This document shows, one piece after another, positions 1 to 64,000 of a stretch of 64,000 nucleotides of DNA. The position numbers and the translations under genes are program-made. The stretch's first letter is position 1, and each line of letters opens with the position of its first letter. Origin of the DNA: Planctomyces sp. (GTDB taxonomy: Bacteria; Planctomycetota; Planctomycetia; Planctomycetales; Planctomycetaceae); contig JAHBXW010000004.1 of assembly GCA_019636235.1 (NCBI GenBank), positions 1-64,000 on the forward strand, given 5' to 3'. The notes under the pieces were generated by a model, which was not told where the DNA came from, made no database searches, and saw only the letters and a list, made by a program, of their open reading frames with translations.

Positions 1-391
1 GCGGATTGGTCAATTGTCATTGAATGACACGGGTCCCAGCCGACGGCTTTGCCGTCGGACGTGTCGGCCGTACGTCGCGAACTGGCGTCCCCATCCGGCA
101 TCGTGATCCCGAGGGGATGAACCCCTCGGTTCGGGTCCGGTCGACATCCGACCGTGACGACCCCCGCTCGCCTCTTCAATTTGCACTTTGCAATCGCCGT
201 TTTGCACTTTGCAATGACCACCGGACATGCGGTAAGGCTCGTGCCTCGACATTCCCGGTCTCAGGCCTGCCGTGCGTCTTGCCCCGCTCCCGTCCTCATC
301 CACGCTCGAATCCGCGGGCACGCTCTGCGAGGATCAGCCGTCGCGGGCGGCACGCCGCCCGACGCAGCCTCATCAGATCGGAGCTTCGCCG
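1..391. other. Intergenic region upstream of the first PQQ gene
   Basis: No credible gene is seen; the short open frames here are GC-driven and overlap each other on both strands. It holds two perfect hairpins. One is at 40-58, with 8-bp arms CCGACGGC/GCCGTCGG and a 3-nt loop. The other is at 109-129, with 8-bp arms CCGAGGGG/CCCCTCGG and a 5-nt loop. A direct repeat is listed separately. Neither hairpin has a T tract, so they look more like intergenic palindromic repeats than terminators. Confidence 0.5.
181..215. repeat. 14-bp direct repeat TTGCACTTTGCAAT, two copies 21 bp apart
   Basis: Exact copies lie at 181-194 and 202-215. The start-to-start distance of 21 bp is two helical turns, and each copy contains the partial dyad TTGCA-N2-TGCAA. 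This could be a paired regulator site about 180 bp upstream of the PQQ gene, or a remnant of an A/T-rich intergenic repeat. The role is not established. Confidence 0.5.
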
Positions 392-1663
392 ATGCCCGTG
401 CGTCACAATCGCGGCTGGATTCTGTCCGCGGCGCTTGCCGCGAGTCTGCTGTCGGCCTTCGGTCTCTCGGCCGGAGACTGGATCGGATTTCGCGGCCCCA
501 GCGGCCTGGGCGCCGCGACCGTCGCCAATCTTCCCGTCGAATGGAGCCGCGACTCCGGCGTGCTGTGGACGGCTGAGATCGGCCCCGGCGGCTCAAGCCC
601 GACGCTCTTCGGCGACAGCATCTACATCACTGCGTACCGCGGCTATGCCGAGCCCGGCCAGCCGGGCCGCATGGAAGACCTCGAACGGCGTTTGATCCGG
701 CTCGACCGGACGACCGGCCGCGAACGCTGGGCCGTCTCGACCAAGGCGCAGCTCCCCGAAGAGGAATCGATTCGCGACGAACACGGCTACGCGACCAGCA
801 CGCCCGCAGTCGATTCGGACGCCGTGTACGTGTTTTATGGCAAGTCTGGCGTGCGGGCTTTCTCGCACGCTGGCGCTGAACTCTGGCAGGCGGACGTCGG
901 CAACGGCTTGAACGGCTGGGGGTCCGCGGCCTCACCGGTGCTGTTTGAAGATCTGGTGATCATCAACGCGAGCGTGGAGAGCGAATCGCTGCGGGCGCTC
1001 GATCGCCGGACCGGCGAGGAGCGCTGGCGGGCGGGAGAGATTCGGGAATCGTGGAACACGCCGATCGTGATCCAGTCTCCGGAGGGGCGCGCGGAACTCG
1101 TCGTCGCCGTCGTGGGGAAGATCCTGGCGTTCGATCCGCGGACGGGCCAGCCGCTGTGGAGTTGCGACACCGACATCGGCTGGTACATGGCGCCGGGGCT
1201 GGTGGCGGCGGAGGGCGTCGTGTACTGCATCGGAGGGCGGAGCGGCGGGGCGCTGGCGGTCCGCGCGGGGGGCTCGGGGGACGTGACCCGCACGCACCGC
1301 GTCTGGACGGGCACGAAAGGCTCGAACGTGTCATCGCCGCTGATCCACGAGGGCCATCTTTACTGGGCGCACGACCAGCTCGGAATCGCGTATTGCGCCG
1401 AGGCCGCCACCGGCCGCATCGTGTACGAACAACGTCTGCCGCGGGCGGGCCAGGTCTATCCGTCCCCCGTTCTGGGGGATGGCCGGATCTATTTCACCTC
1501 GCGGTCAGGGACGACGTTCGTCATTCCAGCCGCGCCCAGGTTCGAGCTGCTGGCCGCGAACTCGCTCGAGGATCGCAGCCTGTTCCATGCCAGCCCGGCG
1601 CTCGAGGACGGACGCATTTACATCCGCAGCGACCGGACGCTGTACTGCATCGGCCGGGAATGA
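392..1663 (+). CDS. Secreted PQQ-type beta-propeller protein
   Basis: A protein of 423 residues that starts with a Sec-type signal (basic MPVRHNR, hydrophobic core to about residue 28). The mature part opens with DWIGFRGPSG, typical of planctomycete proteins of the PQQ-binding-like / YvrJ-like WD40 repeat group. Repeated blade motifs follow, such as LDRTTGRERW, LDRRTGEERW and FDPRTGQPLW. The propeller fold is clear, but no dehydrogenase active-site region is visible, so enzyme activity is not implied. The ATG at 392 was preferred over an upstream in-frame GTG at 272 because the signal peptide begins there. A paralogue with the same opening lies at 4850-6190. It converges on the universal stress gene, with 27 bp between the ends. 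Confidence 0.85.
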   Translation: MPVRHNRGWILSAALAASLLSAFGLSAGDWIGFRGPSGLGAATVANLPVEWSRDSGVLWTAEIGPGGSSPTLFGDSIYITAYRGYAEPGQPGRMEDLERRLIRLDRTTGRERWAVSTKAQLPEEESIRDEHGYATSTPAVDSDAVYVFYGKSGVRAFSHAGAELWQADVGNGLNGWGSAASPVLFEDLVIINASVESESLRALDRRTGEERWRAGEIRESWNTPIVIQSPEGRAELVVAVVGKILAFDPRTGQPLWSCDTDIGWYMAPGLVAAEGVVYCIGGRSGGALAVRAGGSGDVTRTHRVWTGTKGSNVSSPLIHEGHLYWAHDQLGIAYCAEAATGRIVYEQRLPRAGQVYPSPVLGDGRIYFTSRSGTTFVIPAAPRFELLAANSLEDRSLFHASPALEDGRIYIRSDRTLYCIGRE

Positions 1664-1690
1664 CGGCGACGGACGAGGGCCCGATCGCGG

Positions 1691-2548
1691 TCAGACTATC
1701 AGCACCGATCCAGACGACGCGAGCAGCAGATCCACCGCGTGATGGAACGACGGCGACGCGTGTTCACGCGCCGCACCGACGACCAGCAGATGCGGATCGC
1801 CGTGCAGCTCCGCCAGCGTCAGCGGCACGAACCGGCCCACTCGCGTCTCAACATGCACGGTGCGGTTTTCGTCCGCGCCCCGCTTCTGCGCCGCGGCCAC
1901 CAACCCGCCGATGTCGCGAATCAGCCCGCGGTTGAGCTGCGCAGGATCGAGACTTGTCGACGCGGGCGATTCCGGCAGCGCCTCTCGCGCGGCGGCGACG
2001 ACATCCCGGTCCGCGACCGCCACCAGGTCGATCCGCCCGCCCTCCGGAGTGAGAAGAAACGCCCAGCCCATCGCCCGCGATGCGCCTTCGTCGGCCGCGA
2101 CGATCGGGACAATCGCGCTGTCCAGCGCCGCCTGAATGGCGACCCGATCCTGCGGCGCACGCACGCACAACACCCCGCAGTCCGCCTTCAGCAGCACCTG
2201 ATCGACGACGGAGCCGAGGCTGTCGCCCCCCAGTTCCCGGTAGTCCTGGCCGAACGGCGCCGGCAGGACCAGCAGGTCATGCGGACGGGCGGCGAGTTCC
2301 GCGAGCAGTCCCTGGGCGGACGTCGCTCCGGACACCGTGTCAACGCGCGCCCCGCTGCGGGCGGCGATCAGTTCGGCGAAGCCTTGCGCCGTCTCATCCT
2401 GATCGGAGCCGTCCAGCGCGAGGACGATCGACTGCAGTCGGGGCGTCGCCAGCGCGACAGGCGCGGAATGCGTCGCCGCCTCGAACATGCCGACATCTTC
2501 CGCGAAATTGGCGGCGTTCTCAAACGGCTCCATCGGTTCCAGCGACAT
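1691..2548 (-). CDS. Universal stress protein, two UspA-like domains
   Basis: 285 residues. The second half ends in the UspA pattern (HLLVVGAAREHASPS then a final hydrophobic strand GSVLIV). The first half has the same layout (VLALDGSD near residue 42, DLLVLPAPFG near 90), so this looks like a tandem UspA protein. The ATP-binding G-2x-G-9x-G-S/T signature is only partly kept, so nucleotide binding is uncertain. The ATG at 2548 has GGAGA about seven bases upstream. It follows the transporter gene with an 18-bp gap on the same strand, so the two are probably cotranscribed. Usp domains often accompany or regulate transporters, which suggests a stress-linked control role here. Confidence 0.8.
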   Translation of the reverse strand: MSLEPMEPFENAANFAEDVGMFEAATHSAPVALATPRLQSIVLALDGSDQDETAQGFAELIAARSGARVDTVSGATSAQGLLAELAARPHDLLVLPAPFGQDYRELGGDSLGSVVDQVLLKADCGVLCVRAPQDRVAIQAALDSAIVPIVAADEGASRAMGWAFLLTPEGGRIDLVAVADRDVVAAAREALPESPASTSLDPAQLNRGLIRDIGGLVAAAQKRGADENRTVHVETRVGRFVPLTLAELHGDPHLLVVGAAREHASPSFHHAVDLLLASSGSVLIV

Positions 2549-2566
2549 GACGCGGTCTCCACGCCG

Positions 2567-4042
2567 TCAGGCGGGGCGAGAGGGAAACAGGTTGAAGTGC
2601 TGATACACGAGCAGGTACGCGAACACGGCGATCGTCTGGATCAGCAGGATCGTGCCGCCGACCTTGAAGAATTCGCCCCAGCCGACTTTGACCTGCCGCT
2701 CCTTTTCCAGGGCGTTCAGCGCGATGACGGAACTCACGCTGCCGATGGGCGTCGAGTTGCCCCCCAGGTTGCAGGCCATGATGAGCGCATACCACAACGG
2801 CTCGCCCGGGATGCCCTGCGCCTCGATTGACCGCACCACCGGGATCAGCGTCGCCGCGACCGGAATGTTGTCCACGATGCCCGACATGACCATCGAGAAC
2901 CCGGACAGAATCATCAGCACCGAGGTCGGGTTGCCCCCCGAAAACTCGATCATCTTGTTCGCCTGCCAGGCCAGCAGGCCCGTCTCCTGCACGGAGCCGA
3001 TGATCACGAACAGGCCGACGAAAAACAGGATCATCGACCAGTTGACCTTCTTGATCGCTTCGTCCGGGTAAATGCCCGACAGCAACAGCGCCGCCGTGCC
3101 CCCTGCGAAGGCGATGAAGTCCAGGCCGACCCCCAGCCGCTGGGCCGTCGCGAACCCCAGAATCGTCGCGCCCAAAAGCATCGCGCAGCGATAAAACAGC
3201 CGGCGGTCCTTGACCAGCGCCCACTCGTCGAACGCGCCCACCTTGCGAATCCGCTCCTCGGGATCCAGCGACGAGACGAGATCGTTCCGGTAGATGCGGC
3301 GGATCACCAGGTACGCGATCGTCCCCGAAATCAAAGCCATCGGAGTCGTCGTCACGAAGAAGTGCGAATACGGCAGCCGCCCCGCCGTGCCCAGCATCAG
3401 CGTGCAGATGCCGGAGGCGAACGTCATCAACGCCCCGGAATTCGCCACGATCGCCACCCCGATGATGTACGGCTTCGCGGGCAGGTTCAGCTCCTTCGTG
3501 ACCACCAGCGTCAGCGACACCATGATCAGCGTGCCGGGCGCGATCGTGAGGAACGTCACGAACGTCATCGTGGCGACCATCAAGAGCAGCAGCAGCCGCT
3601 GAGGATCGCCCTGCGTTCGCTTGACGATCTTCACCGCCAGAAAATGGAACAGCCCGGAACGGCCCACGATCTCCACCAGCACCGACGTGCCGATGATGAC
3701 GCCGATGACGCCGATGTCGTGACCGATGATGTCATGCACCGCGCGGTCGTAAGCGGAGTGCCCGGCCTCGTCCTTGAACACGCCCATGATCATCGCCGCG
3801 GCCACGGCCACCAGGGCTCCGGCCAGGGCGGCGACGCTTTTGTGCACCCAGTCGAACGCGATGGCCACGAATGTGACCGTCATGATCGCGCCCAGGATCA
3901 GCATGGGCAGCACGGGCTTGACGGCGTCGACGGTTCCGCCGTCCGTTGCGGCGAGGAGAATCAGGTCCGCCATCCGCAGGGCATTCCATTCCAGAGGGAG
4001 ATCAGCGGGGAGCCAGTCGGCGGCGGATGCTATCAGTTGCAC
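2567..4042 (-). CDS. Ion transporter of the ArsB/NhaD / SLC13-like superfamily
   Basis: 491 residues with about eleven to twelve hydrophobic segments, an inner-membrane protein. Internal signatures fit the ion transporter superfamily: a Thr-rich helix MTFVTFLTIAPGT, SGIVDNIPVAATLIP, and NLGGNSTPIGSVSSV. The last two resemble the paired hairpin motifs of NhaD and ArsB. The substrate cannot be read; Na+/H+ antiport, or dicarboxylate or citrate transport, are the main options. The chosen start is GTG at 4042, with AAAGGTGG upstream at rather long spacing. An internal ATG (MADLILLA) is an alternative. Its downstream partner is the universal stress protein gene. Confidence 0.8.
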   Translation of the reverse strand: MQLIASAADWLPADLPLEWNALRMADLILLAATDGGTVDAVKPVLPMLILGAIMTVTFVAIAFDWVHKSVAALAGALVAVAAAMIMGVFKDEAGHSAYDRAVHDIIGHDIGVIGVIIGTSVLVEIVGRSGLFHFLAVKIVKRTQGDPQRLLLLLMVATMTFVTFLTIAPGTLIMVSLTLVVTKELNLPAKPYIIGVAIVANSGALMTFASGICTLMLGTAGRLPYSHFFVTTTPMALISGTIAYLVIRRIYRNDLVSSLDPEERIRKVGAFDEWALVKDRRLFYRCAMLLGATILGFATAQRLGVGLDFIAFAGGTAALLLSGIYPDEAIKKVNWSMILFFVGLFVIIGSVQETGLLAWQANKMIEFSGGNPTSVLMILSGFSMVMSGIVDNIPVAATLIPVVRSIEAQGIPGEPLWYALIMACNLGGNSTPIGSVSSVIALNALEKERQVKVGWGEFFKVGGTILLIQTIAVFAYLLVYQHFNLFPSRPA

Positions 4043-4157
4043 AGGGGCCGCACCACCTTTGTACGCGTCCGATCCGCGCCGCTTCGCGCGAGCGCCGGCA
4101 ACGGGCTCTCCCGACGCCGCTGCCGACGAGTTCTGGCCCCGCAGCCTGAGGATTTCC

Positions 4158-4571
4158 TCAGTTGCCGGCCGGGCCGATCACGTCCGGCAACGGCTGCCCC
4201 GCGGGCACGAACGTCATGGAGATTGAATTCACGCAGTGGCGCGTGTTCTTGGCGGTGAACCGCTCGCCCTCGAACACATGCCCGAGATGTCCGCCGCAGT
4301 TCCGGCAGACGATTTCCACGCGGCGGCCATCGGCGTCCGTCAGGCGTTCGACCGCGCCGGCCAGTTCGTCATCGAAGCTGGGCCAGCCGCAATGGCTTTC
4401 GAACTTGTCCTCCGAGCGGTAGAGCGGCGCGTTGCAGCGCCGGCAGATGTAGACGCCGGCGGACTTATTGGCCGTGTATTCGCCGGTGAAGGGACGCTCG
4501 GTCCCCTTGCGGAGGAGCACGTGCGTTTCGGCGTCGGTGAGCGGGTTGTAGGAAGACGATTCTGACGACAT
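4158..4571 (-). CDS. msrB: Peptide-methionine (R)-S-oxide reductase
   Basis: 137 residues, usual for a single-domain MsrB. It reduces methionine-R-sulfoxide in proteins. Zinc-site CxxC pairs are visible as CRRC and CRNC. The substrate loop reads [10 protein letters not shown], and the catalytic region is [11 protein letters not shown] near the C-terminus, with the resolving/catalytic Cys in RHCVNS. The ATG at 4571 (MSSESSSYN) has a good GGAGGGA upstream; a longer in-frame version from 4700 adds unlike sequence and is not preferred. It is monocistronic on the minus strand, divergent from the PQQ gene at 4850. Confidence 0.93.
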
Positions 4572-4849
4572 GCGAAGTCCCTCCTGCTGACGAATCCCTG
4601 CGGCGCGCCCGCCGACGCTCTCCTGGATTCTACCGGACCCGTGGCCGTCGGACGGCGCTGAGCCGAATGATCCCAAAAGGGCGAACCGGCGATGACACAC
4701 CAGCGCTCAGGCGGCTCGAAGCGACCCTGCCGCTTCGCGCCGCGTCACGCGTGGCCGCGTCGGAATTGCTACAGTGCACCGGGGACGTCGTTCCGCGTCG
4801 TCGGCATCGTGTTCGACGTCGCAAATCACGCTGAGTCGCAGAGGCCGCC

Positions 4850-6190
4850 ATGAAGATTGTCCGCAGCCGTTCCCTGATGCTCGCGCTGGCCGCGCTCCTG
4901 TCGCAGCCCGCCGCCCGGGCAGAAGAATGGCGCCAGTTTCGAGGTCAGGGGGCGCGCGGCGTCGCCGACAGCTCGAATCTCCCTGACGAGTGGTCCGCAA
5001 CGCGGAACGTTCGCTGGAAACAGGACATCCCCGGACGCGGCTGGTCCTCGCCGATCGTCACCGGGAACAGGATCCTGCTCACCAGCGTCGTCTCCTCCGG
5101 CGACTCGGAAGAGCCGACGCGCGGGCTGTACTTCGGCGGCAATCGCAGCAACATCTCCGAGGCTCCGCACGAGTGGCGCATCCTCTGCCTCGACCTGGAA
5201 ACCGGCGCGGAGCTGTGGAGCCGCGTCGTCCACGAAGGCCTGCCCCTGCGGCCCAGGCACATCAAGAACAGCTACGCGTCGGAAACGCCCGTCACCGATG
5301 GCGAACGGGTCTACGCGCTGTTCGGCGACATCGGGCTGTTCGCGCTGACGCTCGACGGCGAGCCGGTCTGGTCCAAGCGGTTTGAAGCCTTTCCGACGCG
5401 CTATGACTGGGGGCCGGCGGCGTCCCCCGTCCTGCACGAAGGTCGGGTGTATGTCGTCAACGACAATGAGCAGGAGTCCTGGCTGGCCGCGTTCGATGCC
5501 GCGACAGGGGACGAAGCCTGGCGGGTTTCCCGCGCTGAGAAGAGCAACTGGGCGACGCCGTTCATCTGGGAGACTGATCAGCGCGTCGAGCTGATCACTC
5601 CCGGGTCGGGACGCACGCGGTCGTACAGCCTCGACGGCGAGCTGCTTTACGAATTCGGCGGCGCCTCGAGCATCATGATCGCCGCGCCGTATGCGGCCCA
5701 CGGGCTGCTGTACGTCAGCTCGGGATACGTCGGCGACCCCGTGCGGCCGATTGTCGCGGTCCGTCCGGGCGCGCAGGGGGACATTTCGCTCGCGGATGGG
5801 GAGACTCAGAACGATTCGATCGCCTGGAGCCTCCCGGACGCCGCCCCCTACAACCCGACGACGCTTGTCCACGGCGACGTGCTGTACGTGCTGCACGATC
5901 GCGGCCTCTTCGCAGCCTATGACGCGCGCACCGGCCGCGAGCTGTATGGCAAACAGCGGCTGCCAAACGGTCGGGCGTTCACGGCGTCTCCGTGGGCGTC
6001 GGGCGACCGGATCTACTGCCTCAGCGAGTATGGCGACACATTCGTGATCCGCGCGGGTGAAACGTTCGAGCTGCTGGGCGTCAATTCGCTGGAGGAGGAC
6101 GAACTGTGCATGGCGACGCCGGCGATCGCGGGAGACCGGCTGCTGTTGCGGACGGACCGTCGGCTGTACTGCATTGGGCCGGAAGGCTGA
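4850..6190 (+). CDS. Secreted PQQ-type beta-propeller protein, second copy
   Basis: 446 residues with a clear Sec signal (MKIVRSRS, then a hydrophobic stretch ending PAARAEEW near residue 26). The mature start EEWRQFRGQGARG parallels the GFRGPSG opening of the protein at 392-1663. Blade motifs such as LDLETGAELW, FDAATGDEAW and YDARTGRELY recur, and the C-terminus LRTDRRLYCIG matches the first copy closely. The two are therefore paralogues, separated by the Usp/transporter and msrB genes. The function is probably a periplasmic or surface propeller of unknown ligand. It converges on the GntP-type gene, with a strong hairpin between them. Confidence 0.85.
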   Translation: MKIVRSRSLMLALAALLSQPAARAEEWRQFRGQGARGVADSSNLPDEWSATRNVRWKQDIPGRGWSSPIVTGNRILLTSVVSSGDSEEPTRGLYFGGNRSNISEAPHEWRILCLDLETGAELWSRVVHEGLPLRPRHIKNSYASETPVTDGERVYALFGDIGLFALTLDGEPVWSKRFEAFPTRYDWGPAASPVLHEGRVYVVNDNEQESWLAAFDAATGDEAWRVSRAEKSNWATPFIWETDQRVELITPGSGRTRSYSLDGELLYEFGGASSIMIAAPYAAHGLLYVSSGYVGDPVRPIVAVRPGAQGDISLADGETQNDSIAWSLPDAAPYNPTTLVHGDVLYVLHDRGLFAAYDARTGRELYGKQRLPNGRAFTASPWASGDRIYCLSEYGDTFVIRAGETFELLGVNSLEEDELCMATPAIAGDRLLLRTDRRLYCIGPEG

Positions 6191-6224
6191 GGCAGGCGCC
6201 GCTGTCGGCTCGTCCGACGGCGCT

Positions 6225-6253
6225 ATTGCCGAGGGGTTGATTCCCTCGGCAAT
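6225..6253. terminator. Bidirectional hairpin between convergent genes
   Basis: Perfect 11-bp stem ATTGCCGAGGG (6225-6235) with CCCTCGGCAAT (6243-6253) around a 7-base loop. It lies between the end of the PQQ gene (6190) and the end of the permease gene (6333). The CCGAGGG core is shared with the hairpin at 109-129. There is no strong T tract, so the terminator role is inferred from its position. Confidence 0.5.
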
Positions 6254-6332
6254 GGGATCGCGAATCGGGGCGCCGGTTCGCGACGGCTCGCCGGGCCAAG
6301 GTCTGGACTGCGGGGACTCTGATCCTCGTCCC

Positions 6333-7883
6333 TCACACCAGCGGCAGCAGCGTCGCCAGAATCACCGTCACCGTCATGCTGACGACGCCCAGCGCCGCCA
6401 GCAGCGGCGTCCAGGTGCAAAGCGCCTCGCGCTCGGTCAGACCGCCCATCTTCGCGAAGATCCAGAACCCGGAATCGTTCATCCACGACCCGACCATCGC
6501 CCCCGATCCGATTGCCGTCGCCAGGTACACGATGTCGAACGGCAGGTCCACGCCCGTCAGCAGACCCGGCATCATGCCGGACGCGATGATCATCGCCGCC
6601 GTGCTCGACCCCTGGGCGACCTTCAACAGCGCGGAGATGCCAAACCCCAGGAATAACATCGCCAGCCCGCTCGACTGACCTCCAAACAGTTCCCGGATCG
6701 CGTCCCCCACCTGCGCCACGCGCAGCATCGCCCCAAACGCTGAACCCGCCGCCGTGATCAGAATGATCAGCCCGCCGCTCATCAGCGACGACTCGATCAG
6801 TTTCGCCACGTCGTCCTTCGAGGGCTTCCGCTGCCGGACATACACCGCCAGAGCAATGGCCGCAGAGATCAGCAGCGCCAGGTTGGGGTTGCCGATGATC
6901 TGCGTGAAGGCCGTCGCACGGGTCCACGTTCCCGGGGGTTCGGCGCTGTCGCCCAGCGCGTCCGCTTTGACCTGTTTGAGAGCGTCCCCGCGGGACAGGT
7001 CGCCCCCCGCGGCGCGAACGTCGTCGATCCGCTGCCGGACCTGCTGCTCGACCGTCACGCCCAGCGCGGCGGCACGCTGATCGGCCCGCGCGAGCTGCTC
7101 GGAGTCCGCAAAGGTGCTGGCCAGCGTGTGCACGGCGATGAGCGCCACTGGCAGCAGCACCGGCAGCAGCGAAACCATCAGCCCCGGGAGTTCGTCATCG
7201 GCGAGCGGTTCCGGCTCAGGGTGCCCGGCGATCTGCCGCATCGGGATATTCAGCCACCGGTCGAGAAGGCCGGCGATGAACAGACCCACAATCGACGCCG
7301 GCAGCGCAACCAGCGCGCCCACCAGTATCATCCGCCCCAGGTCGACGCCGAGGTTGGCGGCCATCGTCAACGGACCCGGAGTGGGCGGCACCAGCGTATG
7401 CGTGATCGCCCCGCCGGCCGTGATCGCCAGGATGCATTTGAGATACGCGCCCCCGGTGCGCCGCTGAAACGATCGCGCCAGCGGCACGAGCAGATAGAAC
7501 ACCGTGTCGAAGAACACAGGAATCGCCAGGACGTAACCGCTGCCCATCAGCGCCCAGGGAGCGCGCTTCTCGCCCAACAGCGCCATGAAGCCCCGGACGA
7601 CCCGGTCGGCCGCGCCGCTGTCCATCATGCAGGCGCCGATGACGGCAGCCAGCGCGATCACAATCGCGATGCTGCCGCAGGCGGTCCCGAACGCGTCCGC
7701 GACCCGGGAGATGGCCGACGACGACAGAGTCCGCTCCCCCGTCGCGGGATTCACTTCCGGAGACAACAGGCTGACGACCATCGCCGCGGTGATCAGCGCG
7801 ATGAACGCGTTGATCCGCAGCCACATGATCATGCCGATGACCAGCACGATCCCGATCGTCATGACAACCAGCGGATAGATCAC
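6333..7883 (-). CDS. GntP-family permease (gluconate/organic acid:H+ symporter)
   Basis: About 516 residues from the GTG at 7883, with GGGAG upstream. A run-on frame back to 8018 encodes a Pro/Arg-rich stretch unlike the family and was not used. Many hydrophobic helices and the GntP-like segments [28 protein letters not shown] and [19 protein letters not shown] support the call. The family imports gluconate and related sugar acids; the exact substrate is not readable. Unusual is a hydrophilic insert of roughly 80 residues in the middle (from [12 protein letters not shown] to SAEPPGTW), making the protein longer than the usual 440-450 residues. Confidence 0.88.
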
Positions 7884-8247
7884 GCGGAGACTCCCGGTCG
7901 GCGAGGGCGCACTGGGCCGAGACCGCAACGGGTGCGGCGGCGGGATGTTGTGGCGGGCGAAGGACCCGCCGATTATGCAGGCTCGCGCGGCGGGCACAAG
8001 CCGGGCGTCCGCGAACACGCATGGACGTCGCGAGGCGCGGTTCGGTCTTCAGTCCCGAGCGGTGAGCGATTCCGCAACGTCTCTGCCCGGGACGTCTTAC
8101 GGCGGAGCCTGAAATCCTTCCGAGAATCGAGTCGAATAATGTCGATCTTCAGGCCGCAGCTTCGTCGTCCTGATGAATGCGGACAACACAGGGGACGGCG
8201 ATTCGCGGCCCCTGAAACACAAGCTCAGAACACTTCAGGAGACTCCC
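7884..8247. other. Intergenic region between divergent permease and YCII genes
   Basis: 364 bases with no gene that I can support. It should hold the promoters of both divergent genes, but no convincing -35/-10 pair was picked out. The ribosome site CAGGAG for the YCII gene lies at its right end. Confidence 0.4.
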
Positions 8248-8676
8248 ATGCGCGTGATGGTCATCATCCAGGCGGACAAGAATTCCGAAGCGGGCGTGAT
8301 GCCGGACGAGTCGCTGCTGGCGGCCATGGGCCAGTACAACGAGGAACTCGTGAAGGCGGGCATCATGCTGGACGGCGAGGGACTGCACCCCAGCTCGAAG
8401 GGCAAGCGGGTGAAGTTCTCCGGAAAAGAGCGGACGGTCATCGACGGGCCGTTCGCCGAGGCGAAGGAGCTGATCGCCGGCTACTGGATGTGGAAGGTCA
8501 ACTCGATGGAAGAGGCGGTCGAATGGGTCAAACGCTGCCCGAACCCGATGGGCGAGGCAAGCGTCGTGGAAATCCGCCCGGTGTTCGAGGCCGAGGACTT
8601 TGGCGCGGAGTTCACGCCCGAACTCAGGGAGCAGGAAGACCGGCTGCGCAAGCAGATCGCCGATCAAAGGAAGTGA
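8248..8676 (+). CDS. YCII/DGPF-domain protein
   Basis: 142 residues. It carries the defining VIDGPFAEAKELIAGYW motif of the DGPF branch of YCII-related proteins, after an N-terminal MRVMVIIQADKNSE strand. The ATG at 8248 is preceded by CAGGAG. The fold is a ferredoxin-like dimer; enzymatic activity has not been settled for this family. DGPF proteins are known neighbours of ECF42-type sigma factors, and one lies downstream at 11318. There are three such YCII proteins in this cluster (also 9816-10214 and 10830-11252). Confidence 0.85.
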   Translation: MRVMVIIQADKNSEAGVMPDESLLAAMGQYNEELVKAGIMLDGEGLHPSSKGKRVKFSGKERTVIDGPFAEAKELIAGYWMWKVNSMEEAVEWVKRCPNPMGEASVVEIRPVFEAEDFGAEFTPELREQEDRLRKQIADQRK

Positions 8677-8744
8677 CTTGGTCCCGACGGCCGCGGCAGG
8701 CCGCGCGCGTCGCCCGGCCCTTCTCAACTCTCCAGGTATCCGAC

Positions 8745-9395
8745 ATGACTGTTCCTTCCGTCCCCGCGAAACCGACGCCGTCCGGTTCGCCTCCGTCCGC
8801 CGGTCCGCCGCGCGGGCGATCGCGCCTCAAGCGGGTGCTGCTCGCGATCGGCGGCATCTTTGTGGTGCTGACCGCCGTCGTCCTGGTGCTGGCGGCGCGG
8901 AAGCCGCACGTGTTCCGGATGCAGCGGTCGATCACGATCCAGGCGCCTCCGGAGCGGATTTACGAATCGCTCGAAGACTTTCGGAACTGGGGGGCCTGGT
9001 CGCCGTATGAGAAGCTCGACCCGAACATGCAGCGGACGTATGGCGGCGCGGAGCGGGGAGTCGGCGCGACGTACGCCTGGTCGGGGGACTCGAACGCCGG
9101 CGAGGGGCGGATGGAGATCATGGACGCCACGCCGCCGAACCGGCTCGCGTTGAGCCTCGACTTCACCCGCCCCATGGAGGCCAGCAACGTCGTCGTGTTC
9201 ACGCTGGAACCGACCGACAGCGGCACGCAAGTGACCTGGTCGATGGAGGGACCCAATCCCTTCCTCGGCCGGATCATCCATGTGCTGATCGACGTCGAGG
9301 GGATGGTCGGCGAGCAGTTCGACGAGGGGCTGGCGAACCTCAAGCGGGTCGCCGAAACGTCTCCCGAAACCTCCACATCACAGGCCTTGCCATGA
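8745..9395 (+). CDS. Membrane-anchored SRPBCC (START-like) protein
   Basis: 216 residues. The N-terminus is Pro-rich and cytoplasmic-looking, then one transmembrane helix (VLLAIGGIFVVLTAVVLVLA, residues about 31-50). An SRPBCC ligand-binding domain follows, with the typical start SITIQAPPERIYESLEDFRNW. The family (polyketide-cyclase-like / AHSA1-like) binds hydrophobic ligands; the ligand is unknown. The stop overlaps the ATG of the next gene by four bases, so the two are translationally coupled. Confidence 0.8.
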   Translation: MTVPSVPAKPTPSGSPPSAGPPRGRSRLKRVLLAIGGIFVVLTAVVLVLAARKPHVFRMQRSITIQAPPERIYESLEDFRNWGAWSPYEKLDPNMQRTYGGAERGVGATYAWSGDSNAGEGRMEIMDATPPNRLALSLDFTRPMEASNVVVFTLEPTDSGTQVTWSMEGPNPFLGRIIHVLIDVEGMVGEQFDEGLANLKRVAETSPETSTSQALP

Positions 9396-9799
9396 ACACC
9401 AAGATCTTCGTCAATCTCCCCGTCAGCGATCTGCCGACGTCGCGCGAATTCTACATCGGGTTGGGCTTCACGCTGAACCCGCAGTATTCCAACGACGATG
9501 GGGCCTGCATCGTGATCAGCGAGGAGATCTATGTGATGCTCCTCACGCGGAAGTACTTCGGCACGTTCACGCCGAAGGCGATCAGCGATGCGCAGGCCAC
9601 CACGGAAGTCCTGCTCGCGCTCTCGGCGGACGACCGCGCCGGAGTCGATGCGCTCGTCGCCCGGGCGACGGCCGCGGGGGGATCGACGTACGCCGAACCC
9701 CGGGACCTGGGGTTCATGTACCAGCACGGGTTCCAGGACCCGGACGGACACATGTGGGAAGTCTTCTGGATGGCGGGACCGCCGCCGCAGGAGGGCTGA
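9392..9799 (+). CDS. VOC-family (glyoxalase-like) protein
   Basis: 135 residues, one vicinal-oxygen-chelate unit. It opens with KIFVNLPVSDLPTSREFYIGLGF and ends with GFQDPDGHMWEVFWM, the classical VOC pattern with the metal-ligand Glu/His region near the C-terminus. Such proteins include lactoylglutathione-lyase-like and resistance proteins; the substrate is unknown. It is coupled to the upstream SRPBCC gene by a 4-base overlap and belongs to the sigma-factor cluster. Confidence 0.85.
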   Translation: MNTKIFVNLPVSDLPTSREFYIGLGFTLNPQYSNDDGACIVISEEIYVMLLTRKYFGTFTPKAISDAQATTEVLLALSADDRAGVDALVARATAAGGSTYAEPRDLGFMYQHGFQDPDGHMWEVFWMAGPPPQEG

Positions 9800-9815
9800 G
9801 CCATCGGCCTGCCGC

Positions 9816-10214
9816 TCAGGCCCGCATTGTCTCGCGGCCCAGCGATTTGGCCAGGTGGCAACCGCCAGCGACCGACCTGACCTCGACCGTCATGCCATGT
9901 TTCAAATTCGGACACTGCCGCGCGATTTCGGTGGCCTCGTCGAGGCTGTCCACCGCCAGCAGGAAATACCCGCCGACCGTTTCCTTGGCCTCGGCGAACG
10001 GCCCGTCGAGCACCCGCCCCGCCGGACCGGAAACGATGCGGCCTTGCGCTTCCAGCGGACGGCCGTCGATCAGCAGGCCCGACTGCACGAGACCGTCGAA
10101 CCAGGCGTTCCAGTCGTCCAGGCAGGCCTCGAGCTGCTGCGGAGTCAGGCCCGAGTAAGCTTCGGGCGTGGATTCACGAAAGATCAGGAGGCAGGCGGCG
10201 GGCGTGGAACTCAC
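9816..10214 (-). CDS. YCII/DGPF-domain protein, opposite strand
   Basis: 132 residues, with the signature VLDGPFAEAKETVGGYFLL and a start SSTPAACLLIFRE. The GTG at 10214 is the first usable start; the ribosome site is weak. It lies convergent to the VOC gene and divergent from the PhnB-like gene. Opposite orientation within an otherwise plus-strand cluster suggests separate control from the rest of the ECF42-type neighbourhood. Enzymatic role unknown. Confidence 0.8.
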   Translation of the reverse strand: MSSTPAACLLIFRESTPEAYSGLTPQQLEACLDDWNAWFDGLVQSGLLIDGRPLEAQGRIVSGPAGRVLDGPFAEAKETVGGYFLLAVDSLDEATEIARQCPNLKHGMTVEVRSVAGGCHLAKSLGRETMRA

Positions 10215-10333
10215 AGGCGATCTCGCTGAAAGCGTGAACAGTGCGGCGGACAGGTTCCCGGTCCGCTGCGCGACGTGCGCGGGAACACATCACAGGGTCG
10301 AAGGCGGCCCCCTTCAGACAGGAAACCATCCTC

Positions 10334-10768
10334 ATGTCCCATCCGCAGATTGTCCAGCCGTACCTGTACTTCAACGGCCGCTGCGCCGAGGCGATGGAAC
10401 GCTACCAGCAGGTTCTCGGCGCCGTGGTCGAGTTCTCGATGACGTTCCGTGAGGCCCCGCAGCCGCACCCGCCGGAATTCCTGCCGGCCGACTGGGACGA
10501 CAAAATCATGCACGCCTCCGTCCGGATCGGGTCATCCCGCCTGATGATGTCCGATGGCATGTGCGCGGACGCGCAGAAGTTTGACGGGTTCGCGATGGCG
10601 GCAACGGCCCCGACCACGGCCGACGCCGATCGACTCTTCGCCGAACTGGCTGACGGAGGCGCGGTCACCATGCCGCTCGAAACGACGTTCTTTTCTCCGC
10701 GGTTCGGCATGCTGATCGACCGGTTCGGCGTCCACTGGATGGTCGTCGTCGAGCAGCAACAGTCCTGA
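10334..10768 (+). CDS. PhnB-like VOC protein
   Basis: 144 residues. The start QIVQPYLYFNGRCAEAMERY and the end FGMLIDRFGVHWMV match the PhnB / 3-demethylubiquinone-type VOC branch found beside DGPF proteins. The ATG at 10334 is preceded by an AGGAAAC-like site. Despite the name of the family, there is no phosphonate operon here, so a phosphonate role is not supported. It is likely part of the sigma-factor regulon. Confidence 0.82.
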   Translation: MSHPQIVQPYLYFNGRCAEAMERYQQVLGAVVEFSMTFREAPQPHPPEFLPADWDDKIMHASVRIGSSRLMMSDGMCADAQKFDGFAMAATAPTTADADRLFAELADGGAVTMPLETTFFSPRFGMLIDRFGVHWMVVVEQQQS

Positions 10769-10829
10769 GTCCGCGGACCGCGGCGGACCAACCTCGCGGC
10801 GTTTGTTTCCGATTCCAGGAGCGTCTCTC

Positions 10830-11252
10830 ATGCGATTCATGCTGCTGATGATTCCCAGGGGTTACGAGTCGGCGCCGGCTGGCATCGTGCCGCCGGTCGA
10901 CCGCGTCGCCGAGATGATGAAATACAACGAGTCCCTGCAGCAGGCTGGCGTGCTGCTGGCCCTGGACGGCCTGCATCCTCCGTCGATGGGCGCGCGGGTG
11001 AGTTTCGCCGGCGGGACGCCGAAGGTCGTTGACGGCCCGTTCGCCGAGGCCAAGGAATGCGTCGGCGGCTACTGGGTGATCCAGGCGCGGTCGCGCGAGG
11101 AGGCGATCGAGTGGGCCCGTCGCTGCCCGGCCTCGGAGGATGAGACGATCGAGATCCGCCAGGTCCAGGAGATCGACGATTTCCCGGCCGACTGGCAGGC
11201 GGCCGCTGCGGCCCTGCCCGAAATGCAGACGGACATCGGCCAGCGGGCCTGA
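10830..11252 (+). CDS. YCII/DGPF-domain protein next to the sigma factor
   Basis: 140 residues. The motif VVDGPFAEAKECVGGYWVI identifies the DGPF group; the N-terminal strand is MRFMLLMIPRGYES. The ATG at 10830 has AGGAGCG upstream. It sits 65 bp before the ECF sigma gene. In many bacteria a DGPF gene directly precedes an ECF42-type sigma gene and is its target, so this is the most likely canonical partner. Confidence 0.86.
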   Translation: MRFMLLMIPRGYESAPAGIVPPVDRVAEMMKYNESLQQAGVLLALDGLHPPSMGARVSFAGGTPKVVDGPFAEAKECVGGYWVIQARSREEAIEWARRCPASEDETIEIRQVQEIDDFPADWQAAAAALPEMQTDIGQRA

Positions 11253-11317
11253 CTCGACAGCGCGCCGCGTCGGCCCTGGCTTGCACCGGTCGATCGGACT
11301 CGGTCTGATCGGCCGGC

Positions 11318-12577
11318 GTGAGCACGACTGAAGTCCAACGCGCCATCGACGCCGTCTGGCGGATCGAATCTCCGCGGATCATCGCCCGGCTCGCCCGCAT
11401 GGTCCGCGATGTCGGCCAGGCCGAGGAACTGGCCCAGGACGCGCTGGTCGCCGCGCTCCAGCAGTGGCCCGCATCCGGCATCCCCCGCAACCCCGGCGCG
11501 TGGCTGATGGCCGCCGCCAAACGCCGCGCCATCGACGTCATCCGACGCAGCCGGATGCAGGATCGCAAGCACGCCGAACTGGGACGCGCCCGGCAGGCTG
11601 CGGAGGAGCAGGCCGTGTCGCCGTTGGATGACGCCCTCGACGACGACATCGGCGACGATCTCCTGCGGCTGATCTTCACCGCCTGCCATCCCGTGTTGTC
11701 GATGGAGAGCCGCGTGTCGCTGACGCTGCGGCTTGTCGCCGGGCTGACGACGGCCGAGATCGCGCGGGCCTTTCTGTCGTCGGAGCCGACGATCGCCCAG
11801 CGGATCGTGCGGGTGAAGCGGACGCTGGCGGAGGAGCGGGCGCCGTTCGAAGTGCCCCGCGGACCGGAGTTGGCGGACCGGTTGAACGGCGTGCTGGGCG
11901 TCATCTACCTGATCTTCAACGAGGGCTACACCGCGACGGGGGGGGAGGATTGGCTGCGTCCGGAGCTGTGCGACGAGGCGCTGCGTCTGGGCCGGATCCT
12001 GGCGGGGCTCGCGCCCGAGGAACCGGAGGCGCATGGACTCGTCGCGCTGATGGAGATTCAGGCCAGCCGGTCCCGGGCGCGGGTCGGTCCCAGCGGCGAG
12101 CCGATCCTGTTGCTCGACCAGAACCGGGCGCTGTGGGACCAATTGTTGATTCGCCGCGGGCTGGCGGCATTGACCCGGGCGGAAGGGCTGGGCGGGCGCG
12201 GACCTTACACGCTGCAGGCGGCGCTGGCGGCCTGCCACGCGCGGGCGCGGACGGCCGGAGAGACGGACTGGCGGCGGATCGTGGCGCTGTACGGCGTCCT
12301 GGCGACGATCGCCCCCTCGCCGGTCGTGGAGCTGAATCGCGCGGTGGCGGTCTCGATGGCGGACGGCCCGGACGCGGGGCTGACTCTAGTGGATCGCCTG
12401 CGCGGGGAGCCGGCGCTGGACGGCTACCATCTGCTGCCGAGCGTGCGGGGCGATCTGCTGTTCAAGCTGGGCCGGCGGGCCGAGGCGCGGGCGGAATTTG
12501 CGGCGGCGGCGGAGATGACTCAGAACGCCCGGGAGCAGGCGTTTCTGCTGGACCGCGTCGCGGCGTGCGATCAGTGA
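11318..12577 (+). CDS. ECF sigma factor with long C-terminal extension (ECF42-type)
   Basis: 419 residues, more than twice a minimal ECF factor. Region 2 is at about 20-90 (DVGQAEELAQDALVAALQQW, then a basic helix KRRAIDVIRR). Region 4 is at about 120-180 (LTTAEIARAFLSSEPTIAQR). The remaining 230 residues form a helical extension with the family marks YLIFNEGYTA and DWRRIVALYGVL and a TPR-like tail (GDLLFKLGRRAEARAEF). No anti-sigma gene is adjacent, as is normal for this group, where the extension controls activity. The start used is GTG at 11318. Likely targets are the YCII, VOC and SRPBCC genes upstream. Confidence 0.9.
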   Translation: MSTTEVQRAIDAVWRIESPRIIARLARMVRDVGQAEELAQDALVAALQQWPASGIPRNPGAWLMAAAKRRAIDVIRRSRMQDRKHAELGRARQAAEEQAVSPLDDALDDDIGDDLLRLIFTACHPVLSMESRVSLTLRLVAGLTTAEIARAFLSSEPTIAQRIVRVKRTLAEERAPFEVPRGPELADRLNGVLGVIYLIFNEGYTATGGEDWLRPELCDEALRLGRILAGLAPEEPEAHGLVALMEIQASRSRARVGPSGEPILLLDQNRALWDQLLIRRGLAALTRAEGLGGRGPYTLQAALAACHARARTAGETDWRRIVALYGVLATIAPSPVVELNRAVAVSMADGPDAGLTLVDRLRGEPALDGYHLLPSVRGDLLFKLGRRAEARAEFAAAAEMTQNAREQAFLLDRVAACDQ

Positions 12578-12704
12578 ATCGCGGCCGCCCGGCGTGGTCT
12601 CATGCGGTAGGGTGGCGTCGAGCGGCGAGCCCGCAGGGCGAGCCTGCAATGACCCACCACGAAGTGGGAGCAGGGGCGAGAGGCCAGGTCATTCCGCGGC
12701 CCGT

Positions 12705-13829
12705 TCAGCGGAGATACGGAATCGACTCGTCCGTCCAGTTGTCGGACGTCAGCAGAACCTTCGAGGCCGCTGCCCGGCGCGATGACTGCGCGCCCTCGAC
12801 AGGGAACGGCCGCGGCTGGCCGGACGCCGGCTCACTGCGCGGAGGCGCAGGGGGCGACGTTGGAGCGCCGTCCGTGTTCGGCACGGGTTCCAGGTCGATC
12901 GGCATCGGCACGGGGCGCAGCGGCGTCTCACCGGACCCGGTTAGAAACTCTTCGTCGTCAATCTCCATCACGGCGGCGCTGGCCGTGATGACGCCGGAAG
13001 CCGCGTCGCCATCCTCTTCCAGGACCGCATAGCCGGCCTGCTGAACGGGGAACGCGCGGGGGCCGCCCGGGCTGTCGGATCGCGGAGCGCGGCGGCTGGT
13101 CTCGAGCGGACGGGCGCTCCGCGGCGGCGCGAGTCCGGCGGGCGCCGTGCCGGTCTGCAGGTTGACCGGCAGCGACGTGTCGAACTGGCGGCCGTCCGAG
13201 GTGGTCAGCCGTCCGTGAAGCAACACGGCGCCGTTCGTCGGCGCCTGTTCGAGGGGCAGGTTCAACTGGTAGCCGGAGGCGATGAACCCGCTGTGCCACA
13301 ACTCGCGGGCTTCCTTCGCGGAGTATTTCCACGCGCCGATCCGCTGGGACTCGCCGGACCTGGCCAGGTCGAGCAGCTCGATTTCGAGCGATCCGGCGAG
13401 TTTGACGAGATCGCCGTCGGCGTCATGCGGGGCCAGCACCGCAGTCAGGACGTCATCGCCGGGCAAGCCGTCGGTGTCGCGTCCGCCCGTCATCATCGTG
13501 TGAAACAGAATGCCCGTGACGCGGGCCAGCGGCTCGGTGTGTTCGGCGGCAGCTTCCAATCCGGTCTGAGCCAGCCGGTTGCGGAGCTGGTCCGTCTCGC
13601 GGCGGGCGGCGTCGAGATCCCGCTGCGCGAGCATCAACTGGCGTTCGACGTCGCGGGTCAGGTCCTGCTGCTGGCGCAGGTTTGCTTCGAGCAGTTCGAT
13701 GTTGCGGCGGGCGAGGCAGCCGGGGAGGGCGCAGCCGGAGGCGGCCAGCAGGCAGACGAGCGCTCCCCGCAGCGCCCTGGGAGGGCGCGTCGCGCCAGAC
13801 ATCCATGTCCTGCTGCGAGTCATTCGCAA
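12705..13829 (-). CDS. Coiled-coil secreted protein, probable lipoprotein
   Basis: 374 residues, not assigned to a named family. The N-terminus has arginines, a hydrophobic core and a lipobox-like LPGC near residue 38. A coiled coil then spans about residues 40-90 (repeated LRQQQDLTRDVERQL-type heptads). A globular middle (about 100-230) has beta-type sequence, and a Pro/Ser/Arg-rich low-complexity tail ends in TDESIPYLR. The layout suggests an envelope-anchored planctomycete protein. It lies 43 bp upstream of the clpP end, same strand, with a GC-rich hairpin between (near 13837). Confidence 0.65.
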   Translation of the reverse strand: MRMTRSRTWMSGATRPPRALRGALVCLLAASGCALPGCLARRNIELLEANLRQQQDLTRDVERQLMLAQRDLDAARRETDQLRNRLAQTGLEAAAEHTEPLARVTGILFHTMMTGGRDTDGLPGDDVLTAVLAPHDADGDLVKLAGSLEIELLDLARSGESQRIGAWKYSAKEARELWHSGFIASGYQLNLPLEQAPTNGAVLLHGRLTTSDGRQFDTSLPVNLQTGTAPAGLAPPRSARPLETSRRAPRSDSPGGPRAFPVQQAGYAVLEEDGDAASGVITASAAVMEIDDEEFLTGSGETPLRPVPMPIDLEPVPNTDGAPTSPPAPPRSEPASGQPRPFPVEGAQSSRRAAASKVLLTSDNWTDESIPYLR

Positions 13830-13872
13830 TCGCCTGCGCCCCGCGGAATGCGGGGCGGCCGCGGGGTCCGTT

Positions 13873-14475
13873 TCAGCCGGCCTTCGGGCCGTGCTTCATC
13901 TCTTCCAGAATGTTGTCCACGAGGCCGTATTCCTTGGCTTCCTCGGCCGACATGAAGCGGTCGCGGTCGGTGTCCTTTTCGATCTGGTCGATCGTCTGCC
14001 CGGTGTGCTTGAGCAGAATCTCGTTCATCCGGCGTTTGACCTTGAGGACTTCCTTGGCGTGGATTTCGAGGTCGGTCGCGGTGCCTTCCATGCCGGCCAG
14101 CGGCTGATGGATCATGATGCGGCTGTTGGGGAGGGCGTTCCGTTTGCTCTTGGCGCCGGCGGTGAGCAGGACGGCGCCCATGCTGGCGGCCTGGCCGAGG
14201 CAGTAGGTGGCGACGTCGCAGGTGACGTACTGCATGGTGTCGTAGATCGCCATGCCGGCCGTGATCGAGCCGCCGGGCGAGTTGATGTACATGTGGATGT
14301 CGGACTTGGCGTCCTCGAACTGCAGGAACAGCAGTTGCGCGACGATCAGGTTGGCCATCTGATCGTTGACCTGGGTGCCCAGGAAGATGATGCGGTCCTT
14401 GAGCAGCCGGCTGTAGATGTCCATGTACTGGGACTCACGGCCGGACTTCTCAATCACAAAGGGGATCGTGGACAT
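13873..14475 (-). CDS. clpP: ATP-dependent Clp protease proteolytic subunit
   Basis: 200 residues, the usual ClpP length. The catalytic Ser is in [11 protein letters not shown], the His in [10 protein letters not shown] and the Asp in EKDTDRDRF, so the triad is complete. It forms the degradation chamber used with Clp ATPases; no ATPase gene is nearby. The ATG at 14475 is clear. It is the second gene of a tandem pair, 114 bp after the other clpP on the same strand, so the two may form a mixed-subunit protease. Confidence 0.95.
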
Positions 14476-14589
14476 GGCGGTTCAGGTCGCTGGATGAGCC
14501 GGCGCGGGGCCGGTGGTCTCGTGTGTGGGGTCGGAGGGCGCGGTCGCCGTCCGGGTTGGGGCCGAAGTCCGGAGCGTCCGGACCGGGCG

Positions 14590-15216
14590 TCAGGGATTCT
14601 TCTTGACCTTCTCCCGCTTGGGGAAGACGACCTCATCGACGAGGCCGTAGTCCTTGGCCTGTTGCGGCGACAGGTAGCGGTCGCGTTCGGTGTCGGCGGC
14701 GACCCGCTCGATGGGCTGGCCGGTGTGTTCGGCGAGGATCTGGTTCAGGACTTCGCGGGTCTGCAGGATTTCCTTGGCCTGGATTTCGATGTCTGAGACC
14801 TGGCCGCCGACCTGGCCGTAAGGCTGGTGGATCATCATTTTGGCGTGCGGCAGGATGTAGCGTTTGCCGCGGGCTCCGCCGGCCATGAGGATGGCGGCTC
14901 CGCTGGCGGCCAGGCCGACGCAATAGGTGCAGACGTCGCACTCGAGGTACTGGATCGTATCGTAGACGGCCAGGGTCGCCGTCACTGAGCCTCCCGGCGA
15001 GTTGATGTACAGGTGCACATCCTGGTGGCGGTTCTCCGACTGCAGGTACAGCAGCTTCATGACGATCAGGTTCGCCATGGAGTCGTGGATCGGGCCGTCC
15101 AGGAAGATGATGCGGTTTTCGAGCAGCAGGTCGCCGATGCCCAGTTGCCGGGTGCGCGTGTAATCGCGCTGCGCCATCGGCACGACCGCTCCGTGATTCA
15201 ACATGAGAGAGTCCAT
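14590..15216 (-). CDS. clpP: ClpP paralogue, first of a tandem pair
   Basis: 208 residues from the ATG at 15216; a TTG nine codons upstream at 15243 is an alternative. The catalytic Ser sits in GLAASGAAILM, where the usual GQAASMGA becomes GLAASGAA. The His is in MMIHQPYGQ and the Asp in AADTERDRY, so catalysis looks possible, but the Ser loop differs. A longer N-terminal extension than the partner and a basic tail (KREKVKKNP) are also distinctive. Two non-identical ClpP subunits made from neighbouring genes often form hetero-tetradecamers. Confidence 0.92.
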   Translation of the reverse strand: MDSLMLNHGAVVPMAQRDYTRTRQLGIGDLLLENRIIFLDGPIHDSMANLIVMKLLYLQSENRHQDVHLYINSPGGSVTATLAVYDTIQYLECDVCTYCVGLAASGAAILMAGGARGKRYILPHAKMMIHQPYGQVGGQVSDIEIQAKEILQTREVLNQILAEHTGQPIERVAADTERDRYLSPQQAKDYGLVDEVVFPKREKVKKNP

Positions 15217-15604
15217 CAGGTTCCGCTTCGCTTTCGTCGACAATGAGCAGCACCGGCCCGCGGCCCGAAGGAGTTGGCTCCTCGAAGCCCAAGCCGCAAC
15301 GGGAGGGGCGGACAGTCAGCCGGACCCGCGGCGCGGAACTCGTGTGCGTGCGGGATTCTTCGAGGATTGACCCGCGCCGTCAACCCCGATCGAATCCGGC
15401 GGCCCAAGCCCCCCGAATTCGCTGAAACAACTTGAACCTTTCCGGGCCTGGACGGGTCTGGAATCGCGCCCCATCGCCGCTACACTGGTAGACTTGCGTT
15501 TGCGGCCGCCGCCCCGATGCGGGCAGCCGGCGTCGCGCGTGCGACGTCTTCGTCCCCCGCTCCTGACGACGGGCCGCCCACTTCCAGAATCAAGGATTTC
15601 GCCC
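15217..15604. promoter_or_regulatory. Divergent promoter region clpP / ilvB
   Basis: About 390 bases between divergent genes, with no supported gene. A -10-like TACACT is at 15481-15486 facing ilvB. The expected -35 position (15458-15463, CTGGAA) is poor. The acetolactate synthase ribosome site AAGGA is near 15593. No leader peptide with branched-chain codons was found, so attenuation is not indicated. Confidence 0.35.
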
Positions 15605-17440
15605 GTGCCTCCCAAGGCTTCCAAGGCCTCGACCGCCAAGACCCAGCCTCACACCCAGACCCTCAACGGCGCGGACATCCTGGTCGAAGCGCTCGTCCGG
15701 TGCGGCGGCAAGTCGATCTTCGCCTACCCCGGCGGCGCCAGCATGCCGCTGCACCAGGCCCTCCGCCGGCAGCGCGACAACATCCGCACCATTCTGCCCC
15801 GCCATGAACAGGGCGGGGGCTTCGCCGCCCAGGGCGTCTCCCGCAGTTCCGACAACATCGGCCTGTGCATGGCGACCAGCGGACCCGGCGCCACCAACCT
15901 GGTGACGGCCATCGCCGACGCCAAGATGGACTCCGTGCCCCTCATCGCCATCACCGGGCAGGTGCCGCAGCAGGTCATCGGGACCGACGCCTTCCAGGAA
16001 ACGCCGATCGTCGAGATCTGCCGCGCCGTCACCAAGCATCACTATCTCATTACCGCCGAGGATCCGAACTGTCCGGAATCGGTCCAGAAGGCGCTCCGCA
16101 CGATTCCGCGGATCGTTCGCGAGGCGTTCTTCATCGCCCGCACCGGCCGCCCGGGCCCCGTGCTGATTGACTTCCCCAAGAACATTCAGCTGGCCGTGCT
16201 TGAAGGGGAGATCGACTGGGACGTGCAGCCCGACTTGCCGGGCTACAACCCCGAGCCGCGTCCGGTGGCCCAGGAGCAGGTCCGCCAGGTGGTGGCCGCC
16301 ATCAAGCGGTCCCGCAAGCCGATTCTGTATGTCGGCGGCGGCATCATCAATTCCGGCGCGTCCGAGGAACTGACGAAGTTCGCGAAGCGGTCCGGCATTC
16401 CCGTCACGATGACCGTGATGGGGCTGGGCGCCTTCCCCGGGGATGACCCGCAGTCGCTGCACATGCTGGGCATGCACGGCACCGTGTACGCCAACTACGC
16501 GATCAACGACGCCGACCTTTTGCTCGCGCTGGGCGTGCGGTTCGACGACCGCGTGACGGGCAAGCTCGAGGAGTTCGCGCAGCACGGCAAGATCGTGCAC
16601 GTGGACATCGACGCCTCGGAGATGCATAAGAACAAGGAAGCCCACTTCCCCGTCATCGGCGACGTCCGCGACTTCCTGGAAAAGCTCAATGCCGAGTTTT
16701 CCGACGACGACAAGCCGCAGCTCGACCCCTGGTGGACGCAGATCAACGAGTGGCGCGAGCGGCATCCGCTGACGTATCGCGACGCCGGCGACGCCATTCT
16801 GCCGCAGTATGCGATCGAGGAGCTGTGGCGCCAGACGCGCGAGCGCGATCCGTTCATCGCCGTGGGCGTCGGCCAGCACCAGATGTGGGCCGCCCAGTTC
16901 TTCAAGTTCTCCAAGCCCAAGCGCTGGCTGAGCAGCTCGGGCCTGGGAACGATGGGCTTCGGCCTGCCGGCCGCGATGGGCGTGCAGTCGGAGCACCCCG
17001 ATTCGCTGGTCGTCGACATCGACGGCGATGGCTCGATCCTGATGAACATTCAGGAACTCGCCACGCTGAATTGCGAGAAGCTGCCGGTGAAGATCCTGCT
17101 GCTGAACAACCAGCACCTGGGGATGGTGGTGCAGTGGGAGGACCGGTTCATGGAAGGCCGGCGGGCACACACGTACCTGGGCCCGGTCGACCATCCAGAA
17201 TGGCTGGGCGAGGGCAGCGGCGCCTTTTACGAGGCGACCTACCCCAACTTCGTCGAGATCGCGAAGGGCTTCGGCCTGCAGGCGCGGCACGTCCGGAGCA
17301 AGCAGGAATTCCCCGCGGCTCTCGCGGAGATGCTGGCCAGCCCCGGACCGTACCTGCTGGACGTCATCTGCCCCTACCAGGAACACGTGCTGCCGATGAT
17401 TCCCGGCGGCAAGACCGTCCGCGACATCATCACCGAGTGA
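15605..17440 (+). CDS. ilvB: Acetolactate synthase, large (catalytic) subunit
   Basis: 611 residues from the GTG at 15605, with AAGGA about eight bases upstream. An in-frame TTG at 15494 would add a Pro/Arg-rich leader and is not preferred. It condenses two pyruvates (or pyruvate and 2-oxobutyrate) in branched-chain amino acid synthesis. Domain order is normal: pyrimidine-binding N-domain ([13 protein letters not shown]), central domain, and C-terminal thiamine-diphosphate domain with [13 protein letters not shown] ending LLLNNQ. The small regulatory subunit gene is not in the window. A related ThDP enzyme is possible, but motif order and length favour IlvB. Confidence 0.9.
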
Positions 17441-17456
17441 TGATCGCCGCTGCCGA

Positions 17457-17930
17457 TCAACGGGTCACAGGCGGCGCCGCGGCGTCTTCCGGGCGAAACG
17501 CCGGGGCGTCGCTGCGCGAAATGATGCCAATCAGCCGCTGATTTTCATCGTGCACGGCGAGCCGGGTTACGTTGCGCTCGTTCATTCGAGCCAGGGCCTC
17601 GTCGAGGGGGGCGTCGGCGGAGATTGAGATCAGGCCGGCCACGCCCCCTTCGCGCGCCGCATCGGCCTTGCGCACCGGGTGCGACATGACCTCGCGGACC
17701 AGCGTCGTTTTGGGATCCAGGCCCGCGGCCAGCACGCGCGTCACCAGATCGCGGTCCGTAACCGCGCCCGCGCACACCGATTCGTGAACGACCGGCAGAA
17801 AGCCGATATCGCTGGCGGCCATCTGCCGCGCCGCTTCTTCCACCGTCGCGCTGGAATCGATCATGTCCACGATGGGACTCATCACGTCCCGAACCCGCAG
17901 CCCGTCGACGTCTCGTTCGGCGAACATCAT
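17457..17930 (-). CDS. Two-CBS-domain protein
   Basis: 157 residues with two CBS repeats. Repeat 1 is VRDVMSPIVDMIDSSATVEEA to GAVTDRDLV. Repeat 2 is VREVMSHPV through DAPLDEALARMNERNVTRLAV to IGIISRSD. CBS pairs bind adenosyl ligands such as AMP, ATP or SAM; nothing here says which. The ATG at 17930 (MFAERDVDG) is chosen because GGGAG lies eight bases upstream; another ATG lies five codons earlier at 17945. It is convergent with ilvB. Confidence 0.85.
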   Translation of the reverse strand: MMFAERDVDGLRVRDVMSPIVDMIDSSATVEEAARQMAASDIGFLPVVHESVCAGAVTDRDLVTRVLAAGLDPKTTLVREVMSHPVRKADAAREGGVAGLISISADAPLDEALARMNERNVTRLAVHDENQRLIGIISRSDAPAFRPEDAAAPPVTR

Positions 17931-18280
17931 CGTCGTATCTCCCATTCCTGAGTGCGGCCCGCGGGACCATCCCTGGGCGTCGAGCGGCCTTGGCGCGCTC
18001 GGACGGGTCACCTTCCCGCCCTGCAGTGCCCAACGTCTGAACTTCGGTGCAAACGGAGTGCCCCGGCTGCAAGTTGAACGCCGGTTCACAATTCCGACGA
18101 TTCCTGTGGCGGGGGAGCGTGCAAACTGCGCGGTGCGGGTCCATCCGGCGGGCCTCCGGATGACGGAAATGCTGACCTGCCAGACAGTTTCCGCGGCATG
18201 CGAAATGCGGCCTTCATTGCCCGTGGGCCGAAGTCCCATTTCGAGCCCCGTCCCATTTCCGTCCCTGCGGAGGCCCTGCG
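17931..18280. other. Intergenic region before the dodecin gene
   Basis: About 350 bases with no supported gene. It contains a short inverted repeat TGAAC-N4-GTTCA at 18075-18088, which could be an operator for the stress group downstream. No clear -10 or -35 was recognised. Confidence 0.35.
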
Positions 18281-18493
18281 ATGTCAGACGCCGTTTATAA
18301 GAAGATCGAGGTCACTGGTTCGTCGTCGAACTCGATCGAACAGGCGGTCGAGAACGCGATTGCGAAAGCGGGCAAGTCGCTGCGCGGCCTGCGCTGGTTC
18401 GAAGTCACCGAACTGCGCGGAAACATCGACGACGCTCGAATCGCGCACTGGCAGGTCACGGTGAAGATCGGCTTCCGCCTCGACGACGATTGA
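18281..18493 (+). CDS. Dodecin, flavin-binding protein
   Basis: 70 residues, the normal dodecin size. Recognisable features are [19 protein letters not shown], the helix [17 protein letters not shown] with the flavin-stacking Trp, and the closing strand [13 protein letters not shown]. Dodecins form hollow dodecamers that store or buffer flavins and are linked to stress. The next gene, a YflT-like stress protein, starts 56 bp later, so they are probably one transcript. Confidence 0.93.
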
Positions 18494-18549
18494 CCCGCGC
18501 AGCGTTGCCGCGGACAGACGACAGAACCTGCGGGCCGAGGAGCAGACCC

Positions 18550-19092
18550 ATGGCTGACACTCGAACTGAAGCTTCCCCCCGCGCCCGCACGATTCGCGTC
18601 GGCGTGTTTCGCGATGTCGATGCCGCACAGCGCGCCGTTCAGGGGCTCCTGGCCGCTGGTTTCAAGGAATCGCAGATCTCCGTGCTGTGTTCCGACGAGG
18701 CGAAGGAACAGAAATTCGAGCGGTTCCGGAACCCGCAGGAGAATCCGGGGATGGCGGATGCGGCGGGGGGGGCGGTGGCGGGCGGCCTGCTGGGCGCGGG
18801 ACTGGGCGGCCTGCTGGCTGCGGGACTGGTGACCGGCGCTGGGATTGTGGTGCTGGCGGCGGGGGCGTCTCTGGCGGCAGGCGGCGCGGTCGCGGGGAGT
18901 TTCATCGGCGCAATGCAGAGCCGCGGCGAGGAAGGTCCGCTCGCGAACTATTACGATCAGGCGCTGACGGCTGGCGATCTGCTCGTCGCCGTCCAGGAAG
19001 ATGGACCGGACCGCGAAACGGCGCTGCAGTCGGCGGATCGGGTGTTCCGCGACGCCGGCGCGCGGCCCGTGCCGCTCAACAGCGATGTGTGA
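18550..19092 (+). CDS. YflT-like general stress protein with glycine-zipper segment
   Basis: 180 residues. The N-terminal part (RVGVFRDVDAAQRAVQGLLAAGF) has the YflT / general stress protein 17M pattern, a ferredoxin-like domain. The middle is a Gly/Ala-rich hydrophobic stretch (about residues 70-120) that may enter membranes. The C-terminus returns to a soluble fold ending LVAVQEDGPDRETAL. Function unknown; the family is stress-induced in Bacillus. The ATG at 18550 follows GAGGAGCAG. It lies between the dodecin and baeRF genes. Confidence 0.72.
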   Translation: MADTRTEASPRARTIRVGVFRDVDAAQRAVQGLLAAGFKESQISVLCSDEAKEQKFERFRNPQENPGMADAAGGAVAGGLLGAGLGGLLAAGLVTGAGIVVLAAGASLAAGGAVAGSFIGAMQSRGEEGPLANYYDQALTAGDLLVAVQEDGPDRETALQSADRVFRDAGARPVPLNSDV

Positions 19093-19181
19093 CGATTCCG
19101 GTTCCGGAGGATTCTCATGCGCGTGCCGCAGTCGGCGGCCTCGCCCCGGACATTTCGTTTCCCTTTGCTCTGGAGACGTTC

Positions 19182-20339
19182 ATGGATTCCATCACCCGCG
19201 TGCAGCTTTCCGAACTCGCAGCGGTCAACGCAGGCCCCTGCGTGTCGCTGTTCGTCCCCACCCATCCCAGCGTGCCTGATCAACAGGGGGGCCTGATCGC
19301 CTTCAAGAACCTGTTGAAGCAGGCCCAACACGCGCTGGAGGAAACGGGCATGCGGCGGCCGAACGTCGAGGCGTTTCTGGGGCCGGCCGCGGATCGCCTG
19401 GGGGACACGCTGTTCTGGCGGCATCAGTCGCATGGGCTGGCCGCGTTCGTGGGGACGGGATTCTACCGGGAGCTCAAAGCCCCGGTGCATTTCCGAGAGG
19501 CGATGCACGCTTCGGACATGTTCCATCTGCTGCCGCTGTTGCCGTTGGCGCAGGCCGCGGGCGAATTTCATGTGCTGGCCGCGACGCGAAGTCTGGTGCG
19601 GCTGTTCCGGTGCTCGCGGTTCGAGTGCACGGAAATGCCGCTGGAGAATCTCCCGGAGAACGTGCGTTCCACGATCGGCCGGCAACGGCCGCGTGCGGAA
19701 CCGCTGAATCCCGCGTCCGGCGCGGCGCCCTCGGACGCAGTCGATCAACGGACGCAGCAAGTCGACCTGGACGGGTTCTTCCGCGGGATCGACGCGGCTG
19801 TGCATGATCTTGTCAAACAGGAAACGTGTCCGTTGATTTTCGTCGGTCCGGAGGACGCATTCGGAATTTTCCGGGGCGTGTCGCGGCATCCGCGGCTGGC
19901 GTCGACGGCCGTGCGTGTGAACCCGGCCAGCCTGACTGACGCCGAAATCCACCGCGCCGCCTGGGAGATCGCCGAGCCGCTGCTGCGCGGCAGGGAACTT
20001 TCCCGGGTGCAAAACTTCCCGGCTCGGCAGGGGGCAGAGCGGCGCGCGGACGATCCGGAGCGCGTGCTCCGCGCGGCGGAGCTGGGGCTGGTCGATACGC
20101 TGCTTGTGCCGCGAAACCGGGGGTTGGAGGGGGCGACATCGTCGACGGGAGTAGCGTCGCCGTCCCTGAACGGCTCTGCGGCCGACCTGTCGATGATCAA
20201 CCGGGCGGTGGTGCTGACGCTGCGATCGGATGGCCAGGTGCTGCTGGTGACGGAAGACGAGGCGCCGACGTCGGGGCGGCTGGCGGCCGTGCTGCGCGTC
20301 CCGTCGTCGGCTGTTCCGGAAGAAGCGGCCACAGATTGA
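19182..20339 (+). CDS. BaeRF family 3-like protein (bacterial eRF1-like fold)
   Basis: 385 residues. The start (PCVSLFVPTHPSVPDQQGG followed by FKNLLKQA) matches bacterial relatives of archaeal/eukaryotic release factor eRF1, family 3. Later segments FHLLPLLPLAQ, HVLAATRSLVRLFRC and PLIFVGPEDAFGIF fit the same family. These proteins are predicted to act on ribosomes or translation stress, but the role is unproven. No GGQ peptide-release motif is visible, so it is not a classical release factor. The ATG at 19182 ends the tandem dodecin-YflT-baeRF group. Confidence 0.78.
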   Translation: MDSITRVQLSELAAVNAGPCVSLFVPTHPSVPDQQGGLIAFKNLLKQAQHALEETGMRRPNVEAFLGPAADRLGDTLFWRHQSHGLAAFVGTGFYRELKAPVHFREAMHASDMFHLLPLLPLAQAAGEFHVLAATRSLVRLFRCSRFECTEMPLENLPENVRSTIGRQRPRAEPLNPASGAAPSDAVDQRTQQVDLDGFFRGIDAAVHDLVKQETCPLIFVGPEDAFGIFRGVSRHPRLASTAVRVNPASLTDAEIHRAAWEIAEPLLRGRELSRVQNFPARQGAERRADDPERVLRAAELGLVDTLLVPRNRGLEGATSSTGVASPSLNGSAADLSMINRAVVLTLRSDGQVLLVTEDEAPTSGRLAAVLRVPSSAVPEEAATD

Positions 20340-20474
20340 ATGCCACGGCCAGTGGTGGAATCCGCTGGAATCGATCGTCGGGACTGCTGTCGTCAGACGC
20401 GAGGCGCGTACAATGCTGCAGGCCCGAGGCCGTTGTGCGCCTCGGCATCAGTCGTCAGGCGTGAAGAGGCGCAC

Positions 20475-21062
20475 GTGTCGGAGCAGGGGGAAGCGGAGCG
20501 GCCGGTGGATCTGCCGCGGATTGAAAAGGCCGTGCGGGAGATTCTGGCGGCCGTGGGCGAAGATCCGGACCGGGATGGCTTGCTGGAGACGCCCCGGCGC
20601 GTCGCGAAGATGTACGCGGAGCTGTTCTCCGGTCTTCGCCTGGATCCCGCCCGGCATCTGCGGAAGGTGTTCCTCGAGAACTATGACGAGATGGTGCTCG
20701 TCCGGGACATCAGCTTCAACAGCATGTGCGAGCACCACCTGCTGCCGTTCATCGGCAAGGCGCATGTGGGCTACCTGCCGAAGGGCAAGGTCGTGGGGCT
20801 GAGCAAGATGGCCCGCGTGGTGGACGAAGTCTCGCGCCGGCCGCAGGTGCAGGAGCGAATGACGCATCAGATCGCCGATCTGATGTCCAATGAACTGGAC
20901 GCCAAGGGGGTCATCGTGGTGCTCGAGGCGGAGCACAGTTGCATGACGATCCGCGGCATCCAGAAACCTGGCAGCGTGACGATCACCAGCGCCGTCCGGG
21001 GACTGTTCAAGACGAACCAGTCCAGCCGGGCCGAGGCAATGGCGCTGATCAACCGGAACTGA
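20475..21062 (+). CDS. folE: GTP cyclohydrolase I
   Basis: 195 residues, normal length. It converts GTP to dihydroneopterin triphosphate for folate or other pterins. Zinc and active-site segments are clear: [21 protein letters not shown] and EHSCMTIRG, with the closing [10 protein letters not shown]. The GTG at 20475 is chosen; the site AAGAGG lies upstream, and a longer frame from 20340 would add unrelated sequence. It starts 135 bp after the baeRF gene and could be in the same or a separate transcript. Confidence 0.95.
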
Positions 21063-21198
21063 CGGCGTCCGGAAGCCGGATTTCCCTCGGGATCGGCCAA
21101 TGCGGGACGGCGGGGGGCGGCCTGGGCCGGTAGGATGGCACTGACCGGGGCCGACCGCTCCGGCGGTCCGAATCGCACCTCGCGCGTCCTGACTCCTC

Positions 21199-22860
21199 GT
21201 GGACACCCACCCGCTTCGATTCTTCCGCAGCCTCGGCCGCAGTCGCCAGATCGCCACCGTGCTCCTCAACCACGGCTTCGGCGACCTGATGGACCGCGTC
21301 GGCCTGCGGCGCTACCTCCGCTGGGGCACGCGGCTGTTTCGTCGGCAGCGCGGGACGGAATGCACGTACACCACCTGGCAACGGATTCGTCTGGCGCTCG
21401 AAGACCTGGGGCCGACATACATCAAGTTCGGCCAGGTCATCAGCACGCGGCCCGACATCCTGCCGGCCCAGCTCATCGAGGAACTCGCCCAACTGCAGGA
21501 AGGCGTGCCCAGCTTCGACAGCGACCTGGCGGTGCGGCTGGTTGAACAGGAGCTGGGGGCGCCGGTCTCGCAGTTGTTCGCGGAGTTCGAACGGGAGCCG
21601 GTGGCGGCCGGATCTCTGGCCCAGGTGCACCGGGCCGTCCATCGAGACGGGACGACGCTGGCGGTCAAGGTCCGCCGACCCGACGTAATTGCCGGCGTCG
21701 AGCGGGACCTGACGTTGATGGCAGACCTCGCGGAGCTGGCCGAGCGGCATCTGCCGGAGACGCGCCCGTTTGACCCCATCGGACTGGTCAGTCAGTTCGC
21801 GCGGACGATCCGCCGCGAGATGAACTTCCGCCGCGAAGCCCGGACGCTGCAGGAGTTCCGCCGCGCCTTCGAGGGGGATGCCACGTTGTACGTGCCGCAG
21901 GTCTACGAGGATCTGTCCTCGGAGGGCGTGCTGACGATGGAGTTCGTGTGCGGCTGCCGCGCGGACGACCGGCTGGCGATTGCCCGGCTGGGCGTGCCGC
22001 CAACGGCGGTGGCGACCAACGGCGCGCACATCTTCATGAAGATGGCGTTCGATGTCGGCATGTTTCATGGCGATCCCCATCCGGGCAACATCCGCATCCG
22101 TCCGGACGGGACGGTGGCGCTTCTCGATTACGGCATGGTGGGCTACCTGGAGCCCGCAAAGAGAGACCAGCTGGTGGACCTGTTCGTCGCCGTCGTGCAC
22201 AACGATGCGGCCCGGGCCGTCGAGGTCGTGCAGGTGCTGGGACAGCCGCAGGGGCCGATCGACGGAGCTGCGTTGCGGACGGATGTCGCGGACTTCGTGG
22301 CCTGCTACTATGGCATTTCCCTCGAACAAATGCATGTCGGGCGATTGCTGTCGGACTTCGTGGCGCTGATCAGCCGCCACAATCTGCGGTGCCCGCCGGA
22401 CCTGATGCTGCTGATCCGCGCGATGGTGACGCTGGAGGGCGTGGGGCGGACGCTGCATCCGGAGTTCAACCTGGCGGGGGAGCTGGCGCCCTTTGTGGAG
22501 CAGATCGTGCGTCGCCGGTACGACCCGAGGCGCGTCGCCGACCGGGCCTGGACGGATCTCTGCAAGGTCGTCGGGGCCCTGCACTCGCTGCCCGGACAGC
22601 TTTCCCGTGCGCTGGGGCGGATCGGCAACGACGACCTGCGCGTGCAACTCGAACACCGGGGCCTGGACCGGTTGATCACCGAGTTCGACCGGTCCAGCAA
22701 CCGAGTCGTCGTGGGGGTCGTGACGAGCGCCATCCTGTTGTCCACGGCGATCGTCCTGCGCGGCGGCGGGTCGCTGTGGATCAACGTGCCGGCGTTTCTG
22801 CTGTCCGGCTTCCTGGGCGTGTGGCTGATCTACGGGATTCTGCGCAGCGGCCGGCTGTGA
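21199..22860 (+). CDS. UbiB/ABC1 (ADCK-like) atypical kinase
   Basis: 553 residues. The family marks are all present: KFGQVISTRPDILP (KxGQ, about 75), the Ala/Gly loop AAGSLAQVHRA, the Lys in LAVKVRRP, GDPHPGNI (about 290) and LLDYGMVGY. Two hydrophobic segments at the C-terminus (about 500-550) anchor it in the membrane. Relatives support quinone synthesis or lipid handling, probably as an ATPase or kinase. The GTG at 21199 is used. No ubiquinone genes are adjacent. Confidence 0.92.
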   Translation: MDTHPLRFFRSLGRSRQIATVLLNHGFGDLMDRVGLRRYLRWGTRLFRRQRGTECTYTTWQRIRLALEDLGPTYIKFGQVISTRPDILPAQLIEELAQLQEGVPSFDSDLAVRLVEQELGAPVSQLFAEFEREPVAAGSLAQVHRAVHRDGTTLAVKVRRPDVIAGVERDLTLMADLAELAERHLPETRPFDPIGLVSQFARTIRREMNFRREARTLQEFRRAFEGDATLYVPQVYEDLSSEGVLTMEFVCGCRADDRLAIARLGVPPTAVATNGAHIFMKMAFDVGMFHGDPHPGNIRIRPDGTVALLDYGMVGYLEPAKRDQLVDLFVAVVHNDAARAVEVVQVLGQPQGPIDGAALRTDVADFVACYYGISLEQMHVGRLLSDFVALISRHNLRCPPDLMLLIRAMVTLEGVGRTLHPEFNLAGELAPFVEQIVRRRYDPRRVADRAWTDLCKVVGALHSLPGQLSRALGRIGNDDLRVQLEHRGLDRLITEFDRSSNRVVVGVVTSAILLSTAIVLRGGGSLWINVPAFLLSGFLGVWLIYGILRSGRL

Positions 22861-22896
22861 TGCGGCAGGTTCGGGCTGGTCCCGTGGGAGTCGCGA

Positions 22897-23715
22897 TCAG
22901 GCGGCGGCGCGATGCGCGAACTGGTTTTCAGCGGCGATGACTTCCGAGACGAGCGCGCCGTAATCGACGGCGCCGGAGGACCCGGGCGCGTAGGCGAACA
23001 CCGATTGACCGAAGCTCGGGGCCTCGGCGAGCTTGATGTTCCGGCGGATGCGCGATTCAAACACGCGGGCCTGCGCCCAGGGGGACTGCGGATCGCTGGC
23101 TTCCAGGAACCGCATCAGGTCTTCGGTGACGTCCGCCGCCAGGCGGGTTCCCGTTTCGTACAGGCACAGCAGGATGCCTGACACGCGGAGCCGGCGGTTC
23201 AGCCGCCGCGTCACCAGTGCCGTGGTTTCCAGCAGTCGCGACAGGCCCTGCAGCGCGAAGAAGTGCGGCTGCAGCGGGATGATGACCTCGCCGGCAGCGC
23301 TGAGGGCGTTGATCGTCAGCACGCCCAGCGAAGGGGGACAGTCCATGAGGACGTAATCGAAGTTCTGGTCGGCGTGCGCGGCTTCGAGGGCCTGGCGGAG
23401 GACAAACTCGCGGCCTTGGGCGTCGACGAGTTCGAGTTCCGTGGCGGCCAGGTCCAGATCGGCGGGCGCCAGCCACAGATTCTCGCTGATGAGCTGGCGG
23501 ACCTGGTCCAGTCCGCGGGCGCGGGCGAACACCTGGTAGATGGTGTCGGCGGAGCCGGCGGCTTCCACGCCCAGGTGCAGCGAGGAATGCGCCTGGGGAT
23601 CAAGGTCGATGAGGCAGACTCGACGTCCCTGGCGGGCCAGGCCGGCGGCCAGGTTGACGCTGGTGGTCGTCTTTCCGACGCCCCCCTTCTGATTCATGAT
23701 CGCAATGACGCGCAC
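22897..23715 (-). CDS. ParA/Soj-family ATPase (chromosomal)
   Basis: 272 residues from the GTG at 23715, which has a strong GGGAGGAGG site; a longer frame to 23838 is not preferred. The deviant Walker A is [20 protein letters not shown] at the very N-terminus, and the Walker B region is [15 protein letters not shown]. It partitions chromosomes or positions cellular cargo. No parB partner follows, so it may be an orphan ParA with another job. It is clearly different from the plasmid ParA at 47609. Confidence 0.87.
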
Positions 23716-23935
23716 GCTCGGCCTCCTCCCTGAAGCCCTCTTCATTCGGGCGGGGACTGTAACGCCTTTCGAATTCGCGAGAAAGACGGATTCGCATCTG
23801 GAATTGCTGAAACGCGCGACGGAGAATTGCGCCTGCATTGAAGCGGCGCAGGATGCGTCGCCCGCAACGTCACGGCAGCGTTCCGTTCAGGACGGCGGAA
23901 TGGTGTCACAGGGAAGTCCTTTGGAAAGGGGAAAC

Positions 23936-24523
23936 ATGTTTCCCAAATGGTCGACAGCGATTCGCTGTCTGGTGGTGGTGGGAGTCCTGACGAGCGCTGG
24001 TGTGGCGTCAGCGCAGTGGGGACGCAGAGGCGGCGGCTTCGCCGTCGGCGGTTGGGGTCGTGGCGGCGGCTTCTCCGTCGGCTTTGGCCGAGGCTGGGGA
24101 GGAGGCGGCTGGAACCGTGGCTGGGGCGGCGGTGGTTGGGGCGGCGGCTGGAACCGCGGTTGGGGCGGCGGCTGGAACCGCGGCTGGGGCGGCGGTTGGG
24201 GAGTGGGCTGGAATCGCGGCTGGAACCGTGGTTGGGGCGGCGGTTGGAACCGCGGCTGGCGCGGCGGCTGGGGCTACCCGGTTGCCTACGGCGGCTGGGG
24301 TCGTCGTGGCTGGGGCGGCGGCTGGGGCGGGGGCTGGGGTTACCCGGTGGCCTACGGCGGCTGGGGTTATGGCTGGGGCGGCGGGTGGGGCGGCGTGTAC
24401 GGCAACCGCTACGCGGTGGGCTACGCCCCGGTCTCGTACGCCTACGCGCCCGTGACCTACACCAGCTTCAATGTCGGGTATGCGCCCGCGTCATACTGCA
24501 GTTTCGGATACGGCGTTTACTGA
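23936..24523 (+). CDS. Secreted Gly/Trp-rich repeat protein
   Basis: 195 residues. A signal peptide (MFPKWSTAIRCLVVVGVLTS, cleavage near ASA-QW) leads into a stretch of about 110 residues made almost only of Gly, Trp, Arg and Asn in units like GWGGGWNRGWGGG, later broken by YPVAYGGWGRR. The last 35 residues are Tyr/Pro/Ser/Ala-rich (YAPVSYAYAPVTY). AAAGGGG lies before the ATG at 23936. It is likely a structural or surface component; no catalytic motif is present. A clean terminator follows. Confidence 0.75.
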   Translation: MFPKWSTAIRCLVVVGVLTSAGVASAQWGRRGGGFAVGGWGRGGGFSVGFGRGWGGGGWNRGWGGGGWGGGWNRGWGGGWNRGWGGGWGVGWNRGWNRGWGGGWNRGWRGGWGYPVAYGGWGRRGWGGGWGGGWGYPVAYGGWGYGWGGGWGGVYGNRYAVGYAPVSYAYAPVTYTSFNVGYAPASYCSFGYGVY

Positions 24524-24552
24524 GCGTCCCCAGCGGATTCTGTTAGACTCGA

Positions 24553-24596
24553 CGCCCCGGCCGGTCTTGGATCGCGCCGGGGCGTTGTTCTTTTTC
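24553..24596 (+). terminator. Rho-independent terminator
   Basis: Stem CGCCCCGG (24553-24560) with CCGGGGCG (24577-24584), followed directly by the T-rich run TTGTTCTTTTT. It ends the Gly/Trp-rich gene 30 bases after its stop. Confidence 0.85.
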
Positions 24597-24631
24597 CGGC
24601 CCGTCCCTACTCACTCGATCGACGACCCGCC

Positions 24632-25567
<936 letters not shown>

Positions 25568-25631
25568 GCCGCGCGCAGGAACCGATCGTGCGCGATCCGG
25601 ACGCTGACCTTTGGCCGGGGGCCGCGGAGGC

Positions 25632-26939
25632 TCAAATCTCCGCGAGCCGCTCGGTCGAGTCGCCGAACCGGTCCAGTTCGATCCCGCACTTGTCCAGCAT
25701 CGACAGGTACAGGCTGCACATCTTGCGGTTCGAGCGGTCGCTGTAGTCCAGCACGCGGCCGGACTCGATCCGGCCTCCCGCTCCGCCCAGCAGCACCACC
25801 GGCAGGCGGTTCGCCTCGTGGTTGCCCGTCAGCATGCTGGAGCAGAACAGCAGCATGGAGTTGTCGAGCAGCGTGCGCTCTCCTTCCTGGATCGCGTCCA
25901 GCCGGCCGGCGATATAGGCCACCTGCTTCAGGAAGAACTGGTTGACCTTCAGCCAGTCTTCGGTGTCGGAGTGCGACAGCAGGTGGTGGATCATGTAATC
26001 CACGCCCAGGTGAGGGAACCGCAACGACGAGTGGTCGTTGTTCAGCTTCAACGAGCAGACGCGGGTCGTGTCGGTCTGGAAGCCGAGGACCAGGATGTCG
26101 CACATCAGCCGCATGTGCTCGGAGATGTCCTGCGGGATGCCGTCGGCCGGACGGGCCATGTCGGGCTGCTCGAGCGTCGGCCGCCAGCCCTGGAGTTCGC
26201 CGCGCTGTCCGGCCTGTTCGATCCGCTGCTCGACCTCTCGGACGGAGTTGAGGTATTCGTCGAGCTTGCGGCGGTCGCTCTGGCTGATGTGCCGGCGGAC
26301 GTCGCTGGCGTCGGCCATGACGGCGTCGAGCACGCTGCGGTCCCCGCGTTCGACGTCGTCCTTGAACAGCCGGTCGAACGCCAGCGAGGGATACAGTTCG
26401 AGGGGGGTGGGTGACGTCGGCGAGCTCCACGAGATGTGGGAGCTGTAGATCATCGAGTAGTTCTTGTGCACCGAAGGGTTGGACTTCTCGCAGCCCAGGA
26501 CCAGGCTGGGAACTTTCGTCGACTGCCCGTAGCGCTGGGCGACGAGCTGGTCGATGCTGGTTCCGGAGCGGATGTCGCCGCCGGAGGCGAGGGGGGCTCC
26601 GGACAGCAGGTTGCCGGTTTGCGAGCTGTGGATGTTCCCCTTCAAGGCCTCCTCGTTGTACAGGCCGCTGATGAACAGCATTTTTTCGCGGTAGTCGGCG
26701 AGCGGCTGGAGGACGCGGCCGAGTTCCATGCCGGCGCCCTGTCCGCGGGCCCACCATTCGCGGCTGTGGAACCCGTTTCCGGAGAACAGGCAGGCGAGCC
26801 GGACAGGCGCCTGGCTGCCGGGCTGCGCCGCCTTGGTGACGTCCCCCCAGACGGGGAGCGATTCCATCCACGGCAGGGCCATGGTGACGCCCAATCCGCG
26901 CAGGAAGGTCCGCCGGGAGAAGTGGTGGGAGTTCGTCAT
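25632..26939 (-). CDS. DUF1552 protein with Tat signal
   Basis: 435 residues. It starts with a Tat signal (SRRTFLRGLGVTMALPWMES) and then the typical LACLFSGNGFHSREWW, and ends NRKMCSLYLSMLDKCGIELDRFGDS. DUF1552 proteins are a planctomycete and myxobacterial speciality and are almost always encoded beside a DUF1592-group cytochrome protein, as here. The pair is thought to act in the periplasm; the substrate is unknown. The ATG at 26939 gives the intact signal. It is separated from its usual partner by the gene at 26960-28147. Confidence 0.92.
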   Translation of the reverse strand: MTNSHHFSRRTFLRGLGVTMALPWMESLPVWGDVTKAAQPGSQAPVRLACLFSGNGFHSREWWARGQGAGMELGRVLQPLADYREKMLFISGLYNEEALKGNIHSSQTGNLLSGAPLASGGDIRSGTSIDQLVAQRYGQSTKVPSLVLGCEKSNPSVHKNYSMIYSSHISWSSPTSPTPLELYPSLAFDRLFKDDVERGDRSVLDAVMADASDVRRHISQSDRRKLDEYLNSVREVEQRIEQAGQRGELQGWRPTLEQPDMARPADGIPQDISEHMRLMCDILVLGFQTDTTRVCSLKLNNDHSSLRFPHLGVDYMIHHLLSHSDTEDWLKVNQFFLKQVAYIAGRLDAIQEGERTLLDNSMLLFCSSMLTGNHEANRLPVVLLGGAGGRIESGRVLDYSDRSNRKMCSLYLSMLDKCGIELDRFGDSTERLAEI

Positions 26940-26959
26940 CTCGTTCACCGGGTTGTTGT

Positions 26960-28147
26960 TCAGGTTAGTGATTTGCAGTCGGCCACATCGGGCGGAAGCG
27001 GCGTGTCCGGATGGATGCCGACCCACTCCGATTCCGCGAGGTCCAAATCAAAGAAGCGAATCCACGAATTGCGCGGCACTCCGTGCGCCCGCAAGGGAGG
27101 GCGGATAGCCTGAATGCCGGCCTCTAAACTCTTCAGCGCCAAGTCAACATACGCAAATCGAGTTCCGATGGCAGCGCCGGTGACGCGTCCCAGCCTCCTG
27201 GACTTCAGGACCTGGTCCAAAAGCCGTTCCACTTCCGATCCTCGGGCGGGATCGAAACTCGACTCGTCCAAAGTCTCCTCGAACTGAAGACAGCAGAACG
27301 ACTCTCCAGCTCCGCTGAATCGCTCGGATGCGAAGTTCGGCGAATACAGCGAGGCCTCCCAGACCTCTTGAAGCCAGGAGTGCGCCAGCGTGATATCAAA
27401 GCGAAAGCTCGGCGCTTTTTCGGGGATTGGCTTGACCCTCCAGACCGTTCCCTTGCCACTAGGCGTCCCGTCCACAATTGCCTGCTTAGGCAGGCTGTCC
27501 GCCAGTCTTCTTCGCTCTCGTTCAATCCGTTCACCGGCGTCCCTCAGCGGCGCATCTCGCTTGAATGCCTCGCACGAGTTCCCTGCGCTGACCGAAATCT
27601 CGCCGATCCAGCGACCCGCCGTTCGTTCTCCAACCAGGCACTCAGTCACGATGATCGCCAGCCCCGCATCTGCATATTCAGGATTTGTGAACGCATAGTC
27701 CAAGTCGATGCAGCGGTGTCTGCCGGGCTTGACGGCCACCGTTGTGCCGGAGACGTCGATCCCTGTGCGCGCGCCGATCAACACCTCCAAATGGTCGCCG
27801 CTCGCGGGCCGGGCTGAATGAAACTCCCAGCCTTCAAAGTCCGGCGCCATGTCCACAATCATCTGCGCCAGCGTCTGCAGGCGATGAGTCCCTTCCGGCG
27901 TAATCACCAGCCGGTGACCCTCACCGCGCAGGGCTGGGCCGAACTCCCACATCAATCCATTGTCGATCGTCTGGAGGTGCTCTGCCATCCAGTCCGTCAG
28001 ATCCCAGTTCTGACGCTCGTTGAACGTGTCGACCAGGTCGGCGCGTCGGGCGTCGAACTCCCGCCACCAGCGCTGGATTCGGGCCAGCGTCTGATCCCGC
28101 ATCTGCGTCTCGATCGGAACGCCGGGCTCCCAGAACCGGCAACGCAT
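26960..28147 (-). CDS. Hypothetical protein between DUF1592 and DUF1552 genes
   Basis: 395 residues, not recognised. It has no signal peptide or membrane segment, so it is probably cytoplasmic, unlike both neighbours. The N-terminal half has an ordered pattern (WWREFDARRADLVDTFN, WMAEHLQTIDNGLMWEFGPA, RLVITPEGTHRLQTLAQMI) that resembles DUF695-like or immunity-type proteins, but I cannot confirm it. The ATG at 28147 follows the large gene's stop by three bases with GGGAGAG upstream, and its stop is 20 bp before the DUF1552 start. It therefore looks cotranscribed yet functionally out of place. Confidence 0.75.
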   Translation of the reverse strand: MRCRFWEPGVPIETQMRDQTLARIQRWWREFDARRADLVDTFNERQNWDLTDWMAEHLQTIDNGLMWEFGPALRGEGHRLVITPEGTHRLQTLAQMIVDMAPDFEGWEFHSARPASGDHLEVLIGARTGIDVSGTTVAVKPGRHRCIDLDYAFTNPEYADAGLAIIVTECLVGERTAGRWIGEISVSAGNSCEAFKRDAPLRDAGERIERERRRLADSLPKQAIVDGTPSGKGTVWRVKPIPEKAPSFRFDITLAHSWLQEVWEASLYSPNFASERFSGAGESFCCLQFEETLDESSFDPARGSEVERLLDQVLKSRRLGRVTGAAIGTRFAYVDLALKSLEAGIQAIRPPLRAHGVPRNSWIRFFDLDLAESEWVGIHPDTPLPPDVADCKSLT

Positions 28148-28150
28148 GCG

Positions 28151-31100
28151 TCACTCTCCCGCTTCGGCCACGGCGACATCCCGCCCGCGAATCTCCCGAA
28201 ACTGGCGGCTTCTCACAATTGTCTCCACAGCCGCCGCGAACCGGAAGTCCTGTTTCGACAGTTCCGACTGCATCGACTCCACCAGCGGCTCGTCCGAAAG
28301 CTGAACTCCGCGGCCCAGCGCGAAGCCCAGCAGCTTGCGGCTGAACTGCCGCAGCACCGCCTCGCGACGAGTCTCCAACAGGTAGCGCCGCAGGCCGGAC
28401 TGGCCGTCCAGCTCCGTGCCGTCGAGCGCCACGCTGCGAACGTCGATCGGTCGGCCGGCGAGGTCCGCATCGCGTTTCCGTCCAATGGCGTCGAACCCTT
28501 CCAGCGCGAACCCGAACGGATCGATCCGGACATGGCAGCCTGAACAGCGCGGGTCGCTGCTGTGCATCTGAACCAGCTCCCGCACCGACAATTCCTCGGC
28601 CGCTTCGTCCTCGGGAAGCTGCGGGACATCCTTCGGCGGCCGGGGCAGCCGCTCGCCGAGGATGACTTCGGAGATCCAGTTGCCGCGGAGAATGGGGCTG
28701 GTTCGCGAAGCGCCCGACTGCTTGGCGAGCGTCGTCGCGAAGCCCAGGATTCCACCGCGCCCCTGCTCGCGAACGCCGTCCACCCGCCGCCAGGCGTCTC
28801 CTTCGATCCCCTCCAGCCCGTAGTGCGCGGCCAGCGCCCCGTTCACGAACGTGTGGTCCGCGTCGAAGATCGACAGCACCGAACCGTCGTGCTGGAACAG
28901 GTCGGTGAAGAACCGGATGGATTCCTCGTACATGTCGTCCCGGAGATCGCCGAATTCCGGGAAGTGCCGCTCGCTTTTCTCATCCAGCTGATCGAATTCG
29001 TAGATGTGCAGCCACTGGCAGGCGAACTCGGTCGCCAGTCTGCGGACGCGCGGATCCTGCAGCATCCGGCGCGCCTGCAGCGCGAGTTCGTCGGGATCGC
29101 GCAGCCGGCCTTCCGCCGCCGCTTGCCGCAGTTCCTCGTCGGGCGTCGATGACCACAGGAAGTAGCTTAACCGCGTCGCCAGTTCCCAGTCGGACACCGG
29201 CGCGGGATCCGTCCCCTCCGGCGCCGTTTCCAGCCGGTACAGGAACTCCGGAGACACCAGCACCCGCGCCAGCGTCAGTCGCAGAGCCTCTTCATGCGGC
29301 AGCTCCTCGTCGCGCAGCCGCTGATACAACTGCCGCAGTCCCTGTCGTTCGGCCTCCCGCAGCGGGCGGCGAAACGCCCGGTCCGCGAATGCCAGCACAC
29401 CGTTGAGGTGACGCGGCTCGGCCTCCAGTTGTTGTCGCCGGAACGCCTCGGCGCGGTCCTGCATCGGTTGCCGCATCGGCTCGAACACGGTCGGGTCCGC
29501 ATCCTGGGTGGCGTATTCCAGAATCTGCGCGAACGCGTCCAGCACCGCCAGCGCGTCCTGGCTGACGAACCGCAGTTCGTCCCACATCCGGTCTAGTTCC
29601 GCGTGCTCGGCCTCCGTGAGGACCAACCGGCACAGCGGCTCGTCCTCGCGGTGGAACAGAGTCAGCGTGACGACTTCATCGACGGGCACGATCTTCGCGT
29701 AGCACAGTGCGGCGGGGAACAACTGGCGGAAGTCGTGAAACGACGACTCGAACCGCCGCTGCGCCTCGCCACCGTCCTGAACGAGAATCGGCGCCGAGTG
29801 AGAGATCTCGTACTCGCCGGACGTCCACGAGCCGCGCACCGACTCCCGGCGCGATCCGGCCTGCAGCCCGGACTGCTCCCGCGGCGGCGCATCGAGAATC
29901 TGCAACTGCACGCTGCCGTTCCGCGCGGCCGGGCCATGCAGCGTTCCGGAAGCGACAAGCTCCATGCCGGCGACAAGGTCGGCCGGCAGGCGGATCTCGA
30001 TGACTTCCGGGGCCTGGACGAGCAGGCTGGCGGCGTCGACGGGCTGGCCATCCGGCCCCCTCCCAAACAGCGCGGGATCGGGGCCGACGGCGGGCGCGTC
30101 GGCCGGATTCGCGTCCGAGTCGCCTTCCGCGCCGGCCTTCAGCGCGGCGCTGAACAACGGGCCGTTCAGCGACGTCAACTGGCGATACAGCGCCGCGTCC
30201 GGCGAATCGGCGGGACGCTCTCCCGGACCGGACTTCAACAACTGTTCGAGTTCCGCGGCCAGTTCCGATTGCCGCTCGACGGAGTCCGCCGACTGCCAGC
30301 GGGCCAGCAGCGATCCGGCCGGAATGACCTGCCCTTCGCCCGCGGACGCCGGCTCGCTGAAGAAGTGCCACGTCTCAGCGTTCCCGAAGTCGTCCGCATG
30401 CGGATTGCCGGCCAGGATGTCGGGCGAAACCTGCCGCGCCAGATCCCATTCCCGGCGGCCATCCGAGAGCGTCAGGTCGACTGCCGTCAGGTCGCAGGAA
30501 TGATTGCCGTCGCGGGGACCGATCGCGAGCACCAGCATGTCGCCCCGCTGCACAGAGACCCCTTCGATCGCGCCGAACGGGATCACAGCCGGGCCGTGCG
30601 AAATGCCGCCCGCCAGCCGCTGCCGGGTGCTGCCCCGGCGGAGTTCCAGCGACCACGTCACCCCGTTGCCGCATTCCGGATGCGCGTGCTGCACCTGGCC
30701 GTGGATCGTCAATGACAGCGGCTCGGGACTCAGCCAGCCGATTGCGACCTGCCGAGACGGAGTGGGATGCACGGCGAGGCTGTTGGGCTTCATGTTCCCC
30801 GGGATGCGAACATGCTCATCGGACGAGTTTGCGACGATGCTGAGCGCTTCGTCGCCGACCCAGCCGCGGATGAATTCGTGGCCGGAACCGTTGGTCATCG
30901 TCTGATCGATGAGCGGGCCGATCGCCACGCGCCCGCCATGGCCGATGCCCAGAAAGTCGAGCCAGGCCGTCAGTGCGTCGACCGAGACCCCATGCCGCCG
31001 CGCCAGGTCCCCGACGTCCGCGTCGAGATCAGCCCCGGCCTCTCGCGCGGCCGCCAGCGCCCGCGCCGTGCTGTTGAGCGTGTCGTCCCGTCGGCGAGCC

Positions 31101-32386
31101 AGCGCCCGGGAGACCGCGCGGACGTCCCGCAGCAACAGGTCCGGCCGGCCGGGCGCCACCAGCCGGGGACGTTCCCACAGGACCAAGTCGCCGTCGTTTC
31201 CATCGGTCGCGTCCGAGGCCGCGAGGTAAACGACGACCTCCGGGACTCCCGGGACTTCGGGCAGCCGCTGCCGCAGTTCCTGCCGTGTGGCGATCGGGCT
31301 GACGGGCTCCATCCATGCCGTCGGGCCGCCCACTTTGCCGATGTGTCCGACGCTCGTGAACCGCCACAGCGCATTCTGCCACTCCTCAATCTCCGCCGTC
31401 AGCGCCGCGGCGTCCTGCGGACCGGCATCCCGCCAGCGGCCCCTCAACCGATCGAGCAGCATCGACGAGGACGCCGGACCCTCTTCAGCGGAGGGCTGCG
31501 TCAGAGTGTTCCACAGCAGCCTCAGGTATTTTTCGCTGAGGCGGCGTTTGGCGGCGATGTCCGCGAACGCTTCGGGATTCGCGGCGAGGGTTTCGCGTTC
31601 TTCGAGAGTGGCCGCCAGATAGGCCTGCACGGGGAGCCGGCCGCCGCCGTTCGTATCGAACACGATGCCCTGCAGGTTGACTTGGGATCCGGAGGCGTTG
31701 GCGGTATGGCGTCCGTAGAACTCCCGAATGCGGGTCAGCGCTTCATCGGTCCAGTCGCGGCGGTGGGAACTGGCGGAGAAGCGGATGCCGTCGGGCAACG
31801 GCACGAGGTGCGTGGAGACGCTCTTGCCGGCATCGAAGTATTTCTGGAGCAGTGCGGGGGACATGGAGAGCGCGGCGCCGGCGTTCGTGAAGCCTTCGCC
31901 GGCGGCGCCGTCGGCGGGGAACTCCCGCGCGGGGTCGAGCGGGACGCCGGTGAGATCGCGCAGCGTGTAGGTGTACTCGGCATTGCTGAGCCGGCGAAGG
32001 ACGACGGGACCGGGATCGCCGGCGCTGGCGCGGGCCTCGGCGTCGAGGTACTTGCGCGCCCATTGACGCAGGCGCTGTCGCTGGGCGTCATCGGGCTGAG
32101 GCGCGTCGCTCGGCGGCATTTCGCCGTTGTCGAGCATTTCGATGACCTTCAGCCACACCGCCGGAGCGGTGCGAAGTTCAGCCAGCGAGGCGAACCGTTC
32201 GAGGTCGAGTTCGCCCTGCGGGTCGGCTGCGGCGTGGCAATCGAGGCAGAAGCGGGTCAGGAGCGGCCGGACGTCCGCGGCGTATTCGTCGCTGAGCCTT
32301 CGGAATTCGGGAGCGTCGTCGGCAGGGAGTGCGAGCGCCAGCAGAGTGGCGGCGAGGGCGAGGCAGATCGCGGCCTGGGTTCGCAT
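28151..32386 (-). CDS. Giant DUF1587/1595/1592/1588/1585 cytochrome c-like protein
   Basis: 1411 residues with a signal peptide (MRTQAAICLALAATLLALAL). A haem-binding CLDCH lies near residue 55, then DUF1587 (RRLSNAEYTYTLRDLTG). A long middle of about 700 residues, partly beta-rich, is followed by DUF1595 (RPLREAERQGLRQLYQRL), DUF1592 (LATRLSYFLWSSTPDEEL), DUF1588 (FVNGALAAHYG, SGASRTSPILRG), a second haem-like CSGCH and DUF1585 (FSRKLLGFALGRGV). It acts in the periplasm and is a hallmark of planctomycetes. The middle makes it larger than the common 700-1000 residues. The ATG at 32386 has AGGGA upstream; an in-frame ATG at 32476 is less likely. Confidence 0.9.
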   Translation of the reverse strand: MRTQAAICLALAATLLALALPADDAPEFRRLSDEYAADVRPLLTRFCLDCHAAADPQGELDLERFASLAELRTAPAVWLKVIEMLDNGEMPPSDAPQPDDAQRQRLRQWARKYLDAEARASAGDPGPVVLRRLSNAEYTYTLRDLTGVPLDPAREFPADGAAGEGFTNAGAALSMSPALLQKYFDAGKSVSTHLVPLPDGIRFSASSHRRDWTDEALTRIREFYGRHTANASGSQVNLQGIVFDTNGGGRLPVQAYLAATLEERETLAANPEAFADIAAKRRLSEKYLRLLWNTLTQPSAEEGPASSSMLLDRLRGRWRDAGPQDAAALTAEIEEWQNALWRFTSVGHIGKVGGPTAWMEPVSPIATRQELRQRLPEVPGVPEVVVYLAASDATDGNDGDLVLWERPRLVAPGRPDLLLRDVRAVSRALARRRDDTLNSTARALAAAREAGADLDADVGDLARRHGVSVDALTAWLDFLGIGHGGRVAIGPLIDQTMTNGSGHEFIRGWVGDEALSIVANSSDEHVRIPGNMKPNSLAVHPTPSRQVAIGWLSPEPLSLTIHGQVQHAHPECGNGVTWSLELRRGSTRQRLAGGISHGPAVIPFGAIEGVSVQRGDMLVLAIGPRDGNHSCDLTAVDLTLSDGRREWDLARQVSPDILAGNPHADDFGNAETWHFFSEPASAGEGQVIPAGSLLARWQSADSVERQSELAAELEQLLKSGPGERPADSPDAALYRQLTSLNGPLFSAALKAGAEGDSDANPADAPAVGPDPALFGRGPDGQPVDAASLLVQAPEVIEIRLPADLVAGMELVASGTLHGPAARNGSVQLQILDAPPREQSGLQAGSRRESVRGSWTSGEYEISHSAPILVQDGGEAQRRFESSFHDFRQLFPAALCYAKIVPVDEVVTLTLFHREDEPLCRLVLTEAEHAELDRMWDELRFVSQDALAVLDAFAQILEYATQDADPTVFEPMRQPMQDRAEAFRRQQLEAEPRHLNGVLAFADRAFRRPLREAERQGLRQLYQRLRDEELPHEEALRLTLARVLVSPEFLYRLETAPEGTDPAPVSDWELATRLSYFLWSSTPDEELRQAAAEGRLRDPDELALQARRMLQDPRVRRLATEFACQWLHIYEFDQLDEKSERHFPEFGDLRDDMYEESIRFFTDLFQHDGSVLSIFDADHTFVNGALAAHYGLEGIEGDAWRRVDGVREQGRGGILGFATTLAKQSGASRTSPILRGNWISEVILGERLPRPPKDVPQLPEDEAAEELSVRELVQMHSSDPRCSGCHVRIDPFGFALEGFDAIGRKRDADLAGRPIDVRSVALDGTELDGQSGLRRYLLETRREAVLRQFSRKLLGFALGRGVQLSDEPLVESMQSELSKQDFRFAAAVETIVRSRQFREIRGRDVAVAEAGE

Positions 32387-32464
32387 GCTGCGTTCTTTCC
32401 CTTGGAGGCGAGCGGTTCGTCCCGGGGGATCCGGGGCGATTGCGGGCCATCGAGTATCGATCAT

Positions 32465-32477
32465 ATTGTCTGACAAT
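32465..32477. promoter_or_regulatory. Perfect palindrome ATTGTC-T-GACAAT
   Basis: Arms at 32465-32470 and 32472-32477 around one base. It lies 80 bp upstream of the DUF1592 start, where an operator would sit. The half-site TTGTC is like those bound by FCD-type GntR regulators; no such regulator is encoded nearby. It also marks the last point before the sequence turns into IS remnant. Confidence 0.4.
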
Positions 32478-32501
32478 TCAAGCCGTCTTGCGCGTGCCTG
32501 A

Positions 32502-32753
32502 GGGCGAGCGACCCGCAGCCTGCTCAGACATCTGGGGATTGAACCGCGAATTCGCCGCCGCGGGACAGTTCATGGGAGCAGGCTGGGAAGGATCCGCTGG
32601 GTGGTGGAACGGACGATCAGCTGGTTCAAGGGCCTGCGGCGGATGCGGGTGCGCTATGACCGCTCCGAGGACATCATGGAGGCTTGGAAGTCGCTGGCGA
32701 TGAGCGTGATTACCTTCCGACTCTGGCATCATGATCTGGCCCCGACCAGTTGA
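32502..32753 (+). pseudogene. 3' remnant of an IS5-family transposase gene
   Basis: A stop codon at 32499 is followed by 83 open codons. They give the C-terminal end of an IS5-type DDE transposase: GIEPRIRRRGTVHG, GRIRWVVERTISWFKGLRR with the catalytic Glu, and a tail ending FRLWHHDLAPTS. The N-terminal two thirds are missing. It lies exactly at the change from planctomycete to plasmid-type content. It is different from the IS5-type element at 32923-33793 (that copy reads VERTISWLGNYRR). Confidence 0.75.
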
Positions 32754-32922
32754 TTCAACCGGCGGTTTCTGGTCCGCCTCTTATGTTCGAGCACTCATGC
32801 AACTCCTGAAGCGAGCTTTTCTCCGGCTGGCCCACTCCGACAAGGAACCCATCGAGGTTGACTTCCAATCGACCAGCCCGCAGGAACTGCATCGCCGCGT
32901 ACTGACCGACGGCTGCTGCCTA

Positions 32923-33793
32923 GAGGCGGTTTCATAACCGCTTGAGGCATAACATCAGGCAGGCCAGCGTGATGAAGCCCTGGAACATGTGCACATGGCA
33001 CTCGTGACGCACCAGCAGGCGACGGTAGTTTCCCAGCCACGAAATCGTCCGCTCCACCTTCCACCGACGCCGGTAACGCCGCAGCTTCCGACCATCCTGC
33101 GTCGCCGGACGCTTCCGCCCCCGGCGGTGCGGACACACCAGGTCGAACCCCCGCGCTTTCAGACGCTGCCGGTGCGGGTCGCTGTCGTAGGCCCGGTCGG
33201 CCACCAGCGGCACGGGGCCCCCCTCCACGGTCACTTGCGCCGCGAGGTCTTCGACCAGCGTGATTCTCTCGCAGCGCAGCACTCGCGGTCCGGCATGCCA
33301 CAGGAAGACCCTAGCATCAACCAGGAAGCATCCACTTGGTTCCCTTCCTATGCTTGGTGTTTCCCACGCAAAGCTCCCTTTTTCGCGGGCGAGAAGGTCC
33401 CGTCCACAAAACACCTCGTCTCAGGTCCAGCAGTTGCTGGTCGTCGAGCTGGTCCAGCGGGCCCTCCAGACGGCTTCCAGACGTTGCTCCGCCCACTTCG
33501 TTCATCCGCCGCCAGCACGTGGCTGGAGAGGGGAACTCGCCGGGCAGGTCCTTCAGCGTATGCCCGTTTTGAGCACCCACAGGATGCCTTCCAAACAGGC
33601 CCGATCGTCGGCCGGCGGCCGGCCGCCCCTGGGGGAGCGGGGTCGCTGGGGGATCAACGGCCGGAGCTTCTCCCACTGGGCGTCCGTCAGCAACACCTTC
33701 TTGATGGCCATCGAGCGCTCCTTTCGATGGCGTTCGTAACGTAACTTCAGGGCTGGCGCAAGCTTGCAGTTCAAGGGGTTTTGAGACTGCTTC
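32923..33793 (-). mobile_element. IS5-family insertion sequence, decayed
   Basis: 871 bp with imperfect terminal inverted repeats: left GAGGCGGTTTCATAACCGC, right (reverse complement) GAAGCAGTCTCAAAACCCC. It is flanked by a TA duplication (32921-32922 and 33794-33795), as expected for IS5-type elements that use short TA-type targets. The transposase reads on the minus strand and is frameshifted. Insertion split the PhyH-like gene. Confidence 0.85.
32932..33711 (-). pseudogene. Frameshifted IS5-type transposase
   Basis: The start is MAIKKVLLTDAQWEKLRPLIP at 33711. The reading frame then changes at about 33560 (LKTG to KDLPGEFPSPATCWRR) and again near 33320, with further small shifts around the FVDGTFSPAKKG segment near 33410. 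The DDE residues can be traced: VDGTF, LVADRAYDSD and KVERTISWLGNYRR. At least three frame changes are needed, so the gene is dead, unless the indels are sequencing errors in homopolymers. The last frame ends LMLCLKRL at 32932. Confidence 0.8.
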
Positions 33794-34606
33794 TAGTACG
33801 AAACGCAATTCCGGCACCTTCGCTGTTTGCGTATCGCGACAGGATCGAGGCCATGCATCGCGCAAAGGGGAATAGACTTACTGCAGGCGAGCAGCTCAGC
33901 ACTTTCGACCGCACTCATATTCTGAACCGCCATTTCATGGATGAATACGGAGACGAGTGGTCCTTCTGCAATCTCATCGGCAACGACACGTTGTTGACCT
34001 TGATGGATAGGCTGTTTGGGCCAGGCCGCTACAGCAACGCCCCGGCGGAAACGTGCGCGCGGTCGGTCGATGGCAGCGCAATTCGCGACCCCGTTTCCTT
34101 CCAGCCGCTTCGCGTTCACATTGACGGCATTTATCACACGACCTGGCCGCATTTCGCAGTCAACTTCTGGGTTCCGCTAAGCCCGTGCGGTGTGGGCACA
34201 CGCGCACCCGGCCTTGTGGTCTATCCCGTCGAGTTTCACCTGGTGCGCAAGTATCTCGGTGCAGGTTCGGGCGACGACTTTGGATCGAAAGTATTCTCCG
34301 ACACCAACCGGCATCCGATGTACGCGGTGTACCCTGCCCTGGAGAAGCTCTACGCAGAGCACGGCATCGCACCCATAACGCCGCGTTTCGAGGTGGGGGA
34401 TATTATGGTCTTCAATAGCTGGATTCCGCACGGCACGTACTGGCACAGAACAATGTCACGCTCGCGCGTCAGCCTCGAAATCCGCTTCGAGGGCGATAGC
34501 TGGGACCCGCTGCCGCCAGTCAACGTAGCGAGCGACAGTCTCGTGTCGTGACGCGCAAGCGGACAGTGCGTCCTCCCTTTATTCGATGCTACGACTACGT
34601 GGCGGC

Positions 34607-35038
34607 CTACCGTTGCGACGGGTAAGCCTTTTTTTCCTCCGCCGGCTCCGCCTTCTTCACTTGCGGACGCTCAACGGCGATGTCGCATTCTTTCTGAACA
34701 GCGACTTTCTCAAGCGCCTCAAATTCGCCTTTTAGCCGAGCGTACTCAGTGGCCTGCGGCGTATCCCCATCCAGGAAGAACAGCGTCGGCCAGAACAATA
34801 TGAGGCCGACTCCCATCTGCACCGAATCATTGCTCGCCGTCTTGTCCACGTGCCCGCCAAGTTCCGACACGCGCCGCGACAGCATCTGCATCTCCATTTC
34901 GATCTGCTTGCAACTGTAATCGCGGTATTGCAACGGCGAAATGTACTGCGAGGAAATCTCATTTGACGATTTCGCACAAGCGCTTAACGCAAGGGCGAAG
35001 ACCGCAGGCAGGGCGGCAGACCGGTGGAAGGTGTTCAT
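34607..35038 (-). CDS. Small lipoprotein of a proteobacterial type
   Basis: 143 residues. The lipobox is LALSACAKS (Cys near residue 21). The mature part has a pattern known from many Proteobacteria: YISPLQYRDYSCKQIEMEMQ, a short coiled-coil, then GVGLILFWPTLFFLDGD and YARLKGEFEAL. Such proteins are often plasmid- or prophage-borne; the role is unknown. The C-terminus is Lys/Glu-rich. This is the first gene to the right of the boundary that speaks for a proteobacterial origin. Confidence 0.75.
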   Translation of the reverse strand: MNTFHRSAALPAVFALALSACAKSSNEISSQYISPLQYRDYSCKQIEMEMQMLSRRVSELGGHVDKTASNDSVQMGVGLILFWPTLFFLDGDTPQATEYARLKGEFEALEKVAVQKECDIAVERPQVKKAEPAEEKKAYPSQR

Positions 35039-35204
35039 GCAAATGTCTCCGTTGTCGCGTCATGCCCAGCGCAAGACGCCTACTCGGGTATAGCGCATGA
35101 TAAGAGCGTAGGAAACAAGAATAATCAGTCTCCCATCGGGTGGTGTATGGACTGAAACGCTATTCTGCGCTAGATGTAGGTGCTTCAGAACTCCCGTATC
35201 TCCA

Positions 35205-35570
35205 ATGGATGCTCCGACTACTCTCGACACTCTGGTTACTGACATTATTGCTGTCCGGCACCTCCACGTGACCGCACCACCCAGACCTGTGACCGTCATT
35301 ATCGGAAGGCCCAGCGAGGACCCCGAAGGACTTAGTTGGTCATGCCCATACCAGATTCTGGGAATCGGAACAGGCAAGCTTCGACGTGGCGTTGGCGTGG
35401 ACGCAGTACAGGCATTGTTGTTGACGCTGAAGATGGTGGGTGCCGACCTGTATACCTCCGAGGAAGCCAAGAACCATGCTCTCCAATGGCTCGATGGATT
35501 GCCAAATGTATTGGGCTTCCCCGTCGCGGACGCAATCAAAGACATTGTGCCTGAAGGGGAGGATAGCTGA
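35205..35570 (+). CDS. Hypothetical protein resembling DUF6968
   Basis: 121 residues. It has a beta-rich N-terminal part (VTVIIGRPSEDPEGLSWSCPYQ) and a helix with GVDAVQALLLTLKMVGADLY, a pattern I associate with DUF6968; the assignment is tentative. No signal peptide is seen. The base composition is visibly lower in G+C than the plasmid backbone, so it looks like cargo. The antisense open frame across it is taken as a shadow. Confidence 0.6.
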   Translation: MDAPTTLDTLVTDIIAVRHLHVTAPPRPVTVIIGRPSEDPEGLSWSCPYQILGIGTGKLRRGVGVDAVQALLLTLKMVGADLYTSEEAKNHALQWLDGLPNVLGFPVADAIKDIVPEGEDS

Positions 35571-35716
35571 TGAAGAATGTCTACATCATAGATGTCGTTG
35601 ACAACTGCACATTCTCCTTCTTCCAGGGTGTCTGACGGGGCTCTCTTTCCCCTCTCGGCAACTAATTTGTGTACGGCTGCGGTTCGGTATGTTCGCCGGC
35701 TTTGTCGGAGGCGCCA

Positions 35717-36226
35717 ATGAGCCGATTCGAGGAGGAGAAACAAGCACTTGTCAGACTCATTACGGAGGCGTTTGCCCCCGGCGTCTATCCCGGCGATAAC
35801 AATCTTACAAACGACGGTACGCACTACCACCCGTCCGACCAATACGACATTTACCGTGTTTATAAGGGACGCCATTGGCAAGACATTACACTACGCGATC
35901 TTGAGGCGTTCGAGGGAGACAAGTGCGCGGCACTTGCGTTTATGTCCGATGAAGCCCGGAGCTACTATTTGCCCGCACACATGATTTCATCTTTGGACAC
36001 GTTTGACACAAAGCACTGTCGTGATAAATGGGAAGTGCTTACGACAGTCTTACATGCGCTCGTCAGCACTCGTGGGACACGAGATGGCATGGAATGGCGA
36101 CTCTTGCAAAGCTTACACGACCAACAAAAGCAGGCGGTACGAGGATATCTGTCATTTATTATCAAATATTGTCCAACGCGAAGCATCTCAGCCCATGCGG
36201 CACGAGCGTTAGGACAAGAGTTCTGA
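35717..36226 (+). CDS. Hypothetical protein resembling DUF6714
   Basis: 169 residues. The pattern LITEAFAPGVYPGD, HWQDITLRDLEAF, AALAFMSDEARSYYLPAHM resembles the DUF6714 family seen next to immunity or toxin cargo genes. There are no membrane segments. The start MSRFEEEKQ at 35717 is chosen over an in-frame ATG at 35669 because the family pattern begins there. G+C is lower than in the backbone. The function is not known. Confidence 0.62.
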   Translation: MSRFEEEKQALVRLITEAFAPGVYPGDNNLTNDGTHYHPSDQYDIYRVYKGRHWQDITLRDLEAFEGDKCAALAFMSDEARSYYLPAHMISSLDTFDTKHCRDKWEVLTTVLHALVSTRGTRDGMEWRLLQSLHDQQKQAVRGYLSFIIKYCPTRSISAHAARALGQEF

Positions 36227-36264
36227 CTTTGTTACAAACACCGTCGCCCCCGGCCCCGTTACGC

Positions 36265-36777
36265 CTACCGCACAAACACCGGGGCCACCTTCCTGAGCCA
36301 GTCGTTCATTTCCCGGTGCGACTCGAATTCCGCCACTTCGATGCGGTCGATGGTTGGCCCGCCCTGCCCGACCTTGCGCAGCTCGTCCTCATCCATTTCG
36401 CGGACCCACAGGATGCGGTGCCGCTGAAATCCCCGGTCGGTCAGATTCACCATGCTCTGATTTACGAGGGCGTCGAGATTGCTGCCGCGGATCAGCACGA
36501 GGCTTACCAGGTCGCCGGTGAACTTGAGCAGGATGCCGACCGACGGATTGAAGCGGAAGCCGGTCAGATGGCTGTAGGAGAACCAGTCGCTGTTGCCGTC
36601 GCGGAAGCGGAACTCAACGGCAATCGCCCGCTCGCGCAGGCCGCGCAGATAGCCGAATCCAAGGCAGGATTCCTCTTCGGAGCGCTCGGCCCCTTCCCTT
36701 TCCTTCGGGAGACGCGCGGCGATGCCCGCCAGGTGCGAGCTTCGGGGAAAGTCCAGGACTTCAATGTCATCGGACAT
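36265..36777 (-). CDS. Hypothetical protein overlapping the relaxase gene
   Basis: 170 residues from the ATG at 36777, which overlaps the relaxase stop by 11 bp, so the two are translationally coupled. It has an acidic N-terminus (MSDDIEVLDF) and a mixed alpha/beta body with SYSHLTGFRFNPSVGILLKFTGD and LVLIRGSNLDALVNQ. No motif was recognised. The location makes it likely to be an accessory of mobilisation or a regulator of the mob operon. Confidence 0.7.
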   Translation of the reverse strand: MSDDIEVLDFPRSSHLAGIAARLPKEREGAERSEEESCLGFGYLRGLRERAIAVEFRFRDGNSDWFSYSHLTGFRFNPSVGILLKFTGDLVSLVLIRGSNLDALVNQSMVNLTDRGFQRHRILWVREMDEDELRKVGQGGPTIDRIEVAEFESHREMNDWLRKVAPVFVR

Positions 36778-39457
36778 AGTGCAGTTCCCGTGGTGTTGGC
36801 GGCGTCCGTTCCGGATCGTGCCAACGCGCATCATGCGCTGCACTGAAATTAGCAACCCGGCGCATTCGCGCAAGAACCTTTTTCAGCCGGTGCGTAAGCG
36901 GCGCTTTCACCGTCCAGCCGTCCGCCAGCTCCGACGCCGACATCGGATCGTCGGCGCGCGCCACGGCCTTCATCAGCTCCTTCTTGTCGTCGGTGAAGAT
37001 CACCGCCTGCCCTTTTCCACGAGACACCGACACATAGAACTGCCGGCGGTTCGACGCGGCGAACGATTCGGCCGACTGGCCGATGAACACGTTCTCGACC
37101 GTCTTGCCCTGACTGGCGTGGCTCGTCACGACATAGCCGTGCGCGATATGGCCGAAGCTCTTGTCGATCACCCAGCCGTTGTCGGCGATGAGGTCGCCCT
37201 GCGGCGTGAATCCCCGCAGGGTAAGCAACGCGCCGTTGCTGAGCAGGTGCTTGCCGTCCTTTGTTTTGCCGCGCGCCGAGACGCGGATGCGGTCCCCGGC
37301 CGCGAGCGAAAGCGCAACCGGGCGGTACGCCTCGAAACGCTCCGCGAAGGCGACCGGCGGCTCGCCGTTATCCGATACGACCAGGCGCGAGCCGATCTTG
37401 TGGCCGGGCGCGTTCTGGTGGAACTGGAGCATGTCGCCCGGCCGGTAGCTGGCGGCGTCCGCCTTCTGCGCCGCCGTCAGGTGCAGCGGCACCCAGGCGG
37501 TGATGGTTCGCTCATGCGACAGCTTGCCGCCGTCCTTGAGCGAGTCGCGGATCGTGCTTGTGATGCGCGCCGCTTCGGCGTGCGTTGGGCTGACCACCAG
37601 GGCGGTTGCCGGCTTGCCGTCCGGCCCCTTCCGGCCGACCGCCGCCAGGTAGGCATGGGCCAGCTCCTTATATCTGTCAGCGCCCGATACCTCCCTTATC
37701 CAGCCCAGCCGGTCGAGTTCGGCGAAACCTTCCGCGATCCGCCCCGCGCTCAAATGCGCCACGGCTTTCCGGTAGCTTCCCGACTGGCGCATGATTTCGC
37801 TGACTTCGGCGACCGGCAGGCCCGCTTTTTTCTCCAGGAGCTTGAGCGGCTCGCCGCGGGCAACGCCCCGATGCTGCCTGCGGTCCCCGGAGAGCACGAG
37901 GCGCGCATCGACTTCCTTTGCCACATCGAACAGCCTTGCCATATCCTGCGTCCCCAGCAGCCCGGCCTCATCGACCCAGATGACCTGGCCGGCCGCTTCC
38001 TTCTGCATCGCCTTGTCGCGCACGAACCGCGCCACGGTGTTGGCTTCGGCGAAGCCTTCACCCCGCAGCACGTCGAAGCTCGCCCCGACCGAGGGCGCGA
38101 GCACCGTCACCTTGTGGCCGTTTCCTTCAATCTGCTCGACGGCTTCCTGCATCAGCGTCGTCTTGCCGGTGCCCGCCGCGCCGCGGATCAGCGTCACGCG
38201 GTCGCGCGAACCCATGACATGCAGCACGGCCGCGCGCTGCCCAGCATTCAGCCAGCCGCGCGAAAGCGGCTTTTCGATATCGCCCAGCGGCCGGAACCGG
38301 CCGCGCCCACTCCGCGCAAAATCGACGACGCGGCACTCTTCGCCCAGCACATCGCTCGTGCTGGCCACGGCCCTGCCGTCCACCTGGCCACGAATCAGGT
38401 TGCGGCGGGAATACTCCTGTTTCACGCCTTCAACCGTCACACCGCCGATCCCGCGCTTGAGCGCCTCGGTAAGCAGCCTGCGCTCGGCCACCACCGCCTC
38501 GCGCGCGAAGCTGTGTTCGAGCGCGAAATCAACCGCCTGCCCCTCGCCCGCCGCCGGCCTTGTCGCCGCGACTTCGCGCCGGTGAGCGGCGGCGACCGCC
38601 TGCCGTTCGCCGTCCGACAGCCGGCCGTCCCAGAGCTTGCGAAGCTGATTCCACGAGTATTGCTGGTTTTTCTTCTCGCGAGTCTGCGCTCCCAGCTCCG
38701 CCTTGCGCCTTGGATCGGTAATGCCGCGCTCGGATGCCACCTTTTCGATTTCATCGGTGCGCCGTGAGAATCGCCGCATCACTGCTGCCGGCACGCCGGC
38801 CAGCTCGAAATCGTCGCGCCTGCGCTCGATGGCGAAGCCCAGCTCCTGCAGCCGGTTCGCCAGGCGAACGCGAAACCCCGCCTGAAAGTACGGCGCGTCT
38901 GCCTTCAGTTCGCGGAACTGCCCGGCCTTCCAGCGATTCTCGTCATTATCCCACGTCGTGTTGAACACGAAGCAGTGCGCGTGCAGTTGCGGGTCGGGCA
39001 CGCCCTCGACCGGGCGCGAGGTCGTATGGATGAACTCCGCCCAGATCATGTTGCCGCTGTAGCGGTCTGTATCCCTGCCCCCCTTGCGCACGCGGGTTTT
39101 CATTTCCGATTCCATGTCGCGCATCGTGTCATCGACCGAGGCGCGGAAGGCTTCGAGAATGTCCCTATCACCCGTGAGCGCATAGAGCAGCGAGACCGAT
39201 TTCGGGACGGAGAAGGTGAAATCGTAGCCGACCGTCCGCTGCGAACGAGTCCGGGCGGTAAGCCTGTTCCCGGCAGGATCGAGATTGTCGCAGAGGCGGT
39301 CGAAGGACTCGCGGTCCACGACGCCGGAAAGGCCCAGCCGCAGGGCGCCCTTGCCTCCCCAGGAGCCGACGATTTCCTGGCCTTCGCTGTAATAGTCGGC
39401 GCTGGCGTAATAACGCTTGGCGTCCTTGGCGCTATCCTGCTGCGTGATGCGGAGCAT
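36767..39457 (-). CDS. MobF-type relaxase/helicase (TrwC/TraI-like)
   Basis: 896 residues. The N-terminal HUH relaxase domain begins MLRITQQDSAKDAKRYYASADYY, with candidate catalytic tyrosines at residues 16-24. It has the metal-binding segment PDPQLHAHCFVFN (about 150-170). The SF1 helicase part carries Walker A RGAAGTGKTTLMQ (about 430), VIWVDEAGLLG, SGDRRQHRGVARG, and HASQGKTVENVF with RRQFYVSVSRGKGQ. It nicks at oriT and unwinds DNA in transfer. No coupling protein or type IV secretion genes are visible, so in this window the element is mobilisable rather than self-transmissible. A candidate oriT lies just upstream. Confidence 0.93.
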   Translation of the reverse strand: MLRITQQDSAKDAKRYYASADYYSEGQEIVGSWGGKGALRLGLSGVVDRESFDRLCDNLDPAGNRLTARTRSQRTVGYDFTFSVPKSVSLLYALTGDRDILEAFRASVDDTMRDMESEMKTRVRKGGRDTDRYSGNMIWAEFIHTTSRPVEGVPDPQLHAHCFVFNTTWDNDENRWKAGQFRELKADAPYFQAGFRVRLANRLQELGFAIERRRDDFELAGVPAAVMRRFSRRTDEIEKVASERGITDPRRKAELGAQTREKKNQQYSWNQLRKLWDGRLSDGERQAVAAAHRREVAATRPAAGEGQAVDFALEHSFAREAVVAERRLLTEALKRGIGGVTVEGVKQEYSRRNLIRGQVDGRAVASTSDVLGEECRVVDFARSGRGRFRPLGDIEKPLSRGWLNAGQRAAVLHVMGSRDRVTLIRGAAGTGKTTLMQEAVEQIEGNGHKVTVLAPSVGASFDVLRGEGFAEANTVARFVRDKAMQKEAAGQVIWVDEAGLLGTQDMARLFDVAKEVDARLVLSGDRRQHRGVARGEPLKLLEKKAGLPVAEVSEIMRQSGSYRKAVAHLSAGRIAEGFAELDRLGWIREVSGADRYKELAHAYLAAVGRKGPDGKPATALVVSPTHAEAARITSTIRDSLKDGGKLSHERTITAWVPLHLTAAQKADAASYRPGDMLQFHQNAPGHKIGSRLVVSDNGEPPVAFAERFEAYRPVALSLAAGDRIRVSARGKTKDGKHLLSNGALLTLRGFTPQGDLIADNGWVIDKSFGHIAHGYVVTSHASQGKTVENVFIGQSAESFAASNRRQFYVSVSRGKGQAVIFTDDKKELMKAVARADDPMSASELADGWTVKAPLTHRLKKVLARMRRVANFSAAHDARWHDPERTPPTPRELHYVR

Positions 39458-39479
39458 GCGTGATTATATACACGCCGTG

Positions 39480-39560
39480 CATGTCATAAAGCGTTTTTTG
39501 TCAACCACACCGTGTTGCTACATACGTTACACCGTCACGCGCGCGGTAACGTAATGTTAA
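39480..39560. other. Candidate oriT
   Basis: The 155-bp gap between the divergent relaxase gene and the gene at 39613 holds an inverted repeat CGTTACACCG (39525-39534) / CGGTAACG (39544-39551) with a one-base bulge. Near it are ACACCGTGT and GTTAAC. It is A/T-richer than the flanks. Relaxase-adjacent inverted repeats are typical of MobF origins, but no known nic sequence was matched. Confidence 0.4.
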
Positions 39561-39612
39561 CTATTCAATGCCTATGCTCGAAGGGTGCGTCACAACACGT
39601 GCGAGGCCCTTC

Positions 39613-39906
39613 ATGGACAATATTGATTTCGCGGTATTGAGCAGAATCCAGGAACTCGGCGAGCGTTTCGGGCTGAAGCCGTATGACTTTGTTGCCACGC
39701 TGGATCACAGCCCCGAGGCGCGAGGAATGGGAGTGACGTTTGCGATTCATGCCGAGACGGGCGAGCCGCAGCGGCAACGCGCCAAGCAAATGCTGGAGGC
39801 CATCGGAGTCGGCAACGACGGCATTCTTCAAGGCGGAGAGCAAGCCGTCATCGACGCCCTCGACCACGCGCTTTCCATTGCGCCCAAATCCCGTAGCCGC
39901 GTCTAA
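39613..39906 (+). CDS. Small hypothetical protein divergent from the relaxase
   Basis: 97 residues. The N-terminal helical part is MDNIDFAVLSRIQELGERFGL, the middle is FVATLDHSPEARGMGVTFAI, and the C-terminus is helical. It looks small and soluble, without a recognised DNA-binding motif. Its location, sharing the putative oriT region, makes an auxiliary role in mobilisation plausible. The ATG at 39613 is preferred over 39568. Confidence 0.6.
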   Translation: MDNIDFAVLSRIQELGERFGLKPYDFVATLDHSPEARGMGVTFAIHAETGEPQRQRAKQMLEAIGVGNDGILQGGEQAVIDALDHALSIAPKSRSRV

Positions 39907-40325
39907 AACGCCATCTCACTTCCGCTGCCCGCAGGCGCAAAGCTGGCCAGGGTTGCGACGCGCCAAGGGCAGCCGCCCGCCACGCGCCTCCTGCCCGCGC
40001 GGTGAAATCTGAAGTCCATCGCCGTGCAATGTCGCCTGACTGACGATCACACCTTCCAGCAATTCCCTCGCATTCCGTCCGTGCTGGTTACACACGCTTC
40101 CCCTTCCCTGCCTTCATCACCGCGACACGCGGCCTTGCCTTCCGTCACGGGTAAAGCCGCCGCCGGTCCGCGCAAGCTGCCAGAGCCGCTTTCCTGAAGG
40201 AAGCCTTCGGCTCTTCGCTTGCCCGGTCGCGTTGCTCGCATTCGCCCCGGACTCACGCGGCTTTCCTTGCCGTGACATCAGGCCGCGATGGTCGCGGCCG
40301 GTAACACAAGGAAAGGGAAATCATC
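39907..40325. other. Intergenic region with hairpins upstream of 40326 gene
   Basis: About 420 bases with no gene I can support. It contains a stem with GAGCCG/CGGCTC arms near 40183-40213 and a nested hairpin at 40261-40315 listed next. The promoter could not be picked out. Confidence 0.4.
40261..40315 (+). promoter_or_regulatory. Nested hairpin covering the ribosome site of the 40326 gene
   Basis: Outer arms CTTTCCTTG (40261-40269) and CAAGGAAAG (40307-40315) are perfectly complementary. Inner arms GGCCGCGA (40281-40288) and TCGCGGCC (40292-40299) surround a 3-base loop. The outer 3' arm contains the AAGGAAAG purine run that serves as the ribosome site for the ATG at 40326. The leader RNA could thus hide that site, suggesting translational control, or the DNA could be an operator. 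Confidence 0.5.
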
Positions 40326-40589
40326 ATGTCCAAACCAGCACACAAAATACGCATCGGAGTCCTCCAGGTCACGATCTGGCGCAACAGCGGTGAAAAAGGC
40401 TCCTGGTACAGCGTCATCCCCACCCGCAGCTACAAGCAGGGCGACGAAACCTGGAAGGAGACCGACTCTCTCGGCTTCGACGACCTGCTCACGATGGGCA
40501 AGCTCTTCGACCTCGCGCACACCTGGATCATGCACCAGCAGCAAGCCGACGCGAAGAGCCGCAAGGAATCCGCTCAGGCAGCCGCCTGA
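40326..40589 (+). CDS. Small conserved plasmid-type protein
   Basis: 87 residues. It reads KIRIGVLQVTIWRNSGEKGSWYSVIPTRSYKQGDETWKE, then a helix LLTMGKLFDLAHTWIMHQQ and an Ala/Lys tail. The pattern is familiar from plasmids and integrative elements but has no assigned role. The strong purine ribosome site is inside a leader hairpin. A perfect terminator follows 10 bases after the stop, so it is expressed alone. Confidence 0.8.
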   Translation: MSKPAHKIRIGVLQVTIWRNSGEKGSWYSVIPTRSYKQGDETWKETDSLGFDDLLTMGKLFDLAHTWIMHQQQADAKSRKESAQAAA

Positions 40590-40598
40590 GTCCGGGTG

Positions 40599-40632
40599 CC
40601 GGCGGCGGAACCCCCCGCCGCCGGTTTTTTTT
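40599..40632 (+). terminator. Rho-independent terminator
   Basis: Perfect 10-bp stem CCGGCGGCGG (40599-40608) and CCGCCGCCGG (40615-40624), with eight T residues directly after. It ends the 40326 gene. Confidence 0.92.
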
Positions 40633-40656
40633 CATCATCAACTTATGGAGATTGTT

Positions 40657-42600
40657 ATGAAGAACACTGACACTACCACGTCCACTACCCAGCTCATCGC
40701 CGTATCGCGGCTTGAGAAATCACCGTTCAATGCCCGCCGCACGGGCGCAGCGGATGCCATCGGCGAGCTGAAGGCGTCCATCCTGGCGCACGGCCTGATG
40801 CAGAACCTCGTCGTTACCGACGAGGGCGACGGCCGCTTCCGGGTCATCGCAGGCGGGCGGCGGCTCGCCGCGATCCACGCGCTCCAGGCCGAAGGCCAAC
40901 TGGCGGACGACTTCGCCGTCCCGTGCCAGGTGGTTACGCAGGAGCACGCAGCGGAACTGAGCCTTGCCGAGAACACGGTGCGGCTGGCCATGCACCCGGC
41001 CGACCAGTTCGAGGCGTTCGCCGAGCTGATCGCCAAGGGCAGCGCGGCGTGCGACGTGGCCCGCCGCTTCGGCGTCGACGAGAGCCTTGTGCTCAAGCGC
41101 ATGAAGCTCGCGCTGGTCGCGCCTGAGCTGCTTCAGCTCTACCGCGACGGCGGCATGACGCTTGAGTGCCTCATGGCGTTTACCGTCACCGACGACCACC
41201 GCCGCCAGCTCAAGGTGTTCAAGTCGCTCCAGAACTGGCAGCAGGAAGATCCCGCCATCATCCGCTCCGCGCTCACCGAGAAGCTGATCGACGCCGACAC
41301 GAAGCTCGCGCGCTTCGTCGGAATCGATGCGTATGCGGCAGCCGGAGGCACCAGCCGGATGGACCTGTTTTCCGACGAGGTCTATCTGGAAAAGCCGGCG
41401 ATCCTCAATCGCCTGGCCAGGCAGAAACTCGACGGCATTCGCCGCGAGCTTGAAGCCGAGGGCTGGAGCTGGATCGAGATCAACCCGGACCGCGACCACA
41501 CGCTGGTAAGCCGCTGCAGCCGGCTTCAGCCGCGCCTGATCGATGCGCCCGGCGAGGTCATCGACGTCAAGGCGCAACTGGACGCCGAGCTGGAGTCGGT
41601 CGAAAAGGCGCTCGACGACACCGAGTCGGATGCATTGATCGAGCAGCAGCAGGCGCTGCGGGAGCGGCTCGACGAGGTTGAGCAAACGCTCGCAGCCCAT
41701 GTCGGCTTTGATCCCGACCACAAGGCGCTGGCCGGCTGCTTCGTTTCCATCGGAAACGACGGTACGCCGTTCATCGACAAGGGGCTGGTCAGGCCCGAAC
41801 ACCGCCGGCAACTGGCCAGGCTGCTCGGCCCGGATGCCGAAGGCGGCACAGGCGCCAGGGTGAAGCCCAAGGGCCAGTTGCCGCAGACGCTGCTGCGCGA
41901 GCTGGCGGCCGACCGCCTGCACGTGGCGCAGGTGGAAATCGCCAGGCATCCGCAGATCGCGTTCGACCTGCTGGTCTTCCACGCGGCGAGCTGCCTGCTT
42001 TCCAAGCACACGCCAGGCGACGGGACCGACGTGCAGTTCCGCCGCCCGCGCCTGAACCGGCAGGGTGACAAGGAACCCACGGCGGCGGCCCTGGCCTTCG
42101 CCGCGATGGCCAAGGAACTGCCGGTTGCGTGGCTCAAGCTGCCATCCGAGGCGGCCCGCTTCGAGGAGTTCCGCCTGCTGCCGGAAGGCGCCAAGCTCGA
42201 CCTGCTGGCCTATTGCGTGGCATCGACCTTGAAGCCGAAGGTCGCCGCTTCCGCCGGCGATGAGATCACCGCCTTCGATACGGCGCTGTCGCTGACGCAA
42301 GCCGATGTCGCCAGCCACTGGCGTCCGACGAGGGACAACTACCTGGGCCGGATCACCCGCGACCAGTTGCTCGCCGTCGGCCGCGATGTATTCGACGAGC
42401 ATTGGTTTACCGGCCACGCCAACCACAAGAAGTCGGCGCTGGCAGAGCAGCTTGCACGGGCCTTCGCCAAGCCGGAGAAGTCGTGCCGATTGCCCGACCA
42501 GGTGGAAAACCTCAAGCGCTGGATTCCGGCGTGCATGAGCTTCGCCCTTCCCGCCAGGGCCAAACCGGCCAAAACGAAGCGCGCCAGGAAGGCGGCCTGA
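40657..42600 (+). CDS. ParB/KorB-like DNA-binding protein, long form
   Basis: 647 residues, about twice a usual ParB. The ParB N-terminal (CTPase/nuclease-like) domain spans about 10-115, with LEKSPFNARR, FRVIAGGRRLAAI and ELSLAENTVR. A KorB/Spo0J-type HTH follows (about 125-190, ACDVARRFGVDESLVLKRMKLA). The C-terminal 400 residues hold a coiled coil (AQLDAELESVEKALDD) and an unrecognised domain, then a basic tail. ATG 40657 has GGAG upstream. It may act as partition protein or global repressor of plasmid genes; the parA gene is far away at 47609. Confidence 0.88.
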   Translation: MKNTDTTTSTTQLIAVSRLEKSPFNARRTGAADAIGELKASILAHGLMQNLVVTDEGDGRFRVIAGGRRLAAIHALQAEGQLADDFAVPCQVVTQEHAAELSLAENTVRLAMHPADQFEAFAELIAKGSAACDVARRFGVDESLVLKRMKLALVAPELLQLYRDGGMTLECLMAFTVTDDHRRQLKVFKSLQNWQQEDPAIIRSALTEKLIDADTKLARFVGIDAYAAAGGTSRMDLFSDEVYLEKPAILNRLARQKLDGIRRELEAEGWSWIEINPDRDHTLVSRCSRLQPRLIDAPGEVIDVKAQLDAELESVEKALDDTESDALIEQQQALRERLDEVEQTLAAHVGFDPDHKALAGCFVSIGNDGTPFIDKGLVRPEHRRQLARLLGPDAEGGTGARVKPKGQLPQTLLRELAADRLHVAQVEIARHPQIAFDLLVFHAASCLLSKHTPGDGTDVQFRRPRLNRQGDKEPTAAALAFAAMAKELPVAWLKLPSEAARFEEFRLLPEGAKLDLLAYCVASTLKPKVAASAGDEITAFDTALSLTQADVASHWRPTRDNYLGRITRDQLLAVGRDVFDEHWFTGHANHKKSALAEQLARAFAKPEKSCRLPDQVENLKRWIPACMSFALPARAKPAKTKRARKAA

Positions 42601-42608
42601 TCGCAACC

Positions 42609-42632
42609 GGGGCGGGCGTTCGCGCCCGCCCC
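42609..42632 (+). terminator. Hairpin after the ParB-like gene
   Basis: Perfect 10-bp stem GGGGCGGGCG / CGCCCGCCCC with a stable TTCG tetraloop, only 8 bases after the stop codon at 42600. The T tract is weak (ATCTTATT), so termination may be partial and let the next gene be transcribed. Confidence 0.65.
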
Positions 42633-42655
42633 ATCTTATTGAAAGGAGTCACGCC

Positions 42656-42943
42656 ATGACCGCCAGTAATTCCACAGGACGCATCCGATTCGCCCCCGGC
42701 CAGATCGTCATCACGGCCAACGCCGCCGGGCTTCTTGCTCCCGATGAGGTCGCAAGCGCCCTTGCCCGCCACCTGACCGGCGACTGGGGCACCGTCTGCG
42801 CCGACGATGCAGAGGCCAACGAGGAGGCGCTGATCCACGGGGACCGGCTTATGTCCGTTTACGGCCAGGCCAAGCGCCGTTTCTGGATCATCACCGAGGC
42901 CGACCGTTCGGTGACCACCATCCTGATGCCGGAGGACTACTGA
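42656..42943 (+). CDS. Small plasmid-type hypothetical protein
   Basis: 95 residues. It begins RIRFAPGQIVITANAAGLL, has LTGDWGTVCADDAEANEEAL, and ends RFWIITEADRSVTTILMPEDY. This pattern is common near antirestriction and ParB genes on proteobacterial plasmids and has no known function. GGAG precedes the ATG at 42656. It is convergent with the next gene. Confidence 0.8.
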   Translation: MTASNSTGRIRFAPGQIVITANAAGLLAPDEVASALARHLTGDWGTVCADDAEANEEALIHGDRLMSVYGQAKRRFWIITEADRSVTTILMPEDY

Positions 42944-42962
42944 TTGCGACAGCCCTTCCCCG

Positions 42963-43592
42963 CTATGGACACAGCAGCCCCTGGCTTACCACGGTTAGCG
43001 GGATGATCGACTTCGGGACGCACTTGAATTTCTTCGGCTCTTTCGCAATCCGGTCAGCCAGTTTCCTGGCGTCATTCGTGTTCTTCACTACGACGGCCTG
43101 GACCGACGAAGGGAGCGCGAATGCCCCCTTGCAGCGCCATTCGCGCTCGTGAAGCCAGCAAATCCAACCCTGCCGGGAAACATCAAACCGCACCACGCGC
43201 CACAGCTCGCCGGTGGGTATCCGAAGCGCCTTCGTCTCGTCGTCGGACAGGTAGAGCACCGGCCGGCAGCCGTGGGCATGCGCGTATTTCTTCGTGATGA
43301 TGACGCCGTACGCCTCGTAGCGGGGCGACTGCGGATCGGCGTTCTCCGGCGTCAGGATGTATTTGAGCGCCGCGAACGGAATGTCCATGAAGCACGCGGC
43401 GCGATTCGGTCCCTTGATGAAGCCGCGCCTGGAGCTGCTACCCCAGATTTCACCGCTCTGGAGAATGCTGACCAGGTTATCGAACGCCGAGAATTCGTCG
43501 TCCGCTTTCGTGTTCTTGGTCAGGTGAATCAGGTATGGCGTCAGGTCGGGACGCGAGTTGAACGGCAGCTCATCGAATTGCGGGTACGGCAT
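42963..43592 (-). CDS. DarT/AbiGi-like protein, possible ADP-ribosyl transferase or antiphage component
   Basis: 209 residues. The opening LTPYLIHLTKNTKADDEFSAFDNLVSILQSGEIWGS has the H-x(n)-NL..IL..G arrangement typical of RNA phosphotransferase/DarT-like ADP-ribosyltransferases and of AbiGi-type proteins. Later come AACFMDIPFAALKYIL and WICWLHEREWRCKG. I cannot decide between these families. Location among plasmid cargo supports a defence or toxin role. No antitoxin gene is evident next to it. Confidence 0.55.
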   Translation of the reverse strand: MPYPQFDELPFNSRPDLTPYLIHLTKNTKADDEFSAFDNLVSILQSGEIWGSSSRRGFIKGPNRAACFMDIPFAALKYILTPENADPQSPRYEAYGVIITKKYAHAHGCRPVLYLSDDETKALRIPTGELWRVVRFDVSRQGWICWLHEREWRCKGAFALPSSVQAVVVKNTNDARKLADRIAKEPKKFKCVPKSIIPLTVVSQGLLCP

Positions 43593-43697
43593 GGGCGCAG
43601 CTCCTCATTGATGTTCGTCAATCTTTCTCCGGGGCAGGCATGTTATTCCTCAAGCATCCCTTCTATCCGCCCCCAAGGACAGCATGAATCCGCACCT

Positions 43698-44198
43698 TCA
43701 TTCGGGGCAGACCAGCCCGCCATAGCGCCGGGCAGCGTGTCCCGATTTGACCATCGCGCAGGATAAGTCCCTGCCTTCGGCTTCGCAGAAGGCAACGGTC
43801 CTTCCGTAATGGTCCAGCTCGGCGGCCCGGCAGGTGACGTAGCCGCCCGCCAGCGACCTGAGATGATCGCGCGCCGCGAAGGCGTCGCCTTCCACGCAAC
43901 GCCGTCCCGGCCGGCAATGGCCCGGCAGTTCCGGCGCGTCGATGTTCGCCAGCCGGATGCGCGTACCACCGCAGGTGAAGCTATCGCCGTCGGTGACGCG
44001 CGGCCGGAAACAGGAGATAACCCCGCCTTCCGCCGGCGGCTTGCTCCCCTCGCCTTGGCGCATGGGCGCCGGAAAGACATTCAAGTCAATCGACTGACCA
44101 AGGCCGGCCAAGGCTGCGATGACCGCGCACAGAATCACGATCCGAGGCTGCCGCCTTCCAAGACGCCGCCTTGCCTTCCTGAAATCCACGAGCCACAT
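43698..44198 (-). CDS. SNase-like (thermonuclease) secreted protein
   Basis: 166 residues with an N-terminal hydrophobic segment (IVILCAVIAALAGLGQS, about 20-36) acting as a signal or anchor. The SNase fold shows VTDGDSFTCGGTRIRLANIDAPEL, then DHYGRTVAFCEAEGRDL and the end HAARRYGGL. The catalytic pattern (Arg/Asp/Glu) is largely present. It cleaves nucleic acids outside the cytoplasm. Similar genes are frequent on conjugative plasmids. Confidence 0.85.
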   Translation of the reverse strand: MWLVDFRKARRRLGRRQPRIVILCAVIAALAGLGQSIDLNVFPAPMRQGEGSKPPAEGGVISCFRPRVTDGDSFTCGGTRIRLANIDAPELPGHCRPGRRCVEGDAFAARDHLRSLAGGYVTCRAAELDHYGRTVAFCEAEGRDLSCAMVKSGHAARRYGGLVCPE

Positions 44199-44706
44199 CG
44201 CTGTTCATTGCCCCTTGCTGAACTTCCCCTGCCACTGTTTTCCCAGGTGGGCACATTGTCAACGTGAAACACCAGGCCGATCCCCTCACCTCTTTACGCA
44301 TCACGAACCATTGCATCATGCGGGCACATCGCCTGCGGCGACCGCGTGCTTACGGGCTGCGCTTGCGCTGCGGTCCTCTTCGAGTGACGGCTATCGCCCC
44401 CTTTCGCCCGCTTGTGCGCGGGACGTTCGTCCCGAATCGACGCCTGCGGCGCGGACGCTTTCTTTCGGGTAAGGGGGCACATCCCCCGTGCCGTCAAGGA
44501 TCGGAGCCACGCGGCCTTCGCGGCTTCCTCCCCGATCTTCCGCGCTCCGCTGCGCTCGCTTGTGCAGACCGGGTGCCCCTCCGCTGCGGCCGTCCTTGAC
44601 TGCCCTCCCCCTGGGCGTTTCGGGCTTTCGCCCCCCTGCCGCCGGAAAACGCGAGGCGCGTTTCGCGTCAGGGGACATTTCCAAATCCAAACCGGAGGAA
44701 CTTGCA
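44199..44706. other. GC-rich region without a supported gene
   Basis: About 510 bases before ardC. Overlapping open frames on both strands are of the Arg/Pro/Ala-rich type produced by GC bias. Several small hairpins are visible: CCCGCTTGTGCGCGGG, GGGACGTTCGTCCC and GGGGGCACATCCCCC. A motif like GGG(G)-CACAT recurs three times (near 44330, 44476 and, degenerate, 44673). The ribosome site GGAGGA lies before the ATG at 44707. Confidence 0.45.
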
Positions 44707-45609
44707 ATGGCGACTGCCACCACCACCCGCGTTGACATCTACACCCGCGTTACGTCGCACATCGTGGCCGAGCTTGAGCGCGGCGTGCGGCCTTGGCTCA
44801 AGCCGTGGAACGCGGAAAACGCCGCCGGGCGCATCACGCGGCCCCTGCGGCACAACGGCCAGCCCTACCAGGGCATCAATATCCTGATGCTGTGGGCGTC
44901 CGCCGAGCTGCAAGGCTACGCCTGCCCGTTCTGGCTTACCTTCCAGCAGGCCAAGGAGCTGGGCGGATTCGTCAAGAAAGGCGAGCACGGATCGCCCGTC
45001 GTTTACGCCAGCACGTTCAAGAAGAAGGAGCAGACCGACGACGGCCAGGAGACCGAGGCGGAAATCCCGTTCCTCAAGGAATACACGGTGTTCAACGCCG
45101 AGCAGTGCGAGGGACTGCCCAAGCACTTTTACGCACTGGCCGAGCCGCCGAAGGAGAAGATCGAACGCATCACCCACGCCGAGGCGTTTTTCGCCAACAC
45201 CAAGGCCGACATCCGCACCGGAGGCAACCGGGCGTACTACGCCATCGGCGACGACTACGTGCAGATGCCCCCGTTCGAGACGTTCCGCGACTCGGAATCG
45301 CACGCGGCGACGCTGGCCCATGAGCTGACGCACTGGACGCGGCACGAAAGCCGGCTTAACCGCGACTTCGGACGCAGGAAGTGGGGCGACGAAGGCTATG
45401 CGATGGAAGAGCTGGTCGCCGAGCTTGGCAGCGCGTTTCTCTGTGCCGATTTGCAGATCACGCCGGAAGTGCGAAGCGACCACGCGAGCTACATCGATTC
45501 GTGGCTTGCCGTCATGAAGGCCGACAAGCGGGCGGTTTTCTCCGCCGCATCGCACGCGAGCAAGGCAGTTGAATTCCTCCACGGAACGCAGCCGCAGCCC
45601 GCCGCATAA
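44707..45609 (+). CDS. ArdC-type antirestriction protein
   Basis: 300 residues. The N-terminal ssDNA-binding domain has VRPWLKPWN, RPLRHNGQPYQGINILMLW and ELGGFVKKGEHG. The C-terminal zincin-like metallopeptidase has AATLAHELTHWTRHESR (HExxH variant HELTH near residue 205) and AMEELVAELGSAFLC. ArdC proteins protect incoming plasmid DNA from restriction of the new host. The gene fits a mobilisable plasmid. Strong GGAGGA site and terminator. Confidence 0.92.
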   Translation: MATATTTRVDIYTRVTSHIVAELERGVRPWLKPWNAENAAGRITRPLRHNGQPYQGINILMLWASAELQGYACPFWLTFQQAKELGGFVKKGEHGSPVVYASTFKKKEQTDDGQETEAEIPFLKEYTVFNAEQCEGLPKHFYALAEPPKEKIERITHAEAFFANTKADIRTGGNRAYYAIGDDYVQMPPFETFRDSESHAATLAHELTHWTRHESRLNRDFGRRKWGDEGYAMEELVAELGSAFLCADLQITPEVRSDHASYIDSWLAVMKADKRAVFSAASHASKAVEFLHGTQPQPAA

Positions 45610-45625
45610 CTGACTCACCCCCTCC

Positions 45626-45657
45626 CCCGGCCGCCTGCGGGCGGCCGGGTTTTCTTT
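45626..45657 (+). terminator. Rho-independent terminator
   Basis: Perfect 10-bp stem CCCGGCCGCC (45626-45635) and GGCGGCCGGG (45640-45649) around TGCG, followed by TTTTTCTTT. It ends the ardC-type gene. Confidence 0.92.
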
Positions 45658-45689
45658 CGCCCGATCATCACTGCAAAAGGCAACCGATC

Positions 45690-45887
45690 ATGGACCCCAA
45701 CCAGGCGTTTCTTGACATGTTCCGCGCCATGCGCGACGGCGACCACGAGACGGCGCGCGAGCGGGCGCTCGCGCTTCAGGAGTGGTTCGCCAAGGGCGGA
45801 TTCACCCCGTACCAGTTTTCCCGCCAGGCGATGGAAGCCTATATCGCGAGCGTGCTGCGCCGCACGTCGCATCTCGATTTCGACTGA
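45690..45887 (+). CDS. Small plasmid-type protein
   Basis: 65 residues: MDPNQAFLDMFRAMRDGDHE, then a helix ARERALALQEWFAKGGF and RQAMEAYIASVLRRT. It is helical and acidic-basic mixed, with no recognised motif. It is placed between ArdC and a zinc-ribbon-like gene, 33 bases after the terminator, so it has its own promoter or uses readthrough. Confidence 0.7.
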   Translation: MDPNQAFLDMFRAMRDGDHETARERALALQEWFAKGGFTPYQFSRQAMEAYIASVLRRTSHLDFD

Positions 45888-45934
45888 CCGCCGATTGGCC
45901 CCTTCCCTCACCCATTCAACGAAAGACATCCGCC

Positions 45935-46090
45935 ATGTTCTACGTCGTATGCCCGTGCTGCCAGGCACGGATTGACATTCCCGATAACGCCGTCGGGCCG
46001 GAGCGCACCGACCTGTTCAACGTCGTCCGCTGCGATGATTGCCACATCACCTTTGACTACGACGACGAGGAAGTCATCGAGGAGCGGTAG
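45935..46090 (+). CDS. Very small zinc-ribbon-like protein
   Basis: 51 residues. Four Cys in two pairs (CPCC at about 6-9, CDDC at about 33-36) suggest a zinc ribbon. The tail DYDDEEVIEER is acidic. The ATG at 45935 follows the previous stop by 47 bases, and a terminator lies 19 bases after its stop. The function is unknown; it may be a regulator or adaptor. Confidence 0.7.
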   Translation: MFYVVCPCCQARIDIPDNAVGPERTDLFNVVRCDDCHITFDYDDEEVIEER

Positions 46091-46108
46091 CCAGCCGCAG
46101 GAGCGAAA

Positions 46109-46145
46109 GCGCCGGGGCGTCCCTGCCCCGGCGCTTGTCTGTTTT
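46109..46145 (+). terminator. Rho-independent terminator
   Basis: Perfect 10-bp stem GCGCCGGGGC (46109-46118) and GCCCCGGCGC (46125-46134) with a 6-base loop, then TTGTCTGTTTT. It ends the 45690/45935 unit. Confidence 0.9.
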
Positions 46146-46484
46146 CACACGCGCGCCGCCGCCCTCGCCGGGCGGCGGTTTGCTTTGGCGAAGGCATCCA
46201 TGCCCAAGTTGCGCCCGCTTCCGTTCGGGCGCCAGAATGAAACGCCGCGATGGAGAAAAACGCGGCGAAGAACCGGAAGCCGGAAGAAGAATCCGAACCA
46301 GAATCCGAATCCAAAACCGAAGCAGAGAACGAAGCAAAGAGTGGACAGGCATCTTCCCTATGCGTCGCATAGGAGGAATGGAACCGTTCCAGCGGGCCGA
46401 TCAGAAAGACAACTGACTGCCGCCGTCCCCGCGCGGGACGCGCTGCCTCCGGCCGGCTTCGATTCATTTCGGATTTCGTTCTGG
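46146..46484. other. Intergenic stretch with weak small open frames
   Basis: About 340 bases without a gene I would call. A 40-codon frame at 46250-46372 encodes a Glu/Lys/Ser-rich peptide (MEKNAAKNRKPEEES) and overlaps an Arg-rich frame in another phase. Neither has a good ribosome site. The low-complexity AACCGGAAGC/GAATCCGAA composition explains both. Confidence 0.35.
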
Positions 46485-46774
46485 TACAATTGAGCGTGAG
46501 TCGGCGGCGATACGGATCGCCGCCTTCGATTGCACCCGAGGAGACAAATCACGTTGGCCGCAGCCTGAGAATCGGGCTGCTGGCGACAATTTGAACTGAC
46601 GCGTTGCGTCCGGTCTGCTTCCGAGAAAACCGCCAAACTGAGCCGAACAGGCTCTTTCGTGCAGAAGCAGCACACCAGGAGCCGCGCCCCGTCTGGGGCG
46701 TCGGCCATGTGCTGTTCTGTACGCCCCTTGGCGGGGGTTCTCGGAGCGGCCGTGGTTCGGCGCTCCTTTCTTTT
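46485..46774 (+). ncRNA. Candidate structured non-coding RNA with promoter and terminator
   Basis: An extended -10 (TGGTACAAT, -10 hexamer 46485-46490) is followed by a perfect 9-bp hairpin GGCGGCGAT / ATCGCCGCC (46503-46524). Next are a possible long-range stem CAGAAGCAGCAC / GTGCTGTTCTG (about 46664-46719) enclosing a short GC hairpin, and a terminator-like stem GAGC-G-GCCG / CGGC-GCTC (46744-46765) with the tail CTTTCTTTT. No gene with a ribosome site lies inside. The transcript would be about 280 nt; a leader of the 46811 gene is the alternative. Confidence 0.42.
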
Positions 46775-46810
46775 GGCGGTTCGCGTACCCCTGACCCGGA
46801 GGCTTCCCAG

Positions 46811-47131
46811 ATGAGAACGATTGGTGGAATCTGCATCGTCGTCGCGGCGATCCTGGCATTCGCCGGATACAACCACAACAACAACGCCAACAATTTGCAG
46901 GCGCAGATCGCCCAGCAATCCGGCCTGACCAAGTTCATCGGCGAAGGATTGCAGCTCAACAATATCGACCGGGCGCGCATCCAGGGCATGCGCGATACGT
47001 CGAAGAAGTTCTTCACCGGCGCGGCCCTCTTCGGCCTGGTCGGGCTGGCGCTTGGCGGCCTGGGCGGTTCGAGCGAAACGGTCACCCGCACCATCACCTA
47101 CCGGACCAGCGACCCGGATGGCTCGCCTTGA
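46811..47131 (+). CDS. Small membrane protein
   Basis: 106 residues. There are two hydrophobic segments: GGICIVVAAILAFAGY (5-20) and FTGAALFGLVGLALGGLGG (about 69-87). Between them lies a polar Asn/Gln-rich part. It is probably an inner-membrane protein with two helices; no family was recognised. The ATG at 46811 is chosen; the open frame back to 46604 crosses the candidate RNA and is not believed. Its end abuts the word-repeat tract. Confidence 0.65.
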   Translation: MRTIGGICIVVAAILAFAGYNHNNNANNLQAQIAQQSGLTKFIGEGLQLNNIDRARIQGMRDTSKKFFTGAALFGLVGLALGGLGGSSETVTRTITYRTSDPDGSP

Positions 47132-47608
47132 AATTCAGACGCTTGACAAGAAAGCCAACCGGCAAGCAGGCTGGCTTGCTGACATGCTTGCATGCCAGCC
47201 TGCACGCTTGGCGTACGGCTTGCCGGAAAGCCTGCAAGCCGTATTGCTTACATGCTGACTTGCTGTCCGGCTTTCTTGCTGTCTTGCCGACATGCAAGTG
47301 TGCTTACATGCTTCCATGAAGGATTGCATGCCAGCAGGCAGGTATGCTTGCTGTATTACATGCTGGCATGTTGGCACGTTGTCGTGCCGTCATGTTTTCA
47401 TGCTGACATGCCGTACATGCTGCAAGCTTTCTTACAAGCAAGCTGGCAAGCCGTCATGCTGGCCTGTCATAAGACTGGCCAGCAGGCTGTGCAGCCAGCA
47501 ATATTGCAAGCTGGCAGGCTGGCTAGCTGACATGCTCGCATGCCATACGGCCAGCCAGACGTACATATTGCTTGCCAGCATGACGGCAGGTGTTGTAACG
47601 TCCGGTAC
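47132..47608. repeat. Dense short-word repeat tract, candidate plasmid centromere
   Basis: About 475 bases built mostly from a few short words: CATGC (about a dozen copies), CTTGC/GCAAG, CTGGC/GCCAG and CTGAC, at roughly helical spacing and in both orientations. The composition is unlike anything else in the window and much lower in G+C than the backbone. Stops are rare, so many meaningless frames rich in Met, Ala, Cys, His and Leu appear. It ends at the parA start codon. In type Ib partition systems the centromere lies just upstream of parA, so a parS role is likely. Confidence 0.6.
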
Positions 47609-48283
47609 ATGATTATCGTGATCGCAAACTCCAAGGGAGGCGTCGGTAAATCGACGATTGCCGTACACCTGGCCGCCTGGCTGCATGAACAGGGCCATTC
47701 CGTCATTCTTGCTGACTGCGATACGCAGCACTCTTCCTCCGAATGGGCCAGTGAGGCCGTACCCAGAGTAAAGACCGTCCGGCTGGGCAATCCGGACGCC
47801 ATTCTCGACCAGCTTCCCGCGCTGGCAGAGCAGGCGGATTTCATCATCGCCGACGGTCCGGGGAGCAACACCGAGACCAGCCGCGCCCTCCTGCTGCGGG
47901 CTAATCGCGCCATCGTCCCGTGCAAGGCGAGCATGCTTGAGGTCCGCGCGCTGGCGCAGGCCACCAATGTCCTGCGGCAGGCCCAAGGCATCCGCTCCGG
48001 CATGCCGGAGGCGGTGATCGTGCTGAGCATGGTGGGCAAGACTTACCGGCTCACCCAGGACATGAAGGACGCCGCGGCGGCCTTGGAACTTCCCGTAGCC
48101 AAGACGGCACTTACGCTCAAACAGGTTTACGCCGACGCGCCGGGGCAGGGCGCCGTCGTGTGGCAACTAGGGTCGCGCGGCAAGGAAGCCGCCGCCGAGA
48201 TTCAATCTCTGTTCCGCGAAATCCTGCCCGAGGCGCGTAACATCAAGGCACCGCGCAAACAACGAAGCATGGAGACGGTATGA
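47609..48283 (+). CDS. parA: Plasmid ParA partition ATPase
   Basis: 224 residues, a small ParA without N-terminal HTH. Deviant Walker A ANSKGGVGKSTIAVHLAAW starts at residue 7, followed by VILADCDTQHSSSEW and FIIADGPGSNTET. It drives plasmid segregation by ATP-dependent patterning on the nucleoid. The next gene begins inside its stop codon (ATGA overlap), giving a parA-parB operon. The ribosome site is weak. Confidence 0.92.
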   Translation: MIIVIANSKGGVGKSTIAVHLAAWLHEQGHSVILADCDTQHSSSEWASEAVPRVKTVRLGNPDAILDQLPALAEQADFIIADGPGSNTETSRALLLRANRAIVPCKASMLEVRALAQATNVLRQAQGIRSGMPEAVIVLSMVGKTYRLTQDMKDAAAALELPVAKTALTLKQVYADAPGQGAVVWQLGSRGKEAAAEIQSLFREILPEARNIKAPRKQRSMETV

Positions 48284-48621
48284 CCAAGACCGATACGACG
48301 ACGAAAGAACGCCGGCCGCTGGTGGCGGGCATCACCGATACGTTTACGGCCGATCCGGTACTTGAGAAACAATTCGTCTACGCCGAAAAACCAAAGCCCG
48401 CTGAACCGAAGACGCCAGAGGGCGACGGAGGGAAGGCGCAGGCAGGCAATGCCGTGGTAAGCCGCATGCCGCTGACCACGCGCATCCGCACCGACTTCGG
48501 CACGGCGCTCAAGCGCGCCTCGCTGGAGCGGCAGCTCGCCGGCGTCACGCCCAACACGCTGCAGGACATATTGGAAGAAGCCGTAGAGCCGTGGCTGCGC
48601 AACAACGGCTACCTGAAATAA
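48280..48621 (+). CDS. Small ParB-like partition protein
   Basis: 113 residues. The N-terminal part is polar (MTKTDTTTKERRPLVAG). The C-terminal 50 residues read PLTTRIRTDFGTALKRASLERQL and TLQDILEEAVEPWLRNNGY, which looks like a ribbon-helix-helix DNA-binding domain. Position after parA with a 4-base overlap and size match type Ib ParB proteins. It probably binds the repeat tract upstream of parA and may autoregulate the operon. Confidence 0.8.
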   Translation: MTKTDTTTKERRPLVAGITDTFTADPVLEKQFVYAEKPKPAEPKTPEGDGGKAQAGNAVVSRMPLTTRIRTDFGTALKRASLERQLAGVTPNTLQDILEEAVEPWLRNNGYLK

Positions 48622-48682
48622 CCGGCCGCGTGCGGGCAGGCAAGGGGGCTTCCCCGCAACCCTCCCTGACTGTTCTTTTCGT

Positions 48683-48711
48683 TTGAAACACCGCCCATCC
48701 CGCGCTAGTGT
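48683..48711 (+). promoter_or_regulatory. Candidate promoter of the replication initiator gene
   Basis: TTGAAA (48683-48688), a 17-base spacer, TAGTGT (48706-48711). It lies 54 bases before the ATG of the rep gene and is the best -35/-10 match in the gap after the partition operon. Confidence 0.45.
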
Positions 48712-48764
48712 CGCAAGGTAACTCGCCGCCACGAGGGCGATGCGATGCAACCGGGATAGAGTGC

Positions 48765-49739
48765 ATGTCGAAGCGGCTCCCGCCGAGGGGCGATCACCAG
48801 GCCGACCTGTTCGCCGCCAACTTCGCGGACATACCGATACGCGACCAGCGCGACACGATGGAGCGGCCGTTCTTCAGCCTGGCCAAGAAACCGCGCTTCA
48901 CCCCCATCGAATACCATGTCGGCGACGTGTGGGTCGAAGTCAGCGCCAATCCGAAATTCGGCCTGGCGACGATCTGGGACGCCGACATCCTGATCTGGGC
49001 ATCGACGCAGATCACCGAGGCGCTCGACCGCGGCCAGACGCCGAGCCGCGTCGTCCGCTTCCATCCGCACAATCTCCTGAAATCCATTCGCCGCGCCACC
49101 GGCGGCGAGCATTACCTGCGGCTGCGCGCCGCGCTGGACCGGCTGACGCACACGGCGGTCCGTACCAACATCCGCGCCGAGGGCAAGAAGAAGGCGGCCA
49201 GCTTCCACTGGCTGGAAAGCTGGACCGAGGTGACCGACGAGCACACGGGCGAAACCACCGGCATGACCATGACGCTGCCGGACTGGCTGTTCGATGGCAT
49301 CCTGATGAAGGGCGGCGTGCTCACCATCCACGAGGATTACTTCCTGCTGACCGGCGGCATCGAGCGCTGGCTGTACCGCGTGGCCCGCAAGCATGCCGGC
49401 CACCAGGAGATGGGCTGGCAGTTCACCATGCGCCAGCTCTACGAGAAATCCGGCTCGACCTCCCGCTTCTCCGACTTCGCCATCGACGTGCGCAAGGTGA
49501 TCGAAGCCGATTCGCTGCCCGAGTACACGGCCATGCTCCACAAGAACGAGGAGCAGGAGGAGATCGTCCACTTCCTGAAACGCGACCAGCTCAGCATCAC
49601 CGATCCCAGGTTCGAGACGCCCCGTAACCCGCGCCGGCGCGTCGGCCGCGGCATCACCTCGAAATCGGTGAAATTCAACGACGTAGAGAAGGGGGAGCAC
49701 GGCCTATTACCCGCAACCGAGACCGCCGCCGGTGAGTAG
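48765..49739 (+). CDS. Replication initiator protein A (RPA family)
   Basis: 324 residues. The opening ERPFFSLAKKPRFTPIEYHVGDVWVEVSANPKFGLATIWDADILIWA is typical of the RPA family of plasmid initiators. The winged-helix parts include YLRLRAALDRLTHTAV and LYEKSGSTSRFSDFA. It binds iterons to start replication. The first iteron lies inside its 3' end (49700-49715). The start MSKRLPPRG at 48765 is preferred over 48708. The family is found on broad-host-range proteobacterial plasmids. Confidence 0.92.
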   Translation: MSKRLPPRGDHQADLFAANFADIPIRDQRDTMERPFFSLAKKPRFTPIEYHVGDVWVEVSANPKFGLATIWDADILIWASTQITEALDRGQTPSRVVRFHPHNLLKSIRRATGGEHYLRLRAALDRLTHTAVRTNIRAEGKKKAASFHWLESWTEVTDEHTGETTGMTMTLPDWLFDGILMKGGVLTIHEDYFLLTGGIERWLYRVARKHAGHQEMGWQFTMRQLYEKSGSTSRFSDFAIDVRKVIEADSLPEYTAMLHKNEEQEEIVHFLKRDQLSITDPRFETPRNPRRRVGRGITSKSVKFNDVEKGEHGLLPATETAAGE

Positions 49740-50086
49740 GCACGGCCTATTAAGCGCACGCGCACGGCCTATTAGGCGCATCCGGCATCCGGGCAGCACC
49801 CCGGCAACGGCCATTCGGCCGATAAACGCGGCGGATGAGGCGCTTTCGGTGTGCTTTTCCTGCATCACTTGCGGTCCAGCGGGACATAATCCGGCATCCG
49901 AGGCGCGGCTCGCTCCGCACGGCCTATCAGGCGCACGGCTTGCGCCATCCTGGGACAGGTGGCGGGTGAGGGTTTCACACCCGGCGCACGTGAAATCGGC
50001 ACGGCCTATCGGGCGCATGCCACTCGGCCTATAAGGCGCAGGGCGCCCCGGCCTTTCGGGCGCAAACATTCGGCCTATCAGGCGCA
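49700..50086 (+). other. Iteron array of the plasmid origin (oriV)
   Basis: Seven direct copies of a 16-bp iteron close to CGGCCTATnnGGCGCA start at 49743, 49765, 49920, 50002, 50025, 50049 and 50071. One more (CGGCCTATTACCCGCA) is in the rep gene at 49700, and a degraded copy is near 49816. Neighbouring copies are 22-24 bp apart (two helical turns), all in the same orientation. This is the binding array of the RPA initiator. Confidence 0.85.
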
Positions 50087-50119
50087 CGCGCCGCCGAAAT
50101 TCCCAAACGCATCAGCGGC

Positions 50120-50188
50120 ATAGTGAGACGCTAACTGTTTAACCTAAACAAGAGTAATAACCTTCTTAACGCCACCGCCTGTGGATAA
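50120..50188. other. AT-rich unwinding region and DnaA box of oriV
   Basis: An A/T-rich stretch (about 50127-50168, with TAACTGTTTAACCTAAAC) follows the iterons. A perfect DnaA box TTATCCACA lies on the minus strand at 50180-50188. Together with the iterons and rep gene this is a complete iteron-type origin. Confidence 0.75.
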
Positions 50189-50511
50189 GTTGGACGGCCG
50201 ACTGAGTTCAACTTCCAAAAACCGAAGCCGGGGAAGAGAGTAAAGGGCATTCAGGGTAAAGGACCGAGCCAGCCGAAATACCGAACCCCGTATTGGCCGA
50301 AAAACTGGCCGCCGAAGGCCAGAAAGCAATCCGGCATACTCCGGGACCGCAGCTATCGACCGAAGATGCCTCACGGAGCATTCCTCGCGGTTCCTGCCAT
50401 AACCCAGTTTCCGGCATGGCGGATCGAACGAAGACAGCTTCCTGTCCGGTGCGGTTGACAAGTCTATCATCGGCGGATAGACCATTAGCACCCAGGCTTG
50501 GAGGTATGCGC
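50189..50511. other. Intergenic region between oriV and the defence operon
   Basis: About 320 bases without a supported gene. Open frames on both strands are short and lack ribosome sites. It ends in the promoter/operator described next. Confidence 0.4.
50455..50483 (+). promoter_or_regulatory. Promoter with perfect operator palindrome before the defence operon
   Basis: A consensus -35 TTGACA is at 50455-50460, and the -10 position falls near TAGACC (50478-50483, weak). The spacer contains the perfect inverted repeat GTCTATC (50462-50468), seven bases, GATAGAC (50476-50482). A dimeric repressor bound here would block the promoter; the HTH protein encoded 30 bases downstream is the obvious candidate. 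Confidence 0.6.
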
Positions 50512-50796
50512 ATGCGGTATCAGCATTCAATTGAGATTCACGAGCGGCTTGAAAGCGTTCTCGACCTGATACGGGCAGGCAAGTATTCAACGCCGGGCCT
50601 GGCCGAAAAGATTGGCGTATCGATCCCGACGATTTCCCGCATCGTCGCCGCCTTGCGGGCGAGGGGGCACGCGATACGTTCCGAACGGCATGATGGCGGC
50701 TGGCGGTACGTGCTTGACGAACAGCGGCCGGGCACCGGCCAGGCAAAGCGATCCCGAACGGCCGGCAGCACCAACCGCGAGGCGGGTTATCGATGA
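50512..50796 (+). CDS. Small winged-HTH regulator, first gene of the defence operon
   Basis: 94 residues. The HTH is about 13-55 (RLESVLDLIRAGKYSTPGLA, GVSIPTISRIVAALRARG), followed by a wing-like GGWRYVLDEQ and a basic tail. It resembles HTH-11/DeoR-like N-terminal domains without a ligand domain. The ATG at 50512 is chosen because GGAGG is seven bases upstream; an ATG at 50506 would be too close to it. The stop overlaps the helicase start by four bases. It most likely represses its own operon through the palindrome at 50462-50482. Confidence 0.8.
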   Translation: MRYQHSIEIHERLESVLDLIRAGKYSTPGLAEKIGVSIPTISRIVAALRARGHAIRSERHDGGWRYVLDEQRPGTGQAKRSRTAGSTNREAGYR

Positions 50797-53672
50797 CCGA
50801 CTACCACGCCAAGTACATCGCTCACGAGCTGACTCGACGCTGCGCTTCCGACAGCGTTGAGAAGCTGACGGCCGTGCTTTCGGACGCCCAGGTGGACCTG
50901 AACCCGCACCAGATCGAAGCGGCGCTCTTCGCCTTCCGCAATCCGCTTTCCAAGGGAGCGATCCTTGCCGATGAGGTCGGACTGGGCAAAACCATCGAGG
51001 CCGGGCTGCTCATCGCCCAGAAATGGGCCGAACTCAAACGCCGGATACTCGTCATTGCCCCCGCCAACCTGCGAAAGCAATGGAGCCAGGAGCTGGCCGA
51101 CAAGTTCTTCCTGCCGTCGGCGATTCTTGAAAACCGGACCTTCAATGACGCCGTGCGGGCCGGCAACCTGAACCCGTTTCAGCAGGACGGCATCGTCATT
51201 TGCTCGTTTCAGTTCGCCAAGAAAATGGAGCCGTACATCCGCCAGACGAAGTGGGACCTGGTGGTGATCGACGAGGCCCACCGGCTGCGCAACGTCTACA
51301 AGCCGACCAACAAGATCGCCAACGCCATCAAGCAGGCGGTCGCACCGTTCCCCAAGGTGCTGCTGACGGCGACGCCGCTGCAGAATTCGCTCTTGGAACT
51401 CTACGGGCTGGTCAGCATCATCGACGAATTCGCCTTCGGCGACCTGAAGACTTACCGCACCCGGTTCACCCGGCTGGGCAACGACGACGATTTCAACGAC
51501 CTGAAGGAGCGGTTGAAGCCGATTTGCAAACGGACGCTGCGCAAGCAGGTGCTTGAATACGTCCCGTACACCGACCGCCATGCGCTGGTGCAGGAATTCG
51601 TCCCCACACCCGAGGAGCAACGGCTCTACGACCTGGTATCGGAATACCTCCAGCAGCCGGCCCTGTACGCCCTGCCGGCCAGCCAGCGATCCCTGATGAC
51701 GCTCATCCTGCGCAAGCTGCTGGCGTCATCGACCTATGCCATTTCGGACACGCTGAGCGGCCTGGCGTCGAAGCTTGACGTGGCGGCAAAACAGGCCGAG
51801 GCCGTGGACGCACCGCCCGACCAATTGGCCGAGGATTGGGAAGAGCTGGACGAGCTGGCCGACGAATGGGAGCCGGACGACGAGGAGGAGGCGGCCGAAC
51901 CCAAGCCCAGGTACACGCCGGAGCAGGTCGCCGAGCTGCGCGCCGAAATGGCCAAGCTCCGCGAGTTCCATCAACTGGCCAAGTCGATTACGCGCAATTC
52001 CAAGGGCGAAGTGCTGCTGACTGCACTGCGGCGGGGATTCGCAGCGGCCGCCCAGGCCCAGCAGGGCGAGGGCGGTCCGACCCTTCAGCAGAAGGCGCTG
52101 ATCTTCACCGAATCGCGCCGCACCCAGGAGTACCTATTCCGCATCCTGGAGCAGACCGAATTCGCCGGCAAGGTCATGGTGTTCAACGGCACCAACAGTG
52201 ATCCCGCGTCGAAGGACATCTACCGGCGCTGGCTTGAGAAGCACCAGGGCACCGACCGGGTGTCCGGCTCGCCGGGTGCCGACATGCGAGCGGCGCTCGT
52301 GGAACATTTCCGCGATTCGGCATCGATCATGATTGCTACCGAAGCCGCGGCCGAGGGGATCAACCTTCAGTTCTGCAATCTGGTGGTCAACTATGACCTG
52401 CCGTGGAACCCGCAGCGCATCGAGCAGCGGATCGGCCGCTGCCATCGCTACGGCCAGAAGTTCGACGTGGTTGTCGTCAATTTCCTGAACAAGAACAACG
52501 CCGCCGACCAGCGCGTCTATGAACTGCTCGACAACAAATTCCGTCTGTTCAACGGTGTGTTCGGCGCAAGCGACGAAGTGCTGGGCGCCGTGGAATCGGG
52601 CGTCGATTTCGAGAAGCGCATCGCCGCCATCTACCAGAAATGCCGCACGCCGCAGCAGATCGAGTTCGAGTTCGACCAGCTTCAAAGCGAGCTGGACGAG
52701 GAGATCGCCGCCGGGCAGCGCGATGCCCGTGAAAAGCTGCTGGATAATTTCGACCAGGAAGTCGTCGAGAAAGTACGGATTCAGAGCACTGGGCTGCTCG
52801 ACCGGTTCAACGACCGATTGTGGCTTCTGACCCGGCACCTGCTGGCCGCGTTCGCCCAGTTCGACGAGGACGAGTACAGCTTTTTCCTGACCAGCAATCC
52901 GTTTCCCGGCGAGACGATTCACCCCGGCCCGTACCGGTTGGGCAAGCACGTCGAGGACGCCAACACCTACCGCGTCGGCCATCCGCTGGCGCAGCGCGTG
53001 CTCGCCCAGGCCAAGGCGCTGGCCCTCAATCCCGCCGAGGTGACTTTCGAATATTCGACGGGCGGCAAGAATATCGCCGTACTTGCCCCGCTGATCGGCC
53101 AAGGCGGCTGGCTTACCTGCTCGCGCCTGAGCGTCCGCGCGCTGGAGATGGAAGAGAACCTGATCCTTGCCGCCGTCACCGATAGCGGCGACCGGCTGGA
53201 CGAGGGGCAATGCCGGCGTCTTTTCGACCTGCCCGCAACGGCCGGCCCCGCCGTGACCGTTCCGGCCGATATCCGCTCAACGCTGGCCGACGACACCGCC
53301 ACTCGACAGAACGAGCACCTGACGGCAATGGCGGCCAAGAACGGTGAGTGGTTCGACACCGAAATGGACAAGCTCGACCGCTGGGCGGAAGACCGCCGCG
53401 TGGCGCTGAAAGCCGAATTGGACGAACTCGACGAGGGTATCAAGGAAGCGAAAAAGGCTGCTCGGCTTGCGCCCAACCTTCCGCAGAAGCTCGAAATGCA
53501 GCGGAAACTACGCGGCCTGGAGACAAAGCGCGACGAGGAGTGGCGCGCCTATGACGCTGCCAGCCGCGACGTGGACAAGCAGAAAGACGCCCTGCTCGAT
53601 GAGCTCAGCCGGCGGTTGGAGCAGCAGGCCGATTGCGCGGAACTCTTCACCGTGCGCTGGAGGGTTGCATGA
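50793..53672 (+). CDS. SNF2-family helicase/translocase
   Basis: 959 residues. The SF2 core has motif I DEVGLGKTIEAGLL (60-73), DEAH (160-163), TATPLQNSLLELYGL, then an acidic Glu/Asp linker (about 345-375). The second lobe has KALIFTESRRTQEYL, ATEAAAEGINLQFCN and RIEQRIGRCHRYGQ. The C-terminal 350 residues are coiled-coil-rich (SELDEEIAAGQRDAR; LDELDEGIKEAKKAA). It resembles RapA-like and DISARM DrmD-type helicases. It overlaps its neighbours by four bases on both sides. It probably moves along DNA to control or power the nucleases of the operon. Confidence 0.9.
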   Translation: MTDYHAKYIAHELTRRCASDSVEKLTAVLSDAQVDLNPHQIEAALFAFRNPLSKGAILADEVGLGKTIEAGLLIAQKWAELKRRILVIAPANLRKQWSQELADKFFLPSAILENRTFNDAVRAGNLNPFQQDGIVICSFQFAKKMEPYIRQTKWDLVVIDEAHRLRNVYKPTNKIANAIKQAVAPFPKVLLTATPLQNSLLELYGLVSIIDEFAFGDLKTYRTRFTRLGNDDDFNDLKERLKPICKRTLRKQVLEYVPYTDRHALVQEFVPTPEEQRLYDLVSEYLQQPALYALPASQRSLMTLILRKLLASSTYAISDTLSGLASKLDVAAKQAEAVDAPPDQLAEDWEELDELADEWEPDDEEEAAEPKPRYTPEQVAELRAEMAKLREFHQLAKSITRNSKGEVLLTALRRGFAAAAQAQQGEGGPTLQQKALIFTESRRTQEYLFRILEQTEFAGKVMVFNGTNSDPASKDIYRRWLEKHQGTDRVSGSPGADMRAALVEHFRDSASIMIATEAAAEGINLQFCNLVVNYDLPWNPQRIEQRIGRCHRYGQKFDVVVVNFLNKNNAADQRVYELLDNKFRLFNGVFGASDEVLGAVESGVDFEKRIAAIYQKCRTPQQIEFEFDQLQSELDEEIAAGQRDAREKLLDNFDQEVVEKVRIQSTGLLDRFNDRLWLLTRHLLAAFAQFDEDEYSFFLTSNPFPGETIHPGPYRLGKHVEDANTYRVGHPLAQRVLAQAKALALNPAEVTFEYSTGGKNIAVLAPLIGQGGWLTCSRLSVRALEMEENLILAAVTDSGDRLDEGQCRRLFDLPATAGPAVTVPADIRSTLADDTATRQNEHLTAMAAKNGEWFDTEMDKLDRWAEDRRVALKAELDELDEGIKEAKKAARLAPNLPQKLEMQRKLRGLETKRDEEWRAYDAASRDVDKQKDALLDELSRRLEQQADCAELFTVRWRVA

Positions 53673-54937
53673 GCAAGGCGCACCTGGTGCTCCCGGCGGA
53701 TTTCCCGAAGCTGCTGGCAGAGATCAAGAGCCGCATCCAGCAGGCCCAGACGCGGGCCATGCTGTCGGTCAACGCCGAGCTGGTGCAGCTCTACTGGGAC
53801 ATCGGCCGCATCATCGCCGGCCGTCAGCAACAGGAAGGGTGGGGGGCCGCCGTCATTCCCCGGCTGGCCCGCGAGCTGAAGAACGAACTGCCCGAGGAAA
53901 AAGGCTTTTCCCAGCGGAACCTGGACCGGATGATCGCGTTCTTTCGGGCCTATTCCGACCCCGCCGACTTTTCGCCACCGGTTGTGGCGAAATTGAAAAC
54001 GGCCGCAAAAACGCCACTGCCAGTGGCGAAATCAGCCGGCCTGACCGTACTACCCCAGGCAACAAACGCCCCTGACAGCCTGATTTGGTCGGTGCCGTGG
54101 GCGCACCACGTCGTGCTGATGGAAAAGGTCAAGGACCGCACGGTGCGACTGTGGTACATGGCCCAGACGCTGGCCAACGGCTGGAGCCGCAACGTCCTGC
54201 TGGCGATGATCCAGTCCGAGGCCCACGCCCGTCAGGGCCAGGCTATCAGCAACTTCGAGCGCCTTCTGCCGTCGCCGCAGTCTGATCTTGCCCAGCAGAC
54301 GCTCAAAGACCCATACATCTTCGATTTTCTGACGCTGCAGGAGCCGTTCCACGAGCGCGAGCTGGAAACCAACCTGCTGCATCAGCTTGAACGTTTCCTG
54401 CTGGAGCTTGGCCAGGGCTTCGCCTTTGTTGGCCGGCAACACTACCTGAAGGTGGGCGACCGCGAGTTCTACATCGACCTGCTGTTCTATCACCTGAAGC
54501 TGCGCTGCTTTGTCGTCATCGACCTGAAGAAAGGCGAGTTCAAGCCCGAGTACGCCGGCAAGATGAACTTCTACCTAAGCGTCGTCGATGACCAGCTCCG
54601 GCACGAGGCGGATGCGACGTCCATCGGCCTGATTCTCTGCCAGGACCGCAACCACATCGTCGCCGAATATGCGCTTCGCGGCGTCGAGAAACCCATCGGG
54701 ATTTCCGAATACGAGCTGACCCGCGCCTTACCGCCGAGCCTGAAATCGGCCCTGCCGACCGTCGAAGAGATCGAAGCCGAGCTTGCCGATGCCGCTCATT
54801 CGAACACGCCATCCACACTCCCCGCGCCGGCGAAACGTAAAACCGGGCCATCGAAGGACTCTACCAAGAAGGCTAAGAAGCCATCGTCAGAGAAAAGCGG
54901 CAGGAGATCACAGGGGCGCAAACGACATGAAGATTAA
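53669..54937 (+). CDS. DUF1016 (YhcG-type) PD-(D/E)XK nuclease
   Basis: 422 residues. The N-terminal DUF1016 domain is typical: LVQLYWDIGRIIAGRQQQEGWG, then FSQRNLDRMIAFFRAY. The C-terminal nuclease domain has FAFVGRQHYLKVGDREFYID (Asp near 269) and CFVVIDLKKGEF (DLK near 285). An added Lys/Ser/Pro-rich tail of about 45 residues (PAPAKRKTGPSKDS and on) is unusual and may bind DNA. It is coupled by overlap to the helicase (4 bases) and to the next gene (11 bases). DUF1016 proteins are frequent in defence islands and type I R-M loci. Confidence 0.9.
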   Translation: MSKAHLVLPADFPKLLAEIKSRIQQAQTRAMLSVNAELVQLYWDIGRIIAGRQQQEGWGAAVIPRLARELKNELPEEKGFSQRNLDRMIAFFRAYSDPADFSPPVVAKLKTAAKTPLPVAKSAGLTVLPQATNAPDSLIWSVPWAHHVVLMEKVKDRTVRLWYMAQTLANGWSRNVLLAMIQSEAHARQGQAISNFERLLPSPQSDLAQQTLKDPYIFDFLTLQEPFHERELETNLLHQLERFLLELGQGFAFVGRQHYLKVGDREFYIDLLFYHLKLRCFVVIDLKKGEFKPEYAGKMNFYLSVVDDQLRHEADATSIGLILCQDRNHIVAEYALRGVEKPIGISEYELTRALPPSLKSALPTVEEIEAELADAAHSNTPSTLPAPAKRKTGPSKDSTKKAKKPSSEKSGRRSQGRKRHED

Positions 54938-56855
54938 GAAACTCCGCATCGAAAACTTCCGCAGCTTCATTGACCAGGAATTTGAGTTGAACCGCTATTC
55001 CTGCTTTGTGGGGCCAAACGGCGCGGGCAAGTCCACTGTCCTGTGCGCCCTCAATGTCTTCTTCAAAGAACAGGATTCGTCGGCCACCGACACAAGTAAG
55101 CTGTGTGATGAAGACTTCTTTGCTCGCCAAACCGACAAGCCTATCCGAATCACAGTCACCTTCGATGATCTAAGCGATGAAGCCAAGACGGCGCTAGGTG
55201 ACTACGTTCGCCAGAACGAACTGGTCGTTACGGCGGAGGCAATCTACGACGAATCGAGCGGTCTCGGAAATGTCCGCCATTTCGGTCAGCGACTCGGCAT
55301 GGCTGAGTTACGTCCGTTCTTCGAGGCGATCAAAGGCAACGCCAAGGCGGACGAACTCAGCGGCATTTACACGAAGCTTCAAGAAACATTTACCGACCTA
55401 CCCGCCGCCAGGTCGAAGGACGCTAAGGCCGACGCACTTCGACAATACGAGTCGGAGCACCCTGACAAATGCGTGCTGATTCCCAGTGAAGATAACTTTT
55501 ACGGAATCAACAGCACGGGAAAGCTCGGTCCCTTCGTCCAATGGGTTTACGTTCCTGCCGTCAAAGATGCCGGACAGGAAGGGCAGGAAGCCAAGAATAC
55601 GGCCTTCGGTAAACTCATTGCCCGTACTGTGCGAAGCCGAACCAACTTCGATGATGAGCTGAACAGCCTCAAGCAAGAAACGTTGACCAAATACAAGGAA
55701 CTGTTGGATAAGAACCGGGCCGGTCTGGATGCAATTTCGGAGTCATTGCAGAAGCGCCTTGAATCCTGGGCACATCCGAACGTTCGCATCGGCATGGAGT
55801 GGCTTTCCGACCCCAGCAAATCGGTCCAAGTCGCTCAGCCTGTTGCCGGCATCAAGACCGGCGATGGTGACTTCCTTGGCAGCCTTGCCCGCATGGGGCA
55901 TGGCCTGCAACGCAGCTACCTGCTTGCCCTCCTTCAGGAACTTGCCTCGTCCGACGCTCCCAATGCACCAACGTTGATTCTCGCCTGCGAAGAACCGGAG
56001 CTTTACCAGCATCCACCCCAGGCACGGCATCTGGCGGACGTATTCGTGACACTTGCGCAGGGAAATAACCAGGTGCTCGTGACAACGCACTCGCCGCTAT
56101 TCGTCAGCGGCGACGGCTTTGAAAATGTCCGCCTCGTACGCACTCCAGCCAGGAATAGGGGGTCTCTGATCTCCAGTCTGACCTTCGAAACCCTATGCGC
56201 CAGAATCAGAACCGCGCTTGGAGAGGACCCCAGCCGTAAGCTCGAAGGGTTGATCGCCAAAATCCACCAAGCATTGCGCCCTCACGTCGCCGAGATGTTT
56301 TTCACTCGCGTTCCAATCCTTGTCGAAGGTTTGGAGGATGCGTCGTACATTACGACGACCTTGCACTTATCTGGGCAATGGGCCGAGTTTCGCCGACTTG
56401 GGTGCCACATCATCCCGGTGAACGGCAAGGACAAGCTGATCCAGCCGCTCGCAATTGCCAAAGAACTTGGCATTCCGGCCTTTGTTGTCTTCGATGCGGA
56501 TGGCGACACCGTGAGGCCTGAACATCGCGTTAAGCATGAGCGCGACAACAAGGCGCTGATTAACCTGCTCGGTAGCGCTGCGGCACCGTTCCCAGCTGCA
56601 ACAGTTCTTGGTGATGATCACGCAATCTGGCAGACCAATCTCACTCTCACGGTCGATGCGGATTTTGGAGTAGAGTGCTCTGCCTACAAAGAAGCGGCCC
56701 GTGTGCATTACGCCCAGGAAGGCGGCCTCGAAAAGCACGACTTGTATATCGCAGATTGGTTATCGGCGGCACATGCTGACGGCAAAACATCAAATACTCT
56801 GGCCGATCTCTGTACGGCCATTCTGAAATATGCAACGAACGAGGTGGCAGCATGA
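54927..56855 (+). CDS. OLD-family ATPase/TOPRIM nuclease
   Basis: 642 residues. ABC-type ATPase: FRSFIDQEFE, Walker A GPNGAGKS (29-36), a signature-like GMGHGLQRS... region and Walker B LILACEEPELYQHP (about 350) with the His-switch TTHSPLFV. The C-terminal TOPRIM has ILVEGLEDASY (Glu near 465) and VFDADGD (DxD near 522). OLD proteins cut DNA; GajA of Gabija is a relative, but no UvrD-like GajB is present. The ATG at 54927 overlaps the DUF1016 gene by 11 bases. It seems less GC-rich than the helicase gene. Confidence 0.9.
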   Translation: MKIKKLRIENFRSFIDQEFELNRYSCFVGPNGAGKSTVLCALNVFFKEQDSSATDTSKLCDEDFFARQTDKPIRITVTFDDLSDEAKTALGDYVRQNELVVTAEAIYDESSGLGNVRHFGQRLGMAELRPFFEAIKGNAKADELSGIYTKLQETFTDLPAARSKDAKADALRQYESEHPDKCVLIPSEDNFYGINSTGKLGPFVQWVYVPAVKDAGQEGQEAKNTAFGKLIARTVRSRTNFDDELNSLKQETLTKYKELLDKNRAGLDAISESLQKRLESWAHPNVRIGMEWLSDPSKSVQVAQPVAGIKTGDGDFLGSLARMGHGLQRSYLLALLQELASSDAPNAPTLILACEEPELYQHPPQARHLADVFVTLAQGNNQVLVTTHSPLFVSGDGFENVRLVRTPARNRGSLISSLTFETLCARIRTALGEDPSRKLEGLIAKIHQALRPHVAEMFFTRVPILVEGLEDASYITTTLHLSGQWAEFRRLGCHIIPVNGKDKLIQPLAIAKELGIPAFVVFDADGDTVRPEHRVKHERDNKALINLLGSAAAPFPAATVLGDDHAIWQTNLTLTVDADFGVECSAYKEAARVHYAQEGGLEKHDLYIADWLSAAHADGKTSNTLADLCTAILKYATNEVAA

Positions 56856-58849
56856 ATGAACATCCTGAAAGACTCGACCTCCGTTCGCATGATGCCTCCG
56901 GCGACAAGATCGCCGAATTGCTGCGCCTTTTCCCAGAGGTCCGCACGGAAGGCGGAAAGCTCGATTTCGACCGGCTGAAGCTCGCACTGGGCGAAAGCGT
57001 GGACGTAGGCAAGGAACGCTACGGCATGAACTGGCCGGGCAAGGCAGAGTGCTTCAAGACCATCCAGACGCCAAGCCTGGGGGCGTTGCGACCATGCCCG
57101 GAAGAGAGCGTCAACTTCGATACGACCGAGAACCTCATCATCGAGGGAGACAATCTTGAAGTCCTGAAGCTGATGCAGAAGTCATATCTCGGTAAGGTGA
57201 AGATGATCTACATCGACCCGCCCTACAACACTGGAAACGACTTCATTTACCCTGATAATTATACCGAGTCCCTTCACACGTACCTCGAATACACGGGCCA
57301 GATCGATGCCGAGGGGCGGAAATTTGGCACAAACACCGAGGCTGATGGACGCTTCCATTCGAAGTGGCTGAACATGATGTACCCTCGACTGTATCTCGCG
57401 CGTAATCTGTTGCGAGAGGATGGCGTGATCTTCATCAGCATTGACGATCACGAACTCGACAATTTATTGAAGACCTGCAACGAGGTGTTCGGCGAAGAAA
57501 ACCATATCGCGACTCTTGTGTGGGAGAAAGGGAGGAAAAACGATGCGCGCCGATTCTCCGTCGGCCATGAGTATCTGGTTGGATTCGCAAAGAACCTTCT
57601 TCTGATCGAAGAACTGGTTCCAGCTTGGCGAGAACCGAAGGAAGGTGTCGCCGAGATTGTTGACGAGTATCATCGGTTAAAACAGTCTCACGGAGACGAT
57701 TACTCAGCCATCTCAGCCGGACTTGTCGCCTTCTACCAATCACTACCCGAGGATCATCCCTCAAAGAAGTACTCCCGCTCCCGCTTTGTGGACAAGAGAG
57801 GCATTTGGCGCGACAACAACATCTCGTGGCCAGGAGGTGGTGGACCCAGGTATGACCTTCTTCATCCCAGGACAAAGAAGCCATGCAAGGTGCCGGACGA
57901 CGGCTGGCGCTTTGTTGAGGAGACGATGCAGGCCAAGGTCCGAAATGGGTACGTAGAATTCAGGGAAGATCATACCAAAACGCCGTTTCTTAAGTCGTAC
58001 CTCTATATTGAGAATCCCATCGATACGTCTGGAGAAGATTCACAAGGCGAAAAGCTTCAGGTCATGGGTAGCGTGTTTTACCGGCATTCTCAACCATCAA
58101 ATGACGTTCTGAAGGAGCTTTTCGGCGAGAAGATTTTTGAGAACCCCAAGGATCACGACATCATCGCTAGACTGGTAAAGTACTGCACAGACGAGAACTC
58201 AATTGTTCTTGATTTCTTTGCGGGTTCAGGAACCACCGCACAGTCAGTAATCGAAGTGAATGAGAAAACTGGGGGCAATCGTACATTTATCCTCGTTCAA
58301 CTTCCTGAGCCGACCGGACGCACAGACTATGCGACTATCGCGGACATTTGCAAGGAACGTGTCCGGTGCGTCATCGCGAAACTGGACAAGGAGGATTTCG
58401 GCAAGCTTAACATGGATGGCAACCAAAAGCAGTATCGTGGCTTCCGCGTCTTCAAGCTTGCAGAATCCAATTTCACCGCGTGGGATGCCCAAGTGGCGCC
58501 AGAGCCAGGGGCACTCGAAAAGCAGCTCGAATTCCACGTGGATCATATTCGGGACGAGCGCACCGCGGATGACATTCTGTACGAGCTGCTGCTGAAGAGC
58601 GGCTTCCCGCTGACAACGCCCGTCGAGACACATTCGGTCGCCGACAAAACCGTCTATAGCGTCGCCGGGGGTGCGCTCATGATTTGCCTTGAACCGGGAT
58701 TGACGCTGGAGCTGATCCGGGTGATTGCTGACCGAAAGCCCGAGCGGGTGGTCTGCCTGGACGAAGGATTCGCCGGCAACGATCAATTGAAGGCGAACGC
58801 CGTGCAGACGTTTAAGACCAAGGGCGTCACCAGCTTCAAGACGGTGTAG
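56852..58849 (+). CDS. Type III-like adenine DNA methyltransferase (Mod)
   Basis: 665 residues. The beta-class order is seen: DPPYNTGNDF (about 121-130) first and DFFAGSGTTAQ (about 454) later. The long middle holds the target-recognition region, and RGFRVFKLAESNFTAWD and the C-terminal part match Mod subunits. It methylates adenine in the recognition site and provides specificity to Res. The start overlaps the OLD gene by four bases and the res gene follows 11 bases after its stop. Confidence 0.93.
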   Translation: MNEHPERLDLRSHDASGDKIAELLRLFPEVRTEGGKLDFDRLKLALGESVDVGKERYGMNWPGKAECFKTIQTPSLGALRPCPEESVNFDTTENLIIEGDNLEVLKLMQKSYLGKVKMIYIDPPYNTGNDFIYPDNYTESLHTYLEYTGQIDAEGRKFGTNTEADGRFHSKWLNMMYPRLYLARNLLREDGVIFISIDDHELDNLLKTCNEVFGEENHIATLVWEKGRKNDARRFSVGHEYLVGFAKNLLLIEELVPAWREPKEGVAEIVDEYHRLKQSHGDDYSAISAGLVAFYQSLPEDHPSKKYSRSRFVDKRGIWRDNNISWPGGGGPRYDLLHPRTKKPCKVPDDGWRFVEETMQAKVRNGYVEFREDHTKTPFLKSYLYIENPIDTSGEDSQGEKLQVMGSVFYRHSQPSNDVLKELFGEKIFENPKDHDIIARLVKYCTDENSIVLDFFAGSGTTAQSVIEVNEKTGGNRTFILVQLPEPTGRTDYATIADICKERVRCVIAKLDKEDFGKLNMDGNQKQYRGFRVFKLAESNFTAWDAQVAPEPGALEKQLEFHVDHIRDERTADDILYELLLKSGFPLTTPVETHSVADKTVYSVAGGALMICLEPGLTLELIRVIADRKPERVVCLDEGFAGNDQLKANAVQTFKTKGVTSFKTV

Positions 58850-58860
58850 GGAGACCCGCT

Positions 58861-61800
58861 GTGAAACTGCAATTCGACGCCAACCAGACCTACCAGCTCG
58901 ACGCCGTGGCGGCCGTCACCGACCTTTTCGACGGTCAGCCGCAGGGTGCGCCGGAGTACACGGTTATCGACCTTGGCACGTGGGATGATGACGGGCTTTT
59001 CACAGGCCAAGCACGCTCGGAATTGGGCGTGGGCAATAATCTGCTGCTGGCGCCGGACAAGCTGAAAGCCAACGCCAGGCTGATCCAGCACCGCTACGAC
59101 ATCGAGATTGACGATCCGGACATGGAGTTGGAGGCGTGGGATCTGTTCGACGTTGCCGCCAACGTCGCCCGGCCATGCCCGCACTTTTCGGTCGAGATGG
59201 AGACCGGCACCGGCAAGACCTACGTGTACCTGCGGACGATTTTCGAGTTGTCACGCCGGTACGGCTTCCAGAAGTTCATCATCGTCGTGCCCAGCGTGGC
59301 CATCCGCGAAGGCGTCCTGAAAAACATCGACATCACCGCCGAACACTTCCGGGCGCTGTACAACAACCCGCCCTTCGAGCATTTTGTCTATGACGCCAAG
59401 AAGATTAGCCGGTTGCGGCAATTCGCCGTCAGCAACATGCTGCAAATCCTGGTCATCAACATCGACGCCTTCCGCAAGAACTTCACCGGCACCGAAGCCG
59501 AACAGAAGAGCAACGTCATCTACAAGGAAATGAACCAGCTTTCCGGCCGTGCGCCCATCGAGTTTGTGCAGGCGACGCGACCGATTGTCATCATCGACGA
59601 ACCGCAAAGTGTCGATTCGACCGACCGGGCGCAGGAAGCCATCCGGGCGCTCAACCCGCTTTGCACGCTCCGCTACTCCGCAACCCACAGGAATCCGTAC
59701 AACCTGGTCTATCGGCTCGACCCGGTGCGGGCCTTCGAGCTTCGGCTGGTTAAGCAGATCGTGGTCGCCAGCGCCGCTGCCGAGGGCGGCGCCAACGATG
59801 CTTTCGTCCGCGTGGAGCAGATCGACTACAAGAAGGGCATCAAGGCCAAGGTCCGTATCCACGTCCAAACGGAGGCCGGACCGAAGGAAAAGGCCGTCAC
59901 CGTCAAGAACGGAGCAGACCTGTTTAGCCTTTCCAATGAGCGGGCCAACTACAAGACCGGCTTCGAGGTTGCCGAGATCAACGCGGAACCCGGCAGCGAG
60001 TACATCCGCTTTACGAGCGGGCGGGTGATGCGCCTGGGTGACGAATCCGGCGGAATGCGTGACGACGTGTGGCGCATTCAGATCAAGCACACCGTCAAGA
60101 AGCACCTGGAGAAGGAATTGCAGCTTCGCGGACGGGGCGTCAAAGTCCTGAGCTTGTTCTTTATCGACCGCGTGGCCAATTACCGCGACTACGATGGTTC
60201 AGGCCGGCCCGTCAAAGGCAAGTTCGCCGAGGCGTTCGAGGAGGCGCTGGCCGAATTCGCCAAGGATACCCGGTACAAGGACCTGGCGTGGCTGAAAATG
60301 CCGTTGGATCAATTGCACAACGGCTATTTCGCGGCCGACAAGCCCAAGAAGGGCCAGCAGCAACCAGTTTGGAAGGACACCCGCGGCGACACGCAGGCCG
60401 ACGACGAAGTGTACAACCTCATCATGAAAGACAAGGAGCGACTGCTTTCCGAAGAGGAGCCGCTCCGGTTCATCTTCAGCCATTCAGCGCTGCGCGAGGG
60501 CTGGGATAACCCCAACGTATTCCAGATTTGCACGCTCAATGAAACCCGCAGCGCCATGAAGAAGCGCCAGGAAATCGGGCGGGGCCTTCGCCTGCCCGTC
60601 AACCAGCATGGCGTTCGGGTATTCGACGAATCGGTCAACAAGCTCTTCGTCATGGCGAACGAAAGCTACGAGGATTTCGCCCGGTCCCTGCAAACCGAGT
60701 ACGAGGAGGATTGCGGCGTGACCTTCGGCAAGGTGCCGATCACGGCGATTGCCAAGCTCACCCGTGTTGTCGTGGGCGAACCGCAGCCCATCGGCCGGCA
60801 GGACGCCGAGGCGATCAAGAAATCGCTCATCGATCAGAAGATGCTCGACACCGAAGGCCGCCTGCAGCCCGCTTTCGACCCCAGGAAGCCCGAATTCAAG
60901 ATCGAACTTCCTAAGCAGTTCCAAGAGCTTGCCCCGGCCGTGGTTGACCTGCTGTCGTCGTACCAGATCGAACGCCACATCCGAAAGGACAAGGACGAAG
61001 GGGTGAACCGCCTGAAAAAGGAAGTGCTGCTGAACCCGGACTTTCAGGCGCTCTGGGATCGGATCAAGCCCAAGACCACGTACCGCGTCGAATTCAAGAC
61101 CGACGAGCTGGTGAGCAAGGCCGTCACCGCGATCAAGCGGATGGAGAAGATCGAGGCCGCCAAAATTCGAGTGACGGCCGGCCAGGTAGGCGTCGTCAGG
61201 GGAGGCGTAACTACAACCGCCATCAGTGCCGCCGAGGAGCAAGTGTCCCGCCGCAACCGGCCCGTGCCCGACGTGCTTGCCTACCTTCAGAACGAAACCG
61301 AGCTGACCCGCTCGACGCTCGTTCGCATTCTGAAGGAGTCTGGCCGGCTGGCCGAGTTTTTCGTTGATCCCCAACGCTTTATGGATGCGGTCGCCAACAT
61401 CCTGAAACACGAGCTGCACCGGCTGCTCGTGGACGGCATCAAGTACGAAAAGATCGGCGGCGCCGGGACGGAAGCCGAATGGGAAATGCTGCTTTTCAAG
61501 AACGAGGAGCTGGTCAGCTATCTGACCGCCCTCCAGGTGAACCATTCGGTTTACGAGTATGTCGTCTATGACTCGGAAATCGAACGGGAATTCGCCAAAC
61601 GGCTGGACGAGCGGGAGGACATCCGGCTATTCGTCAAGCTGCCCGGCTGGTTTGAGATCGACACGCCCGTCGGCAAGTACAATCCCGACTGGGCCATCGT
61701 CAAACACGACGATCAGACGCTGTATTTAGTCCGGGAAACGAAGGGCACCAAGGACTTCCTGAAGCTTCGCACCACCGAGGCCGACAAGGTACGCTGCGGC

Positions 61801-61863
61801 GAGAAGCACTTCGAGGCGCTTGGCGTGCCGTTTTCCGTTGTCGTGACGGCAGATGAGGTGTAA
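58861..61863 (+). CDS. Type III restriction enzyme, Res subunit
   Basis: 1000 residues from the GTG at 58861. The SF2 helicase has METGTGKTYVYLRTIFEL (about 113), IVIIDEPQSV (about 243), LRYSATHRNPYNLV, FSHSALREGWDNPNVFQ and QEIGRGLRLPVN (about 569). The C-terminal PD-(D/E)XK nuclease is YNPDWAIV...YLVRETKGTKD (about 940-962). It moves or diffuses along DNA and cleaves unmethylated sites with Mod. All motifs look intact, so the R-M core is probably active. The next gene follows after 12 bases. Confidence 0.94.
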   Translation: MKLQFDANQTYQLDAVAAVTDLFDGQPQGAPEYTVIDLGTWDDDGLFTGQARSELGVGNNLLLAPDKLKANARLIQHRYDIEIDDPDMELEAWDLFDVAANVARPCPHFSVEMETGTGKTYVYLRTIFELSRRYGFQKFIIVVPSVAIREGVLKNIDITAEHFRALYNNPPFEHFVYDAKKISRLRQFAVSNMLQILVINIDAFRKNFTGTEAEQKSNVIYKEMNQLSGRAPIEFVQATRPIVIIDEPQSVDSTDRAQEAIRALNPLCTLRYSATHRNPYNLVYRLDPVRAFELRLVKQIVVASAAAEGGANDAFVRVEQIDYKKGIKAKVRIHVQTEAGPKEKAVTVKNGADLFSLSNERANYKTGFEVAEINAEPGSEYIRFTSGRVMRLGDESGGMRDDVWRIQIKHTVKKHLEKELQLRGRGVKVLSLFFIDRVANYRDYDGSGRPVKGKFAEAFEEALAEFAKDTRYKDLAWLKMPLDQLHNGYFAADKPKKGQQQPVWKDTRGDTQADDEVYNLIMKDKERLLSEEEPLRFIFSHSALREGWDNPNVFQICTLNETRSAMKKRQEIGRGLRLPVNQHGVRVFDESVNKLFVMANESYEDFARSLQTEYEEDCGVTFGKVPITAIAKLTRVVVGEPQPIGRQDAEAIKKSLIDQKMLDTEGRLQPAFDPRKPEFKIELPKQFQELAPAVVDLLSSYQIERHIRKDKDEGVNRLKKEVLLNPDFQALWDRIKPKTTYRVEFKTDELVSKAVTAIKRMEKIEAAKIRVTAGQVGVVRGGVTTTAISAAEEQVSRRNRPVPDVLAYLQNETELTRSTLVRILKESGRLAEFFVDPQRFMDAVANILKHELHRLLVDGIKYEKIGGAGTEAEWEMLLFKNEELVSYLTALQVNHSVYEYVVYDSEIEREFAKRLDEREDIRLFVKLPGWFEIDTPVGKYNPDWAIVKHDDQTLYLVRETKGTKDFLKLRTTEADKVRCGEKHFEALGVPFSVVVTADEV

Positions 61864-61875
61864 TGAAAGAAAGCG

Positions 61876-63189
61876 ATGAATCAAGCGGATACAACCACGA
61901 TGAGCGATCCCACCATCACCTGCCCGAATTGCAGGACCGAGATCAAACTGACAGAGTCGCTTGCTGCTCCACTGCTGGCAGCGACACGTCATCAATATGA
62001 ACGACAGCTGGCGGACAAGGACGCTGAGGTCGCAAAGCGCGAGGCGGCCGTGCGAGCACAGCAGGCCGACCTTGCAAAAGCCCGCGAAAGCATTGATGAA
62101 CAGATTGCAGAGCGACTGAAATCCGAGCGGGCCGCCATTGCTGCCGAGGAAGCCAAGAGGGCAAGAGTCCTACTGGCAACGGACCTGGAGTCGAAGGCGA
62201 AGGAATTGGCCGACTTGCAAGAGGTTCTCCGATCAAGAGACGAAAAGCTTGCGGAAGCCCAAAAAGCTCAGGCGGACCTTATCCGCAAGCAACGAGAGCT
62301 GGACGATGCGACACGGGAAATGGAACTTACCGTCGAGAAGCGCGTTCAGGAATCGCTGCTAGCGGTTCGCGAAAAAGCAAAATTGGAGGCCGAGGAACAG
62401 CTCAAGCTGAAAGTCGCGGAGAAAGAAGAAACGATTACTGCGATGCAGCGACAGATCGAGGAACTCAAACGCAAAGCCGAACAAGGGTCCCAGCAATTGC
62501 AAGGAGAAGTGCAAGAAATCGAATTGGAAGCGCTCGTTCGCGGAGCGTTCCCGATGGATGTAATCGCCCCAGTTCCCAAAGGCGAGCTCGGCGGCGACCT
62601 GCTGCAGAAGGTCATCGGTCCAGCCGCCCAGGAATGCGGCACGATGCTATGGGAATCGAAACGAACCAAGAACTGGAGTGACGGCTGGTTGCCAAAGCTC
62701 AGGAACGACCAACGAGCTGCCAAGGCGGAAGTAGCAATAATCGTGTCGCAGTGCTTGCCAAAGGATGTCGATACATTCGCGCTGGTCGATGGTGTATGGG
62801 TCACAAGCCCGCAGTGCGCGATTCCTGTGGCGATTGCCCTTCGACACTGGCTGATCGAGATCGCGTGCGCTCGTCAAGCGGGGGAGGGTCAGCAGACCAA
62901 AATGGAGCTGGTCTATCAGTACCTAACTGGTCCCCGCTTTCGTCATCGTATCGAAGCCATCGTTGAAAAGTTCACCGATATGCACGATGACTTGGACAGG
63001 GAACGCAAGACGATGACCAAACTGTGGGCGAAACGAGAGGAGCAGATTCGTTGCGTCGTGGAATCCACGGCTGGCATGTATGGAGACCTCCAAGGCATTG
63101 CAGGTCGTACGCTGAAAGAGATTGACGGCCTTGATTTCAAGGTGCTCGCATTACGCGACGGCAAAGCGGAGACGCAATCCGATGGGTAA
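61876..63189 (+). CDS. DUF2130 coiled-coil protein (RmuC-like, predicted nuclease fold)
   Basis: 437 residues. It begins with a half zinc-ribbon (CPNC, 16-19), then a coiled coil of about 170 residues (45-215) and the DUF2130 domain: VRGAFPMDVIAPVPKGELGGD, CGTMLWESKRTKNWSDGWL and AEVAIIVSQCLP. The ExK in WESKRTKNW fits a PD-(D/E)XK-type core (predicted). An alternative start is MSDPTITC at 61900. DUF2130 proteins occur next to R-M and other defence genes. It overlaps the SIR2-like gene by eight bases. Confidence 0.88.
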   Translation: MNQADTTTMSDPTITCPNCRTEIKLTESLAAPLLAATRHQYERQLADKDAEVAKREAAVRAQQADLAKARESIDEQIAERLKSERAAIAAEEAKRARVLLATDLESKAKELADLQEVLRSRDEKLAEAQKAQADLIRKQRELDDATREMELTVEKRVQESLLAVREKAKLEAEEQLKLKVAEKEETITAMQRQIEELKRKAEQGSQQLQGEVQEIELEALVRGAFPMDVIAPVPKGELGGDLLQKVIGPAAQECGTMLWESKRTKNWSDGWLPKLRNDQRAAKAEVAIIVSQCLPKDVDTFALVDGVWVTSPQCAIPVAIALRHWLIEIACARQAGEGQQTKMELVYQYLTGPRFRHRIEAIVEKFTDMHDDLDRERKTMTKLWAKREEQIRCVVESTAGMYGDLQGIAGRTLKEIDGLDFKVLALRDGKAETQSDG

Positions 63190-64000
63190 GTCCAAGGCAG
63201 CGACGACAATTCAGGAACCGGGCGCAGAAGTGGCGCCGACGGCAGTCGCACCTTCCGTCGTTGCACTCACTCATTGTCCGTACCGCCAGGCAGATCGTCT
63301 GCAACAGGCATTGACACCAGACAAAATGCAAGTTGCGTTCTTCTTGGGTGCGGGCTGCCCAATGGCGATCCGCATTCCCGATGGGACCACCACACAGCCT
63401 CTCATTCCCAATATCGAAGGATTGACGAAGCATGTATGTGACGAACTCACAAAGACCGACGGCCACAATGCCTGCACGAAGACCGTAATCAAGCGACTGT
63501 GTGACAACGGTTCTCTCTCTCCGACAATCGAGGACATCTTCAGCCACATTCGTGCCCTCCAGGACATCATCGGCGCAGGCACCATTGATGGACTGGCAAA
63601 GCAGGCACTTACCGACCTTGATACGGAAATCTGCAAGCTAGTCACGGCCGCAGTTCGGAAACGGCTTCCAACGCAGGACACTCCGTATCACAGGCTCGCA
63701 ACATGGATTGGCGGCATCCGACGCGCATTTCCCGTCGAAGTGTTTACTTCTAATTACGACCTCTTGATGGAGCAGGCGCTTGAGGAACGGCGTGTTCCCT
63801 ATTTTGACGGATTTGTTGGCTCCCATCGTACATTTTTCGACATTACGTCGATGGAGCAGGACGCACTGCCGGCAAGATGGTCTCGTTTGTGGAAAGTCCA
63901 CGGCTCAATCAACTGGTGGCGTACCATGTCGGGCGATATCGAGCGCCGCGAAGAAGGAGATGCACAGGATCGGCAGATGATCTATCCATCACATCTGAAA
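63182..64000 (+). CDS. SIR2-like protein, 5' part (cut by window edge)
   Basis: 273 residues are visible, with no stop. After a polar N-terminus comes AFFLGAGCPMAIRIP (NAD-binding GAG motif near 56). Later segments are EVFTSNYDLLMEQAL (TxNxD-type, near 188) and LWKVHGSINWWRT (catalytic HG, near 239). These are the SIR2_2-type motifs of defence NADases rather than deacetylases. The ATG at 63182 lies within the DUF2130 stop region, overlapping it by eight bases. It could kill or halt infected cells by NAD+ depletion. The rest of the gene and any partner lie beyond 64000. Confidence 0.85.
   Translation, partial: MGKSKAATTIQEPGAEVAPTAVAPSVVALTHCPYRQADRLQQALTPDKMQVAFFLGAGCPMAIRIPDGTTTQPLIPNIEGLTKHVCDELTKTDGHNACTKTVIKRLCDNGSLSPTIEDIFSHIRALQDIIGAGTIDGLAKQALTDLDTEICKLVTAAVRKRLPTQDTPYHRLATWIGGIRRAFPVEVFTSNYDLLMEQALEERRVPYFDGFVGSHRTFFDITSMEQDALPARWSRLWKVHGSINWWRTMSGDIERREEGDAQDRQMIYPSHLK

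Follow-up and report, generated by a model that had tools for sequence, protein, structure and literature searches.

The 64,000-nucleotide window analyzed here (positions 1 to 64,000 of contig JAHBXW010000004.1 of Planctomyces sp.) contains an array of 4-bp units, a tetrad array, at 47127..47590, immediately upstream of parA. This tract is very probably the cis-acting centromere and operator of a type Ib-like ParAB module, in which boxes for an RHH-like ParB lie 8 bp apart and shifts of 4 bp are possible. The array, which is assigned to neither strand, was delimited by autocorrelation, a period scan, HMM boundaries and shuffles.

The tetrad array and the parAB operon

A preliminary description of this DNA had reported about 480 bp of low-complexity, non-coding sequence ending at parA (47609). 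This is confirmed; the tract scored 0.316 in the period scan against a window mean of 0.000 (sd 0.028), and nothing else in the window was alike. Base identity within the tract was 0.40-0.49 at lags 4, 8, 12 and so on to 56, and 0.10-0.26 at the other lags. The period-4 score of the whole tract gave z = 31 against 500 dinucleotide-preserving shuffles, and neither autocorrelation nor the period scan of the tract showed an excess at period 7. An HMM with provision for register jumps, trained on 65 distinct parA upstream regions, read the window tract as 464 bp, or 116 units of 4 bp, in a single register without a jump. The earlier statement that the repeat has no fixed unit was wrong, since the lag identities, the shuffle score and the HMM all fix the unit length at 4 bp.

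The unit consensus is C-H-D-G. G is almost absent at unit positions 1-2 and C at positions 3-4, giving the form C(A)-notG-notC-G(T), which is self-complementary on average. This base rule (no G at 1-2, no C at 3-4) was violated at 10 of the 464 positions. Matches to the rule in the 5.6-Mb genome numbered 102 and all fell inside the tract, which is therefore unique in its genome. The 5-mer words described previously are real, but they are not unphased 5-mers: CATGC, CTTGC and CTGGC each consist of one unit (CATG, CTTG or CTGG) and the first base, C, of the unit after it. Their presence in both orientations, also noted before, holds and is accounted for by the average self-complementarity of the unit. 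A k-mer and periodicity check found period 4, with an 8-bp component, instead of unphased 5-mers. Across 61 tracts, about half of the units fit CNNG, and their two middle bases are of many kinds. The tract does not consist of head-to-tail copies of a single unit, as a microsatellite would, and Tandem Repeats Finder reported only one 35-bp stretch in it.

The parA gene (47609..48283, + strand) encodes a 224-aa Walker ATPase without an N-terminal DNA-binding domain (Pfam AAA_31, 6.1e-16; NCBIfam ParA_partition, 4.8e-46, below the cut-off of that model). It has a KGGVGKS motif at residue 9 and is a small ParA-type Walker ATPase, as in type Ib systems. The end of parA is overlapped by parB (48280..48621, + strand), whose 113-aa product was characterized by alignment, AlphaFold2, Foldseek and Pfam and has an RHH-like C-terminal domain. 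In an alignment of 70 members, the N-tail, which was modeled with low confidence, carries an (E/D)RR.L motif, and Arg11, Leu14 and Phe32 are invariant. A conserved strand-like segment, (V/L/I)(S/T)TR(I/V)R, precedes two helices (71-87 and 94-108) with a pLDDT of 90 or more in AlphaFold2; this was a monomer prediction, so the ribbon is not formed. The best Foldseek match was MetJ bound to DNA (probability 0.84, E 1.2), and the Pfam RHH model was matched weakly by 33 of the 70 members. The window ParB itself had no curated Pfam match, the ParB profile gave chance matches only against the sequences of solved structures, and no family-level sequence match to ParG was found. Gene order, protein size, Arg11 in the tail and the strand-helix-helix C-terminus agree with the small RHH ParB of type Ib systems, whereas the fold and family scores are weak. 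These results support, without proving, an RHH fold for ParB.

A parA promoter is predicted from hexamer conservation at 47572..47599 (+ strand), with a -35 TTGCCA (47572-47577) within the last units of the array, a 16-bp spacer and a -10-like TGTAAC (47594-47599) about 10 bp ahead of the start codon. The hexamer TTG[CT][CA][AT] begins 35-38 bp ahead of the start codon at 55 of the 65 loci. Near the -35 position, 47 loci have exact TTGCCA, versus 4 in an equal window inside the array, and the -10-like element of the relatives is TA-rich and lies about 16 bp beyond the hexamer. Together, the two elements look like a parA promoter in the array end, and it is from this pattern that we infer its activity. 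In known type Ib systems, the centromere precedes the operon and overlaps the operon promoter (PMC5016525, PMC9499535). By sequence, the tract has the same arrangement, with direct and inverted short repeats upstream of parAB that overlap the predicted promoter.

Box geometry and a model of ParB binding

Within the arrays, the same tetramer recurred at 1.5-1.8 times the expected frequency at unit distances 2, 4 and 6, with no enrichment at 1, 3 and 5. Reverse-complement tetramers were found at 1.3-1.4 times expectation at distances 2, 4 and 6 and were depleted to 0.30 times at distance 1. The 8-bp excess was significant over 47 tracts (p = 9e-7), and over the 65 tetrad loci the identity was 0.382 at lags 4, 12, 20 and 28 and 0.403 at lags 8, 16, 24 and 32, on a background of 0.219. 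We rejected the arrangement in which two adjacent units form the half-sites of one palindromic 8-bp site, in the style of a met box, because of the 0.30-fold frequency of reverse complements at distance 1.

In the window tract, strong units (C..G) stand at every second unit at 47247..47310, in one 8-bp phase (strong fraction 0.125 at even versus 0.875 at odd units). At 47343..47430 they stand in the opposite phase, shifted by 4 bp (0.875 at even versus 0.0 at odd units, for the 16 units from 47367); neither segment is assigned to a strand. Because the strong phase flips along the array, the overall even/odd asymmetry of the window tract is not significant. Strong CNNG units keep one parity throughout in some arrays (for example, loci L036, L041, L072, L087 and L090), and C1 and G4 are retained by units of both parities in most arrays. 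We read this geometry as boxes that are spaced 8 bp apart, may face either way and have their dyad in the middle of a unit; any unit would be usable, and the pitch may slip by 4 bp.

In known type Ib systems, ParB supplies ParA with an arginine finger from its flexible N-terminus, and its RHH domain recognizes repeats equally well in direct and inverted orientation (PMC5016525, PMC7308502). In the proposed mechanism, ParB dimers would insert their beta-ribbon at CNNG boxes, which are self-complementary around a dyad in the middle of the unit, and would line up along the array mainly at the 8-bp pitch and in either orientation. Since every 4-bp unit obeys the base rule, a dimer could bind one unit over, and the coat would then change phase by 4 bp. 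ParA would carry the coated array through ATP-driven cycles, which are probably triggered by the Arg-containing N-tail of ParB. Because the predicted parA promoter overlaps the final units, parAB would be repressed by this coat as well, and ParB autorepression is also what the analogy with pSM19035 suggests (PMC9499535).

A denser coat, with ParB dimers every 4 bp forming two interleaved spirals and both 8-bp phases occupied at once, seems to us rather unlikely. A simple B-DNA geometry with a protein-centre radius of 18 A would allow it, as the centre-to-centre distance is 36.2 A at 4 bp and 36.6 A at 8 bp. If it were true, the coat would have roughly double the density of any known RHH partition complex, with up to 116 dimers per 464 bp, and a non-spreading ParB could build a large partition complex. 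RHH-type ParB cannot spread on DNA, and how the few dimers that it loads can drive diffusion-ratchet segregation has been stated to be unclear (PMC9499535). This phylum-wide system, with 23-116 contiguous units in 4-bp steps and lengths that vary between relatives, is a natural experiment on that loading question.

Conservation of the array and its exchange with parAB

Among 170 genomes from the same family, 20 contain ParB relatives, and the GTDB species set yielded 77 loci. Judged by record title, nearly all of the latter belong to Planctomycetota (among others, Gemmataceae, Isosphaeraceae, Pirellulaceae and Phycisphaerae); a few records of that set carry other phylum names and are possibly mis-binned. 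The ParB search of PLSDB and the plasmid DNA search gave no match, and no ParB relative was found in viral contigs. The nearest plasmid relatives of ParA (43-45% identity), on Allocoleopsis and Nostoc plasmids (L113, L114), have short repeats such as TGCAGTAA just before parA; these show a weak 4/8-bp signal and are possible relatives of the long arrays. The Gemmataceae MAG palsa_1347 has at least seven parB loci of this type (L036, L041, L062, L064, L071, L073, L098), which raises the question of how incompatibility is avoided.

Of the 65 distinct parA-parB loci, 60 have an HMM-called array piece of at least 90 bp immediately ahead of parA; such counts are not independent, since the loci are related by descent. 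The remaining five had shorter pieces only, and ParB is divergent in most of them. Array pieces reach up to 464 bp, and two register jumps only were called in the 65 regions (a rate of about 1e-4 per bp). Over 849 kb of sequence from these loci, the only call of at least 60 bp that did not lie upstream of parA was one piece in L038, beside a left-border hairpin, which is read as an array split by insertion. An apparent insertion sequence also lies between the centromere array and parA at L057:4350-5290. The preliminary description had said that a lack of conservation of the words with the same parAB would speak against a centromere; this check did not refute the proposal, as the 4-bp array is kept at these 60 loci and is not seen elsewhere in the 849 kb. 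For the 170 family genomes, the pattern HHDD was too permissive, as it also matched AT-rich DNA and microsatellites, and (CHDG)x10 was used instead. Its matches fell in par loci or in microsatellites and other simple repeats, the rest being isolated stretches some 45 bp long. The array offers a simple sequence signature by which to locate partition loci in Planctomycetota; in this phylum, a published plasmid study assumed that ParA and ParB are encoded on different plasmids (PMC5352709).

A left-border element, supported by stem covariation, lies at 46346..46390 (+ strand) and consists of CAGGCATCTTC, the hairpin CCTATGC-gtc-GCATAGG and a second inverted repeat, GGAACCGTTCC. To the left of most arrays, the general form is CAGRCRTCTYCC, a hairpin (7-bp stem, 3-nt loop) and a further inverted repeat, in that order. 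The element abuts the array in most relatives, and in the window 736 bp separate the two; a 106-aa ORF in this interval (46811-47131) matched nothing in Pfam and has no counterpart in the related loci. The hairpin stem covaries, with 99.4% of cells paired and 19 double changes versus 4.7 in shuffles, in 25 distinct rows hand-picked for similar length, which makes the result supportive and not a full test. Rfam gave no match on six loci. A single hairpin-pattern match in viral contigs (L120) lies in GC-rich sequence that seems to be coding and was discounted as a chance match. The two-hairpin form was also seen at L123, L136, L140, L142 and L145-L149, and the element was found as well without a parA match within up to 1.5 kb examined on either side. 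The element may serve in nicking, recombination or replication.

The left-border element is likewise found in front of an unrelated parA (31-32% identical) with a ParG-like RHH parB. This second planctomycete cassette, with an 8-bp centromere-like array, was observed at L124, L125, L137, L144 and L166-L177 and can take the place of the 4-bp cassette next to this border element. In L124 and L137, the RPA-family replication protein is 91% identical over the part seen and the left-border element is kept, while parAB is different and the 4-bp array is absent. Upstream of 12 unrelated-type parA genes, period 8 was the best among periods 4-11 in most cases, strongly so in L166, L170, L173 and L176, and no excess was found at lags 4, 12, 20 and 28. 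Thus, the period of the array differs with ParB, whereas the border is retained, as is the rep gene in L124 and L137. This is the strongest evidence that we obtained, and it indicates that centromere spacing (4, 7 or 8 bp) is a swappable trait that travels with ParB.

The array might be an operator only, from which ParB regulates parAB while the centromere lies elsewhere, for example, in the left-border hairpin. The predicted promoter inside the array end and the conserved, structured border element are consistent with this. However, up to 116 units are far beyond the needs of repression, one array serves as both centromere and operator for known RHH ParBs (PMC9499535), and the border element is common to unrelated parAB types and present without parA nearby. 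We consider this explanation very improbable, slightly less so than the two that follow.

A replication initiator of the RPA family (48708..49739, + strand; PF10134, 7.9e-82) is encoded 86 bp past parB and does not belong to the centromere; origins are often near par loci. The array could thus be an origin or iteron array bound by this initiator, in line with the replication-related role that had been suggested as an alternative. Such a role is disfavored and hardly credible, since the array accompanies parAB (ParA at 74 and ParB at 76 of 76 loci) and not RPA, which is present at 19 of the 76; conservation of the array with the initiator was not seen. Moreover, the 4-bp array is missing where the closely similar RPA adjoins a different parAB, and a repeat of iteron length (17-22 bp) is absent from the tract by Tandem Repeats Finder. 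Upstream of the par-rep module, the window also encodes a ParB_N-domain protein (770 aa; 40288-42600) and an ArdC-like antirestriction protein (44488-45609), which are typical of a plasmid or an integrated mobile element.

Among close relatives, substitutions per site at unit positions 1-4 were 0.145, 0.257, 0.233 and 0.124, so that C1 and G4 are slowest. All 19 internal gaps in eight well-aligned close pairs were multiples of 4; these pairs are not phylogenetically independent and periodic sequence biases an aligner toward such gaps, but the HMM independently shows that the register survives. Pairs with lower tract identity, where other gap lengths occur too, were excluded. The pair L047/L052 was left out because its gaps were not multiples of 4, probably since different pieces of segmented arrays were compared. 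In the Isosphaeraceae-like L042, L045, L047 and L052, the array is in 4-6 pieces (about 65-260 bp) over about 700-850 bp, spaced roughly 20-120 bp apart. The array sequence changes while its register stays. Slippage may be the source of the array indels, and these steps of 4, with the true (CCTG)n and (CTGG)n microsatellites of related genomes, would fit a decayed, functionless tetranucleotide microsatellite kept by slippage. This explanation is just as hard to credit as the replication origin, as the units are mixed and not one tetramer repeated, positions 1 and 4 are more conserved than 2 and 3, the place before parA is fixed over phylum-wide divergence, and no equally strong array was found away from parAB in the family genomes. 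A recombination-prone role, also suggested earlier, is without support apart from the indels in steps of 4.

Comparison with known partition systems

Applied to the DNA just ahead of the ParA gene at known RHH partition loci, the same measure recovered period 7 for a pSM19035-type parS upstream of delta and period 8 for a TP228-type parH upstream of parF (L119). L119 replaced a first TP228-type control, L117, which has unrelated DNA upstream of its short parA gene. These controls, the distribution over the par loci and the exchange of array type with parAB support the original proposal of an unusually long type Ib centromere for an RHH-like ParB.

As in the ParF-ParG-parH system of TP228, the array lies directly upstream of the ParA gene, with tetramer boxes in direct and inverted orientation, the 8-bp pitch of the TP228-type plasmid and a small RHH ParB with an Arg-bearing flexible tail, fold and tail being predicted here (PMC7308502, PMC5016525). 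Unlike the tetramer boxes of parH, which are separated by AT-rich spacers at mainly 8-bp periodicity, every 4 bp here is box-like, C and G are favored, and the array is GC-richer and up to 464 bp long. A parH-type pattern of 8-bp boxes with AT-rich, non-box spacers was not found, as lags 4, 12, 20 and 28 are raised too.

The array resembles the delta-omega-parS system of pSM19035 in its contiguous short repeats without spacers, in both orientations, which overlap the parA promoter (predicted here) and go with an RHH ParB, or here an RHH-like one (PMC9499535). In contrast, parS consists of near-exact 7-bp repeats, 7-10 per site, whereas degenerate 4-bp units, 23-116 per array, are found here, and contiguous 7-bp repeats are not.

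MetJ, an RHH protein, binds abutting 8-bp met-box sites. MetJ on tandem met boxes is comparable as the best fold match to ParB; however, it is a metabolic repressor with few boxes, and its box is an 8-bp palindrome, whereas two-unit 8-bp palindromes are depleted here. To our knowledge, the 4-bp phase is without precedent among characterized RHH centromeres, and a literature search on 4-bp periodicity found nothing relevant.

Judged by gene order, ParA type and centromere position, the module belongs to type Ib. These results suggest that the array is a new variant of the type Ib centromere, which shares the position and logic of parH and parS but has a 4-bp register and is degenerate, GC-richer and much longer.
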